From positions 434,001-498,000 of the forward strand of contig JAPDRO010000020.1 in NCBI GenBank assembly GCA_030247885.1: DNA of 64,000 nucleotides, read 5' to 3'. The notes beneath the pieces were generated by a model. The model saw only the letters and a program-made list of their open reading frames with translations. It was not told the origin of the DNA and ran no database searches. Below, in pieces: positions 1 through 64,000 of this stretch (positions are counted from its first letter, which is position 1; each line of letters opens with the position of its first letter). This stretch comes from Taxawa tesnikishii (nom. ined.). Lineage: Eukaryota > Ascomycota > Dothideomycetes > Dothideales. A program made the translations under genes and the position numbers.

Positions 1-596
1 CACAACGCCAGGTGGAGGAGCCATGCCAGGTGCACCGCCTGCGCTATGTCAGTCCTAGGTCTGAGAAGACGTGGAGGTGAAATGTACTTATTCCAGGTGG
101 AGGGCCCATGTGCGGTATACTGCCATAACCAGGCGCGCCGCGTCCTCCTGGAGCTCCGAACCCAGCAGAGCTAGATGGTGCTGTTCTTAGATCAGTACAC
201 CCATCGTGTGTATGTGCGCTTCTCTCCGAGGGTAGTTTTCTTACGAGGGTAGTTGTATGCCATAGTGCCGATCTATAGAAAGGCTTGCTGCGCGTGAGCC
301 ACGAAACCTCTGATCGCAGAGTTATTCCAAGCTCATATAGAGCAATGTCGAATGACTCCAGAAGCGTCCAGTAGTAGCAGGCAGCGTTGGCAGATAGCAG
401 TGTGTCGCGAGTGAAAGCTGCAGATATCCAAGAGTAACTCCCGGCTGCATGAGAAACGCGAACGCGGAATCGGTATGTTTAGCCGAGGGTTGTAGCCGAG
501 CGCAGCCGAGCTCGAAAAGTCGGGTTGGCTTCACTTCCATCTGTCGTCCCCGTTCACTGGCGGAGTGATGGTGTGATCATTCCCGGTACTGTTACA
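1..596. other. Intergenic / 5' flank of MRP21
   Basis: No protein or RNA gene can be supported here. The short minus-strand reading frame at 322-540 has no recognisable content and overlaps the presumed promoter and leader of the downstream ribosomal protein gene. Confidence 0.6.
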
Positions 597-1397
597 ATGG
601 ATATCTGGCGCGCGGGCGAGGCGCTGCTACGGCGGCAGCCCCAAATATTCAACTCCCTCGTATTACGGCAGCCTTCCCGCATCAGCATTGCATCAATAGC
701 CCCGAACCGGACACTGCGGACACCCTCCAGATGCCTCTCTACAACCCGCCGTCTCTTCCGGGACGATGCCTCGAAACCGAATCCTAACGGGGAGCTCGCA
801 TCCAGCAGCGAGTCTTCAGATGCCAAAAAGGGTTCCATCAATGACATCCTGAACGAATCCCTCAACTTCACTGGCGGCACGCCGACATCCCGCAATCAAC
901 GCACCTCCCGTTATGCCACTCCCTCCGCCCAAGCCAAACACCGAATCCCTTCCGACGGCACCTCAGCCGGTGACATGTACGACTTCACAAAAACCTTCAA
1001 TCCTCCCCGCTCCTCTCAACAGACCCAGCGACAGAAGAACACCACAGACCTCTCTTCCATTGCCAGCTTCCTCAACGATTTCGGTACCAGCAACAGAAAC
1101 TCAGGTCCACCTGGGGCGCCTCGGGAGCAGCTCTCCACAGTCAAGCTAGGGCCATCAACAGGCCGTACGGTCAAGGTGGATGCAAGCAAGGGCATGGACA
1201 TCGGCCGCGCCTTCCGAACGCTAGATGCCGCATGTGCGAGGAATAAGGTCAGGTCGGACTTCCAGAGACAGAGGTTCCATGAGCGGCCTGGGTTGAAGAG
1301 GAAGAGGCTGAAGAGTGAGAGGTGGAGGAGGAGGTTCAAGGAGGGCTTTAGGGGTATGGTCAAGATGGTCAACCAGATGAAGAAGAAGGGGTGGTGA
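597..1397 (+). CDS. MRP21: Mitochondrial small-subunit ribosomal protein bS21m
   Basis: A 266-residue intronless gene. Residues 1 to about 55 are rich in Arg and Ser with almost no acidic residues, as expected of a mitochondrial targeting presequence. The middle is low-complexity Ser/Thr/Pro. The last 65 or so residues are the bS21 domain: a helical stretch (FRTLDAACARNKVRSDF), then a very basic tail with repeated Lys/Arg pairs and a Met/Lys-rich end. bS21m sits on the mitoribosomal small subunit near the 3' end of the small rRNA. I chose the ATG at 597 because it starts the presequence; an in-frame ATG at 525 would add 24 residues without that character. The fungal protein is much longer than bacterial S21, which is normal for the family. 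Confidence 0.85.
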   Translation: MDIWRAGEALLRRQPQIFNSLVLRQPSRISIASIAPNRTLRTPSRCLSTTRRLFRDDASKPNPNGELASSSESSDAKKGSINDILNESLNFTGGTPTSRNQRTSRYATPSAQAKHRIPSDGTSAGDMYDFTKTFNPPRSSQQTQRQKNTTDLSSIASFLNDFGTSNRNSGPPGAPREQLSTVKLGPSTGRTVKVDASKGMDIGRAFRTLDAACARNKVRSDFQRQRFHERPGLKRKRLKSERWRRRFKEGFRGMVKMVNQMKKKGW

Positions 1398-2847
1398 GGG
1401 GTTGGTGGTCGAGGATGGGATGAGAGAGATGCATCCGGACTGGCATGCGTTGTGGCTGACGAACAGCGAGGTTTGTTGGGGAGGATTGCGAACATAAAAA
1501 CCGATGTAAGATACAAGAGGATGCAGGTTACACATGTTTTATCAGAACTACCTTTTATCTCTGCACCTCTGTCATTTTACTAAACCAGCGTCACTCATAA
1601 TGACATGGTGGAGACGGGGTCTTCGTCTGAGGCTGGAGAGGGACACGCGGGGTCTCCATTTGGTGAGTTTACTTTGACGTTGGTGTTGCCCACATGCTAG
1701 ACTACTGATGTTCAGCGGAGAGCTTATGACAGAAGAGCAACAAACGGAGAAAGTAGGAGATGGAGAAGGCCATGATCACATCGAAGAGCCTCATTGTTTC
1801 AACATACATGAAATATCTTGCGCATTCATCACGCTCTTTTGTACACTATCATCCTACTACATCTACGTTTGCTGCGTTATGACATATCGTGGTCGGAAGG
1901 CGAAATCTTGTAGCAGTGGGCGAGATCTTCAAGATGCATCGAACACCAACTATTGACCTTCCCTCAGTATAGAGCGCCTAGCTGTGGTTACTGTGCTCGC
2001 CGTGAGTCTTACAGGAGGCACTACTACCGGCCCAATCATGTCCCTTAGCAAACCGTTTCATCCCTCTGCACTCTTCCGCCTGGACAACTCACAGGTCTGT
2101 TCTAACCTGCTCTTGTAAACCGCACGTGGAAAATGTAGTGCATATTCGATCACGGCGGACACTTCTCATCAAACTATCTTCCACCACATCTGCCAGACTG
2201 CTCTCGACAGAGATACGTACGGCCTCCTCCTACTTTCTTTGTCGACTTCCTTTCGATGATCCTCTCGCGAATAGCGCCATAGGGACGGGCGACAACCACT
2301 GAGAGCATTCATAGCGGTTCCAATCCAACGATGTCAGTTCAGCGCTGGTCTCTGAAGGGGCTTGACCGTTGTGAGGCGTGCCGCTTCCAAAACGACTGCA
2401 TATCAGTTAGGTGGTCTCTCGTCCAACATTTCGGAGGTAGATTCAGATGCAGACGGAAGCAGGTCTGTCGCCTTCGCCAGGTATTCTGGCAGCGAATCTG
2501 TACCACGATCGTCACCCCCTTGCATTCCTCCTGTCATCTCTGAGCGCATCTGGTCGTCCTCAACACTGTCGAGAATTGGTTGCTGAAGCTGGCGTTGCTT
2601 GCTATCACAATCAAAACGGTCGTTGACGAGACATGTAATATCCTCCAAGTAAAGCGCAATGTCATGACGCGCGTGGCTCGCGTTCACTCCACGCGTGCCG
2701 GATCTCGGCTCACCTTTCCGAGATCTCAAATCTGGCCGAGTGACGTCGCTAGCGCAGGAACACATCGATCGCAACTTGCCTTCTCCTTGAAATCTCAACA
2801 AGATAACTCCTCCGAACATGCGCTCTATACAACTGTAACACACTATC
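1398..2847. other. Intergenic region between MRP21 and RAD4
   Basis: About 1.45 kb without a supportable gene. The reading frames here (for example 1708-1956 and 2331-2586) are short and carry no recognisable domain. The last few hundred bases should hold the RAD4 promoter. Confidence 0.5.
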
Positions 2848-5800
2848 ATGCCGCCCTTCGTGCCCCGGAAGCGAGATGCTTCCCTCGGCCCAGCAACACC
2901 GCCAGCCAAGCGTCCAGCAACGGCGAAAAGGGCTGCGAAAGGCGCCAAGCCGACACTGTTCGACACGCTCGACGCGCCAAAGCCTTCTACTACCACGCCT
3001 GAGGAGGCAAAGGCTTTTCTGAACAGTCTAGAAGGAAACGATGACTCCTCGCTCAGCGAAGCGGACAGCGACGACTTTGAAGACGTGCCGCCGGCCAAAA
3101 AGCGCAAGACGAATATCGATGCTTCTGCACATACTCAGGATGGAGAGGGGCATAGTACCGATGAAGAGATGGATTGGGAGGACGCTATCGACACGACACA
3201 GGCTGCCCCTGGGATTGCAGATCACGAGATTGAAGACCTGAGTATTGCGCTGCAGGACGATGGTTCCGGCGCCGTCATGGCATTTCAGGAAAAGAAGGAG
3301 AGGGAGAAGAAAGGTCCGACCAAGAGGGAGAGGATGGTTAGAGTAATGTCGCATTGTCTGCATGTGCAGGCGCTGATGTGGCATAATGCGGTGCGCAACT
3401 CTTGGTTGAATGACAAGGAGTTGCAGAAGATACTGGTGGATGGTTTGAGCGAAGGTGTGAAGAAGGAGGTGCGGAGATGGAAGGAGGATATGGGGATGAA
3501 GGTGGAAGAGCCGGAGGACGGGAAAGGCGGAAAGGCGAGGAAGAGTGCGAAGGGCAAGAAGGCTGCGAAAGGGAAAGGCAAAGAGAAAGACAAGCGTGAT
3601 GGAAGAGATTGGGGCATTGATGCGGACCGGCTCGAAGAAGGCGCAGTAAACATGAGTCGAGGCGATCCCCTCTTGCGCTTACTCAAGATCTTGACCGCAT
3701 ACTGGAGGAAACGATTTATAATTACCGCGCCAGGTCTCAGGAAGCAAGGGTATATGCCGTTACGCCGGCTGGCAGACAGCATAAAAGCTTGGGAGAAAGA
3801 CAAGCACAATCATGATCACGGCGAGCGCATAGAGAACGTGGAGGCTCTTCGTAAGCAAGCGAGCAAGATGGAAGGATCGCGGGACCTCGGCGCACAGTTG
3901 TTTACGGCGCTCATGAGAGGTTTGGGGATAGAGGCTCGCATGGTAGCGACTCTACAACCCGTTGGCTTCGGTTGGAGCAAAGCAGAAGAGGCAGCTCCGA
4001 GGAAGAACAAGAATCCCTCAGTTAAAGAGGTTGACGCTGAAGTAGTCGCAGTCTCTGAGGGTGAAAGAGAGGTTGCAGAATCTGCATCGAAGCTCAAAAA
4101 GAAGACAGCTCCCACGAAGACTTCCAAGGCGGAAAAGCCCACTCGCAGGTCGAGCAGAGGCGCAACGAATGATCCGATCAACCTTGATGATGACGACGAC
4201 GAGAGCGCTCTCAGTAGCGTACCCTCCGACGATGAGTCCGTCATAGAAATCACTCCCTCAAACACAGCAAAAAACGGTAAGAAGTACGACCGTGATCTAG
4301 CGTTCCCTCATTACTGGGCCGAAGTCCTCTCTCCCGTGTCCAATACATACATACCCGTCGATCCCATCAAACTCTCTACAGTCGCCAGCACTCAGGATCT
4401 CCTCTCAACCTTCGAACCCCGCGGCAAACTTGCGGACCAGGCGAAGCAAGTGATCTGCTACACGATCGCACACTCGCACGATGGCACAGCCAAAGATGTC
4501 ACAGTGCGGTATCTCAAGCGACACCAACTCCCCGGACGGACCAAAGGCTACCGTCTTCCCATTGAGAGAATTCCCATCCACAACAAGCGCGGCAAAGTGG
4601 TCAAACACGAAGACTACGACTGGTTCAAGACGGTCATGTCGGGCTACGAACGACCGTTCAAGAAACGTACCGCAGCCGATGACTTGGAAGAGTCGACCGA
4701 TCTCAAGCCCTTCAAGCCCGCGAACGAGAAACCGAGGCCGGAGAGCGAGAGCTTGCAGTGGTACAAACAGAGCGCGGAATACGTGCTCGAGCGGCACCTC
4801 CGGCGCGAAGAAGCCATCCTGCCGACCGCCAAGCCGGTCAAGACGTTCACGACCGGCAAGGGGGACAAAGCCAAAGCGGAACCCGTTTTCTACCGCAAGG
4901 ACGTCGTGGAGTGCAAGTCCGCGGAGACGTGGCGGAAAGAAGGGCGGGACATACGCGTTGGTGCGCAGCCGCTGAAAATGGTTCCCGTGCGAGCGGTGAC
5001 GCTGAACCGGAAGCGCGAGATGGAAGAGGCGGAGCGCGACACGGGAGAGAAACTCAAGCAGGGACTGTATAGCCGTGAGCAGACGGATTGGATCATCCCG
5101 CCCCCGATCGTCGACGGTGTGATCCCGAAGAATGGGTACGGGAATATGGATCTCTTCGTCCCGACCATGTGTCCTGCGGGCGCGGTGCATATCCCGCTCA
5201 GGGGCACGAAGGCGATTTGCAGGAAGCTGGAGATTGATTTCGCAGAGGCGGTCACGGGGTTCGAATTTGGGAAACAGAGGGCCGTGCCCGTGATTATGGG
5301 AGTGGTGGTCGCGGAGGAGAACGAGGAGGCGGTTATGGAAGCGTGGAGGGAGATTGAGGAGGAGAGGAGGAGGAAGGAGGATGTTAAGAGGCAGGCGGGT
5401 GCGATTAGTATGTGGAGGAAGTTTGTTATGGGGTTGAGGATTGTGGAGAGGATGAGGACGGAGTATGCTAAGGGGAGGGTAAGGGTGAGGAGATTAACCC
5501 ATTTGTCAATCGCAAGAGGGACGTGAAGGTGGACGAAATGGACGTTGATGGTGTTGAGCGTGAGGATCTTAGGGAACAGGATGAAGTCATGGAGGGTGGT
5601 GGCTTTTTCCTTCCCGGTCATGAGGAAGAGGAGGTTCCAAACCGACGTCAAGACGACGAAGTCTCTGAACGGGGTGGAGGCTTCTTGCTCGAAGAAGACG
5701 CGGAGGACAAGCCTGCCAGCAAGATCCACGACGCGGCAGCACAATCCGCACCCATAACGCCAATGTCACTTCAATCGCTGCACCGCAAGGCAGCCAAGAC

Positions 5801-6383
5801 CGACGATGCCAGTGACCCAGAAGACAGTGCAGTCTCAGAGCCAGAACCCGATGTTCAACCCAGCAGACCACAGCAGCGCGCTACTCGCAAGAAGAGCCTC
5901 GCTGCACCACAACCTCGTCAAACGAACAAAGCCGCCGCCTCTAAACCCGCACGGCCCAAGCAACCAGCGCGACGGCGCAGCAAAAAGCAAGCCGCGCCCT
6001 CCAGTGAGGAAGAAACAGCCTCGGATCCGTCCTCCGAGTCATCGGAGCTCTCGGATTTGTCCTCTGCTGCCGAAGGAGAAGACGAGGCCCCGCAAGTTCG
6101 TTCTTCGCCGCAGATCGTCGTCACGCCGCGCGTGCGAAAGGACTGGCTCGGAGTGGCTACGGAGACTCGGAAAAGGAGGAAAGTCACGCCGGTGCGGAGT
6201 CCGTATTTTACGCATACCGAAGAAGAAGAGGATGGAGAGGAGGACGTGGAGAGTGAGAGTGAGGAGGAGGTTGTCAAGCCTAGGGGTACTACTGCTAGGA
6301 CTAGGGGAGGAAGTAGGACAGGTATGGGACTGAGTTGGTTCCTGCTAGGGTATTCGTGGGGATGTGCGGTTTGGAGAACATAG
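2848..6383 (+). CDS. RAD4: RAD4/XPC DNA damage recognition protein (frameshifted in this sequence)
   Basis: Rad4/XPC recognises helix-distorting lesions and starts global-genome nucleotide excision repair in the nucleus, with Rad23. The first 880 or so residues (from 2848) hold a basic N-terminus, an acidic Ser-rich linker, a transglutaminase-like domain ending near HYWAEV (residue ~487), and beta-hairpin domains: BHD1 around YVLERHLRREE (~645), BHD2 around residues 681-720, and BHD3 around NGYGNMDLF (~760). The frame then stops at 5526. The typical fungal C-terminus (EEINPFVNRKRD, followed by two GGGF acidic motifs and a Ser/Glu-rich tail to 6383) lies in the next frame, overlapping the end of the first. 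The switch must occur at about 5471-5486, inside a G-rich run; one missing base explains it. No intron fits. The start MPPFVPRKR is the usual fungal one. Confidence 0.9.
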
Positions 6384-6672
6384 ATACCCCGTTCAGTGTT
6401 ACCACTGCAAACGTTCACAGGAAAAACGACACATCCATTTAAATGCCCTCTCCCCGTTCCAGCGAGAGCTTCTCCGTACTCTCTACTGCTTGCCGTAGGT
6501 TATCCATTCATCCTGATGTATCAATCCACTAGGGCGGAAACAAGCCTACGATATAGATCGTCAAGTGTTCGATTCAGGTTCGGTAAGAACGAGTAACATC
6601 GGTTTTTGGATTCTTATATTTTCTACATATAGTCAAACATCATCTTTGTGTTACAACAAATCTCGTGTACGT
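6384..6672. other. Convergent intergenic spacer, RAD4 / copper ATPase
   Basis: Short AT-richer spacer between two convergent genes; presumably both 3' UTRs. Nothing else is visible. Confidence 0.5.
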
Positions 6673-9600
6673 CTAGCGCGCACTGCCGCTACTCTCAAGC
6701 CGGAACCCTACCCCTGGAATGCTTGTACGTAGCAGGAGACTGCTCGTCACCACACTAACGCTGCTCAACGCCATGGCCAAACTGGCCCATGCCGGATCCA
6801 GCCTGACATGAGAGCCATTACTTTTGATAGGGTACAGGACGCCAGCAGCGACCGGCAGCGCAATGAGGTTGTAAACGAGCGCCCAACCAAAGTTGAACCA
6901 AACACGGCGGAAGACCAAACGCGAAAGATCGATTAAGGTAAGCAGTGTATCCAGATGCGAGGACAGGAGGACGAAGTGAGCGGATGAAAGCGCGACGTCC
7001 GAGCCAGAGCCAATGGCGATGCCGACGTCCGCGGTAGCGAGTGCTGGTGCGTCGTTGATGCCATCACCGACCATTGCAACCGTGGCCCTGCTTCTGGAGC
7101 TGAGCCACGACATTACGCCTTTGCGCGCCGAAAGGGAGCGCTGCAGATACTTGATCTTTTCCGCCTTCTCGGAGGGCAAGACGCCGGCGATGATGTTTTC
7201 AGCATGAATGCCGAGCGAGCGTCCGACGGCGTTCGCGGTAGTCTGGTTGTCGCCTGAAAGCATCCAAACCGCGACACCACGGGATTGGAGAGCTTGGATG
7301 ACTGCGGGGGCTTCGGGTCTGATGCGGTCGGAAATCCCGAATGCGGCGGCGAGGCGGTAATCGGTGCCCTCGGGGCTGGCTTCAGTCGTCGATTTGGTTG
7401 CTAGAAGAGCAATTGAGAGACCTTGTTGCTTCCAGTTCTGTATGGTTGCCTGGCTCACATTGACGCCGTAATCTGCCATGAGGGCTTCGTTCCCGATAAT
7501 CACGTTGTGTGCGGTCGACTCAAACTGACACATTGCTGCGACGCCCTTACCAGGAAGCTCTTCAACATCCTCGATGCATATCTGCTGATCCTGACTGGAG
7601 CAGTACTTAACGATAGCCCTGGCGAGAGGATGGGAGCTATGCTCTTCCAAGGCTTTAGCCAGCGCCAGGGCAGTGTTGGTCTTCATACAGTCATAGTCTT
7701 GATACTGTGTGACAGAGGGGTCGCCGCCTTCCGTAAGGGTGCCTGTTTTATCAAAGACCACGCAGTCCAGGGTACTGGCTTCTTGAAATGCCTCACCGCC
7801 GCCCTTGACTAGAATGCCATTCCGAGCGGCCAGACCACCACCGACGAAAAGCGCTGTGGGTGCCGCAAGGCCAATGCCGCAGGGGCAAGCAATAACGAAG
7901 ACGGCGATAGAGAACTGCAAAGACCAAAACACCCAACCGCCGGTGCTGGTGTCCAACCATTCCCTCGGCAGAGCGCCCGAGACCCCGAGTGCGAGCCAGA
8001 TCAACCAAGTTGAGATCCCTACGAGAACCACAAACGGGACGAAATGGCTTGTGATGATATCAGCCACTCGCTCGACAGGAGCACGACGAGCCTGGCCTTC
8101 GCGCACGACCTTGATGATTTGGTCCAGAAGCGATGTGCCGCTGACAGTGCTTAGCCTGACTGATATGGAGTTGCCATTGTTGGTAGTTCCACTGAAGACG
8201 CTATCTCCGACCGCCTTGCTAACGAGACGTGCCTCACCGGTTAAACTGGATTCGTCGAACCGCGTCTCTCCGTGTTGAACGACACCATCGTAAGGCGGCG
8301 AGCTGCCGTGCGGTACACGGACAAGGTCGCCAACCTCGAGCAGATCGACACTAATCCTTTCCTGTACGGCATCGGTATGTTCGGATGGTTCACCGTCCTC
8401 GTCTTGAAGGCTTGCGAAACTAGAATGCAGCAGAATAGCTTCGCTGGGCCTGAGCGCACCCAGTGAGGCGACGGCGTCTCCAGCTTTAGCTTTGCTTTTC
8501 GCCTCCAGGAATCTGCCGATGAGGAGGAACATTGTAAGAAATACGACAGAATCGAAGTAAGAGCTAGTCCCTTCACTCGCGGATGGTTGAGTGGCATTGA
8601 CAGCAAGCACTGCAATGGAAGCAAAGTAGGCGATTGACGTGCCCAGGGAAATCAACATATTCATGCTCCCGAAGCGGTAGAATCGGTGTAGCAACGGGAC
8701 TGGGCTCCCTGGTCTCCACAACGCATACAGGTTCTCTAAAGTCCGCAGGTGGAAGATGTCCGCGGCGAAGAAGTAAACCACAGTGGCCATGAAGAACAGA
8801 GCCCAATCAGCTCGAGTGACGCTTCCCGCCCAAATTGATCCCATCAGGTAGCGTCGACCGGTGTTGTCGTGGTGGACCAAATCCATGAAGACGATGCCTA
8901 TGATGAAAGTGGGAATGGCCACGGTGACGGACAAGCCCAGGCGAAGAAGTATGCGCCGTTCTTCTTTTCATGCATCTCCTTGGAACGTTCCTCCACAGTT
9001 GGTGGGTGATATACCGAGGCTTTGAGTGCAGCGTCGCGCTCTGTGATGCTGCTGACAATATGTCGTATGGTGAAATACGGAAGCTCTGGACGGTAGGTGA
9101 TCTTGACGACAGGATCAGAGGGTGTAAGGGGCTTCTCGATGACCAGGCGGTCTCCGAAGGCCTGAGCCAGCCCACCCATAATACGTTGTGGGCAGTCCGG
9201 ACAGTAAGTTCCGTGGACGCGTAGCGAGACTTTTCTCTCAACGGGTTGTGCTGACTGCTGCTCCTGCCTCGTGACCTCTTCCAAGTTGGCATCGTAGCCA
9301 GCGTCTTCGATGGATTCCTTCAATGTATCAAGGTTGTGTTTGCCTTCGAAAAGGACGGTCGCGCTATTTGATAGAAGATTGACATCAGCTTTTCGGACCC
9401 AGCTCTGCTGCTGTAACGCGTTCTGAATGTTGCCCACGCAAGCGGAGCAGGTCATGCCGTCTATGGAATAAATCGCCTTCCATAGGTCCGCCGACTCATT
9501 GCTCGATAGATCGTGGTCCGCATGCGTGTTTTTCTTGAGTAAGTCACCAGCAGACCGTTTGTTGGAAGGTTCCTCCGTCTTCGAAGTTAGGTCCTCGAGC

Positions 9601-10610
9601 TCTTCAACCGATGCGTCGTATCCAACATCTTCGATTGACTCAACAATAGCGTCCACCCTGTCTCGCCCTACGAAGAGAACTGTGGCACTATTGCTCAGGA
9701 GCGCAACATTGACGGACCGCACCCAAGGATGTTGTTGAACCGCTCTTTGAACATTTCCGACACAGGCGCTGCAAGTCATGCCTTCAATCGCGAGAGTGGC
9801 TCGCAGAACTTCCGGCTCTGTCTTGTTGTTCTCAACTACAACGGTGTTACTGGCTGTCTCGTCCTCCGAGCTTGGCGGATCCTGTCTGTCGATGTATGGT
9901 TCTGCTGCACAACCAGAGAGACGGGCTTCTTTCTGGCCGCTATAACCCTCCTCTAAGACACGAGAGTCCTCTGCATCATTCTGGTTGCGCCTTAACAGCC
10001 CCTTCACGGATTTCAGAGCTTGAGCGAAGGGTTGTTGACGGGAGTTCCCTGCCGGGGAAGTACCTGTGCCATACCGGGAGATTCTGGCCTGCTTGAACGA
10101 GTTGGCATGGTCGGGGTCGTACGAGGAGTTTCGGAGCCACTGGTCTCTGCTGTCAACGGGTAACTTCTCGGAAGCAATCTCCTTGCGACATTGTTCGCAT
10201 TGTTCGACGTGTCTCTTTCTCTTCCGGTTGTCGTCGGCGTTGACAGCTGCGTTCCAAGACTGGCTCCAACGCTGAACAGCTTGTTCCAAGCCCCATCCCC
10301 AACCGTGTGAGGGAGAAGGAGTGACCGGATCGACAGTGTCGTGGAGGGATGCTCGGTCTCGGAAGACGCTATGAACTTCGAATCCAGCCGCTTCCAGAGC
10401 TTTCGACATGGCTTCTACGGAAAGTGCAGGAGAGTGTCGGATAGTGACCGAATGAGACACTATGGAGTGAGTGATGCCCACAGGGGCAGGCTGCAGAGGT
10501 GCCAGAGAAGACTCGATGGTGGTGATACATGATGGGCAGTGGAGATTCAGGATATAAAAGGTGGTAGCGGTTGTTTGCGACGCGTTCGATGGAGGTACAG
10601 TAACAGACAT
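6673..10610 (-). CDS. CCC2: Copper-transporting P1B-type ATPase with four metal-binding domains (frameshifted)
   Basis: A heavy-metal P-type ATPase that in fungi loads copper into secretory enzymes at the Golgi. The N-terminal part (from 10610) carries four HMA-type domains marked by CPSC (residue ~25), GMTCSACV (~278), GMTCSACV (~388) and a diverged YCPDC (~472). The C-terminal part has the membrane helices, the TGEA actuator motif, the CPCG ion-binding motif in a transmembrane helix, the DKTGT phosphorylation site (near 7750), an HP motif and GDGINDAP. The two halves lie in different frames and meet at the TTTT run at 8965-8968: restoring one base makes the junction read through to LRLGLSVTVAIP. 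No intron signals are present. CCC2 orthology is inferred; the copper ATPase family is certain. No second exon is needed at the N-terminus. Confidence 0.9.
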
Positions 10611-11235
10611 GGTGACAGATAGTCAACTCAACGAAAGAACACAGAGAGACAGGGGATGGCCATTAATAAAAGGACCGCAGACTTGCCACTGAAAGATTCA
10701 AGCTCCTACTATCGCGTACGACCGTGTACCTATGATATTACAAAAAGGCACAAATGTCGCAGTCCCACCGCACAAATCTCTCATTGTGTCATCCCCGGTC
10801 GTGGTTGCGGCAAGTGGCGACAAACAAAGCACTAAAGAGAACCGTCTCGGCACTGTCGCCGAGCTAATCAACGCTCACTTGCTTCACATCTTATCTTGTA
10901 AATTAGAGGTTTAGTGTCTGATACTATGCTGGCACTGTGGTTCTAAAGTACAAACGATATTGTGGTAAAGTCCATGACTAGGACCACAGGGCCAATAGCC
11001 GTTCTCGCGTTGCTGGTAGAGCCTCCCTCACACACCATTTTAGGCGGATGAGTCATGCTTGTAGCATTCGTTTTTGGTTCGAAATCTGACAAAGATTGCG
11101 GTTCTCATGAGCAACAATCCAGGGACTACAATACTGTCGAAGACCGTCAGTTTGCCGTCCGCTGCAGGCGGATTTGGCGTATTGCTTGCGATTTTTGTAT
11201 GAATTATTTTTCTCAAAATTTAAGAGCAAGTCTAC
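10611..11235. other. Intergenic, upstream of tRNA-Pro
   Basis: Holds the copper ATPase promoter on one side and the 5' flank of the tRNA-Pro gene on the other. An AT-rich block at about 11200-11223, just upstream of the tRNA 5' end, is described separately. No protein gene seen. Confidence 0.5.
11200..11223 (+). promoter_or_regulatory. AT-rich TATA-like block upstream of tRNA-Pro
   Basis: A run of A and T bases lying 13-36 bases upstream of the first tRNA base. It could serve as an upstream TFIIIB (TATA-like) site. It matters because the internal A box of this gene is displaced from the 5' end by an intron, so the usual internal promoter spacing does not hold. Confidence 0.3.
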
Positions 11236-11244
11236 GGTTCTGTG

Positions 11245-11296
11245 GTGCGTACATTTGTCCCCACAGCTACATAATGAATCATACTAACTGCACCAG
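11245..11296 (+). other. Spliceosomal-type intron 1 inside tRNA-Pro (52 nt)
   Basis: Starts GTGCGT, the same donor as the third intron of the glucose-6-phosphate isomerase gene in this window. It contains a perfect TACTAAC branch site at 11282-11288 and ends CACCAG. Its removal joins tRNA positions 9 and 10. The length equals the commonest mRNA intron size here (50-54 nt). Confidence 0.8.
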
Positions 11297-11323
11297 GTCT
11301 AGTGGTATGATTCTCGCTTAGGG

Positions 11324-11350
11324 CCCACCCTGAGTTTACAACTCCATGAA
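11324..11350 (+). other. Canonical tRNA intron at position 37/38 (27 nt)
   Basis: Lies at the standard place for eukaryotic nuclear tRNA introns, one base 3' of the anticodon. It contains an ACCCT stretch able to pair with the anticodon AGGG, as usual for pre-tRNA introns cut by the SEN endonuclease. Confidence 0.8.
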
Positions 11351-11359
11351 TGCGAGAGG

Positions 11360-11412
11360 GTGAGTTCCGAACTGAACATCCATCTACATTCTCAAACTGA
11401 CAGTGCGAATAG
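11360..11412 (+). other. Spliceosomal-type intron 2 inside tRNA-Pro (53 nt)
   Basis: Starts GTGAGT, contains AAACTGAC (branch site CTGAC at 11397-11401) and ends AATAG. Its removal joins the variable loop as AGGTC between the anticodon and T stems, the normal form for this tRNA. Confidence 0.8.
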
Positions 11413-11439
11413 TCCCGGATTCGATCTCCGGCAGAACCC

Positions 11440-11446
11440 TTTTTTT
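11440..11446 (+). terminator. RNA polymerase III terminator (T7)
   Basis: Seven consecutive T immediately after the tRNA discriminator base, the standard Pol III stop. This argues that the tRNA 3' end is placed correctly and that the locus is read by Pol III. Confidence 0.8.
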
Positions 11447-11672
11447 AAACGGAGTTTGTCATACGTCTAAGCTCATGATATGGCCCCGGAAGGTCTTTTG
11501 CTTTTCTGTACAATACTGGCACATCTCGCTAACCACTACGTTCAACACGCATGTTTTTGTCGAGATATTCTGGCATAGACGGAACGTGAGAGACAAAACA
11601 TCAATTTGGTATCTCCAAGCACCTACCAAGTCCAGTAGCCAAAGGACTCGTTCTAGAGTCGGTGTCAATGCA

Positions 11673-13097
11673 TCAGTTGTCCTTGTAGACGGAGTTCAGC
11701 ACGCCATTCCTCCAAACAGCCCTCAGATCCAGGGTACGATTGATGTCAGTCAAGGGGTTGCCTTCCACCAACACCAAGTCAGCCTTCAAACCTGTTTGGA
11801 TACGGCCTCTGTCTTGGAAACCAAGCCTTCTAGCGGGTACCAAGGTCGCTGCGCGCAAGGCCTCGGCGGGTGTGAAACCGCACTGCTTCACAAACAATGA
11901 GAGCTCGTGGTGCACAGACAGCCCCCATGCAGTTCCAATGGCAGGGCCGGCAGCATCAGATCCACTGAGTGCATTTTAGCGATACACCAACTGCTTCGGC
12001 AGGGCTTCACAACTCACCATACAATGTCAATTCCCGCTGCTTTGAGCTGCCTCACGCTCTCGTACGCATGCTCAACACTGTTCCCCTCATGCTTCGCCAT
12101 GGCCATGCATTGGCACATGCGATGCCTCTCCGCTTCGCCCACCAGGTTCTGGACTCGTGCATCATGGGCAAAAGCTTCCTGCGTCTCCTGTCCCTCCGTG
12201 GTCAAGCTGCCGAGAGCTGCTAGCGTGGGGTTGCAGTAACTAAGAAGAATCAATCGACGAGTACCTGCTGCCGCATCGTGAAATCCTTACGCGTTGTTCT
12301 TCTTGTATGCCTCGATGAGTTCCTTTGTCGGAGGCTGATCGCAGAACGTGTGCGTCAGTCCGTCAACACCAGCCTGCAGAATCTCCACCGTGTCCTTCAA
12401 GCACGTGGCGTGGGCGACGGCAACAAGGCCGTTGGCATGTGCCGCATCGATGACGGCTTTCTGAAGTGAAACAGAAGGTTGGTTAAACTGCATGCCCAGC
12501 GCCGTACCAGACTCGTGCATCAACTTGATATAGTCGACCTTGTCTTGCTCTACCCTCTGTTTGACGTATTCCTTTGCATCTTCTGGCGTCTTCAATTTCG
12601 GCCAGGTTGCAATGTCGGCGGCAGTCTATTCGGAAACAGTAAGCAAATCAGTTACATACTTTACCAGCTCGTTATGTGCATACTTCTTCGGACTTGTCAT
12701 GAGCAGTTACAACCGGCTCCGGCCAACCATTGTCGATGGTTGCTGCCACGCTGCACGTCTTGAACTCTGCAGAGTCCCCGTCTTCTTCTGCTTGTTTTCG
12801 GAGCTTGATCACGTTCTTCGGCTCATTGTGCATGTCACACACGGTGGTTACGCCAAAGCGTGCTGATTGCGGCAACGCAATGTCATTGGCATGATCGGCG
12901 TGAATGTGAGCATCAATGAAACCGGGCAATAGTGTGTGACCTGGCTTTGAGATGACAGAGAAGTCTTCACTAGGAGGATCCAATTGAGTCTCTGCCACTT
13001 GATGAATCTTCCCGTTCATCACGAGAACAGAGCCATTCTGAATCTCCTCGTCTCCGGTAAAAATCCGGACGTCCCGGATCAGGAATGAGTTCTCCAT
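11673..13097 (-). CDS. Amidohydrolase-superfamily protein (imidazolonepropionase-like)
   Basis: Four exons: 13097-12684, 12625-12291, 12239-12018 and 11964-11673, giving 420 residues. All three introns (58, 51, 53 nt) have GT..AG ends and keep frame. Metal-site motifs of the superfamily are present: DAHIHADH after the first strand, a Lys in DYIKLM, His residues in VAHAT and LTHTF, and the Asp in GSDAAG. The C-terminal part (TPAEALRAATLVPARRLG and DLVLVEGNPL) is typical of metal-dependent hydrolases such as imidazolonepropionase or prolidase-like enzymes. The substrate cannot be read from sequence. The adjacent amidohydrolase at 14254 belongs to a different branch, so the two are not a recent duplication. 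Confidence 0.85.
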
Positions 13098-14253
13098 CCA
13101 CGGACATCAATACGTTGGGAGGTGGAAAACGTGAAGTGTGCCGGCCATCAACCAGCGGAAGGCGGGTATAAGAGGAATCCTAGTATGGCGAAAGGCCGGT
13201 ACAAGAGGATTACGGATACGATGGAAATGGTTTACATAAGTTCATCATGCTGATCGCTTAGCCAACCCATGCTGTGTTTATCCACGGTTCATGGATACAT
13301 CGGAGCCGAAGGGGAATCGGTCTTCCCCACTCCGTACTCTTCACACCTCTTGGCTTCCACCGTATCGATCGCAGCCAACGGTGATGCATTCCTATGAATC
13401 CTCCCCGGACTTTTCGAGCCTGGAGAGGACCGACAAGGAAGCAACCCCGCAGCGGGCTCGGTTGGCATAGTGTGAATTTACTTTCCGCTGCACCGCGTGA
13501 TGCATAACAGAAATGGCTGATTGCAGATCTATTGGCACTTCTCTACATTGTCCCTTTCGCTATAATCACCGCACAACACGTTCGTGTTGGTTGTCGAGGT
13601 GTCTTGTCTCTAAATGATTAGCGACGTTATCCTACAGAGGACAAGACCAACAAGAATAGGCAGAACCTGGACCTCTAATCAACTTCTGCTACCAAGGTAT
13701 GCAAACTAGCAAGAGTGTCGGTGTGGCTTCTGTCTACGTTGTTGCGCTGGATGTTGGCTGGCCACTCATGTGGCTGATTGAGTCACCGATGTTTAGCCGG
13801 AGCAGCCTTTCCCATGTACCTTAGTAGTTACCAGAGTTACCTAGCTTGCTTGTACAATCAACCTATCACACCCCAAAGCTCAGTTGCACGCCGTCAACGT
13901 CCGGTGTTCTCGCCCTCAAACAGAAGACGAGAAACGCGCGTCGTGATTGACACAAGACAACAGCATTCTCTTGTCCCAGGTTTCATTCCTCCATCGTCGA
14001 TTGTAAAGGCTCACTCGCTTTTCGCACTCTCTTCTACAACGAAAGATACATGATTGTGTTACACGAATGCCGTTTTAACCGCGCCATAGACTATACTGCT
14101 GGGACCGCAGGGCCTCAAGAACCTGTCTATAAGAAGAGCCGTGTTGGTCCTTAGAGATCTCGCATCAGCCGTCACCATTCGAACGTCGTCTTCACCCATC
14201 AAGCAGTATATCTCAAGTGACCAGTGCCTCCAACCAGTGAAAGCCTCTCCAAC
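13098..14253. other. Divergent intergenic region between two amidohydrolases
   Basis: About 1.15 kb that must contain both promoters. A 91-codon frame at 13778-14053 has no recognisable features and is not called. Confidence 0.5.
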
Positions 14254-15299
14254 ATGACTCCTCCACGCATCGACACACACTCTCACTTCCTACCCCCAGA
14301 GTACCATCAAGCATGCCTCACTAACGGTCATTCCAAGCCTGACGGCATCCCAGCCCTTCCAGTAAGCGCAGCCACCAAGCCCCAGCTTTCATCTCCACGC
14401 TCACAAGCCCACAGTCATGGTCCGAAGAAGCCCATCTGGATCTCATGTCACGCGTGGGCATTTCCAAATCAATCCTGAGCATTTCATCACCAGGCACCCA
14501 TCTCGTAGCCGGAAACTCCGACCTGGCAGCCAAGACAGCCCGGTATTGCAACTCCTACGCCTCCAACCTGAAGCGCAAACACTCCTCCAAATTCGGCTAC
14601 TGGGCCGCTCTTCCACTGCCCGACGTGCAGCTCGCGCTCGACGAAATGGCCAAGTCGGCAGACGAGGGAGCCGACGGCTTCACCTGTCTCACAAACCACC
14701 ACGGCCACTACCTGGGCGACAGCATCTTCGACCCCATCTTCACCGAGCTGAACAGGCGCAAGGCGATCCTGTTCATCCACCCGACAACGCCCTGTACGGC
14801 GTGCGACGGCGGGCCCGTCCCCGCCACGCCGCTGGGGCACAAGTATCCGAATCCGATGATGGAGTTCTTCTTCGAGACGGCGCGCGTCGTCACGAACCTC
14901 TTCATGAGCGGCACCGTGTCCCGGTGTCCCGACATCACGTTTCTAATCCCGCATTGTGGTGGCGCGTCTCCGCCGTTGCTGAGCCGCTGGACGGGGTTCG
15001 CGAGTCTAATCCCGGGCCCGTGGGCGGGCGTGAGCGAGGACGAGGCGAGAGAGAAGATCGAGAAGCAGTTTTATTTCGATCTTGCTGGGTTCCCGTTTCC
15101 GGGCCAGATCAAGGGGATCAAGGCCGCGGGGGCAAGTGCGAAGAACTTGTTGTACGGGAGTGATTTTCCATTTACAAAGGCCGAGGGCGTGGAGATGTTG
15201 GCTGGGCAGATGGATATGGGGATCAAGGAGGAGTTTACTGAGGAGGAGGTGAGAGAGATTTACGAGGGTAATGCGAAGAGGCTACTTGGAATGTCTTGA
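14254..15299 (+). CDS. Amidohydrolase 2 family decarboxylase-like protein
   Basis: Two exons, 14254-14361 and 14415-15299, with a 53-nt intron (GTAAGC..ACAG) in phase 0, giving 330 residues. The N-terminus has IDTHSHF (HxH metal ligands), followed by PDGIPALP joined to SWSEEAHLDLM. Later motifs are FIHPTTP, PHCGG and YGSDFP. This is the ACMSD-related group that includes fungal 6-methylsalicylate and 2,3-dihydroxybenzoate decarboxylases. These act on small aromatic acids in the cytosol. The exact substrate is unknown. No polyketide synthase lies nearby, so there is no reason to place it in a biosynthetic cluster. Confidence 0.88.
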
Positions 15300-16386
15300 C
15301 GATGAATTGGAAAATGCTGTTCTTGTGGTACCTCATTTATACCATGTTTGTGGCCTCCATAAGGGGAAGACAGTGAACGTTCGTTGTGTAATGTCTTATG
15401 TGTTGCCATGCGTGTTTGCAGCGTACAGTATCTTCAAGTACTGTTTGCGCAACGCGACGGCGCCTCACGTGTAAAAGTCTATCCTAGGAACGAGCAAATC
15501 GCTCTAACCCGTACCAAGTAGTGGCCCAACACAAACGATGACAACTTATTTGGCGTTGTGATCAGCCGAAGGTTGGTTCGTTATGCCTGCTTTGGGTCAG
15601 CCTGTCATGCTCGATTACGTGGCAAGTGATACAACTAGGACTCACAGTTTGCTCTGCACCTCGCTCTACCGGAACATAATGCTTCAGTCCGGACTCCGTA
15701 CATGCGCGGGTTTTCCTTGGACTTTTCATCGTCCGAGGGCCCGCAGAATAAGCCACGTGCAACAAGGAATCGTGACACGCGCATCTCCAACAACGCGGTC
15801 CGCTCTGGGATGGCACATCGTTGTCGTTGCAAGCGACGGTCGGGAGAACCGACATCTTTTCTACCAGGCTGTTCTTTCCTTCTCAAGGGTCTCCGCCTGA
15901 GTGTTAACATAGCTTCGCCAGGATGGGAGCTGCCAAGCACGACACGGCCCGTATCTGCACCAGATGTCTACTTGCACAACTGACCGTTGGGAACACTGCC
16001 CTTCAAACGGCAGGCCGTCCCGTGGAGATTCAAATCCTTCAAGAGGGCAGTCATACGGTCCATATCTCCAGGCGGGTAAGTATATTGTTTTACGTCCATC
16101 TCGCAATATATCCCAGTCAGTGTTTTGTGAGGGCTTGAGAGCATTGGTGCGTGCTTGGACCTTGCGGGCCATCATGTCAGCTGCCCCTCAAACCTTTGGT
16201 TGATCTCACATGTACGATCTGTGATAAGGCTGTACCGACGCCATGCGGTTGCGTTCATAAACATCGTTCCTATCAGACGCATGCTGAAGCTGCGCAATCT
16301 GCGAGTACCAGCCATTCTGCGCTGGCCCACATGCTCTCCAAGGCTCAAGCTGTTCAGGGCCTCCAAAGCAATCACGCCTATCTGCG
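15300..16386. other. Intergenic, no gene seen
   Basis: About 1.1 kb. Several overlapping frames of 65-105 codons occur on both strands, none with a recognisable domain or codon pattern. Contains the 3' flanks of both neighbours. Confidence 0.5.
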
Positions 16387-17307
16387 TTACTGTCGCCGGG
16401 GCCGTAGTGGTGACTGTTTGTACTGCTTCCAATGGGCGCCGGCGCCGGCTGAGCCCCTCCAGCTCAGCCTGCTTCTTTGCGCCGCCATCCGAGCCTTCTG
16501 TATCTCGTTGTTTACATCTCTCTCCGTGAAGAGGCCGTCAGCGAATTGCTCGTAGAGCTTTTGGACGGCCTCCGGGCGGCTAGTCTTGTCTCTGACCAGG
16601 GTCTGGATCGTTGCGTGAATCCCTTCTTCTTGTCTCGCGCGGCGACGATGGTTTGGAAGCTCGATTGGGTCGACAGGAGGGTGGTTGTGCAAGTCAGGTT
16701 TACTAAGTTCGCTGTGCTTGATCATCCATGGGCCGTCTGGATCTGCTTTGCCCCGAACCGACCACGCCATCACCCTCGAAGGGCACTTCAGCTTCATCGA
16801 CGGACGGTTTCGCTTCCTCTGGTCCGCGGCGAGGTGTCGCGTGTTCGCTGGTGTTCCACCAAACGAGCACCAGAGCTCGAGCTTGTACATCTTGCTTCCG
16901 GGTATCGCCTTGGTCACTTTCTTGCCAGTCTCCTTGTCCCTGCGACTCGTGTATGGCTTCTTCTCCCCCTTCTTCACTACATCAAAACCGCAGGCTCGAG
17001 TATGTGCGTGAACCAGGATCATCAACTCTTCGAGCGATGGCGCGGTGAGACCTTGAGGTATTGCAGGTATTGTGTACATTCGCTGAGGCTCCGCCTCGTT
17101 TTCGGTGTCGTCAGTGTCGTCTTCATCTTGTACAGCATCGACGGGCGCATCTCCGTTCGCAGGTGGATTATCAGTCAGCCGCGACGATGTCACTCCTGTA
17201 GGAGCCGTTCTTGCAGACGCTGGCTTGGTCGGCGGTATCACCGGGGGCCGCATTCCTTGCAATCTTTCATTCTCTCCGTCCTCGATGTCATCAAAGATGT
17301 TCGTCAT
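16387..17307 (-). CDS. FAR1-like zinc-finger domain protein without transposase domain
   Basis: 306 residues, one exon. The N-terminal third is Pro/Asp-rich and acidic. The centre (about 90-220) holds a pattern like the FAR1/W-C-H-H zinc finger found at the N-terminus of Mutator-like transposases: a Cys in LELWCSF, a Cys in KLKCPSR, a Trp in RVMAWSVRG and an HNHPP pair. The C-terminus is basic and Gln-rich. The MULE transposase catalytic domain that normally follows is absent. It may be a domesticated regulator or a clipped transposon gene. Terminal inverted repeats were not found by eye. A long antisense frame over the same bases is regarded as a shadow. Confidence 0.55.
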   Translation of the reverse strand: MTNIFDDIEDGENERLQGMRPPVIPPTKPASARTAPTGVTSSRLTDNPPANGDAPVDAVQDEDDTDDTENEAEPQRMYTIPAIPQGLTAPSLEELMILVHAHTRACGFDVVKKGEKKPYTSRRDKETGKKVTKAIPGSKMYKLELWCSFGGTPANTRHLAADQRKRNRPSMKLKCPSRVMAWSVRGKADPDGPWMIKHSELSKPDLHNHPPVDPIELPNHRRRARQEEGIHATIQTLVRDKTSRPEAVQKLYEQFADGLFTERDVNNEIQKARMAAQRSRLSWRGSAGAGAHWKQYKQSPLRPRRQ

Positions 17308-17897
17308 GCTTCCCGCTCGATAGATAAAGGTACGGTTAAGGAGTCAGTCGGACAGCGAGAGCTCCTCAATTGTCCGTGCGCAAATTGCATGTGATGAGGC
17401 TGCACGTAGACGTCGTGATTGTAATACACCAAGTGTCTAGGTACAAACCTTTCCTAGGAACGGGTTCCACGAGCAGCAGAAAAGGAGCCAGAACAATATC
17501 TGAGGACCTTCCACAGAGTTGCCTTCCGAAGACCAACTCATCGTTGATCGGTTGACAGGAGCCGTGCGCTCATGACAGCCCAGGTGATTGCTTCCTGGCC
17601 CGGTAGGACGCGCCGAAGAATCTATGCCCAAGAAAGTGGTAGAACAGCTTGTGTAGATGAACGATTTGACTTGCTCGAGGGAGACTGTCAGACATCCTCT
17701 ACGAAACTAGGCCACGCGATGCGGAATCAGCCCCTACTTTGGCTGAGCAACAGCAGTTGTTAGACACAACACAAGCGGGTCAAGCGATTCAGTCTTTCGG
17801 TAGGTATCGTGCGCTACTCAGGTTCTTCATACGCCCAGCCCGGTTCGAACATCTCGCCGTACCCAATCGTTCACGTATCCGTTCCCGTCCAAAATCC
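17308..17897. other. Intergenic, no gene seen
   Basis: Divided between the FAR1-like gene promoter and the 3' side of the secreted-protein gene. A possible alternative last exon of the latter (about 17808-17850) was considered but has no good acceptor. Confidence 0.4.
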
Positions 17898-18449
17898 TCA
17901 CACCTTGGACGAAGGGCAGCTGTATTGCTGATTGGGAAGGCCACACATGACCCCCGTTCCTGTCGCCTCGTTCGCGGTGATACCAACGGCGCTCGTGCAG
18001 CATTGAGGGATATACCTTTACAGCCGTCAGTTCATCTCTGCAGTCTCTCCTCATCGAAATACGAAGCTTACCCGGACGGGCAATAGCCTTGCGCGAAAGA
18101 CGTGCTCGAGCCGCCGGATACGCAGGACGAGGCTTGCATGCCTGCGTGATGTTTGTCAATCTGGCTATCAGACATCTGGGGGAAGGAAGTAGAGAACTCA
18201 CATTCCAGAGCAACCGCTGCCGCATCAGCGACTCCGGCTCCTACCTATAACGAAGGTCAAGGCATGTTCCAAGGATGAGTATTGCTGACCTCGTACCTGC
18301 TTGCAGCAAAGTATTTCGAACTGCTGCTGGCAGTAGTTGATGATGACACCGGAAGGACACAGTGGTGAATTTGCCGGCGACGAAAGAGCCACAGGTGCTG
18401 GGCTAGCCAAGGCAAGAGGGAACAGACTCAAGAGGAGTGGAGAGTACAT
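17898..18449 (-). CDS. Hydrophobin-like small secreted cysteine-rich protein
   Basis: Four small exons on the minus strand, 18449-18297, 18244-18202, 18141-18072 and 18015-17898, give 127 residues; introns are 52, 60 and 56 nt with GT..AG ends. Residues 1-15 form a hydrophobic signal peptide ending in ALA. Eleven cysteines follow at 31, 40, 48, 49, 66, 72, 86, 94, 95, 113 and 122. Eight of them fit the hydrophobin order C, CC, C, C, CC, C (40; 48-49; 72; 86; 94-95; 113), with three extra. Hydrophobins coat aerial structures of filamentous fungi. The extra cysteines and 17-residue loop before Cys113 are unusual, so a related secreted protein is possible. The gene is invisible as a single reading frame. 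A donor-like GTGTGA overlaps the stop, so the last exon could be different. Confidence 0.6.
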
Positions 18450-19514
18450 CTCGATGAACAGACACGGCGAACAACCCAGTACGCTCTCGGTATGCTTGCT
18501 GCGCTACACAATGAATGGACGGGAGCAGGTGGGGCTTTATATCTCACAGCAGCTACTACAGGCGCAGTCATCGAAGCAGCAATCAGTCCCATCGATCACC
18601 GAATCCCAGCAGCATCGGCCTCGATCCGAACATCAAAAACCACTTCGATAACACAGTGCAAGCCACGCAGCCGTAGTGGTGTAGAGGCATGTTGTGCTCC
18701 CACCCCAGATTACCTAAAGTTTGCGGTATAACTTCCCGGGCCACCTCCGGAATACCTCGGAGCACCGCCCACTTTGCTGCACGAGAGAGAAGCTTGCAGC
18801 TCAATAGCGTATGAGCTCATCGTCATGGGTGCTTTGGCTCTTTACAAAGATAAGGTAGTGGGTGTCGGAACGACCCCTACCCAGCCGTCGCAACCACCTA
18901 GTCTCCGCTGCAGAGACCGATCAACGGTTGTGCAGCGATCTACTATACGCGCAACAACCTCGCACAAGGATCACAAGTAGTGTGCTCCAGGCAGGGTTCT
19001 AGAGTGCAACCTTTTGTCACACGCTCTCCGCCCACAGCTCTTAACTTGCTGCACCGGAATGCCACACATGCCCGTTCAAGCTGGACCGGACCGGTACCCA
19101 CTGTTGGAATGGATGTTTCATCTCAGCCGGTTTGACGTGGTTTACGCATAAGTGGACAAGCCTTTGTTTGACATGCACGACCATTCTTCCTTGTACAAAG
19201 TGAGCGCTATTCTCTAAAGAGAAGAAGGCTTGTGTGGCTGTCCTAACGGCCGAAACGTTGTGTCACGCTACAATTTTCCGCCTCCATGAGTGTAGGTTTG
19301 GTAGGCATGATCTTCAACCCTGTAACTGGTCAGAACAGCGAAGACACCAAGAAAAGGTGTACACGCCCTTTCCAAATCCACACTAGCAGAGGTAGTTTGG
19401 GGGGGGGGGGGGGGGGAGACGACTTTCAAGAGGGGTTTCACCACGCTGCAAACAGACACACCAAACTTGCTTGTTCAGGGCCATCTTTGGATCCGATCCA
19501 GTCTACTGGCGATC
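18450..19514. other. Intergenic with an 18-base G run
   Basis: About 1.07 kb without a supportable gene. It contains an uninterrupted run of 18 G at 19399-19416. Confidence 0.5.
19399..19416. repeat. Homopolymer G18
   Basis: Eighteen consecutive G on the plus strand. It is the longest homopolymer in the window and shows that long runs are not uniformly collapsed in this assembly. Confidence 0.95.
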
Positions 19515-22500
19515 TTACAAGTCATGGAACCACCATGGAATGATCCTAACCTCGCCCTCGTACATCCCACCACCGCTACCGTCAATCCCCCTATCCGCAG
19601 GCGTCGCACCCAACACCCAGCCAATCCCGCTCGCCAGCCCACCCGTAACCGCATTGGCAACCATATCCCTCCTCCTGACCCTCTCCCCAGCACCAGCACC
19701 ACCATCACTGCCACCCGAAAGACTCGCATGTCCCAAACTGTCGGTGCTGCTCTCCAAGCCCTCCGATTCCGCGCTCGACGCGTTCGCCGCCCTCGGGAAC
19801 GTCCTCCCAAACGCTCTCGCTGCCCCTCTCGCGACGTCGAACAGCCCCATCGGCGCCTCCTCTTGCGCCTGCCGTCTCGCGCCCGCCGTGGTGCCGGTTC
19901 GGGAATGGGCGCCCGGCTTCGCCTCCTCCCGACAAACCCACCCTGCCCATCTCCCGCCTCGGCTGGTTGAAGACCATGCCCTTGGTGCCGTCATCGTCGA
20001 AGCCGCCGGGGAGTCCCGAGCTGCCGGCGTGGACGCGCTTGTCGGCGGCGTCGTTGAACCGCCGCTCCGCGTCCGCTTCCCGGGCGAGGAGGGCCGTCAT
20101 TTCCTCCTCGCATCTCCGCCAAACCGTCAGGATCTCTGACAGGGCCGAGGGCGGCGCGATGAGCAAAGCGAGGGAGAGCAACTCGGTGCGCTGTTCGAGG
20201 CGGCGGAGGGAGGGCGGCGTGGCGGTGTGGCCACGGTAGCGGCCGGCGAGGAAGGCCGCGCGCCAGGCGGGATCGTCGTCCGGCGTCGGGGCCGGGTTGG
20301 ACACCGCAGGTGGAGAGGGGAGAGGGAGAGGGGAGGGAGGCCGAGTCCGGGCTCAGCCGGTTCATGATGTAGGAGTAAGCGGTTTCGAAGTCGTCGGACG
20401 CGAGCGCGGATTCGATGCACATGGCTATGACGCGGCGTTCGGCGTGGGTGAGCTTTGCTGACTTCTCGACTTGGCTTTCTTGACGCTCGATTGTGGGGCC
20501 GTTGCCCGCTTCTTCTTGAGGCAGGCCGGCAGATACCAGATTCCGGCCGATGTTGATGAGATCGTCGAGGTTGGTGTAGCTATTGGAGTTTTGCTCGAGC
20601 ACTTTCTCGAGAAGGGAAAGCGGATCCTTGCTCACGCGAATGTTCACGGGCTGGAATGGAACGCCGTGTTGCAGGGTTAGAGAGTAGAATGACAGGGAGT
20701 GGGTAGCTGCGATGAGGGAAGAAGCTTGTTTAAAGTCGAGACTGTTGGGAAAGTGCGGGCTGAAGGTGTTAATTCTACACGTGGTTAGCAAAATGTTAGT
20801 GTGGAACCAATCACCAGTGATGATTGCCGCTTACATGTCGGAGGCCTTCTTCATGCCGCCTCTGGTTCGGTTTCCGTTGCTGGCATTGTCGTAGCAGTAC
20901 ATGGCCTGATCAAGGACCACCTGCCGGACCTCTTCCTGCGCCAGTCTTGCCGTAGGTGGGAGGTGTAAGACGTAGAGGTGTATTGCGAGGGACAAGTCTG
21001 GAATAGTAGAGCCTCCGTCAGCCTTCTGAAACCATAGTGGCGCATTGACTCCTGGTGGAGGAGGTATTGAGTGATATTGATGTTCATTGAGAGCATTCCT
21101 CTAGCCTCTATAATCGCATACAAACACGTCCAGCCTGGTCGCAGAGGACTCTGTGCCAAAATTTCGTATCTCCACGGAATTTGAAACGACCTCAAGAAAC
21201 AGAGAGCTTCTCCAGTGAAGGAACGGGTGACTCACTTGACGTTCCTATGATCGCATTGAGCGCCTCTCTTTCGAAGTACGACCGATCGATATTCCCGAAT
21301 ATGCCTGCGCCTCTCACCGCGCCTTCGTTCTTATCAATACCCCAGTCCCACAGCCACAGCAGCTTGTTCCGGTCGTTCGTCCATTCCTGATCGTCACGTT
21401 TCCCGTTCTGACACAGGCCATGAAGGATCTTCTGCATCAACGCCATCTGCTCATCCTCGTCGCTGAAGAATCGCAGTCTCGCCACGTTGACAATCGATAT
21501 ATTGTGGCCGAGACCTGCTAACTGGTATGCCGAATATACCAGCATTTGCAGAAGCATATAGGTTTCCATTCTCGGGGTCGTGAGAGGATGCTCCGGTCGC
21601 AGTAATGAATCGGGTTCCAACACCGTAGTCGACTCTGACTCGTGCAGCATGGACGCATGACTATCGACCTTGGGCAATTGCTCCACACTGGCCGCCAAAT
21701 CCGGAGGAGGCTCGAAGTCAAGCAATTCGGCTAATCGTACTAGGATTCCATGCGCTCCGTCGATCGTCTCCGGGGAGTCCAAGGCCACGGCGTAGCACGA
21801 CGCAAAGGAAGCCTGAGCATACTGCCGCTCGAACTTTGCTTGCAAGTCGTCGTCCATGTAATGGTGTCCGTCCCCGTAACCGCCAAGATCGACATCACTA
21901 GGTCCATCCCACTCTTCGATAGCATTGGTGACGAGTGGGAAGTTTTCGGTAGCTTGATGGACCATCCACTTGAAAGTGTATTCCCAGTCATGACCGGTCT
22001 TGTCCCCATCAGACACGCCGCTGAGACTGATACGCTTGTTCCCCTTGCTTGTCCTTGCGCTGTCCTGCTCGTCCAGTTTTCGCCTCTTGCGTTCTGTGTG
22101 ACCGTATATCCATGGCCCGACCAGACCTCTCAGATCTCTGCCAACCGTGCCTTCGCTGTCTGTGGCAGATATAATCTCGTGCTTGGCGTATTTGGCCTTG
22201 GACAACAGGAGCTCAATGCCTTTCGCTCCCTCTAGCTTCTCGAAGTCTCTCAAGGACAACGGCGCTTCAGAGCCTGGGTAGTATTCGTATCCAAACCGAA
22301 GAACAGGTAGTACTACGGAGACGAACCATGTACGAAGGAAGTCCGAACGGTCAAGGAAGGGGACAAAGAGCTGAGGGACGAGCGTGAGTAGACCGGTTTC
22401 GGTGTCTATCATGTATGCGCGATGGCACAAGAAGCGTGTGAGCACATCCTGAGGGGCATGAGGAGGAAAGTCCGGGGGATGAGGTCGAGGAGACGCAGCT

Positions 22501-22795
22501 TCTTGACCCGCTTCTGAGCTGCGCTGTCGGAAAGGTCCTTGACGGAAGAGATATCCAGCTCAACAGGGGCTTGCTGCTCGAGGTATGTTCTGGAGTAGAC
22601 TTCGTTTATGTAGGTTGTGTAGGAAGACGGCTCGACAGTCTCAGGAAGATAGCTCAGCAGAATGCGGAGCACCAGCTCCAGGTCGAAAGCATCCTGTCGC
22701 GTGGGCGTAAAGGCGTGCAGTGCTTTGATGTTCGATTGCGAGGCGTAGTGCACAGCTAGCAATATGCATTGCGACGGCGACAACTGGTCTGCCAT
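19515..22795 (-). CDS. SEC39: SEC39-domain protein, DSL1 tethering complex (frameshifted)
   Basis: Sec39 is a subunit of the Dsl1/NRZ tether that captures COPI vesicles at the ER. Exons: 22795-21236, 20997-20835 and 20774-19515. The start MADQLSPSQCILLAVHYA is the usual fungal one. The most diagnostic segment is YDNASNGNRTRGGMKKASD in exon 2, followed by SLSFYSLTLQHGVPF in exon 3 and a C-terminal GGLASGIGWVLGA. The frame breaks three times. A one-base loss in the G5 run at 22474-22478 (ATCCCCCGG on the coding strand) is clear. Two further shifts of net two bases occur in CT- or GC-rich stretches near 20300-20330 and 19890-19940. Intron 1 is 238 nt, long for this window; its acceptor (ATTCCAG) was chosen because it joins smoothly into LSLAIHLYV. 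Confidence 0.82.
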
Positions 22796-23194
22796 GGTGT
22801 GGTGTGACAGCTAGCAGGCAGGTCAAGGCAAAGGCGGAGACAGCCAGACCACACAAGTCTTTGCAGGCACGTTGCGTCGTTCCTGAATGAATTGGATGAA
22901 GGCCGAAGACCGGAAAGCCAGAATTCCACTTGTTCAACAATGACGAAAGCGTCGGTTCACGCGGCGCCTAACATGCTCCAAACTGTCACATGCGAACCAT
23001 TCCAATTGGATGAGACGCTGAGAAAAGCCCCGATGCAAACGGAGCAAACCTCACAACGCCAAGTCTACCACTTTCCGTCTCCAGCAAGCTCAAGCTCGGC
23101 CTGCGAGCTGTGAGCTGTGAGCTGTGGACTGTGGGCCGTGAAGCTATCATATCACACACATCTCTCTTCCAAGTCGCATCACACGTTCAACAAT
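22796..23194. promoter_or_regulatory. Divergent promoter, SEC39 / TIM21
   Basis: A 399-base gap between two divergent start codons, so both promoters must be here. No specific site is claimed. A short direct repeat of GTGAGCT-like units occurs near 23103-23125. Confidence 0.5.
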
Positions 23195-23949
23195 ATGGCC
23201 TCCCTACACTCCTCCCGCACACTCCTCCCCTTGTCCCGGCCCCTGCTGCTCCGTCCGTCGACCCAGTTCCGCGCAGCAACCACCTCTTCCCTCCCGCACG
23301 GCACCTCATCCACCTCCTCCCGGCGATCCGTCACCCTGACATCCGACACCGGTTCTGTGCCATGGGGCCAACTCTCCGCACGCGAGAAGCTGGCCCGAAC
23401 AACCCAGCAGTCATTCAACCTCGGTCTGATCCTGCTGGGTTTGGGCATGACTGGCGGGGTAGCCACGGTGCTGTACCTGGAGGTCTTCAGCGGGGACAGT
23501 AAGATAGCAGTCTTCAATCGGACGGCGGACCGGATCAAGAAGGACGAGCGTTGCATCGAGCTCTTGGCAGGCCGAGGTAAGGGACGGGAGATCCAGGCGT
23601 ACGGCGAGGCGAGCTGGAGCCGGTGGGCAAGAAATAGGTTCATCGCGTACGTTTGCAACTGCAAGCACGAAGCAGAACCACAGTGGAGACTAAAACGAGC
23701 ACCAGATCACGTATTGAGACGGATCGGATCGGGACGTCGCATATGCATATGCATTTCCACGTCTCGGGACCGCTTGCGACGGGCATTGTCAACGTACACA
23801 TGACGAAGAGGAAAGGCGACGACGGCTGGCATTATCACCACTTGGCCCTCGATGTTCCGGGCCACGAGAGGATATGGTTGGAAAACGCCGAGAAAGGCAA
23901 GCTTGACAAGAGGAGTCAGGGCAAGATGTTTGGCGTCAGATGGTGGTGA
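23195..23949 (+). CDS. TIM21: Mitochondrial import inner membrane translocase subunit Tim21
   Basis: Two exons, 23195-23646 and 23700-23949, with a 53-nt intron (GTACGT..CGAG), giving 233 residues. Residues 1-50 form a Ser/Arg-rich mitochondrial presequence. A single membrane span lies at about 76-97 (GLILLGLGMTGG). The C-terminal intermembrane-space domain includes HMHMHFHVSGPL and ends KMFGVRWW, the hallmark Tim21 terminus. Tim21 links the TOM and TIM23 complexes and respiratory supercomplexes during presequence import. The acceptor choice is the least certain element: nearer AG sites would leave an intron of only 29-36 nt. Confidence 0.87.
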
Positions 23950-24754
23950 AGCATCAGCACCACCCACCAACCAGAAGGGGGACGCGGTCGGGGGCTCTCA
24001 AAATGCTTGGAGGTTTGTACAGCAACCAGGTGTTAGCCAAACCCCCCAGCAACGGCAGTCGAGGCTGCAGGCGAGGACCGCCAGCTACAGAACCAGGCGC
24101 CTTCGAGACGAGGCAAGGACGACCGTGCCTGAGGACTAGGAAGAAAGATGGATTTCCAATGTCGGGACGAGGTACGTGCATCTGTCGCTGTCTCGAAGTC
24201 TTGTGGCCCCTCCCTTTATGATGACCAAGAGCGATTGCTCTATAATCCCAGCTCTTCGAACTCCTCACCAATTCAACGCAGAGGCTGTCTTGAGAACACG
24301 TCCCGTCTGACTCCCATCACACGATCGCTTCACCTCCTTTCTCTCCACAATGTTTTGCTCCTTGCTGACGAGTAAAGCACAGGTTGATATCGAGACGCTG
24401 ATACCAGTGATATGCTATCTTCACATGAACTTGAGATCTCTTTATCAAAGCTACGGCCATATATGAGCGTGCCAATCCTTATCCTCCGCATTGTTCCAAT
24501 TCCTAGGTGGACAACATTCGCTTCACCGGACAGAATCGAGGTTCGACCTAGCCAACGCCGGCGCCAACTCGGCATTCCAGGATTTTTTAGTTTTTTTTGC
24601 AAATAAGCTTTGAAAACTCGGCAACTATCGCCAAATGCAACCCGATTCTTCACACGCTCTCCCGATACCAGTATCCACCTTCGCCTGCCCCTCGGAAATT
24701 GCAGCAGCAACCAAAGAACATAAAGAATATTCTTCGGACTTGTCTCGACATCTA
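23950..24754. other. Intergenic between TIM21 and the tRNA pair
   Basis: No supportable gene. It contains a T-rich stretch at about 24585-24598 after a GGTTCGACC box. I could not build a tRNA from it. Confidence 0.5.
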
Positions 24755-24843
24755 GGCCGTGTGGCCTAACGGCAAGGCGCTTAGGTACGATCTGTTCTCC
24801 AATCAGAACAGATCGGTCTTGATTTCGACCCCTGACACAGTCG
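24755..24843 (+). pseudogene. Degenerate tRNA-Arg-like sequence
   Basis: Starts GGCCGTGTGGCCTAACGGC, a typical D-arm half of fungal tRNA-Arg, and ends CACAGTCG, which pairs with the start at six of seven positions. The middle contains TCTG..AATCAGA like an Arg anticodon arm, but the loop has C instead of the universal T before the anticodon. The T stem is poor, and the whole is about 16 bases too long. A strong 10-bp hairpin (GATCTGTTCT/AGAACAGATC) overlaps the anticodon arm. Either a tRNA relic or a gene with an insertion I cannot place. Confidence 0.4.
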
Positions 24844-24851
24844 AATACAGA

Positions 24852-24938
24852 TCCGAAATGGTCTAGTGGCTAGGATTTGTCGCTCTCATCTCTCCCGATG
24901 GCGCCGACAAGGCCGGGGTTCAATTCCCCGTTTCGGAA
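24852..24938 (+). tRNA. tRNA-Glu(CTC) with 15-nt intron
   Basis: Acceptor TCCGAAA pairs with TTTCGGA; discriminator A. The D arm GTCTAGTGGCTAGGAT is the standard Glu form. The anticodon stem TGTCG/CGACA closes a loop with anticodon CTC; 15 bases follow A37 at the canonical intron site. The T arm is CGGGG, loop TTCAATT, CCCCG. The mature tRNA is 72 nt. No T-run follows closely, so termination is not obvious. Confidence 0.88.
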
Positions 24939-25234
24939 AACGTGTCCAGCTCGCAAGAGCACTTCCTTTGCTCAAGATTCCTGTTGAATTAGAGAAGAGA
25001 ACGCCTTCTTTCTGTTCCTCTGGTGATGCGGCAGCTGTTGGTCCTTTGCATGGCGAGTGGGTGATGTTTCGCTTCGGAAACTTGCGCTGTCGACAGCGTC
25101 GCAAATGCAGTCAGTCGTTGGCAGGATGACGGTTGTCAAGCGATGCAGATGCGTAGGGTCGCTGGGTGATCGGGCAGACCATCAGCAAATTCACTGAGGA
25201 GTGTAGGCATGTCAGTCGGCGTCAATCAACCAGA
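24939..25234. other. Spacer between tRNA-Glu and Zn2Cys6 gene
   Basis: Short spacer containing the 3' UTR of the regulator gene. No further feature seen. Confidence 0.5.
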
Positions 25235-27652
25235 CTACTTTCCAGCATTCAGCAATGAGTCCCACGTCAATTCAGCACTTGGTGCGTCCGATATGTCGTT
25301 TGTGATCTGATCAACGTGTTGGTTCCAGTATGAGAAGTCGAGATCGCTGGTGTATGACCAGATGTCCGTATCATCCAGTCCTGTAGGGAACGCGGTCTCG
25401 AAGTCCGACGGAGCCATCTGATCCGTACCGTCGGTGCTCTTCCAGGCGTCTGGAAACACTCCTTCCGAGCCCGAATCCAGAGTGGCCCACTGTTCCATTC
25501 CGAAGGGTTGAGCGTGAGCCGTCACAGCCACAGGAACGGCTGTTGCGCCTTTGATTTCCGCCACATGGCGGATCTTGAGACGATCCTTGAAGCGCTGGTG
25601 GCAGCTTCTCAGCACCAGCAGACCCGAGCGAGCAATCCGACTGTATCTCTGCAGGACCGCGAGCATTGCAACGGATTCGCCCAGAACGGTGTCGATTTGC
25701 TGCGTCAAGGCGGGCTCTTCGGGCGGATATGCGACCGCGAGTGCCGACAGGAGAACTCCCGCATCGACGGTGCAGAACGACAGAGTGAAGGTCTTGTAGT
25801 ACGAAGGATCACTGGCCTCGAACATGCGTTTTTGCGAGCCGAGTGCCATCGTGGCTGCCTCCAGCGCTGCGACTCGGCTTTCGAGGCGCGTCGAGACGTG
25901 AGATCGATGCAGCGCCATGAGCGTCGCGTTCACCCCCGTGAGCACGTACTCCCGCTGCAGAGGCAAGAAACGGAACTCAGAATCCCAAGACGTGTCGGGA
26001 TTGTGAGGTCGTAGGTACGTAGGGACGGAGTCCAGCATCGAGGTCAGCTGGTTGTGGAAGTTGTCCACGACGGAATAATCTTCTTGAGCCGGTCGATCGG
26101 CGCCCAGAGCGCGCATTTCGTGGATCTTGCGCGCGAGTCGGTACTGGAAGAGACGTTCGGAGAATGCTGACGGCTTGTCGTGAGGCCCGGTGGCTATGGG
26201 CAGGGTTTCTGTAGGGTGCGGCGGGATATCGCAATCGATTGGGGTCTTGATATCACAGTCGCTCTCGTTGATACACCTTGGCCGGCCGAGAACTACCGCA
26301 GTATGGCTGGGTGGTCAGTTCAAGTAGAGATGCGGTCGAGTTTGACGTACCCGTCCCAGATGAACAGATTCATCCATAGTCGCCTCTTATATTCATCGTA
26401 CCAAAGCATGCTGAGTGTTTCCTCTTTGCTACGTCCTACCGCTTGACGCATGACGGACTGCCGGTGCAAACCAAGTTCCTGTGCTTGTCTGGAATACGCG
26501 TCAGGACAGTGGCGCCAGGAATCAAGTGACGAGGTGACAGAAGATACCTTATCGCAAGGCCTAGGGAATGCCATGACTCTGTGACAAGTCCACAGTTTTT
26601 AAGCCAGGAAGCTCTAAGAAAGTCTTGCTGTACCCCGATGATGGTGGTATCGTGACGACCCAACACCCACACGAGCTTGACTCCGGTATCGCTGTATTCT
26701 TTGGATAGTCTGGTATGCACATCTGTCGTGCTTCCTTCCTGATGGGAAGAAGCCCTGTCCACTGGAAAGAATTGAAGTGCCAAAGCACACACCTGCAACA
26801 GCAATGCAGGGAAATAGCGCATGTCCTGCGATAAGCTGGCGAGTTTTGGACGGCTAGGGCCATGGCTTGTGATACTCAGCCAGCGAACAAGGTGCTCGTT
26901 GAAGTAATACCGATCAAGTATCGAATACTGCCAATTGACCTCCGAAAAGTACAGGTCCGTCAGTTCCTGAATTCGTGCAGTGGGAGGCAACTGAGCTGCA
27001 AGTGTCCAGAATGTGTCTGCGGGACACACATTCGACTGACCAGATACGGTCGTGAGGGTGCGGAAATGGACTTCATCATTGAGAAGCTGGGGAGCTTCAG
27101 CCTAGACGCTTCCTGATGTTAATACAAAACTCACTTCTTTCAGGCCGACTAAGGCATTGCTTCCAGCCACGGCCGAGTACCCGAACTGTTCACGGATCTC
27201 CGGAATCCCGACTAGAGGATCATCCGCACCTTCATCCGCAAGGAACAGGACCTCTCTTGGCTGAGTGGAGCTCGCACTGTGCTGATTCTCGTTTTGTCGT
27301 GGTCTATCCAAAGTGTATCAGTTGATCTGTGGACAGCTTCGGGCAGACTAACCGCAACATAGAGAGATATTTACATTGCATAAGCAACAGCAACTCGTTG
27401 GATTTAGAATCACGAATAAGAATTGAAGAGAACCTACGCATGAGTCTCGCCATATGAGCACTTATCCTCGACGCCCCTCGCGACACAGATGTTACATGGC
27501 CTCCGCCTATCGCACTGAGCAGTAGTAGTCAGATCACTCGCCCTGAAAGCTGCGCAAGGGAGCGACTTGTGTATGCACCTTTGTTTCCTTCGGTAGCACT
27601 CAGAGCAAGAAGTCACCAGACGTCTTCGCTTTGCGGGCGGTTGTTTCTCCAT
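25235..27652 (-). CDS. Zn2Cys6 fungal-specific transcription factor (one-base break in exon 1)
   Basis: Six exons: 27652-27579, 27514-27438, 27303-27135, 27086-26548, 26488-26351 and 26306-25235. The Gal4-type cluster is split by intron 1: SCSECYRRKQ, then CDRRRPCNICVARGVEDKC, giving all six cysteines. The middle homology region (fungal_trans) lies downstream, with WDGHTAVVLGRPR joined across the 44-nt intron 5. Introns 2 to 5 join in frame (intron 3 acceptor could be 15 bases earlier). Exon 1 ends in CAAAG before the GTGCAT donor and does not fit the phase of exon 2. One extra A would give the family-standard RKQK|CDRRR, so a base seems to be missing in the run at 27580-27582. The regulated genes are unknown; no cluster surrounds it. 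Confidence 0.85.
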
Positions 27653-28643
27653 GTTGTTGTTAGTTTACAGGTGGAGTCGAAGGGAGCGCGGGAGGAGAGA
27701 TGCAGCGCGGTGAGACGAGGAGCCACTCCGCTGCCAAGGCTGAAACTCCTCCTCCCTCCAAGATATACAGGTCCTTCTTGAGGTGCTGTGATCCGCAAGA
27801 GCACAAGGACGTGCCATGGTCTAGACTATGCTCGATCCACACCTGTTGACGGCACGGTTAGAGGGGAGTAGAATAGTGCGGCCGAAATCAGAGCGGGTAG
27901 CAAAGGTCGACGAAGGTAGGCGAAAGGTTACGATGCTCATCTCTCGTTGATCTCAGAATGAGCATCGAAGTACTTTTTTAACTTCACGAAGTTGACGAGC
28001 GTACTGATACTGTAGCTTGAAGTGTTGCAGAAGTGGTACTGGTAGAGTATCACATGGACTGCACAATGCTTGACAACGAAGGTGTATTAAGATACTGCCT
28101 AAGTCATCTGTCTTTCATTCGACACGGTAGTCCCTGCTTCAAAGCGAGGGGCACGAACCGTGATAGAAGCGTCGCCATTGTTCCTCACTGCTTCCAACCG
28201 CACGCCCCCATTCGTCAAACCATTCTGCTGCGAAAAGTGATCAATTTTTTACCATAAAGTTCCCTCCCCTCTCCCGAAAGCAGCAACGCCATGCTTTCAT
28301 GAGTGTCAACGCCGATGTAAAAATCCTGCGCTCTATGCCGTCCATGTAATGACATGCATAAGCGGCTTTCTAGAGAAAAGGGATTTGATGAACAATTTTG
28401 AGGAAAAAGGGAAAAGCCGCCCGAAAGCCTCCATGCGCGAAGCTATGCAACCGAGACTCCACGCCATGCAATGCAACGGAAAAAGGACAATAGCGATGAC
28501 TGCTAGTCGAAGTGGCTAATACGTAGTCAAAGCCAGGTCGAGAGCAGTCAAAGCGTGTTGAGGCGGGCACGACGCCTCGAGAAGATGCAATAGTACATCC
28601 GAAAACGAGTAATGTTGGTACAGCGTGCCGGAAGAGATGTGAC
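27653..28643. other. Intergenic between Zn2Cys6 gene and TBP
   Basis: About 1 kb holding the regulator's promoter and the TBP 3' flank. No gene supported. Confidence 0.5.
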
Positions 28644-29604
28644 TCAGACCTTGCGGAAGTCCGAGAGCACAGGGTAGATGAGCTCGAAGGCTTGGTAGAT
28701 CTCTTCACGGACCTTGGCACCAGTGAGGACGATCTTGCCCGAGACGAAGATAAGAAGCACCTGACGACGGTTAGCAGTGGTTGTGATGAGGAGAATGTGA
28801 CGCGTCTCACAATTTTGGGCTTCATCATTCGGTAGATCAAGCCAGGGAAAAGCTCAGGTTCATAAGAACTGAAGTTATGATGGCGACTAGCCAGACCCTC
28901 CAGGCGGATAGGGAACTTGATGTCACAAGAGCCGACGATGTTCTGGATCTTGAAGTCGGTGAACTTGGCATTGAAGCCCAGTTTCTGGATAATACGCGCG
29001 TACTTTCTGGATGCGAGCTTGGAATCGTCTTCAGACTTCGCACCAGTGACGACCATCTTGCCACTGGCGAAGATGAGAGCGGTGGTCTTCGGTTCGCGGA
29101 TACGCATGATGACAGCGGCGAAACGCTAGAAACAAAGTTTAGTCAAGATCAGACAAGCAAGTGATACTTGAGTGTCTGTACCTTTGGGTTGTACTCTGCG
29201 TTACGAGCGTGCAGCGCGATCGTCTTCAGATCCAGTCTGCAGTCAAGGTTCACCGTGGCGACGATGTTCCTTTACCGGAATGGTTAAACCGCGTTCACAC
29301 GTGTAAACTACAAGCAAGGTGATACTTACTGTAGCGTTGGCACGATGCCTGAGACACCCTGACCAGCACCAGCACCCGGAGTCGCAGCAGGAGTTGCGGG
29401 AGTCACCCCGTTGCCAGCTTGAGCGGCGTTTGTTCCTTGCTGGCCGTTGAATCCAAAAGCGCCATTTGTCTGTTGTTGTCCATCTTTCTCAGATGAAGGT
29501 GGTGTGAGGTCGCCAGCACCACCTGGGAAGGACAAGGAAGCGGGAGCGGTAAAGGCCTTAGCCTGCTGGGCGGTGGAAGGGTGGGTGACAATTCCGTGCT
29601 CCAT
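28644..29604 (-). CDS. SPT15: TATA-box binding protein
   Basis: Four exons, 29604-29330, 29269-29182, 29125-28811 and 28760-28644, give 264 residues; introns of 60, 56 and 50 nt all keep frame. The first 90 residues are a variable Gln/Gly/Pro-rich N-terminus ending GIVPTLQ. The rest is the two-repeat saddle: [15 protein letters not shown] and [19 protein letters not shown] in repeat one, [16 protein letters not shown] and [16 protein letters not shown] in repeat two, ending [13 protein letters not shown] is the core factor for all three RNA polymerases in the nucleus. This includes TFIIIB at tRNA genes such as those found here. Confidence 0.95.
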
Positions 29605-32253
29605 GGTGGCGGCGCGGAGTGAAGAGATTTGAACGGTGATGTTCGTGGGTTGCTTGACGACTGGTGAGAGAAACCTTTGGTCGATCAAGTCTTAGATGCG
29701 GCAGTCTGTGCTCGATGTCAGGGTCGGCAGGATCGCGGAGGTGAAATCGAGGTGATGTGATGTGAAGGATGTGGCGAATGCGACGCCGGAAGGTGTCGCC
29801 TGCGCAGATGTTTGTGAAAAGAGGAGAGTCGTACCCGTGTGGGAGAATAACAATCGAATGTCTCCCCTACAGTCGCTGCTGCGGCGATGGTGTTGGTATG
29901 CGACGGTCACTTGATAGTGCGCCGCCGACGACGTGAGCAACGGAGGCGAAGGCGATGCCAGCAAGCCTTCGAAGACGCGAAGTGGTAAGAAAGAAGAGGT
30001 GACGGTAAGGTCAGAGATGTCACGGAGGTCTTGTCTTGCGACAGCAATGGAAGGCGGCCGCAGTTGTGGGATGCCGCTAGCCGGATTTGGAAGAAGCCTC
30101 TGATCTGAATTTCTATCCTGCAGAAGGAGCGGAAAGCGTGTACTTGTGCGGGTACACCGGTATTAAGTGGAATCTGCCTGCGCAGAGATCTCAGTTGCGT
30201 AAACTACGTACGGGGTTGCGCGACCGAGGCGGCGGGAAGGCGGTGGGTGCGCAGCTGGTTGGAACGGCGGAGGACACAGCGGTGCGCGACGCGAGAAGGC
30301 TACGAAATTCTGGTTGGGGGCTTCGGTTGCTTAAGTAGGCGCTGCTCAAGCGCACGGGCCAGCAGAGCGGGAACGCTAGTGGCTTGACGGAGCACGAACC
30401 ACCCAACCATTTCTCCCAGTTCTCTCCTTTACCTGTGACTCACCTTCGAACGATGCAAGGCTCGCGCTCCGCCCTCGCTGTCGCCGCCCGAGACGCACAA
30501 CTCTGTTCAACAGCAGCCGGCACAGGGTGAGGGAGTTGTTACAGCAGCGTGCAGCGACTCCTCTCGCCGACTGCAGACGCATGCAAGCGTGTACTGGTCA
30601 GAAACGCGTCTTCGCCCCTATTCGAAAAGAAACTGCAGCGCCTTGTCGACGCCAGATCGCCACTTCCGGAATTGCCGCCGACGACGCGCCCCGTTTGGCG
30701 ACACAACTCTAGCGGCGGACAGCAGGAAACTGCCACCTCTGCGCAAACTTGACACGTCGAGCATTTCGCGCGCATCTGCCAGCTCGTCAGAGCAGTCGTT
30801 TCCCTCGTGCTGGTTCTTGAAATGTCTGACATCTCAGAACAAAGACAGTCGATGCATGCAGAGTGACGGACAGCAGACCCGCTAAAAGCTCAGGGGCATG
30901 GTCAAAGCTGTCGCCGACCTCAACCTTGAATTTCTTGTGACGTCCAGTCTTGTCCGTCACCTGCGACCGGCCAAGGCATGGAACCTGAGGGCTGAGCGAA
31001 ATCGCAAACGCATTGTGTACGATGGCATGTTGCAGCGACAAGTCCGACAACAACGGGGAGCCGGTGGCTGTGTCAGCAGTCGCATTGCAGCCTTGCCACA
31101 TCCTCCAACGTCGAGACAGCGAGTTGTCGCACGCGACAGCGCGACTTCATCGACAACACTGCCCACCGCTAAAACTGTATAGAGGATGAGTTGTCTACCA
31201 AGCAGTACGAGTACACGGCCTTGTTCGGGAACATGGGAGACACGGCTTGGACGACCCAAGGATCCGGTGCTGCACTGCACAGCAAGTTACAACAGAGAAT
31301 TGTCAGCTTTGGCAAGGTAGTGTCAAGCAACTGCTCTGGCCTCATGCTGACACCATCTGCACAGCATTACTGACATGTTGATACGCAGCTTTGTGAATGA
31401 CTTGTTGCTTTAGTAAGGCGAGCAGAGTAGCCCTGATCGAAGCGTGGCCGCAGCTGCGCGCACTTCACCTACGTTGCCGTCTGGCTTGATACTGTAAGAC
31501 AACCCCTTCGGCATTGATTACGAGACGAACTCCAAGCATGTGGCGCCTCGGGCCTCTTGAAGACGGACCCTCTCGCGACCGTGCGCCAGTACAACATGAA
31601 CCGACGGACAACATGCAAAACTACACCACCGCAACCTGCCATATCAACAAGTCTCTCCACGGCTAGAGGGGACTGACGCGTGATTAGCAATGATGGCATC
31701 GTAACACACGCGATTACTTATCTCCCTCTCTGCTAATTCGTGTTACAAAACAGGAAGTTAGTAGGGAAAGAGGGCGTAGATGTTTCTTCGAGGCCACGCC
31801 AGCAGAAGCGATGAGAGGTAGCGTGGTGGAAGGTGTCCGTCGTGACAGAACACACGATATTCTCTTGGCGAAAAGAGTGTTGCTCTTACCAGCACTCACC
31901 GCCTTTGTTAGCGTGGTTGAGGGGTTACGCTTCCTTCTCTTCGATCTACACAAGGCCAGTCCATGTCCGCAACCAGCGACAACGACGGCGCGTCGCCTTC
32001 ACGTTAGTAGTTGGCTTCCATTGAATGATCATCTACAGGCTGGTCTCCAAAGGAAGGTTCTTGATAACTCTTGATCTGGAGGTTGAGAATGTTCGCATAC
32101 TCAACATCAGGTACCTATGGTTGGGAGCTCCTTTTTCGACAGCAAGGACTATGGCGTTCGGACAGAAACGAACAGGATCCCATCAGCTTCAAGACCCACA
32201 CCTTTCATTATACCACACAACGTCCGCCATCACCCATCACCCATCAACGCCCC
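29605..32253. other. Gene-poor 2.65 kb stretch
   Basis: Upstream of TBP and downstream of AFG1. Many short frames on both strands, none with recognisable content. The minus-strand frame 31953-31714 has a somewhat coding-like codon pattern and nearby CTAAC boxes, but I cannot name it or fix its ends. Confidence 0.4.
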
Positions 32254-34041
32254 TCACATAGAATCCTCCTTCCACCTGCTCCTCATCTTCTGCCACCCTT
32301 CCTTCTCCTCTTTCCCGCCCTTGTGTTCCAACCCCATCCCCCTCTCCACCCACATCTGGCTGCCCATCTCCGTGAGTCTACTCAACGCTCTCGCGAACGC
32401 AAACGCCTCCTCATCGCCCGAAAACAGCGCACTCTTCTTCATCATTTCCATATTCATGCCCAAATCATCCATCATCATCCTCATGGCATCATCCAGCCCA
32501 TCGCCCTCGTGCTTGGCCTTCTCCGCGCCCTCGGCGCCCTGTTTGGACGACGTGTCGAGCGCCTTGCTGATCTCCTCCTTGCTCAGGAAGAGCTGCGTGA
32601 GCGGGACCGCGGTCGTGAGCACGAGCTTGGCGTGCGATTCGTACACGGCGTCGATGAAGGTGATGAACCGACGCGCCAGATCGCGGCTGCGGAAGTCCAT
32701 GCCCGGCACCTCCGTCACGATGAAGGCGTCGTAGTTGCGCATCAGCTCGATGTAGTCCGCCGCTCCCGTCGCGCGGCCCAGCAGCTCCGAGAAGGAGAAC
32801 CACGCCGCCCGGCCGCTGGCTTTGGGTACGATGATGTCGCGCCCCCAGACCTGGTGCTTGGCCGGGTGTGGCGGGTCGTGCTCCACGTCGCCCAGGAAGC
32901 GGAACCAGTGCTCGGCGTGCTGCTCCGCGGATGCGTCGAGCGGGTGATGGTAGACGCCGCTCGGCGGGCGTGGGATCTTACGGTAGTCTGTTGTGGAGTC
33001 GAGGTTTATGACGCGTAGGCGCTGCTGCAGGAGGTTGATGCAGGGGATGAAGGATTCGCGCTGCACGCCGTTCTTGTACAGGTCAGTCGGGTGTCGGTTC
33101 GATGTCGTTACGATGACGGTGCCGTGGTACATGATGGCTTCGATGAGGCGGCGCAGGATCATGGCGTCTGCCACGTCGGTACATTGGAACTCGTCGAAGC
33201 AGAGGACGGATGCCTTTTCGGCGATGTTGGCGGCTACGAAAGGGATCGCGTCGATGTCGTTGCCGTGTGCCATCTTCATCTTATGCAGGTCGCGGTGCAC
33301 GTCCTGCATGAAGTTGTGGAAATGGATGCGCCGCTTGTGCTTGATGTTACTCGGCAGAGTGTCGTAGAAGAGGTCCATGAGCATCGTTTTGCCGCTTCCG
33401 ACGTCTCCGTACATGTACAGACCTTTCGGTAGGCTTTCTGGGATCCGAAGTTGTTTGAACCGATTGTCGGATCCTCCGCCGAAAATGGATGAGAGGAAGG
33501 ATTTCTTTTGCGGCTGCAGCGATTCCACCGTAGGCTGTATGACCTTGGGTGGATGATACGACGAGAGCATATCGTGCAAAGCTTGCAACGAGGCTATCAG
33601 AGCTGGATAGGACGTTAGGTGCTTATCCGGCCATGGGAGCAGATATCCGTACTTCTCTGGTGTTCATCGTTCCGCAACTGACCTGCTTTCACTCTGGCAT
33701 CGTATTCTGGAAGCGGACCCCATTGACCTGCTCCATTGGTAAGTGGCTATCCTGCAACCCAATTTCGCACTGAACGCACTCCTTCTGTACTCCGCCATTG
33801 TGTCGGATAGAGTAGCGTATGTTCTTCCCCTTGCGAGCGCGCCACTCCCAGGCCTAACTAGACCGCTCTGCCTGCTGACTCCATAGCTCGACAAACTCAA
33901 TTGACTGCTTCCTGCCCGGGCTCTTGCGTTCGCGATGCAGTCCACGCACAACGTCCTCCTCCGTTCATAGCTTCCTTGGGCGCGGTATGCGGTGCGCAGG
34001 AGAGTCCGAAATCCTCCCAAGGCTTCTGTGCGTTTTATCAT
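32254..34041 (-). CDS. AFG1: AFG1-like mitochondrial AAA ATPase
   Basis: Three exons: 34041-33780, 33727-33653 and 33602-32254, giving 561 residues. Exon 1 encodes an Arg/Ser-rich mitochondrial presequence. Exon 2 holds GPLPEYDARVKAGQLR, the conserved AFG1 entry segment. Exon 3 holds the ATPase: Walker A GDVGSGKT, Walker B VLCFDEFQ, and VTTSNRHP as sensor 1. The long C-terminus is typical of this family (yeast Afg1, human AFG1L/LACE1), which helps turn over mitochondrially encoded cytochrome oxidase subunits. Intron 2 (50 nt) has a clear CTAAC branch site. The ends of intron 1 (52 nt, GTGCGT..GCAG) are less certain because several nearby AG sites exist. Confidence 0.9.
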
Positions 34042-34767
34042 GCCGCTCAACCTCCTATTGTCGCTGGGAAGAGCGCGCGAAACCTATTCGCCGGCAAAAG
34101 TCGAGCTTCTTTGAGAGGTCGTAGATGCGCCGGAGATGGCTCGGATATGCCTGTATATATGTGCGACTGGGTATAGGGCGCGGAAACAAGCAGTAGACGG
34201 ATCGCTGCACAGATGAAAAGACAAGACGAGGCGAGAATCCAACGGCCTATACAAGTCCCAGTGATTGAGAAGGACAAGATCAGGAAGTTGGTGGACAGAA
34301 GCAAAGCAAGGGCGTGACGTGCGGAGCCTCGCCTCGGATCGCGTTCGCGGTTGGCCAGCCTCTTCGATCAAATCCCGCTTAAATGGAGAAGCAGATGCCG
34401 AACAGCACGATGCGTGCGCCCTGTTGATATGTGAACCGATTTCAAGCTCTGCTATCACGGCGTGCAGACAATGTAACCGCTCTGTGTGCCAAGAGCAATA
34501 TGGTAAGCTTCCTTTTTCGAGCACAGCTTGTCTTGCTCGCGCAGTTTCATTTGCCTCACTGTACAGAAACCACTATATCCTACAAGCCCAGCTCCGACGT
34601 TCATTCCACAATCCCCTGCAGTATTAGCACTGATGCGAGCCTGTCGATCACGTTGCTTGTCCCATGTTCCCTCTCGGTGTATCCATCCCAGGGTATCATC
34701 TGACGGTGACGCCTCCTGCACACCAACACCGTCTCAAGCACGTGTTACCTCGTCATCACGGCTACGG
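34042..34767. other. Intergenic between AFG1 and ADA2
   Basis: About 0.73 kb: the AFG1 promoter and the ADA2 3' UTR. No further gene supported. Confidence 0.5.
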
Positions 34768-36407
34768 CTACGCCTTAGCAATCCAGCCCGACCAAACAAA
34801 GAAGTCGAACAGCTTTTCACTCTTCTTCTTCTCCAAGTGACATATGTCCTTGACGTTCATCTTCTTCAGGCTGCCGCCGGACTTCATGGCTTCACGCATA
34901 ACGGCGTCCTTGATGACCACATACGCCTTTGGCTGAATGCGCAGCGTCTTGCATACCTCCTGCTCCGGCTCCGTCAACAGCTGGAAGTCCGCCGTGTTCT
35001 CGCTGTTGAGAACCAGCGGCGTAACGCTCGGCAGCGGTGCTAGAGGGAAGCGCTCCGGCTTGGCAATGGTGCCGTTGGGATGGCCGTGCGGAAGCTGCTT
35101 GCCCGACTCACCCTTGACGCTGGGTGACGCCGAGAGCGGAGGCGTCTGCAGTCCCGTGGGTGGCCTGAGGGGTAAGTCGGGTCCGACGAGGGCTGAAGCG
35201 GCTGAGGTGGGCTCGTGCTGGTTAGGCTTGGGACGACTCTGAACGGCAAACCGATCCATCGACGTATTGTTGGCCGCGCGAGCGAGCCGTGCAGCCTTGT
35301 CGATTTCGTACTTTTCGCCACTTTTGAGGTCGCTGATCTGCATGCGCCTCCACTCCTGTAGCTGTGCAATCGCTTGGCGTAGGTTGTATTCGTACTCGAC
35401 GCCGCTGGAAAATTGTTCAAAGTCAGAATGATCCATCATGCGCGCGAAGGGCTTAAGCTTGTTATGCAAATCTCGCTCCTCCTTGGTGCGCTTCTTGTCT
35501 TTGGCTGTGTTTGCGCGGTACTCCAACAGGTTGTGCTCGAATAGAATCTTCTTGCGATCCACACGGGCGGTCAGGCGGTGATTGTAGATATCCATGACAG
35601 TCATCTTGAGTTCCATTTCCGGTTCGAGTTCACCGGTGCGAGGGTTGATGCCATCTCCGGGCTCAAACTGCATATGCTGTACGGCCTCTTCTGCTTCATT
35701 GAAGTACTCGGTTTCAAACTCTAGACGTCCCGGCATGTACCCTTGGACTTCATGACAAGAGGGTACACTTGACGTCGGCTTCTGCTTTGGATCCGTAGGC
35801 GGCTGGTTCTTCTGTGCCTCCTTGCGCTTCTCTATCCGCCGCTTCTTGCGCGCCTGGAACTCTTCCCTCGGTATCTCATCGGCCAATGTGGCATCCTGAG
35901 GGCTGGCGCGTTCCGGCAAGGGAAACTTGGAGCTCTCGATGTATGTCTTGATGTAATGATCCCGGACCTCGTCCTTCTGCCGAAGCCCTCCGATGTGGTC
36001 TGCGATCTCCGCCCATGACCCCAAACCGTATGTTTCTGCTCCCTCTAACAATAGCAACTCTTCGTCTGCGCCCCAGTCCTTGGTGAATATAGGTATGGAG
36101 TGTTGTTCGATAACGTGGAAGGCATGAGTACTGGGATCGTGCTTGCCGGAGGACTTCCCTTCGGAGAAGCAAGGTACACAGAGATCGTAGTCACCGCAAG
36201 CTTCGTCGGCGCACTTTATCCGCACCTGAAGGCATGTATCAGTGCCGGCTTGCAATCTACTGCACGGGCCAAGTTCACCCAAGTGAAGTGAGGGGGATCA
36301 CGGATTGTACATACAGTGGAGGTGATGTCCGCGGCGCACACGTCGCATATGTATTTGATGCCACCCTCTGTCGTGCGGACAGCAGTCTTCTTCTTGATCA
36401 ACCCCAT
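34768..36407 (-). CDS. ADA2: SAGA transcriptional adaptor Ada2
   Basis: Two exons, 36407-36315 and 36225-34768, give 516 residues; the 89-nt intron is phase 0 and splits the zinc finger. The start [16 protein letters not shown] is typical. The ZZ zinc finger runs from [10 protein letters not shown] to [17 protein letters not shown]/Myb domain follows ([19 protein letters not shown]). The middle contains the conserved EYFNEAEE and [17 protein letters not shown] segments. The C-terminal SWIRM domain is about residues 430-516, ending [11 protein letters not shown]. Ada2 activates the Gcn5 acetyltransferase in SAGA. It is divergent from YPK1, with 572 bases between starts. Confidence 0.95.
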
Positions 36408-36979
36408 ATCGCCGCCGTTGTCTGTATCCTCTACCCTGAGCTAGCGCTGGTTGTCGCAAGCGCTCCCTGCACGATATCAAGCGTCCAGGAACGTCGGGGA
36501 GGTTGCAGTGTCCGGGTGATAGATGATAAGTGCTGCCAAGTGACGTAGTATCGTGTTTGCTGCGGTGCGATGCAGGCGCGTGTTGTCGCTTGTGGTCAGG
36601 ACGCCCTTTGGGTCGTTTCGTAGGGCTAAGCTTAACTCCGCGGTGCCAAGAAGGGATCCTGGAGAAGCCGAGCTAACCACCTTTGTAATAAGCGCTCAGC
36701 CTGCGCCTGTTTCACCTTCTGTGTAGCCCACCGCCCCTCCTTCTCCCCTACTTCTGTCCTGTATAAACATTGTTAAGAGACATCCCTCGTGCGACTTTCT
36801 GGAAGTGAGCGTGCGCACAACTCCCCACTTCAAAGTTGCCTCTCAGATCCCCCTTGCCTGTCAGAGGCTGTCAAACATCATCCCCCCACCGACACCTCGG
36901 AACCGTTCCAACTTTATCTCCCGGTTTATCGTAAACACGTCCCACCACCGCACTTTTCCTAAGAGACACCACAGTCAAC
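36408..36979. promoter_or_regulatory. Divergent promoter, ADA2 / YPK1
   Basis: 572 bases between two divergent start codons. A pyrimidine-rich leader precedes the YPK1 start, as is common in fungi. No specific factor site is claimed. Confidence 0.5.
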
Positions 36980-39168
36980 ATGTCGTGGAAGCTCACCAAG
37001 AGTATGCAAATAACGGCCGAATGAAAAACGACATTTGCTGACAATGTTGCCCAGAACTCAAGGAGACGCACCTGGCGCCCCTAGCCAACACTTTCAGCAG
37101 ATCCTCCTCAACGTCCACCATCACAAATGAGCCAGCCAAGCCTACGAGTCCTCTTTCTAGTTCCTCCACCCTAACCAACGACACAAATGGCATTGGTACA
37201 CAATATTATTTTCTCTACAATGAGTGTGTGCTGACGTAGTATAGCTGCCACCTCCCAAGCCAACGACGCCCCTCCTCCGCCGCCACTCAAGCCTGGTATC
37301 CTAATCATTACACTTCACGAAGGCCGCGGTTTCTCCTTGCCAGCAGGCGCCGAGTCAGCATTCCAACCGCGACATGGCAGTTCGCTCTCCTCAGGCGGCG
37401 GTTTCTCGGTAGCAGGGTCGATGCGACCCGGCTCGTCATCCGTGAACCAAGGTAGCTACGTCGGATCATACGCAGGTGGAAGACCACAATCCGCTGCTGG
37501 AGGCATCAATGCAGTGCCATCCATTCACGGTCGATACTCTTCGAGATACCTCCCTTACGCGCTTGTGGATTTCGATAAACAACAGGTTTTCATCAACGCA
37601 GTTTCGGGAACACCAGAGAACCCAGTATGGGCCGGAGAGAACACGCAGTACAAGTTCGATGTCTCCCGCGTCACGGAATTGAACCTGTCGCTGTACATCC
37701 GCAACCCTAATGCTTCGCCAAACGCCGGTAGGAATGAGGATATTTTCATCGGCACTTGCAGAGTCAATCCGCGGTTTGAGGAAGTCAAGCCATACGAAGA
37801 AGATCCCAAGCTCAGCAAGAAGGACCGGGAAAAGGCGGCAGCAGCGTTTGCGGAAAGAGAGAGGACTCGGGGTCAAGCCGGGGTTGAGTGGAAGGACATA
37901 CAATACGGTACAGGAGCCTTAAGAGTCGGCGTCAAATTTGTGGAGAACAGACAGAGATCACTGAAGATTGAGGATTTTGAGTTGCTGAAGGTGGTCGGAA
38001 AAGGCAGTTTCGGCAAGGTCATGCAAGTACAGTAAGTTCATTGCCTGAAAGACCGTTCGTGATGTAACCGCTAACAATGCATGCTTAGGAAGCGCGACAC
38101 CCGCCGCATCTACGCCCTGAAGACCATTCGCAAAGCCCACATCATTTCTCGATCAGAAGTCGCACATACACTTGCCGAACGCTCGGTGTTGGCACAGATC
38201 AACAACCCCTTCATTGTCCCGCTCAAGTTCTCCTTCCAGTCACCGGAGAAGCTCTACCTTGTTCTGGCCTTTGTTAACGGTGGAGAGTTGTTCCATCACT
38301 TGCAGAAGGAGCAACGGTTTGACATCAACCGGTCGAGATTCTACGCAGCAGAGCTTCTGTGCGCACTCGAGTGTCTGCACGGTTTCAACGTCATTTACCG
38401 TGATCTGAAACCCGAAAACATCCTGTTGGATTACACCGGCCACATCGCACTCTGTGATTTCGGTCTGTGTAAGCTCGACATGAGAGACGAAGACAGGACA
38501 AACAGTATGTGCCCTTTTCAATAATTCATAAAAAAACTATGCTAACACACTCAAGCTTTCTGTGGCACTCCAGAGTACTTGGCACCTGAGCTGCTACACG
38601 GTACTGGCTACACCAAGACCGTCGACTGGTGGACACTCGGTGTCCTCCTTTACGAGATGCTTACGGGATTGCCACCATTCTACGACGAGAACACTAACGA
38701 TATGTACCGGAAGATTCTGGCAGAGCCGCTTCACTTCCCAGGACCTGAGATCGTACCGCCAGCAGCACGCGACTTGCTCAGCAGACTTCTTGACAGGGAT
38801 GCTTCCAAGAGACTGGGTGTGAACGGTGCTGCGGAAATTAAGGCGCATCCTTTCTTCCACAGCATCGACTGGAGGAAGTTGCTGGACAGGAAGTACGAGC
38901 CTAGCTTCAAACCCAATGTGGTATGTTTACATTGCGTCTGTTCACCGTGTGAATCGAGCTAAGATATGTTCAGATCGACGAGAGGGATACGGCCAACTTC
39001 GACCGCGAGTTCACGTCCGAGGCGCCAACTGATTCGTACGTCGAGGGACCAATGCTGTCATCGACAATGCAGCAGCAGTTCGCTGGATGGTCTTACAACC
39101 GTCCAGTGGAGGGACTCGGCGACGCAGGTGGAAGTGTCAAAGACCCATCGTTCATGGGCCAGCAATAG
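36980..39168 (+). CDS. YPK1: AGC-family protein kinase, Ypk1/Gad8 type
   Basis: Six exons: 36980-37001, 37055-37195, 37245-38031, 38089-38504, 38556-38920 and 38974-39168, giving 641 residues. Exon 1 is only 22 nt (MSWKLTK plus one base). A Ser-rich N-terminus is followed by a C2-like region (GILIITLHEGRGFSLP). The kinase domain starts near residue 296 with GKGSFGKV, then YRDLKPEN, DFGLCK, the activation loop TFCGTPEY, and APE. The C-terminal AGC tail has a turn motif near SSTMQQ and a hydrophobic motif FAGWSY. In yeast this kinase is phosphorylated by TORC2 and Pkh/PDK1 and controls sphingolipid and membrane homeostasis. All introns are 49-57 nt and in frame. Confidence 0.93.
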
Positions 39169-39882
39169 AGGTGAACCCGGAACTTTTCGGGTGATGATAA
39201 GGGGCGGCTTCTTCTTCATATCCAGCATCAGGGGTGCAATTCAAAGTGTCGACACGGGGCAGACGTTGCCGATATACCTCTTTCGTGTACATTGCCCATG
39301 GTCGATAGCGTGGGCCGACTCAGCTGGTCTGGTTGATGTCAGATGCGGCTAAATCGAAAGCATTGGAAAAGCCATGCGCCAAGACGGTATTTGATTGTGC
39401 CTATGAATAAAGGGCTCGTGCTTGTTGTTGCCGGAGGGGCTTCACCCTCCCTCTACAGGCTGAGCAAAAATGAGCGATGGTGTTCAGCTACATACATACA
39501 CACAGACAGTACACTCGCTCTGCCGTACACGAGCAGGATGATGAGCACGACTTGCATAATCGTCTTGTTCATGCCTTACCCAAGCAGAAGCCCTGCAGGA
39601 AGGCTGCGTCCAGTACCCTGTAGTCGTTCTAATTGGCTCACTCAAGCCCCGCCTTCAGCCGGAGAAATGAGCTCAATTGCCGCGGGGTATGACGAGTTGG
39701 TGAACAGCCAACTTCTTCAACGATTGTTTCGACCCATATACGCCAACGACTATCTCTATCACCTAGTCAAACTTTGTGAGACCGCTCTTCCACTCACATA
39801 TACCTCTTGTCCTCGCTGACTCTTATACCAGCTTCCTCTCTACGGATACCTAACTGACACCCCACCCTATATCACACACAAC
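39169..39882. other. Spacer between YPK1 and PGI
   Basis: YPK1 3' UTR and PGI promoter, with a pyrimidine-rich leader directly before the PGI start. No extra gene. Confidence 0.5.
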
Positions 39883-41715
<1,833 letters not shown>

Positions 41716-42311
41716 GAAGAAAGCGGGAAGATGAGAAGAGCAGATGAGGAGAGGAAAGGAACTTGGAAGCTGTAAGAAGTTGAAGGGGGCGGTGATGATA
41801 TCTTGGAAGGAGAGGAAATATATAGATGCTTATGAATGTGACGGCAAACTCGTACAATTCCTTCGAGAGAGGATTTTCCTGTAACTAAGACTTGCAGGGC
41901 TTCTCGAGTCCCACCTCTACCGCCATATGTCCAGCTTCTGAACACCAGCGAGCCACGGCCACCCTTCTGCAACATACTCCCCTCTAAGTATCAGCTCACG
42001 GCTGATTGTTCAACGGAGGCACATGTTGCAGATCATGTTCATGCAGACGGTGCGGATTAATTCGTGTCACAGAATTTCTGCCCGTGATTGCCCCTGCACA
42101 CATGCCCAAAACTGCAGCACCCAGGGTACCTTGGATGTTGTCTGGATACCTGGGCGACGGTAGCCGCCTTGGGAGTGGACCTGGAGCGAGCTTCGTTGTT
42201 GTCCATGCAATGACGTATCGTACTCGAGTCCTACCGATGCCTCGTCTGACTATTAGAGCTTCTCTTGAGCCGGAGAAGGACTATATAGGCTTGCTGCCAA
42301 ATCGGGCAAGA
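41716..42311. other. Spacer downstream of PGI
   Basis: About 0.6 kb with the PGI 3' UTR. The plus-strand frame 42006-42359 is not supported by any recognisable content. Confidence 0.5.
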
Positions 42312-42920
42312 CTAGCGCTGACCGCCTTCGCTAGTTCCGTTGGGCTCAAAAACACATGATGTCCCGCCGGTTCTTCTTGCTTTCTTGTTCGTCAAGTAAT
42401 GATGGGCGGGAGATGGCGAGATTCGAGAAGAACTACGAGTTTCCATGATGAGGCCAACCCTTGCGTGGTGGCGCCGCTGGTACGCAAGTGTCAGCACCTC
42501 CTTCTGAGAGGCTCCGTCGGTCGCACGCAGCCATGAGCTGATCTTCGAGAAGGATTGGGACGCAGCATCAGAGTACTTCGCCAGGTCGTTGGATGTCTGT
42601 TGGTGCAAAGGGTGCGACTGTGCGTTGTCGTATCACTCGGCCGGCATCTCGATATGCGGGAAACGAGACAAAACAGGATGAACAAGAATCTCTACATACA
42701 GGTCCTCGTCCTTGACAGGCGGGATGCCTCCCTTATAGTCGGAAATGCTGGAGGAGCAAACCAGGCCTAGAACGAATAGCTGTATCTGGCGGTCTCGGAG
42801 GAGGAAGCTGCTGAGCAGCGCCTCGAACATCGGGACGAGATGCTCCTCGTCAACAACGCTAGAGTGATATTCAGGTCGGAAGGTTGGGAGATCCATGCAC
42901 GCTCTATCTGCTAACATCAC
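42312..42920 (-). pseudogene. Unknown protein, reading frame split by an in-frame TGA
   Basis: From 42920 the frame encodes about 95 residues that look like real protein (DEEHLVPMFEALLSS, KGGIPPVKDEDLYVEILVHP, RFPHIEMPAE) and then meets TGA at 42635-42633. The same frame continues open for a further 107 codons with equally protein-like content (SNDLAKYSDAASQSFSK, SWLRATDGASQKEVL). So the stop divides what looks like one coding region. A nonsense mutation, a missed small intron, or two separate short proteins are all possible. I do not recognise the family. It follows the DAK-like gene on the same strand by about 80 bases. Confidence 0.4.
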
Positions 42921-43001
42921 ATTGCCAACACTGTTTCGTCACACACAACGGCATTGACGCTCGAACCTCTCCAAAAAAAACACAGTCAAACAAATCATCC
43001 G

Positions 43002-44331
43002 CTATTGCCTCCATGCCAGAACGTCAACCTTCTCATCCCATAGCTCTAACGCCTGTTCCTCGTCATCGCCTCCCCATGGTCGGGCGGCAGCCTCCAAACC
43101 GTGATCCCGAACCCACTCATCTTCAAGCTCGTCACCAGCGGCCCCAGCGTCAGTCTCTTGACCACGAATCCCCTCGCCCCGAGTTCCGTGACGGCCAACT
43201 CTGCAAACCGAGCCAGAACCTCATCGCTCGTGCTGCCTAAAGTGTTGAGGAGGAGAACGATTTCGTTGTCCTTTGCCCCGTCCGTCGAAGCGGAGGAGGC
43301 GGGGAGAAATTGGAGGATGAGAAAGGAATAAAGGCGCGGTCCTTGTCTTCGACATCGAGGAGGAGGTCGAGCATTTGGCTCGTTAGCGCTTCCGGGGAGG
43401 GGATGGGTGAGATTTGGCGCAGACCCGGTTCGCCGTGCGCGCCCATGCCGAGTTCGATTGTGGCGGGTGGGAGGGTTTGGAGGTCTGTTAGGGTGGCGTT
43501 GGGAAGCGCGACACTGCGGTTCGAGAATCAGCACTGTGTGTCACCGACTCGTTCCTGCCAACGGTCGGGAGGATGAGGGTGATTGACGGATGGTAGATGC
43601 TAGGTGTGGTCAGGATGCGACGACTCAAACTCACCGATCGAACGCCACGCCAATGGTGCCTACGTTGGCAGCAACGTATTCCATAATCTCCGCTACCCGT
43701 TCCAGACTCTCTCCCTTAGCCGCAAGCGCACACGCAGATTTGAGCGCGATGAGATGTCCACTCAACCCCTACGCCCGACCTTCCCACCTTTCTTCCTGCC
43801 CACCGCGACGTCGTCCCCCACAGGGCAGAAGTGCACCTTATACCCCTCTTCTGCGCTCTCGTGATGGCCAACCCGGCATTCAGGATATCGCCCGTATAGT
43901 TCCCGCAAACGACCAAAGTCCCCCTGGCCTCGCCTTCGCCAGGCTTGGGCTGGCACATCCGGATCGCCTCGAAGATCTGCGCGGCCGTCGGCGACGCAAA
44001 CACATTCCCGGAGACGTAAGCGGAGAGGAAATTTGGGCCCACGAAACCTCCGAACATGGGCTCGTGGCCTCCGCCGCTGAAGCCGATGGTGGTGACGTGC
44101 GAGCGCCGGAAGGTGTTGAGGTCGGATCGGTAAACTATCTTGTACTGAGGCGCGTAGGAGAGGTTGGGGTGGAGGTGAGTAAGGCCAGTTAGGGCTTCGT
44201 TGATTGCGTCTGTGAGGGGTTAGAGGGTGTGGTTGGGTGGTGGATGGACGGATAGAGATACCGGCTGGGTCGTTGATGAAGTGAAACGTTTCCTTCGTAG
44301 GAACGGGTTTTGCCTCTGTTTCCGTCGCCAT
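43002..44331 (-). CDS. Dihydroxyacetone kinase DhaK-domain protein (several one-base breaks)
   Basis: Three exons: 44331-44262, 44209-43635 and 43513-43002. The N-terminal FINDP and GFSGGGHEPMFGGFVG (substrate-binding region), VVCGNYTGDILN, and ALKSACALAAKG with VGTIGVAFDR identify a DhaK domain. Later come ELGMGAHGEPG and NEIVLLLNTLGSTSDE. Such proteins bind dihydroxyacetone covalently through a His in the DhaK domain. The ATP-binding DhaL half is missing, so this is a single-domain version ending VDVLAWRQ. The frame breaks four times, each mended by one base: near 43843-43852, in CCCC 43766-43769, between about 43250 and 43330, and in CCCC 43072-43075. The second intron (121 nt) may use another acceptor. 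Function beyond the domain is not known. Confidence 0.78.
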
Positions 44332-44960
44332 GATCGATAGAAGTTTGCCTAGTTATGCCTTGTTGACCTCAATGAACTCGTGAAAGGGATGCAGAGTTGA
44401 GCCGAGGTGTACGCCGACAAAAATCCCTCGAATATTCCAACCACTACAAGTGCAAGAGAATTGGAGGAGAAGAGAAGGAAGAGGAAGAAGTATACTTAGC
44501 TCAGAAATGCTGTTCCATGGCGTCTGTCTCTAAATATGTACTGCCGGAGCTCAATGGCTTGGGTTGATCACTGTTCCCGGTGGGAAACAGAGAAGCGCGG
44601 GGAATGTTTCGTTTCGATGCGGGGTGAAACTGCGCCGGAACTGCCTTTTCGGGTAATCCGAGAGCAGATCCCATTGCACAGATCCGAGACTCAGTCCAGG
44701 ACTCCACTCCATGCGGTCTTTCTAAAGCCACTCCCTTCACGACCCAAACATTGTTGAGACCCCAAGTACCAGTCGTTTATAGCAGTGTCGCTGTACTCTG
44801 GTGAGGATGCGAAGAGTGTGTGACCGGAAGAACACTTTACTTGCTGGTGTACAGTAGTAATCTATACTCAGCCGTATCTTGCTTAAACATCCGGCAAGAG
44901 AGATGTCCGAAGTGCACTATATGCCAGTCCTTCCAAAGCCCTTGGCGAGTCGTGTAGATC
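44332..44960. other. Spacer between PrpD-like and DAK-like genes
   Basis: About 0.63 kb: the DAK-like promoter and the 3' flank of the PrpD-like gene. No further gene. Confidence 0.5.
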
Positions 44961-46359
44961 TCAGATGTTGCCGGCAAGCTCACCAACGCTGTTCACACCG
45001 TGCAAGGCCCAGCATGTTCTGCTCGCCTGTTGCGCGCCTTGCTCACCCAGAACGGGGCTCACTTGATCGATGAACTTGGTTTCCAGTTGAGTATCGGTCA
45101 TCGGAACATCGACGCTTCCAATCGCGTGTTGCACGTGCTTCTTCAGCGCCGAACCGTTTTGCAGAGTCAGAGTAATCTCCGTCTCATCTGCTCCAAGACT
45201 GGAATCGGCAACCGCCTCGATCTTGTCGCGGACGGAGATGATCTCCTCACTCAGTACGACCTTATCTTCGTACTGTGCGGGAGTGGCCTTGCCTAGTACC
45301 AGCCCTACCGCTCCGCCATGGTAGACGCTGAATTTGGCCTGCAGCCCATCTCTCGGCGTCCTCTTGCCTGTCAGCTCCAAGACGAGTGGATGGACGCGCG
45401 CGTGAACGTTCTTGATCTGGCCAGCAGAGATACCCTTTTCCTGCATCTCCCCATGAAGCTGGATGCACCCATCAATCACCGGATGGACGACAATCCCGCA
45501 AGGGAACGGCTTGAATGAGTTCTTGGCTGTCTCCCAGACCTTGCCGAGGCTAGACATCTGCTCGTCCATACTGTTCGACTGACTGACTACGTTGATCCAG
45601 CCACGCTTGGCCTCCAGGGCCTGTAGCGAGCTTGTGTAGCCGTTTTTCGCGAGCACTGCAGCCATCAGGCCATTCTGCGCAGCGCGACCGACGTGGAAGC
45701 ATTTCGTGTCGGAGCCGAACATTTCGCGCAGTCCGGTTACTTGGGTTGCAGCTACACCGATTGCGTGCTGCATTGGCTCCTTCTCGAGTTTCAGCAGCTT
45801 TCCAACAGCCACGGCGGCGCCAATGGAGCCCGTTGTGCTGGTGATATGCCTAGGCAAACGTCAACTCGAGTTCAGTTACAGCATTGTGATTCACGTACCA
45901 GCCGATATCGTAGTGCTTGGGCCATACTCCCAGTCCTACCTTGCACTCAGCCTCGATACCAGCGACAAGAGCAAGGATGAAATCTTCCCCGCTAACGGCA
46001 CCTTGGGCTTCCGCCTGGGCTAGCAGCGCAGAAGCCACGGGTCCAGTTGGATGTATGATAGTTTCCAGGTGAGTATCGTCGTAGTCATGGACGTGAGAAG
46101 CAATGCCGTTAATCAGAGCAGCGTGAGATGCATCTGTGCGAGAGCCGTCGTCTTCTTTCTGGCCGAGCAGACTCGAAGTTGGCTTGCCGAAGAATGGCGC
46201 CAGAGACCTGCGGGCGATCAGTGCTGTCGGATGATTTGAGCCCCCTATGGCACAGCCAGCCCAGTTGTAGAAACTGCGGACAGCAGCTTGAACGACATTC
46301 TGAGGCAAAGACGAGTAGGAGAGGTTGACGGCCCAGTGTGCCAGCTTCTCAGTCGCCAT
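44961..46359 (-). CDS. MmgE/PrpD family protein
   Basis: Two exons, 46359-45899 and 45849-44961, give 449 residues with a 49-nt intron. The family includes 2-methylcitrate dehydratase and cis-aconitate decarboxylase. Recognisable segments are HVHDYDDTHLETIIHPTGP, KHYDIGWH joined across the intron, GSIGAAVAVGKLL, FHVGRAAQNGLMAAVLA, and KPFPCGIVVHPVID. The exact reaction is not readable. The divergent neighbour is an MFS sugar porter. In Aspergillus terreus a PrpD-family decarboxylase and an MFS exporter make and export itaconate, but the transporter here has sugar-porter motifs, so I do not infer that pathway. Start at the first ATG in frame (46359). Confidence 0.88.
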
Positions 46360-47026
46360 GGTTGATGTGGCTAGTATACCAGAAGGTGTCCGTGCGGTTT
46401 CGGTTGCAGTGCTTGGCAGGGACGATAAGCCTTGCGGAGATTCGGCGCGTGGCGCTGGTTCCAATGCAGGGTGGTCGAACCTCTTCCCAAGACCAACAAG
46501 AATGTGATACAATGTTCTTTCAACTCCATCTTGCCCGCAGATGTCTTTCCAATATCAACCCCAGACAAACAAGATTGTCGTCGTCCGATACCGGATGTAA
46601 TGAGTACATCAATCTGTGGAGACTACGTCAAGTAGCATGTGGAGAACACCCCGCGGATCTCTAGCAACTATGGAGAGATGTCATCCGGGTATTACGGCTT
46701 GTGAAGGACAGGGTACTGTTGTGTCTGAGGGGACGGGAAAATGCTTCTCCAACGACAAGCATATACAAGCCTTCACGGAGTTTCGCCGAGAGATCGACGG
46801 CATCAACCCCATGGGTGCACAGCCTCCCTCTGCGGTGCGGAGACTCGAGGTGCACCCCGAATCGAGTAAGTAGAGTAGTACTCTGGTAAGCTCTGTCAAT
46901 CTTCCATCGACGCGCGGCTTGTTTCATTTCCACGTACATTGCTCCGTTTCCTCTCACTACTGCGTCGCGTTTGAAAGGCCAAAGTTGTACTACAGTACCG
47001 AGCAGCAAACGACAACCTCCGCAATC
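46360..47026. promoter_or_regulatory. Divergent promoter, PrpD-like / MFS transporter
   Basis: 667 bases between two divergent starts; the two genes could be co-regulated. No specific binding site is claimed. Confidence 0.45.
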
Positions 47027-48877
47027 ATGCAGAGATACTTCGGCCTACGAGGGCGCTCGCTGAATGCTGCCCTCATATGGGCACTGATCATGCCAGCGTA
47101 CCTGCTTTTCGGCTACAACAACGCAGTCGCAGGAGGTCTGCTCGATCTCCCAGCTTGGGTTGCCAGATTCCCCAAATCGACACCGTGTCCACTATCGGAG
47201 CGCAGAAGTCGCACAACTCGCAAATCCAAGGCACAGTGGTAGCATGCTACACCTTGGGCGCTCTCTTCGGTGCTTTATCATGCACGCTCATCGGTGACTG
47301 GCTGGGCAGGAAGCGGACCATCATGCTCGGTGCTTGCGTTACCTGCATTGGCTCGATCTTGCAGTGCTCATCCTTCTCTTTTGCGCAACTCATCGTGGGA
47401 AGGCTCATCACTGGCGTGGGGTTTGGTATGATAAGCGCTACTGCCCCGAATTGGTGAGTGTACTCTATTCGGCGTATGCTGTGAGCGTGCCCAACTGAAC
47501 CTTCTCTTTTCCAGGCAGACGGAGTGCAGTCGTGCCGGTCATAGGGGTTTCGTTGTCATGCTCGAGGGCCTGGTCAGTCTGTTTTGCGTGAAATTCAGGA
47601 ACTCGGCTTACCCTGGTGCAGTTCATCTCCGGGGATTGACGATCGCAGCTTGGCTAAATTACGGCATGTCGCACACAACCGGTGACGTCTCCTGGAGGTT
47701 TCCTCTCGCATTCTCCTGCTTCTTTGCTGTCATTGTCTTCTGTTCCATGCCACTCTGGCCAGAGTCGGTAAGCAGCTCCTGGTCGCTGTTGAGTGGGTGT
47801 TAAAAACTGCTAACGTGCAGCCACTGCACAGCCCAGATGGCTCATCAAGAAAGGACGCATTGAGGAAGCTCGGTACGTGCTTGCCGCACTCGACGACGTT
47901 CCCCTGGATAGCCCTGAGATTGCCCGTGATGTGGAGGAAATTGAGACGTCGCTGCAAGAGACGGGCAAAGGAAGCTTTAAGGATATATTCCGCAACGGGG
48001 ACGGAAGGTTTGCAAACCGAGCCTTTATAGCAGCAGCTACACAATGCTTCCAACAGATGAGCGGCATCAACGCGCTTGCCTTCTACCAGACGACCATCTT
48101 CAGGACATTTCTGGGTTTGTCCGCAGACACGGCAAGGATTCTGAGCGCGACAGTGTTCACGTGGTAAGTTCTTGACCACCATGGAAATGAATCTTTTCAC
48201 GCCAGTGTTCTGACAAGGTGCATATTAGGCAGACTCTCTGTGCTCCAATCGGCGCCTTCACCATCGAGAAAGTCGGACGCAGAAAGCTCATGATCTTGGG
48301 CGCTGCAGGAATGGGCTTGTGTATGGCAGTGATCTCCGGCTGCACTTCGCATCCCACAAACCACCCTGCAGTCCACGCTGCCATCGCCTTTGTGTACCTC
48401 TTCAGTCTCTTCTTCGTCACGGGCTACCTGGGCCTGGCCTTTCTCTACTCGTCAGAGATATCGCCACTGAGTGTCCGGACGCCAATCACCGCGTTATCGA
48501 CAACCTCGACATGGGTCTTCAACTTCACCGTGGTCGAGGCATCGCCGCCGGGCTTTGACTCGCTGGGGTACAAGTACTTCATCATCTATGCCGTGATCAA
48601 CTGGTTCTTGATCTTGCCGAGTAAGTTCGATCGGATGCCCGTCGTCCCTGTGCGTCAGTGGCTGACCCTCTTTGTTTTTCGCGCAGCCGTGTACTTTCTC
48701 TTTCCCGAGACCCAAGGCCTTCACCTTGAGAGCGTGGATAGGATCTTCCTCGATAGCAAGAACATATTTCAACCGGTCCGTGTTGCGAGAAAGCTGCGGG
48801 CTCATGCGGTAAGGGATGAACATGGCGATATGCAGATTGGGGAGAAGATCGTTGCGGAACGGAAGGAGAAGGTGTAG
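47027..48877 (+). CDS. MFS sugar transporter (two one-base breaks)
   Basis: Six exons: 47027-47453, 47515-47572, 47622-47767, 47832-48163, 48229-48620 and 48687-48877. It is a 12-helix sugar porter of the plasma membrane, about 520 residues. Family marks are GDWLGRKRT (loop 2-3), PESPRWLIKKGR, QQMSGINALAFYQTT, EKVGRRKLMILG and the PETQGL motif after the last helix. Two breaks are present: CCCC at 47170-47173 (needs one more C to read FPQIDTVSTIGAQ) and GGGG at 47631-47634 (needs one more G to read ISGGLTIAAWLNYG). Introns of 49-66 nt keep frame otherwise. Substrate likely a hexose or disaccharide; not decidable from sequence. Confidence 0.85.
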
Positions 48878-49298
48878 GTAGCCTGATTGAACCTAAACAG
48901 ACATTTACAGGACGTCGTGACCACACATCTGCTCCTCCTGTGCTGAATCACCGAGCATAGCCGCGATTGCCCTTGGAGAATAGTATTACCTGCACGGTAG
49001 GTGTGCAGAAGTCGCACATGTGCCGCCCAGGCGCCTTTACGGGGAGGCGTTTGAGGCTAATCAACCATCCATGTCTAAGAAGCTAGGTAGACAACGACAT
49101 AGAACCGTCGAGACTCACTCGCGTCAGAGTCGTGTTCGGAAAGCAGGAAGCAGTGACAACCGTTCGAAGTCAGGCATGTGTATATCCCACCTCAAACCCA
49201 CCCTAGCGAAGGGCGGCAAGAGCAGCGCGCTGGCACAAAATCCTCAGCCCCCCCCCCTAAAAAACGCGCTCCGGTTCCCTCGTCGCACTCACTTTCCC
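48878..49298. other. Spacer with C10 run
   Basis: Convergent spacer between the transporter and the DUF3074 gene. Contains ten C at 49248-49257 followed by T and six A. No gene. Confidence 0.6.
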
Positions 49299-51347
49299 TC
49301 ATCCCCTACTCGGACTGCTCCGACTCCCCCTACTCCCACTCCTCTTCCTCGCCTGCATGACCTCATCCCTAACCGCCCTCATGGCCACCTCGCCCCCGCT
49401 CATCTTGCCCAAATGCCCCACCAAGAGCGTATTCTCCCTCTGGAGCTCGCCCAGCTGCTCCCTCAGCAGGTCGAGCTCCTTCTTCAAGACCTCGGCCTGG
49501 TTCCTGAACTCGTCCCGCTCGCGGCCGAGGCGGGAGACCATGTCGCGATCGGCGTGTTTCCGCCTCTTGTCCTCGGCCTTGCGCAGTTCCTTCTCCTTCT
49601 TCGCCTCGAGCTTCTTCATCTCCCTTGCGTGCTTCTCTTCCGCTTTGCGCTTCTCCTTTTCGTGCTTCTCTTCCGCCTTGGCCAGCTCGGCGCTGTCCTT
49701 GCGTCGGTGGTCCGCCAGCTTCGCTTCCTCTTCCTCTCGCTTTTTGGCGAGCTTGTGGTCCAGTTTCTCTTTTCTGCGGTTCAGTCGGTCCAGCTCCCGC
49801 TCGTGGTGGTTCGACGCTTTGGTCGATGTCATGCTCTCTGGCGTCGATGGGGTCGAGCCGAGTGTGTCGGTCGAAGGCGCCGGCTGGTCCGTGAATTTCC
49901 GGTCGAGCGCGGAGTGGAAGTCCTCTGCTGATGCAAAGGACGATGTGTCAGAGGAGTCATCGTCATAACCTTCCGTTTGAGCCGCCGGCTGTTGAGTCGG
50001 CTGCTGACCTGGCTCTTGGTCGAGGTATTGATGCGCGTACTGGGATACATAAGTGGGCGCATATGCATCCAGGCCTGCTTCCAGGGCGTTGGTGAAATGC
50101 GATATTACGCCGCCCTGTGCTGGAGGTTGCACGGATTGTGTAGCTGGCTGGGACTGTGACTGAGGTTGTGCTGAAGCACCGTTGGTGCTCGGTGCTTCTG
50201 ATGGATCGGCGTTCACCTGTGCTGCCGCATCCTGCGCTTCTTTGTCGGCTTCGGGGTCGTCGGGATCTGGTATGTCGTCCTTCCCGCAAGCCCAGTCCAG
50301 GAATTTGACGATATCGCTGCACATGGTACCGGGAGTGCCACGCTCGACCATGAACCGTGGTATACCGCCACCAGGCTCGCTGCGTGTGATCATGATCCAC
50401 TCAACAGGATTCAGTTCTGCTTCTTCCGTTTCCGAGTCTTTGGCTTGACGGTCGGCCTTTCCGCCCTCCGAAGAGCCAATCGTGTGTCCTCTCTCCCTAT
50501 GCCCTGACTCGTGGGTTGAGGAATCGGGCAGATTGGTTGTAGAAGCAGCTTTGTTGTTGCCACCCTTCTTGTGTAATGGGATCTCTCTAATAAGCTCCAC
50601 GGACTCGTACTGTCCTCTGATATACCCGTTCCTCTCTGGGGCTTGGGGGTGCTTAACCGGTTTTGACACGACCATATAGTGTCTTGGAATGTGATTGCCC
50701 TTGCCGTCCGGAGTGCTCTTTTCGCTGAGAGCGTTGTCGCTGGTCAACAAGAGTGTGACGAATTCTCTGGGGGTCGTCGGACCGGGGAACTGTGCACTCA
50801 ACTGGTAGACCTCCATCTGGCCAACACCGTCCACCTTCTTCCTCTCTAGCCTTTGGTCACCGCCAATGCCTCTGATATTGCCTTCTCCTGGCCCGCCTTG
50901 GACAGCCAGCGATTCGGCAAACTCCCTCTGCATGGCCTTCTTGAACTTGGATACCGAAAGACCCTCGTGTACGCTTCTCCGGGCAAACCACGCACCGTGC
51001 CTGTCGTTCCCCGCCATCTTATACACGCTGATCCCTAACGGGTTCTCCTTCGCCGAGACCTTCAACGGCTTTCCCCATCCTTTTCGAAGTCCTGCATGTA
51101 ACTCGTGTGGTGTCGGAGGTCGTGCTGAGGAGGCCGTGATCTCTTTCGACGAGGACGCGCTGTTGGGCTTCGAATGTGAAGGATTGGACGATTCGAAGTC
51201 GTCTCCGCCGGGTGGTGGGGGCACGGAGTTGCATATGAGCTCGCCGGCCTCGAAGTGGTGTTGAAGGTAGGGTCCGAGATTGTCGACGGGTACGTCGGAA
51301 AAGTCGACAGGCCCTAGGGCCTTCAGAGCATCATGCAGCTCGGCCAT
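49299..51347 (-). CDS. DUF3074 (START-like) domain protein with C-terminal coiled coil
   Basis: 682 residues, one exon, no frame break. Residues about 90-350 form the DUF3074 region, a START-like lipid-binding fold: RKGWGKPLKVSAKENPLG, YQLSAQFPGPTTPREFVTLLL, YIRGQYESVELIREIP and VEWIMITRSEPGGGIPRF. The middle is Gln/Pro-rich. Residues about 510-640 are a long charged coiled coil dense in Lys and Glu (for example EEKHEKEKRKAEEKHA). The C-terminus is Arg/Ser-rich. The function of these fungal proteins is not established; a role in lipid sensing is only inferred from the fold. Start at ATG 51347 is the first in frame. Confidence 0.82.
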   Translation of the reverse strand: MAELHDALKALGPVDFSDVPVDNLGPYLQHHFEAGELICNSVPPPPGGDDFESSNPSHSKPNSASSSKEITASSARPPTPHELHAGLRKGWGKPLKVSAKENPLGISVYKMAGNDRHGAWFARRSVHEGLSVSKFKKAMQREFAESLAVQGGPGEGNIRGIGGDQRLERKKVDGVGQMEVYQLSAQFPGPTTPREFVTLLLTSDNALSEKSTPDGKGNHIPRHYMVVSKPVKHPQAPERNGYIRGQYESVELIREIPLHKKGGNNKAASTTNLPDSSTHESGHRERGHTIGSSEGGKADRQAKDSETEEAELNPVEWIMITRSEPGGGIPRFMVERGTPGTMCSDIVKFLDWACGKDDIPDPDDPEADKEAQDAAAQVNADPSEAPSTNGASAQPQSQSQPATQSVQPPAQGGVISHFTNALEAGLDAYAPTYVSQYAHQYLDQEPGQQPTQQPAAQTEGYDDDSSDTSSFASAEDFHSALDRKFTDQPAPSTDTLGSTPSTPESMTSTKASNHHERELDRLNRRKEKLDHKLAKKREEEEAKLADHRRKDSAELAKAEEKHEKEKRKAEEKHAREMKKLEAKKEKELRKAEDKRRKHADRDMVSRLGRERDEFRNQAEVLKKELDLLREQLGELQRENTLLVGHLGKMSGGEVAMRAVRDEVMQARKRSGSRGSRSSPSRG

Positions 51348-51991
51348 GGTGAGTATATGTAAGGCCCTATAGACTGTACCAGATGAGCGGATGTGAAAGA
51401 AGATGTGGTGACGGCAGTGTATAGTACGGAAGGTCGGGATTATGCTGTGAGAGACAAGGAGTAGCGTTTAGTGGTTCAATGGCTTCCTGAAGTCCAAAAA
51501 GAACCAAAACCAAGACCAAGACATGGACAAGTCAACAAAGCCAATTCTGTGCTAAACCGGGAATTCGGATAGCGTTGGAGATCATGGCGATGATATGGTA
51601 TGATGTAAGCGAATGGCCGAGACGACGAACCTTCAAGACGTGGTTCATCAAGCTAATTCAAGCAAGTTTCGCACCAGAGTAATACAACAGTTGGAATATG
51701 CAGTGTCTACATTGGATGCAACACGCGCAAACTACTCGCGTGTTGTTGCTGTTGGGTCGCTCAGTCGATTGTTCCTGGGATGTGCTCCTTCACTGTCGCT
51801 CATCCTTGACCCCACGCAGAGACAAGCTTTCTTGCCCCGGTTCCGTCATCCTGCTCCTGCGGGAAGCTGAAGACTGTTCTTTCCGTGCTTCCATCCGACA
51901 GACTCCGAGGAACATGATCATAGCGCCTGCTAACTCCAACACTTGAACCACAAGAAGCTGGCCAGAACCTTTGCTGTAGCGCGGGGTCCAA

Positions 51992-52018
51992 CATCGTCAT
52001 CATCATCATCATCATCAT
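51992..52018. repeat. Trinucleotide (CAT)n microsatellite
   Basis: Seven or so consecutive CAT units in the intergenic region, after one interrupted unit (CGT). Confidence 0.85.
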
Positions 52019-52210
52019 AATCAGCAGTAGCAACTCAAATCACGTTTTCGACAATACTGTCTTCTTTCGAAGTCTGATTGCTTTTTCTGTCCTGACCGTG
52101 GCTACTACACTTTGCCGACCTCCCCGGTTTTGTTCATGAGCAGCTGTAGTCACGGCAGAAATACTGCAGCACGCCCAGTCCCGACCACCCTTGGTTAGCT
52201 TGGGTGGACG

Positions 52211-52245
52211 ATCATATATACATATATACATATATATATACATCT
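52211..52245. repeat. TA/CA-rich microsatellite
   Basis: Alternating TATATACA units in noncoding sequence; a simple repeat. Confidence 0.8.
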
Positions 52246-52878
52246 TCTGCGTTCGTAGTAAGCCAGGAACAAGAAACACAGTGAGGACGAGTTCGGCCTC
52301 TGGCGGTGCGCCCGCCCTCCACGCCATGCCGCCGAATCTGCCATAGACACTGGCCCCATTGATCGCTTTCGGCTTCAGCCGGTCTCCAAAGGGTATCGCA
52401 TATCTGACGGTACAGTGCCGAAGGCTTAGATGCTCGGGCGTATCAACTGCTGTGACTGATACACGAGGTAGTGTCAACTCATGTTCCATGCAAACCAGAC
52501 ATTGCACGGAATAAGGACGATTCACTCCCGCGCGTCCCAAGGAGGAGAATGGGTTTAACGCTTCGATTCAATTCTCGTACACCCTAAGCATAGGGTACAT
52601 AAACTATGTAATCCACCATGCAATCCGAATTGCGGTGCCGTTTCCGTGTTCGAAAAAACATCGAGGAGAACCAGGCCGAGATAAGCCATGGAACAACCAT
52701 GCTCCAAGAACGATATCCTACCGACATCAAACAGGCGTAACCTGCCTGCCCAATGCCCCCCTCACAAGTCCTTCTAGCCATTGCAATGTTTCCCACGAGG
52801 GCACCATGATCTTCCAATTGCGCCTCCCTACCCAATCCAATCCCCGCCAATCCCTCCCTTACCCACCGCATCCGCCCC

Positions 52879-53658
52879 CTAATCCCCATTAACCCTCTTC
52901 CAAACGCTCCCCTCGAGCTCCACCGCCTTCTTCCCCACTCCACTCGCCCACCCCCTCACAGCCCCCAGACGCCATCCTCACCTGCCGTAGCCGGCAGATC
53001 GCCATCGTTCCTGGCACCCGCGAAGATGTGCTGCAGACTGCCGCGCCGTACGTTCCTCTCCGCCGCTTCCTGCGCCTCCAGGCTCGCCCGCTGCGCCGCG
53101 CTCATCTCCTGCGCGTACGCGTTCTGCACGTACCCGCCCGGCGACTCGGCAATCACATGCGGCGAGGGCGGCAGGTTGACGACGCCCAAGGGGATGGTCG
53201 TCGGGCCGGTGCGCGTGCTTGAGGGCGTGCTGAGTTGGGTCGAGTGCCTCCGTGCCGCGTTGGTGGGGGTGGGGGATGAACATCTGTGGGGGCGTTGTGG
53301 TCACCGGGGGAATTGAAAGGGCGTGGAGCCTGCCTGCGGTGGAGGCGTGTTTGTGGTCGACATCGCTTGTGTCGGAGGCGTCGGGACGGCCCCTGGTTGC
53401 GGAGGGGAGGTCCATTCTGCGCTTGTCCGGCGGAGGGGACGGTTCGCGTTGGCGGTGCGCGGAGGGTTGGGACAGTGCCCGTAGGTGCAGGAACAGCGGC
53501 CGCGCCTGGCTGAGCGGCTGGATAGGCGGAAGAGCTATCCTGTGTGGTCGTTGCTGGGGGTTGGTGGTTGATGTCGGCTCGAACGCGGTCTGGGGTGTGA
53601 CGCCCTTGGCCTGGGTAGGCGTGATGGGAGCGTCGGAATAGATTGGAATCGGTGGCAT
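52879..53658 (-). CDS. Proline-rich fungal protein of unknown function (many one-base breaks)
   Basis: Starts MPPIPIYSDAPITPTQAKG, a start I associate with a conserved but uncharacterised Pezizomycotina family. The middle is low-complexity Pro/Thr/Ala. The end is conserved: VIAESPGGYVQNAYAQEMS, an Ala/Glu/Arg helix, then GVWGAVRGWASGVGKKAVE and WKRVN before the stop. To read this the frame must be mended about six times, each by one base in a C or G run: 53556-53560, 53390-53393, 53306-53310, 53271-53275, 53265-53269 and 52962-52966. As given, the longest open frame stays in the first frame and changes character after 45 residues. About 260 residues if mended. No domain or location can be named. 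Confidence 0.65.
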
Positions 53659-54257
53659 TTTTCGCGACGTGTTTATACAAAAGCTGATGAAGCTACCTAC
53701 GTTACTTAAAAGAGGAGCTGCGCGTGGTTATAGGGGGACGTTTCTCTCTTTGCACCGTGACACGCAACGTTCAAGCGTTGATCAGCTTCACGCTGCGTCA
53801 TCTGCACCCCTTGCCTCCGCACATGCCTGATGCCGTCAATGCGCATGAGGAAGGGGAAGGTCAATGGCATACCAGCCTCCAGCGGAGCACCGTCGTGGTA
53901 AATACATGTGTGGAGATAGCAGTCACGAAGACGAGCGGACGAGAGCGGACGGCAAGTATTGCAAGGAAAACGACGGACCCTTTCATTACGCTTGAGTTCT
54001 ATCGACAGGAAGCGCAATAGTAAGCCAAACCCATATGACTACCCGTGAAAAAGGCAAACCCCGGATATTCTTGTGGTACAATAGAAAAGAGATGTCGCTA
54101 GGCCAGTAAGATTACAAGCGCAGCGACCACACCACGCGCACCTCTTCCACATGTCGCGACGTCCGTAGATCGTCGGTCATGATCTCCCTTCTGTCATCAT
54201 CGCATATCGGCAAACAGAAATGATTTCATATCGTCAACGTTTCTGTTGACGAGACGT
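53659..54257. other. Spacer downstream of ADP/ATP carrier
   Basis: About 0.6 kb: the promoter of the proline-rich gene and the carrier 3' UTR. No gene. Confidence 0.5.
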
Positions 54258-55694
54258 TTAACCGGAACCACCCTTGAAGGCCTTGCCGAACATGAGCAGC
54301 TGGACCTGGTCATAGATGGACAGGACACCAGCACCAGCAACACCACGGAGGATGTTAGCACCAGCACCCTTGAAGAGAGACTTGACACCCTCCTTGGCGA
54401 TGATCTGGCGAGCAGCATCCATGGTACCCTTGTACTTGACGGCCTAGGGAGACGAATCAGCAATGTACTTAGATGAGAGGATGGAGAATATCAATAGTAC
54501 TTACCTCACCGGAGGTCATCATCATACGACGACGGATGGTGTCAAGAGGGTAAGAAGCAATACCAGCACCAGTGGTAACAGTCCAGCCGAGCAGGAAGGA
54601 AGCAAGGAAGCTACCCTCAAGAGAACCAACCAGGACAACAGGCTTGATGGAGTCGTACATGCCGAAGTACAGACCACGGTAGACAACAATACCAAGAACG
54701 GAGGGACCGAAACCACGGTAGAGACCGGCAATACCGTCGGAAGCGAGGGTCTTACGGTAGACATCAATGAGACCGTTGAACTGGCGCTCACCACCACCCT
54801 TGGCGGACTTGGCGTCGTTGGCAAGACGGGTACGAGCGTAGTCGAGAGAGTAGACGAAGAGGAGGGAAGTGGCACCAGCAGCCTTGTCCATGTCAGTAAG
54901 GTTCAACACAAAATATAAGCTCATGGAAGACTTACACCACCGGAGGCAAGGTTACCCATCATCCACTTGGCGTATCCATCACGGTCCTTCTTGTAGGCGA
55001 ACATCGACTTGTAGGTGTCACGGAAAGCGAAGTTCAGAGCCTGGGTAGGGAAGTAACGGATGACGTTGGCGGTGTTACCACGCCACAGGGACATGACACC
55101 CTCGTCGGCAGCGGTACGGCGGAAGCAGTCTGCGATGCCGTTGTATGGGCGGTCGAGACGACCGGCGCGAAGCATCTCATCCTGGTTCTGGACAAGGAGC
55201 TTGATACGCTCGATGGGGGCAGCAGCAGTCTTGGAGACGGCAGCGGAAACACCACCCACTATTGGGGTTGTTAGCCATCGTTATCCTGATGAACAAAATT
55301 TTTTCTCGTGTGCTCGAGATCCAATGTATCTCCCGTCGACAGCGTCGATGATTATTTGATAAATTTTGGCGGATTGAGATGTGATTGTGTGTACGTACTC
55401 AAGAAGTCGACCATGAAGCCCTGTGAGAAGCTTGCGTCAGTCCAATTGCTTTTACTGATAGCGGACTCGACAGCAGCGCCCGGCCCAAACCTCCAAACCA
55501 GAGATGCGAAACAAGCTCCAATGCCATTGAGCAACGGTCCTGAGGATGCTCGCGATGGCCTTCGGATGTTTCGTGCAACAATGGATATTGGTGGACCGGG
55601 TCGTCGCGCGGTTTAAGTAAGGGGCTGGGAGGAAACTTACGGGCATGCCCATGAAGGACTTCTTCGCCTGAACGACCTCTCCTTCCTTAGACAT
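54258..55694 (-). CDS. AAC1: ADP,ATP carrier protein of the mitochondrial inner membrane
   Basis: Five exons: 55694-55641, 55420-55399, 55258-54936, 54882-54505 and 54443-54258, giving 320 residues. Exchanges cytosolic ADP for matrix ATP. Three mitochondrial-carrier repeats are visible with their Px(D/E)xx(K/R) motifs (for example [10 protein letters not shown] and [10 protein letters not shown]), and the AAC-specific RRRMMM signature in [11 protein letters not shown]. The gene is strongly biased to C- and T-ending preferred codons, as for a highly expressed protein. Exon 2 is a 22-nt micro-exon (GFMVDFL plus one base) between unusually long introns of 220 and 140 nt; later introns are 53 and 61 nt. 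No frame break. Confidence 0.95.
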
Positions 55695-56835
55695 TGTGAC
55701 GGGTATCTCAGATGGTTATGATAAAGAGGGAGAGTATTGAAGGATGAACGAGGGATGAAGAGTCTTTGAGACGAGAGGGTGCAAAGCTGGTTTAAAAAGC
55801 TGGAGGGCCAGCAGCGCACGGTCACTCGGGGCTAGCCGTGTTCACCCGAATAGCGGCTGCGGCAAGGTCAAAACCGACACTAACTGCGTTCACGTACGTG
55901 TAGACAGTTCGTTGTTGCGTGGCGGAGAATTTGTGGTCGTGTGCCTACTACTCCTGTAGTACTTTGTGTCACGACTTCACTCATGTTCCGCGCGCAGTAA
56001 CATAATGTTCAATTGAGATACTGACTTCTTTGTCTTCCACGGCTGCCGGCGCGTATAGGGGCTGTCCCAAGATTTTCGCTGCCGGGGAAGCTCGACTCAA
56101 CGCAAATTGCTGGGCAGTCTCGCTCAAGCAGCTTCCAGAACCCCTTTCAGAACTTGTTCTTTTCCCAACTACCACTGTGGTCGCCGCGGTTGATGACCCT
56201 TTTGCAGGAGAATGCGTGCTTATTCATTCAAATCTCCCGCGTAGCAATGACGAGGTTGCCACTCATCTCAACATCTGGTTTTTGCAGATGGTGAAGCTTA
56301 GAGGTCACTTCGCATTTTTCTTCATTCGTCGAGCTGGTTCATGCGTTTGGCTGGTAGGGCAGATAGATTCACGGCCAAAACGCATATAGTAACAGCTCAC
56401 GAGGACAGGAGGTACAAAAGACGGACAATGGATGCTATGTATATACTAGCTCACTGTCCAACCCAGGATCGTTAGCCGCGTCTCTTTTCCGCGAGGTTGC
56501 TTTCGTAAACCAGAAAATCAGGTGAAACGCCGGGAAACGAGAAGCATGAAACTCTCCGCAAGTCCGTACGCGCGCAGCAAACTCGGCCCTTAGTGGTGTT
56601 GGCAGCAAGCTTTACCATGAGCATTTTCCTTATCAGTCTGGGAACCATCCATGCATAGTATTAGTGCTTGAACATGGAATGTTTGTTTTAAATCCATGCC
56701 TGTATCACATCAACACTTTCTGTTGTGAGCACACTGCAACCGGCAGCGACCTCCGAGGTGAATTCACGAAGTTTATCTGATGTCCACCAATAGAGATCTC
56801 ACCAACACACCTGAGTCACACCAACATGTCCTATC
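55695..56835. other. Divergent spacer, ADP/ATP carrier / metallophosphoesterase
   Basis: About 1.1 kb. The plus-strand frame 56030-56389 (119 codons) has no recognisable domain and is not called. Both promoters must lie here. Confidence 0.5.
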
Positions 56836-58031
56836 ATGAACACACCTAATGCAGCATCACGTCCTCGCACTCGAAGAACGCGCTTCGTGTGCGTCTCAGA
56901 CACGCACTCGGCATCACCCGCTGACGGAGCGTTCAAACTGCCCAAAGGCGACGTGTTAATCCACGCTGGCGATCTCACGAACCAAGGCAGCTACACAGAA
57001 CTCCAAAAGACATTGGACTGGATCATCTGTGCAGACTTTGAGGCAAAAATCGTCATCGCTGGTATGGCCTATTCCATGCATCCGCCGCTATCGAGAACCG
57101 AATTGGTGAGGGGAGTTAGAGACTCAGACAGGCAAACTCACACTACCCAGGAAACCATGACATTACTCTCGACAGCGAGTTCTATGAGGAACAGGGTCTC
57201 TATCTCCACAACCAGCGTGCCCAGAACCCGCGTCAATGCCTGAACTTGGTCCGGAATGCCCCCGGCGTGACGTATCTTCACAACTCGAGCGCAACAATCC
57301 ATCTACGCTCTCCGGATGGACCGCATACGTGTTTCACAGTCTATGGCAGTCCCTGTGTGCCCAAACGCGGTCTTTGGGCCTTCGGTTATGACCACGATTC
57401 ACACCTCGCTGAGAGACTGTGGAGTTCCGTCCCCTTGGAAACCGACATAGTGGTTACGCATACACCGCCTTACAATCACTGCGACAGCAGTCCGAAATGG
57501 GGCGCGGCGGGCTGTGAGGAGCTGCGCAAGGCGTTGTGGAAAGTGCGGCCACGGCTGGCTGTCTGTGGCCATGTGCACGAGGCCAGAGGCGCGGAGAGAG
57601 TGACGTGGAGATTGGACCTACCACACGTGCCGTTCTTGGAGGAAAAGACAGTCGCGTGGATCGACCCCGGTGCAGGCACCAAGAAGATGAGTCTGCTTGA
57701 TCTCACGGCGAGACGTGGGAATTCCTTGAAGAACGATGGAGCGTCGGGACGTACGATGCCTCAGGCTCTGGTGTCGTTCGCGGAGGGCGCAACAGTCGAC
57801 AAGGATGGGGTTGTCAAGCCGGAGACCTCAGGTGCCATTCAGCCGGAGGAAGTCGCGGGTACGATGCTGCAGCATCAGGAGGCGCTCAGTGGCAGGATGG
57901 GGAGACGGGAGACGGCAATCGTGAATGCTGCGATCATGGCCCGCAGCTATGGCAACGGTCCCAAACAGTTCAACAAGCCCATAGTGGTGGATGTTGATCT
58001 GCCAGTGTGGCAAGAAGGGGATTCTCAGTAG
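56836..58031 (+). CDS. Calcineurin-like metallophosphoesterase
   Basis: Two exons, 56836-57061 and 57151-58031, give 368 residues; the 89-nt intron splits the GNHD metal-binding motif (G|GNHD). Motifs in order: VSDTHS, HAGDLTNQG, GNHDITL, VVTHTPPYN, VCGHVHEARG. These supply the bimetal ligands of the family; the N-terminal two-thirds resemble the MPPED1/MPPED2 group of small metallophosphoesterases. The C-terminal 100 residues are a fungal extension without a known domain. The substrate is unknown. Converges with the Nudix-like gene. Confidence 0.87.
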
Positions 58032-58198
58032 CTATGCTACCAGTGCTGTGGAGGTATTCAGACCAAGAACCATCTTCACAGGGACAGCTCTGTACTCTGA
58101 GGCTACCGTTACTGCGACAAACCACCACCTAATGACTCAAGCCGGTTGTCCATTCGCTAGCACTCCTTGTCCAATGTGAGGCTCAACACAGCCGTACT

Positions 58199-58930
58199 CT
58201 ATTCTGCCGCAGCACCATCGGCTGCTTTCAGTCTTCTCTTCTGCTGCTGCCGCCTTCTAAGTTTCCTCCTACTATGAAATGCTTGCAAAATGACATCCTG
58301 CACAGGGGTGAATGTCAGGCTATCGTTGCGTCTGATTGCCTCTTCCGTAACCCACGCCAGTCCCCGAGCCTTCTGGCCTGGCTCGCTGAGTATGCCGCTA
58401 ACACTGTTCTCATTCTTCTCCGGCTTAGCCTCGAAGACATAGAAGGCCGTAACCCAGTGGTTGTACCGATCAGGCTCGACTCGGCTGTCCCAGATGAGCT
58501 GCATTCCATCTCATTTCTCGAAATCAACGTCTCTGATCCAGCGAGTGGTGTATCTCTCCACTAAACGGGTTGCTATCTCAGCTGCGGGAGTTTGCCCTGC
58601 TTGATTCGGGAGCCCATCCGGCTGCTCCAGTACTGAGTAGCATCCGTGCGGCGGGATCCACTTGTCGGAATTTGGATCACTGATGAGAAGGACCTTGTTA
58701 TCGTGGACAACGACCGCGGATATCCATATTTTGTAAAACGGCATCTTGTCCTCGTTACAGTCCATGTTGCTGATACCGTTGAGGATATCTTGCGGAGTTT
58801 CATCCTCCCAGAGAAGGAAGTCGGGAGCAGTTCTCTTGTTCTCATCCTCACCGTTGAACGTCACATTACCGTTCTCGAGGTCTGTGATGAAGTCAGAAGT
58901 TCTATCCAGAGTGGCACGGTCGTCGTCCAT
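58199..58930 (-). pseudogene. Nudix-like gene with in-frame TGA and eroded Nudix box
   Basis: From 58930 the frame gives 139 residues with a Nudix-fold look: ISAVVVHDNKVLLISD, then KWIPPHGCYS where active enzymes have a KWVLPKGG-like strand. The helix GQTPAAEIATRLVERY stands where the catalytic GETPxxAAxREvxEE should be, so the metal-binding Glu residues are lost. TGA at 58513-58511 interrupts the frame; it then resumes without shift as MQLIWDSRVEPDRYNHWV and FEAKPEKN, similar to the C-terminal half of diphosphoinositol-phosphate Nudix hydrolases. Lost catalytic residues plus a stop suggest a decaying gene. The alternative is two short proteins or a read-through stop. Confidence 0.55.
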
Positions 58931-59737
58931 GATGAAAGCGGATCTTTGCAGGAAGATGTGAGACTGCGGCGGTGTATTTTCCAGGGCTGAGTCGCCATAG
59001 AGTGCGTGGAATAAAACATCAAATGCGAAGGAAATGGTTGTTTGCCTGGGCGGACGTTAACTCTTGAAAGAGGAACCTGCTGAACAGGGATGGAAGAAAG
59101 ATTCAGGTTCGCACTACTCCAACTGCGCTTTGAACAAGCCATTGCCATGGTTTCTGTTGCAGAAGTCAGGTGTTTGTCATTAAAGCTTTCTTGTTCCTTT
59201 CAGTCGTTTGGCAGGCTTTGTCATGGTGTAAATGCACTCCCGATAACCAACATGGCGGTTGGCTGCTCAGTATAATCAAGCGGATCGGCCGCAAGCGACT
59301 GCGCTCATGTTGGTTCTGTGTGCCTCACTGTGGACAATGTGGTATGTAGCCAGTGACCTCTATTGCTTGCCCTTGCGCTCGCGATCGTTCATGTGACTCC
59401 TGGCGGAGGATAAATAGGAGCTGCAGCTCTGGTCAGCGGTAAAGCAAAGAGCAACGTATCTCTTCACCCAGATCACTATGTCGGTGAGCATGTGCATCTA
59501 TATACAACCGGTGGTCACAAGTGAGGATACGTGTCGTAGGTGAATGAGGTGAAAGCTCAGTTCACTCGATGTCCGTGTTTTCTATTTTGTCCACTTCCCT
59601 CGGTGTTGGGCCCCATCTTCCCACCATCTTACCACGAGATTTACTCCATCAGACACCTTCCGTTCCGCAACCAGTATACGGCCACCCAAATCTCTTACAC
59701 ACACTACCACTACCTGCTTACCGCATCAACATACGAC
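58931..59737. other. Intergenic, no gene seen
   Basis: About 0.8 kb including the leader of the next gene. No supportable feature. Confidence 0.5.
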
Positions 59738-60456
59738 ATGCCCTCAACAGAAGACGCCAAAGGCTCGCGCAGTACGGACAGCTCTCGGAGATGCTCGCCG
59801 TTTCCCTCGATGACTGATTTTACTTCAGTCAGTTCGATAGCCCTCCAACAGGTACGCGAGGCCTCTCAGCGGCCGAGTGGAAGAGGTACCGTATACGATA
59901 TAGAGCGGTTGTCTGCATGGAAAAGAACGCTCTGGGGAAGCTTGGAAGTACCGGTTATCGGAAGGGTATCTTTGGCCCTCCGCATGTCAGAGACGATGGA
60001 GAGTTGGATCCAGCGCTCTGCGGTCGATGCCGAGAGATCTTCAAATACCTGGTAAGTGAGAAATACCGGGTAGAGGTCTTCACTGCTAACATGGACCAGA
60101 TCGATGAGCCTGAAGACTCGCTTCTTCAGGGTATGAACCCGGAGTGGTATCACAGTGGATTCCGCTTCGACACGCGTTGGGAGCTTGTGTTCGTTCCTGG
60201 AGAGGACAAGGAGTGGTCCCTTCTTGAGGTCGGCCGCAATTGGACGGCGGCACCTGTTCGCTGGTCCAGGCGTCCAGGCCTCTACGTGACTGCCTACCGC
60301 AGTCCTGAGAACAGCTTCGTGCAAATGACGCTGAGCGCCGCCAAGCCGGTGGACAAGAGGGATGCACCGGACTGGGACGTTCCCGAAGAGGCGACAGTGG
60401 AGGAAGTACCGAGTGTAGATAACGGCAAGGCTCTGGGACGGAAGGGTTGGTGGTGA
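59738..60456 (+). CDS. Unknown protein, one-base break near the N-terminus
   Basis: The start at 59738 gives a Ser-rich N-terminus ending SMTDF. The frame then continues into sequence that loses protein character. The next frame carries QFDSPPTGTRGLSAAEWKRY, ALCGRCREIFKYLV, and WYHSGFRFDTRWELVF to a stop at 60456. One extra T in the TTTT run at 59818-59821 would join them into about 239 residues. Trp- and Arg-rich, no signal peptide or membrane span. A CGRC pair (in ALCGRCREIF) is followed by no second pair, so a zinc finger is not supported. I do not recognise the family. Confidence 0.55.
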
Positions 60457-60824
60457 GATGGAACGGGGTTGAAGTGGCGGCGACGGGGCCGCGGATGTGA
60501 CGGACAGCGAGGAAGGTTAAATCTGAAGTGTTTGACCTCGAGGGTCAGCTAGCACGAACAACAATACACCATAGCAAAGTGAGAGGATTGCCGCGTCTTG
60601 AACGCCCTGGTCCTAGACTTGGCGATTCGATCTCCTTTTACGGTCCGTCAAAGGTAGCGGCAAAGAGCTACGTCGTCATCGAAAATAGTTCTTGCTGTGT
60701 GTCGCATTGGTATAAGCAGATATCGAGCGCTTGCGATGGATGAATGAGACAATGCCATATAATACAGAGCTTGTTGACGAGGTCTTTCCGGACTAAGAAA
60801 CAAGAGAATGCAGTAAGCATACCT
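60457..60824. other. Convergent spacer before DBP8
   Basis: Short spacer with 3' UTRs; nothing else seen. Confidence 0.5.
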
Positions 60825-62453
60825 TTACTTTGCCTTCTGCATCCCCCTCTTCCTCTTTCCTTGCACGTCACGCCCTTCCTCAATAGCGAGCAAAGCCTCT
60901 CTCTTCTTCTCCCCAACAACGTTCAGCGCCTCCCTCACCACTCTGCCCTCGACACTGACGCCCTCCTCTCTGTACTCCTCCATCTGTTTTCCGACCCTTG
61001 CCTCGATAGCCTGTACTAGACTGACGTCACGCTGGCCGACCAAGCTAATTGAAGTACCTTTCCTGCCAGCTCTGGCTGTGCGACCAACCCTAAAAACTGG
61101 TTAGCGTCTGCTTGAGTGAGGCGAGTATCAGCGGATCACTGACCTGTGAATGTAGTCATCTGGATCCCGAGGCAGATCGTAGTTGATCACGAGCTTAACC
61201 TCCGGAATGTCAAGACCACGGGCTGCGACATCAGTAGCGACCAGTATGCGGGCCGCACGTGCACGGAAACGAGCCAGGTTATCCACGCGTTGCTGGTTTT
61301 GCAGTCCAGAATGTAGAGAAGTCACGCGATGATCGAGCAAGCGCAGCATGTACTCCAGCAGATTGGCAGTACTGGTCCGGTTGCAGAAGATGATGACTGA
61401 TTTGTCCACATTCTCTGGAGTTAACAGGAGTATGTGAAGATACTTTTCTTTGTGAACGACGTTGACGAGCTGGTAAGTTTGCGTAAGGGTGGCTGGGATC
61501 GCAAGGTCCTCTGTGTCCACTTCGCACAAGAACACCGGTGGCCGGTTTTTAGGCCTAGGGAGTTCCTTGAGAGCGCGCACCTCGGGCGTGACAGTGGCGG
61601 TAAAGAGACATGTTTGTCGCTGTGTCGAGGGCGGTAAGACGGCGAGGCAAGTCTCAACATCCGGAAGCATGCTTCCGCGGCCAGCTGCAAGCAATCTATC
61701 GGCTTCGTCCAGAACGACGAATCGAGCGCGGCGCAGACCGCATATCGTGTCCTCTCCGGAGTTGTTTATATGATCGGCCAGCCGCCCTGGAGTTGCGATA
61801 ATAACATGCGGCCGCTGGGAAAGGGCGATGGCCTGCGCTCTCATGTCACCGCCACCTGTGACAAGGATTGGCTTCAGAGACTGAGGAGCTGATATGGCCT
61901 TGAATTGCTCGAAAATTTGGAGTGCAAGCTCCCTCGTAGGCGTAAGGACAACAGCGAAGATCCCGACCGGATCTTGCGCCCATTTCTGAAGGATTGGTAC
62001 TGCGAAACTGACAGTTTTTCCGGAACCGGTTCGAGAACCTCCTATGCAATCTCTGCCCCTGAGGATCTGTGGTATCGTCTCCCGCTGGATGGACGTGGGA
62101 TGTTTGATCGCCATGTTTGCAAGGGACTGAACGAGCCATGGATCGACATCGATGGAAGCGAAATTGAGCTTCTCGTTTCCCTTGATTGCCGTCCTGATTG
62201 AGGCCGGAACGTTCTCTTCTTTATGCGTGGATCCACTCTGCTTTGCCTTGATCCGAGAAATAGTAGACGTAGGCAGATTCACTGTCCTTGTAGGCTGCTG
62301 CTTTTGTCCATCCTCAAGGTCGGATTCCACAGGCGAAAGTCTTCGTCTTTTTCGCACTCCATTTTCTCGAACATCAAGACTTTGTACAGAAACCTCCGAT
62401 CCGCTGTCGCTTTCCGAATCGTCATAAGACGAACTGGCGATGGACGCTGGCAT
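60825..62453 (-). CDS. DBP8: ATP-dependent DEAD-box RNA helicase Dbp8
   Basis: Two exons, 62453-61144 and 61089-60825, give 524 residues; the 54-nt intron (GTCAGT..TTTTTAG, with GCTAAC) splits [13 protein letters not shown], motif VI. Other motifs in order: GSRTGSGKT (I), PTRELALQ (Ia), TPGRLADH (Ib), VLDEAD (II), FTATVT (III), IIFCNRT (IV), [13 protein letters not shown] (V). The C-terminal [12 protein letters not shown] and [15 protein letters not shown] identify Dbp8, a nucleolar helicase for 18S rRNA maturation. The start at 62453 ([12 protein letters not shown]) was preferred; an in-frame ATG at 62609 would add 52 unusual residues. Confidence 0.92.
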
Positions 62454-62950
62454 TTTACTATCCCTGAAGTCGTCCGCAAGGAGATTTACTCTAGGATGTC
62501 TATTTGGCCTGACTAGAGCTCCAGAGGTTTTGATTATCGATCCTCCTTGAGTTCTTGATAAGTTTGGTTGGTACAAGGGTAGTATGTTCGTGAAAAGAGG
62601 GTTTGCCATCAAGAAATTTTGGTATATCAGCACGTGAATTTTCTTGGCGCTGAAATCCTTCCACTTTGGTTTACTGCTGCTCTATCATGACCACTTCTTC
62701 CGATCTGTGTCATCCGAATAGCGGTTGTGTACGCTCCAGCAACCATGTAGTTGCCAACTTGCATCTAGACCTGTCCACCAAGATGTTCCACTCATACCCC
62801 GCAGGATATGCATGAGCATCTGAACCTTGGAGTGCAGCAAATGGAGCAGCAGACGTCATGCCATGAGTCGTCATGTCTGCAGCACATAAAGCCATAACGA
62901 TAGGACGTTCAAATCTCGGGTAAGGTCTGTGCAATCTCCCAAGCAGTACG
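62454..62950. promoter_or_regulatory. Divergent promoter, DBP8 / epoxide hydrolase-like gene
   Basis: 497 bases between two divergent starts; both promoters are expected here. Confidence 0.45.
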
Positions 62951-63873
62951 ATGCCATCTCTCGTCCCCTCCACCTTCGACGACTCGCGCTGGATCTCCAG
63001 CAACGCCTGGCTCTCGCAGGACCCCGAAGTGCGCATCCACTACATTGACTGTCCGCCGTCTTCCTCCAAGGACCACAAAGGCACAATCGTCCTGATCCAC
63101 GGGTTCCCGCAAACCTCCTACCAATTCCGCCACGTCATCACGCCCTTCTCAGACGCCGGATACCGGGTGATCGCGCCCGACTATCGGGGCGCAGGGGAGT
63201 CGTCGAAGCCGCGGGATGGGTACACGAAGAGCATCATGGCGGGCGACATCCACGCGCTCGTGCAAGAGAAGCTGGGGGTCAAGGAAAGGTCCATGTAATC
63301 GGCCACGACATCGGGGGCATGGTCGCGCACGCGTACGCCTCGCGGTTCGCGGACGACACGGCCAGCGTGAGCTGGGGCGAGTGTCCGCTGCCAGGCACAA
63401 AGGCGTACTACGATAGTCTGATGGATCCGGGCGTCTGGCACTTTCATTTCCACTGGCAGCTCGATTTGCCCGAGGCCATGACGCATGGCAACGAGAGGAT
63501 TTATATAAAGTCTTTCTACGATCGGCTGTGCTTGAACCCGGCCGCGATTGGCGTGAGGGACCTGGAGCATTATGCTACCATGTTCGCGCAGCCTGGCGCT
63601 ATGCGCGCTGGGTTTGACGTCTATCGAGGGTTTCACAAGGATGCGGAAGAGAACAAGGAGTGGTTACAGAAACACGGAAAGTGTAAGGTACCATCTCTAT
63701 CGTTGAGTGGAGCGAGCAGCTTCCTGCAGGCCATGGCCGAGGGGATGGTAAACGAGGTGTACGAGAATGTCGAAGTCGCAACAGTAGAGTCATCCGGTCA
63801 CTGGGCGGCAGAAGAAAACCCGGCAGATTTTGTTCGAAAGAATCTCGCTTTTATTGAAAAGTATCTGGTGTAA
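62951..63873 (+). CDS. Alpha/beta hydrolase, epoxide hydrolase-like (one-base break)
   Basis: The first frame (from 62951) holds IVLIHGFPQTSYQFR (oxyanion region), PDYRGAGESSKP and stops at 63298. The second frame carries VHVIGHDIGGMVAHAYA, with the nucleophile Asp in the elbow, then a cap region and SSGHWAAEENPADF with the catalytic His, to 63873. They join if one A is added to the AAA run at 63285-63287 (reading KEKVHVIGHD). About 308 residues, normal for soluble epoxide hydrolases and haloalkane-dehalogenase-like enzymes. Asp as nucleophile separates it from esterases. The exact substrate is unknown. Confidence 0.85.
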
Positions 63874-64000
63874 TTATGCATCATTAATTCATCCACTGAT
63901 CAAATCCATAGCCACTCGTTCGCGCCCTCGTTAGTTAGAGCTTTGTTGTGTTCGAGAAACGTGCCTTCAGGTACTTGTCGAAGGTCTGAGCACAATCAGT
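63874..64000. other. 3' end of window
   Basis: 3' flank of the hydrolase gene; too short to judge what follows. Confidence 0.5.

Follow-up and report, generated by a model that had tools for sequence, protein, structure and literature searches.

Nuclear tRNA genes probably interrupted by spliceosomal introns in a fungal genome

At least 15 nuclear tRNA genes of this genome, with ten anticodons including Pro(AGG), carry mRNA-type inserts, of which we describe 21. In all likelihood these are functional RNA polymerase III (Pol III) genes interrupted by U2-type spliceosomal introns, a reading drawn from sequence comparison. The anatomy of the genes, the splice signals of their inserts, the comparison with paralogues and the failure to find any intact Pro(AGG) gene are direct observations.

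The tRNA-Pro(AGG) gene of the window and its copies

The closest named matches to one protein encoded in the window come from Dothideomycetes (Dothideomycetes sp. NU459, 59%; Cryomyces antarcticus, 54%), which makes a dothideomycete the probable host. The window, the whole 64-kb stretch of DNA analysed, contains one interrupted tRNA-Pro(AGG) gene at 11236‒11439 (L033, contig C13). Removal of three inserts of 52, 27 and 53 nt at sites 9/10, 37/38 and 46/47 leaves exons of 9, 27, 9 and 27 nt, which join to a 72-nt tRNA-Pro(AGG) with the coordinates and lengths given in the original prediction. ARAGORN reports the joined RNA as tRNA-Pro(agg) [1,72], and the acceptor, anticodon and T stems are full. 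The original prediction also described the GTGCGT and GTGAGT donors of the outer inserts, their TACTAAC and CTGAC elements, their CAG and TAG ends and the T7 run behind the gene, and all of these are present. The unspliced gene gives no tRNA in ARAGORN, even with introns allowed. Its features, all on the + strand, are as follows.

11200‒11224, +: AT-rich, TATA-like stretch upstream of exon 1 (sequence reading)
11236‒11244, +: exon 1, tRNA-Pro(AGG) positions 1‒9 (ARAGORN on joined exons)
11245‒11296, +: intron 1, 52 nt, GTGCGT..TACTAAC..CAG, site 9/10 (same site in L030, L035 and L037)
11282‒11288, +: branch-site-like TACTAAC of intron 1 (sequence reading)
11295‒11305, +: A-box-like AGGTCTAGTGG, remade over the border of intron 1 and exon 2, which we take to fit the A-box consensus (sequence reading; putative function)
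11297‒11323, +: exon 2, D arm and 5′ anticodon arm, anticodon AGG (ARAGORN on joined exons)
11324‒11350, +: ordinary tRNA intron of SEN type, 27 nt, site 37/38 (sequence and ARAGORN)
11351‒11359, +: exon 3, 3′ anticodon arm and start of the variable loop (ARAGORN on joined exons)
11360‒11412, +: intron 3, 53 nt, GTGAGT..CTGAC..TAG, site 46/47 (same site in L030, L035 and L037)
11397‒11401, +: branch-site-like CTGAC of intron 3 (sequence reading)
11413‒11439, +: exon 4, T arm with the B-box-like GATTCGATCTC (presumably fitting the B-box consensus), 3′ acceptor strand and discriminator (sequence and ARAGORN)
11440‒11446, +: T7 run, Pol III terminator-like (sequence reading)

The window also contains an ordinary tRNA gene at 24852‒24938 (+), taken as Glu(CTC) from its similarity to other loci and with a 37/38 intron.

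The whole window was scanned by removing each intron-like segment (G[T/C]NNG..branch..YAG, 48‒60 nt) singly and in pairs, under rules fixed after the introns were already known. The 125 variants from both strands gave a single tRNA match, the Pro(AGG) gene, which ARAGORN labelled Ser(aga) while the 37/38 intron was left in; the 88 variants of two reversed control sequences gave none. Exon 2 with its preceding G (28 nt, up to three mismatches) matched once in the window and in none of 100 shuffles.

Across the 29.4-Mb assembly, the exon-2 pattern (up to three mismatches) occurs at nine places, namely four Pro(AGG), four Pro(TGG) and one Pro(CGG). All four Pro(AGG) loci, on C13, C12, C31 and C1, have inserts at the identical three sites, and the five Pro(TGG) and Pro(CGG) genes have an insert near 37/38 only. 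An exon-4 pattern (up to two mismatches) returned the same four Pro(AGG) loci and one further place on C7, which was rejected as unrelated DNA and not a tRNA gene. Neither pattern search of the assembly found an intact Pro(AGG) copy of the kind that would speak against the original prediction; the only Pro(AGG) genes among their matches were the four interrupted loci. ARAGORN with introns allowed missed all four. The exact 28-nt exon-2 pattern had no match in viral_contigs or genome_contigs, neither of which is a fungal collection. Since CCU or CCC accounts for 130 of the 291 proline codons in nine reading frames of the window, a tRNA-Pro(AGG) should be needed.

The mature sequences of the four Pro(AGG) copies have a mean column identity of 93%, and introns at the same site are 55‒64% identical between copies, against shuffled means of 51‒58%. 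Four pairs of the acceptor stem are changed on both sides, a count from four sequences only; in 500 shuffles, this number of covarying pairs was reached 26 times and the covariation score twice. The C1 copy (L037) has two mismatched acceptor pairs, looks degenerate and may be dying. Each of the three Pro(AGG) genes outside the window has a run of five T no more than 8 bases away.

Interrupted genes of other isotypes and the signals of their inserts

Eleven further genes were found with such inserts, the position numbers outside Pro being our own reading of the cloverleaf.

Gly(CCC): one insert, site 53/54
Ala(TGC), two genes: site 19/20
Arg(CCT) on C29: insert in the D loop
Arg(CCT) on C13: two introns, in the D loop and the T loop
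Ile(AAT): site 18/19
Phe(GAA): site 24/25
Leu(CAG): site 15/16
Leu(CAA): site 15/16
Leu(TAA): two introns
Gln(TTG): site 5/6 in the acceptor stem, with an exon 1 of 5 nt

The interrupted genes were located through T-arm-plus-T-run patterns and isotype patterns with targeted follow-ups, which do not amount to a census; 63 of 926 candidates were scored, and one pattern list showed 100 of its 199 matches. Examination covered the first 30 loci of one list and 77 tRNA-like or plausible short stretches (60 + 17), and the patterns used mostly miss T-loop introns. Before Gln(TTG) was added, the set of pieces comprised 70 with an ordinary ARAGORN call and 14 interrupted genes. ARAGORN calls were taken as evidence of presence only, since its isotype labels were wrong in several ordinary genes, where the 37/38 intron was misplaced. 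A third Arg(CCT) locus, L151 (C12:565960-566320), looks decayed and has remnants of intron-like inserts in its D and T arms; neither L151 nor the likewise decayed-looking L079 gave a tRNA after the intron-like segments were taken out.

The 21 inserts measure 52‒57 nt. GT is the donor in 20 and GC in one; every one of them has G as the fifth donor base and ends in YAG. CTRAY with its A 8‒14 nt from the end is present in 19 of the 21, compared with a mean of 0.94 and a maximum of 6 in 20,000 shuffles; the exceptions are intron 1 of the C13 Arg(CCT) gene, without CTRAY, and the Leu(CAG) intron, with TTAAC. The 20 inserts examined for this can each be cut in 2‒4 equivalent frames, and in all 20 one of these is GT/GC..AG, with GC once. 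Of 63 ordinary 37/38 inserts, four have a GT/GC..AG frame when the cut is shifted by up to 6 nt in either direction, which gives 13 frames per insert. An intron-like signature that demands GT and CTRAY, and that the GC-AG gene and the TTAAC gene are thus unable to match, was present in 12 of the 14 interrupted pieces but in none of 95 other tRNA-search pieces, chance T-arm matches included. This zero count and the controls of the removal scan led us to reject chance as an explanation.

When all cuts of 38‒74 nt were tried, the GT/GC..AG cut was not the one scored best by ARAGORN for Phe (112.8 vs 113.7), Leu(CAG) (111.7 vs 114.2) or Leu(CAA) (108.2 vs 113.4), and for these three the choice of cut is based on paralogues and signals. 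Among the introns that join ORFs in the window, the eight with the highest scores are 54‒69 nt long, against 52‒57 nt for the tRNA inserts; a looser set of 38 is noisy. Introner-like elements are recognised by near-identical copies at many sites, a feature sought here among the tRNA introns themselves. Mutual likeness of the 21 tRNA introns was considered and rejected, as their identity is about that of shuffled sequences: the 197 pairs at different sites have a mean identity of 0.57 (maximum 0.67), and their shuffles 0.54 (maximum 0.66).

Group I and group II introns have a catalytic core and are usually over 200 nt long. Given the 52‒57-nt inserts and an Rfam scan of the window that returned only a snoRNA and tRNA at gathering thresholds, introns of these groups were rejected. 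The snoRNA, at 24214‒24314 (+), belongs to family Afu_304.

Canonical eukaryotic tRNA introns lie at site 37/38 and are cut by the SEN complex. The 27-nt middle intron of the window gene is of this type and is the only one of its three at that site; the outer introns, at 9/10 and 46/47, differ from canonical introns in site, size and sequence signals. The outer inserts could still be ectopic tRNA introns that SEN cuts at a bulge-helix-bulge (BHB), in the style of Cyanidioschyzon and archaea, their GT..AG ends being accidental. Such ectopic and multiple introns are reported for archaea, nucleomorphs and C. merolae in PMC4090602. However, the 4-bp central helix of a BHB was found at none of the 18 junction pairs tested (from 18 of the 21 introns), compared with 6% at random sites, and splice signals and a uniform length of 52‒57 nt are shared by all 21 inserts. 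We therefore rejected BHB introns for the 18 introns tested and regard this explanation as very unlikely. The spliceosomal reading of the original prediction is supported by the lack of BHB helices at the tested junctions, by the shared sites of the four Pro(AGG) loci with their signals kept, by the eleven additional genes, by alignment with intron-less paralogues for five anticodons and by the similar intron in U6.

Intron-less paralogues exist for several of the interrupted genes. Spliced Ile(AAT) equals its paralogue over all 74 nt, and Leu(CAG) and Leu(TAA) match theirs at every position other than the 37/38 intron. Leu(CAA) additionally differs at one base of the variable arm, and Phe at two positions of the anticodon stem. 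Gln(TTG), read by eye, is the same as L074 outside the 37/38 intron. These matches indicate that cutting at the GT..AG ends yields a genuine tRNA, exact to the base for Ile, and that introns have been gained or lost among copies. The 5′ flanks of the five aligned pairs are largely unrelated, and the 3′ flanks have short shared stretches.

The same paralogues, for Ile, Phe, three Leu anticodons and, by eye, Gln(TTG), would fit the view that other genes supply the tRNAs and that the interrupted loci, whether pseudogenes or silent copies, have only acquired intron-like insertions; so would the decayed look of L037 and L151. On the other hand, two independent pattern searches gave no intact Pro(AGG), and both copies of Ala(TGC) that were found are interrupted, a third match (two mismatches) not being tRNA-like by ARAGORN. 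Exon pairing is moreover kept by compensatory change, while the introns have diverged nearly to shuffled identity. We consider it very unlikely that the loci are silent.

Pol III context and a proposed route of maturation

All three U6 snRNA genes found in the assembly (L038‒L040; C19:390845-390903, C23:1835706-1835764 and C33:874318-874378) have an mRNA-type intron of 51‒56 nt at one site. Spliceosomal removal of introns from a Pol III RNA is thus likely to take place in this cell already. TTTT is missing from all 21 tRNA introns (P = 0.0056 against shuffles) and from the window between 11236 and 11439, as a Pol III unit needs. Its frequency of 0 of 18 tRNA introns versus 6 of 38 mRNA-like introns is not significantly different (P = 0.085), and the latter set is rough and poor, the same procedure having given 13 finds on reversed DNA. 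Aligned on exon 1, the upstream AT profile of 14 interrupted genes is close to that of 70 genes with an ordinary ARAGORN call, apart from the 10 bases next to the exon (0.51 vs 0.60); it gave no proof of a defined motif.

In Pro(AGG), the A box is interrupted by intron 1, with over 50 bp to the next sequence resembling an A box; this may hinder the placement of TFIIIC. The AG|GT at the 3′ end of the same intron remakes an A-box-like string that TFIIIC might use.

CACGTG occurs within 80 bases upstream of 4 of the 14 interrupted genes (L030, L035, L138/L156 and L142) and of 1 of the 70 ordinary genes (P = 0.002, post hoc). This motif would suit transcription by Pol II, perhaps within longer non-coding RNAs that are spliced before the tRNA is released. 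Such an origin shares spliceosomal removal with the explanation we prefer, and the odds of the two overlap. The T7 run after the window gene and the T runs near the other three Pro(AGG) genes argue against it, as do the upstream AT profile, close to that of ordinary tRNA genes, and the lack of TTTT in the introns. Pol II transcription is accordingly an unlikely source of these RNAs.

For Pol III genes with spliceosomal introns, we infer transcription, splicing and the order of steps as follows. Pol III would start upstream of exon 1 and end at the T run. In the pre-tRNA, the spliceosome would recognise the 52‒57-nt introns by their GT(GC)NNG donors, CTRAY branch sites and YAG ends and would excise them, presumably as it does those of U6 here. 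The ends of the remade cloverleaf would then be trimmed, and the SEN complex and tRNA ligase would remove the ordinary 37/38 intron. Since the first exon of Pro(AGG) has only 9 nt and that of Gln(TTG) only 5, splicing most likely precedes cleavage of the 5′ leader by RNase P. With no uninterrupted Pro(AGG) gene found, the reading of CCU and CCC would depend on two spliceosomal events and one SEN event per Pol III transcript. The spliceosome is thus probably an obligatory enzyme of tRNA maturation in this fungus, and translation would be tied directly to its activity.

If the introns are spliced in this way, the same substrate is processed by two splicing systems, U6 is not the only Pol III transcript on which spliceosomes act, and a first exon can be defined even when it has only 5‒9 nt. 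With paralogues that differ in having or lacking an intron, the gain or loss of introns in a tiny RNA becomes directly testable.

Relation to known introns

Introns of mRNA type in the U6 snRNA genes of fission yeast were reportedly described by Tani and Ohshima in 1989 and 1991. Like the present introns, they are small, spliceosomal and located in a gene for a Pol III RNA. However, U6 is a spliceosomal RNA, whereas the genes described here specify tRNAs, have their promoter inside the gene and often contain a SEN intron as well.

Bhattacharya et al. reportedly found spliceosomal introns in the rDNA of ascomycetes and lichen fungi in 2000. Spliceosomal introns of lichen rDNA are treated as known in PMC8527467, where yeast removed them from Pol I rRNA. 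They are likewise spliceosomal introns outside Pol II genes, but they concern rRNA and Pol I, whereas the introns here concern tRNA and Pol III, with first exons of 5 and 9 nt.

The tRNA introns of archaea, nucleomorphs and Cyanidioschyzon, as covered in PMC4090602, share with ours positions outside 37/38 and the occurrence of several per tRNA, and site 53/54, used in Gly(CCC) here, is also used in some archaea. According to the same text, the introns of archaea and C. merolae need BHB-type structures and an endonuclease, whereas the inserts of this genome have spliceosomal signals and showed no BHB at the 18 junction pairs tested; the excision mechanism of the ectopic nucleomorph introns is described there as unknown. 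It further states that eukaryotic tRNA genes with an insertion in the D or T arm are for the most part regarded as pseudogenes, nucleomorphs and a red alga being the exceptions (PMC4090602). According to a review, the spliceosome has no part in tRNA splicing (PMC13149111). Among the matches listed in our search of the titles and abstract openings of open PMC papers, a scope outside which preprints and most subscription papers fall, there was no earlier report of spliceosomal introns in nuclear tRNA genes. The tRNA genes are very probably a new setting for the spliceosome. Because gene finders can miss such genes, as ARAGORN did for Pro(AGG), our guess is that other fungi seemingly lacking an isotype may have them.

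Among the other tRNA loci of this assembly, C25, C26 and C28 contain mitochondrial-type tRNA clusters of two sequence kinds, with part of the set repeated in mirrored order on C25. They possibly represent two mitochondrial genomes or an assembly artefact.
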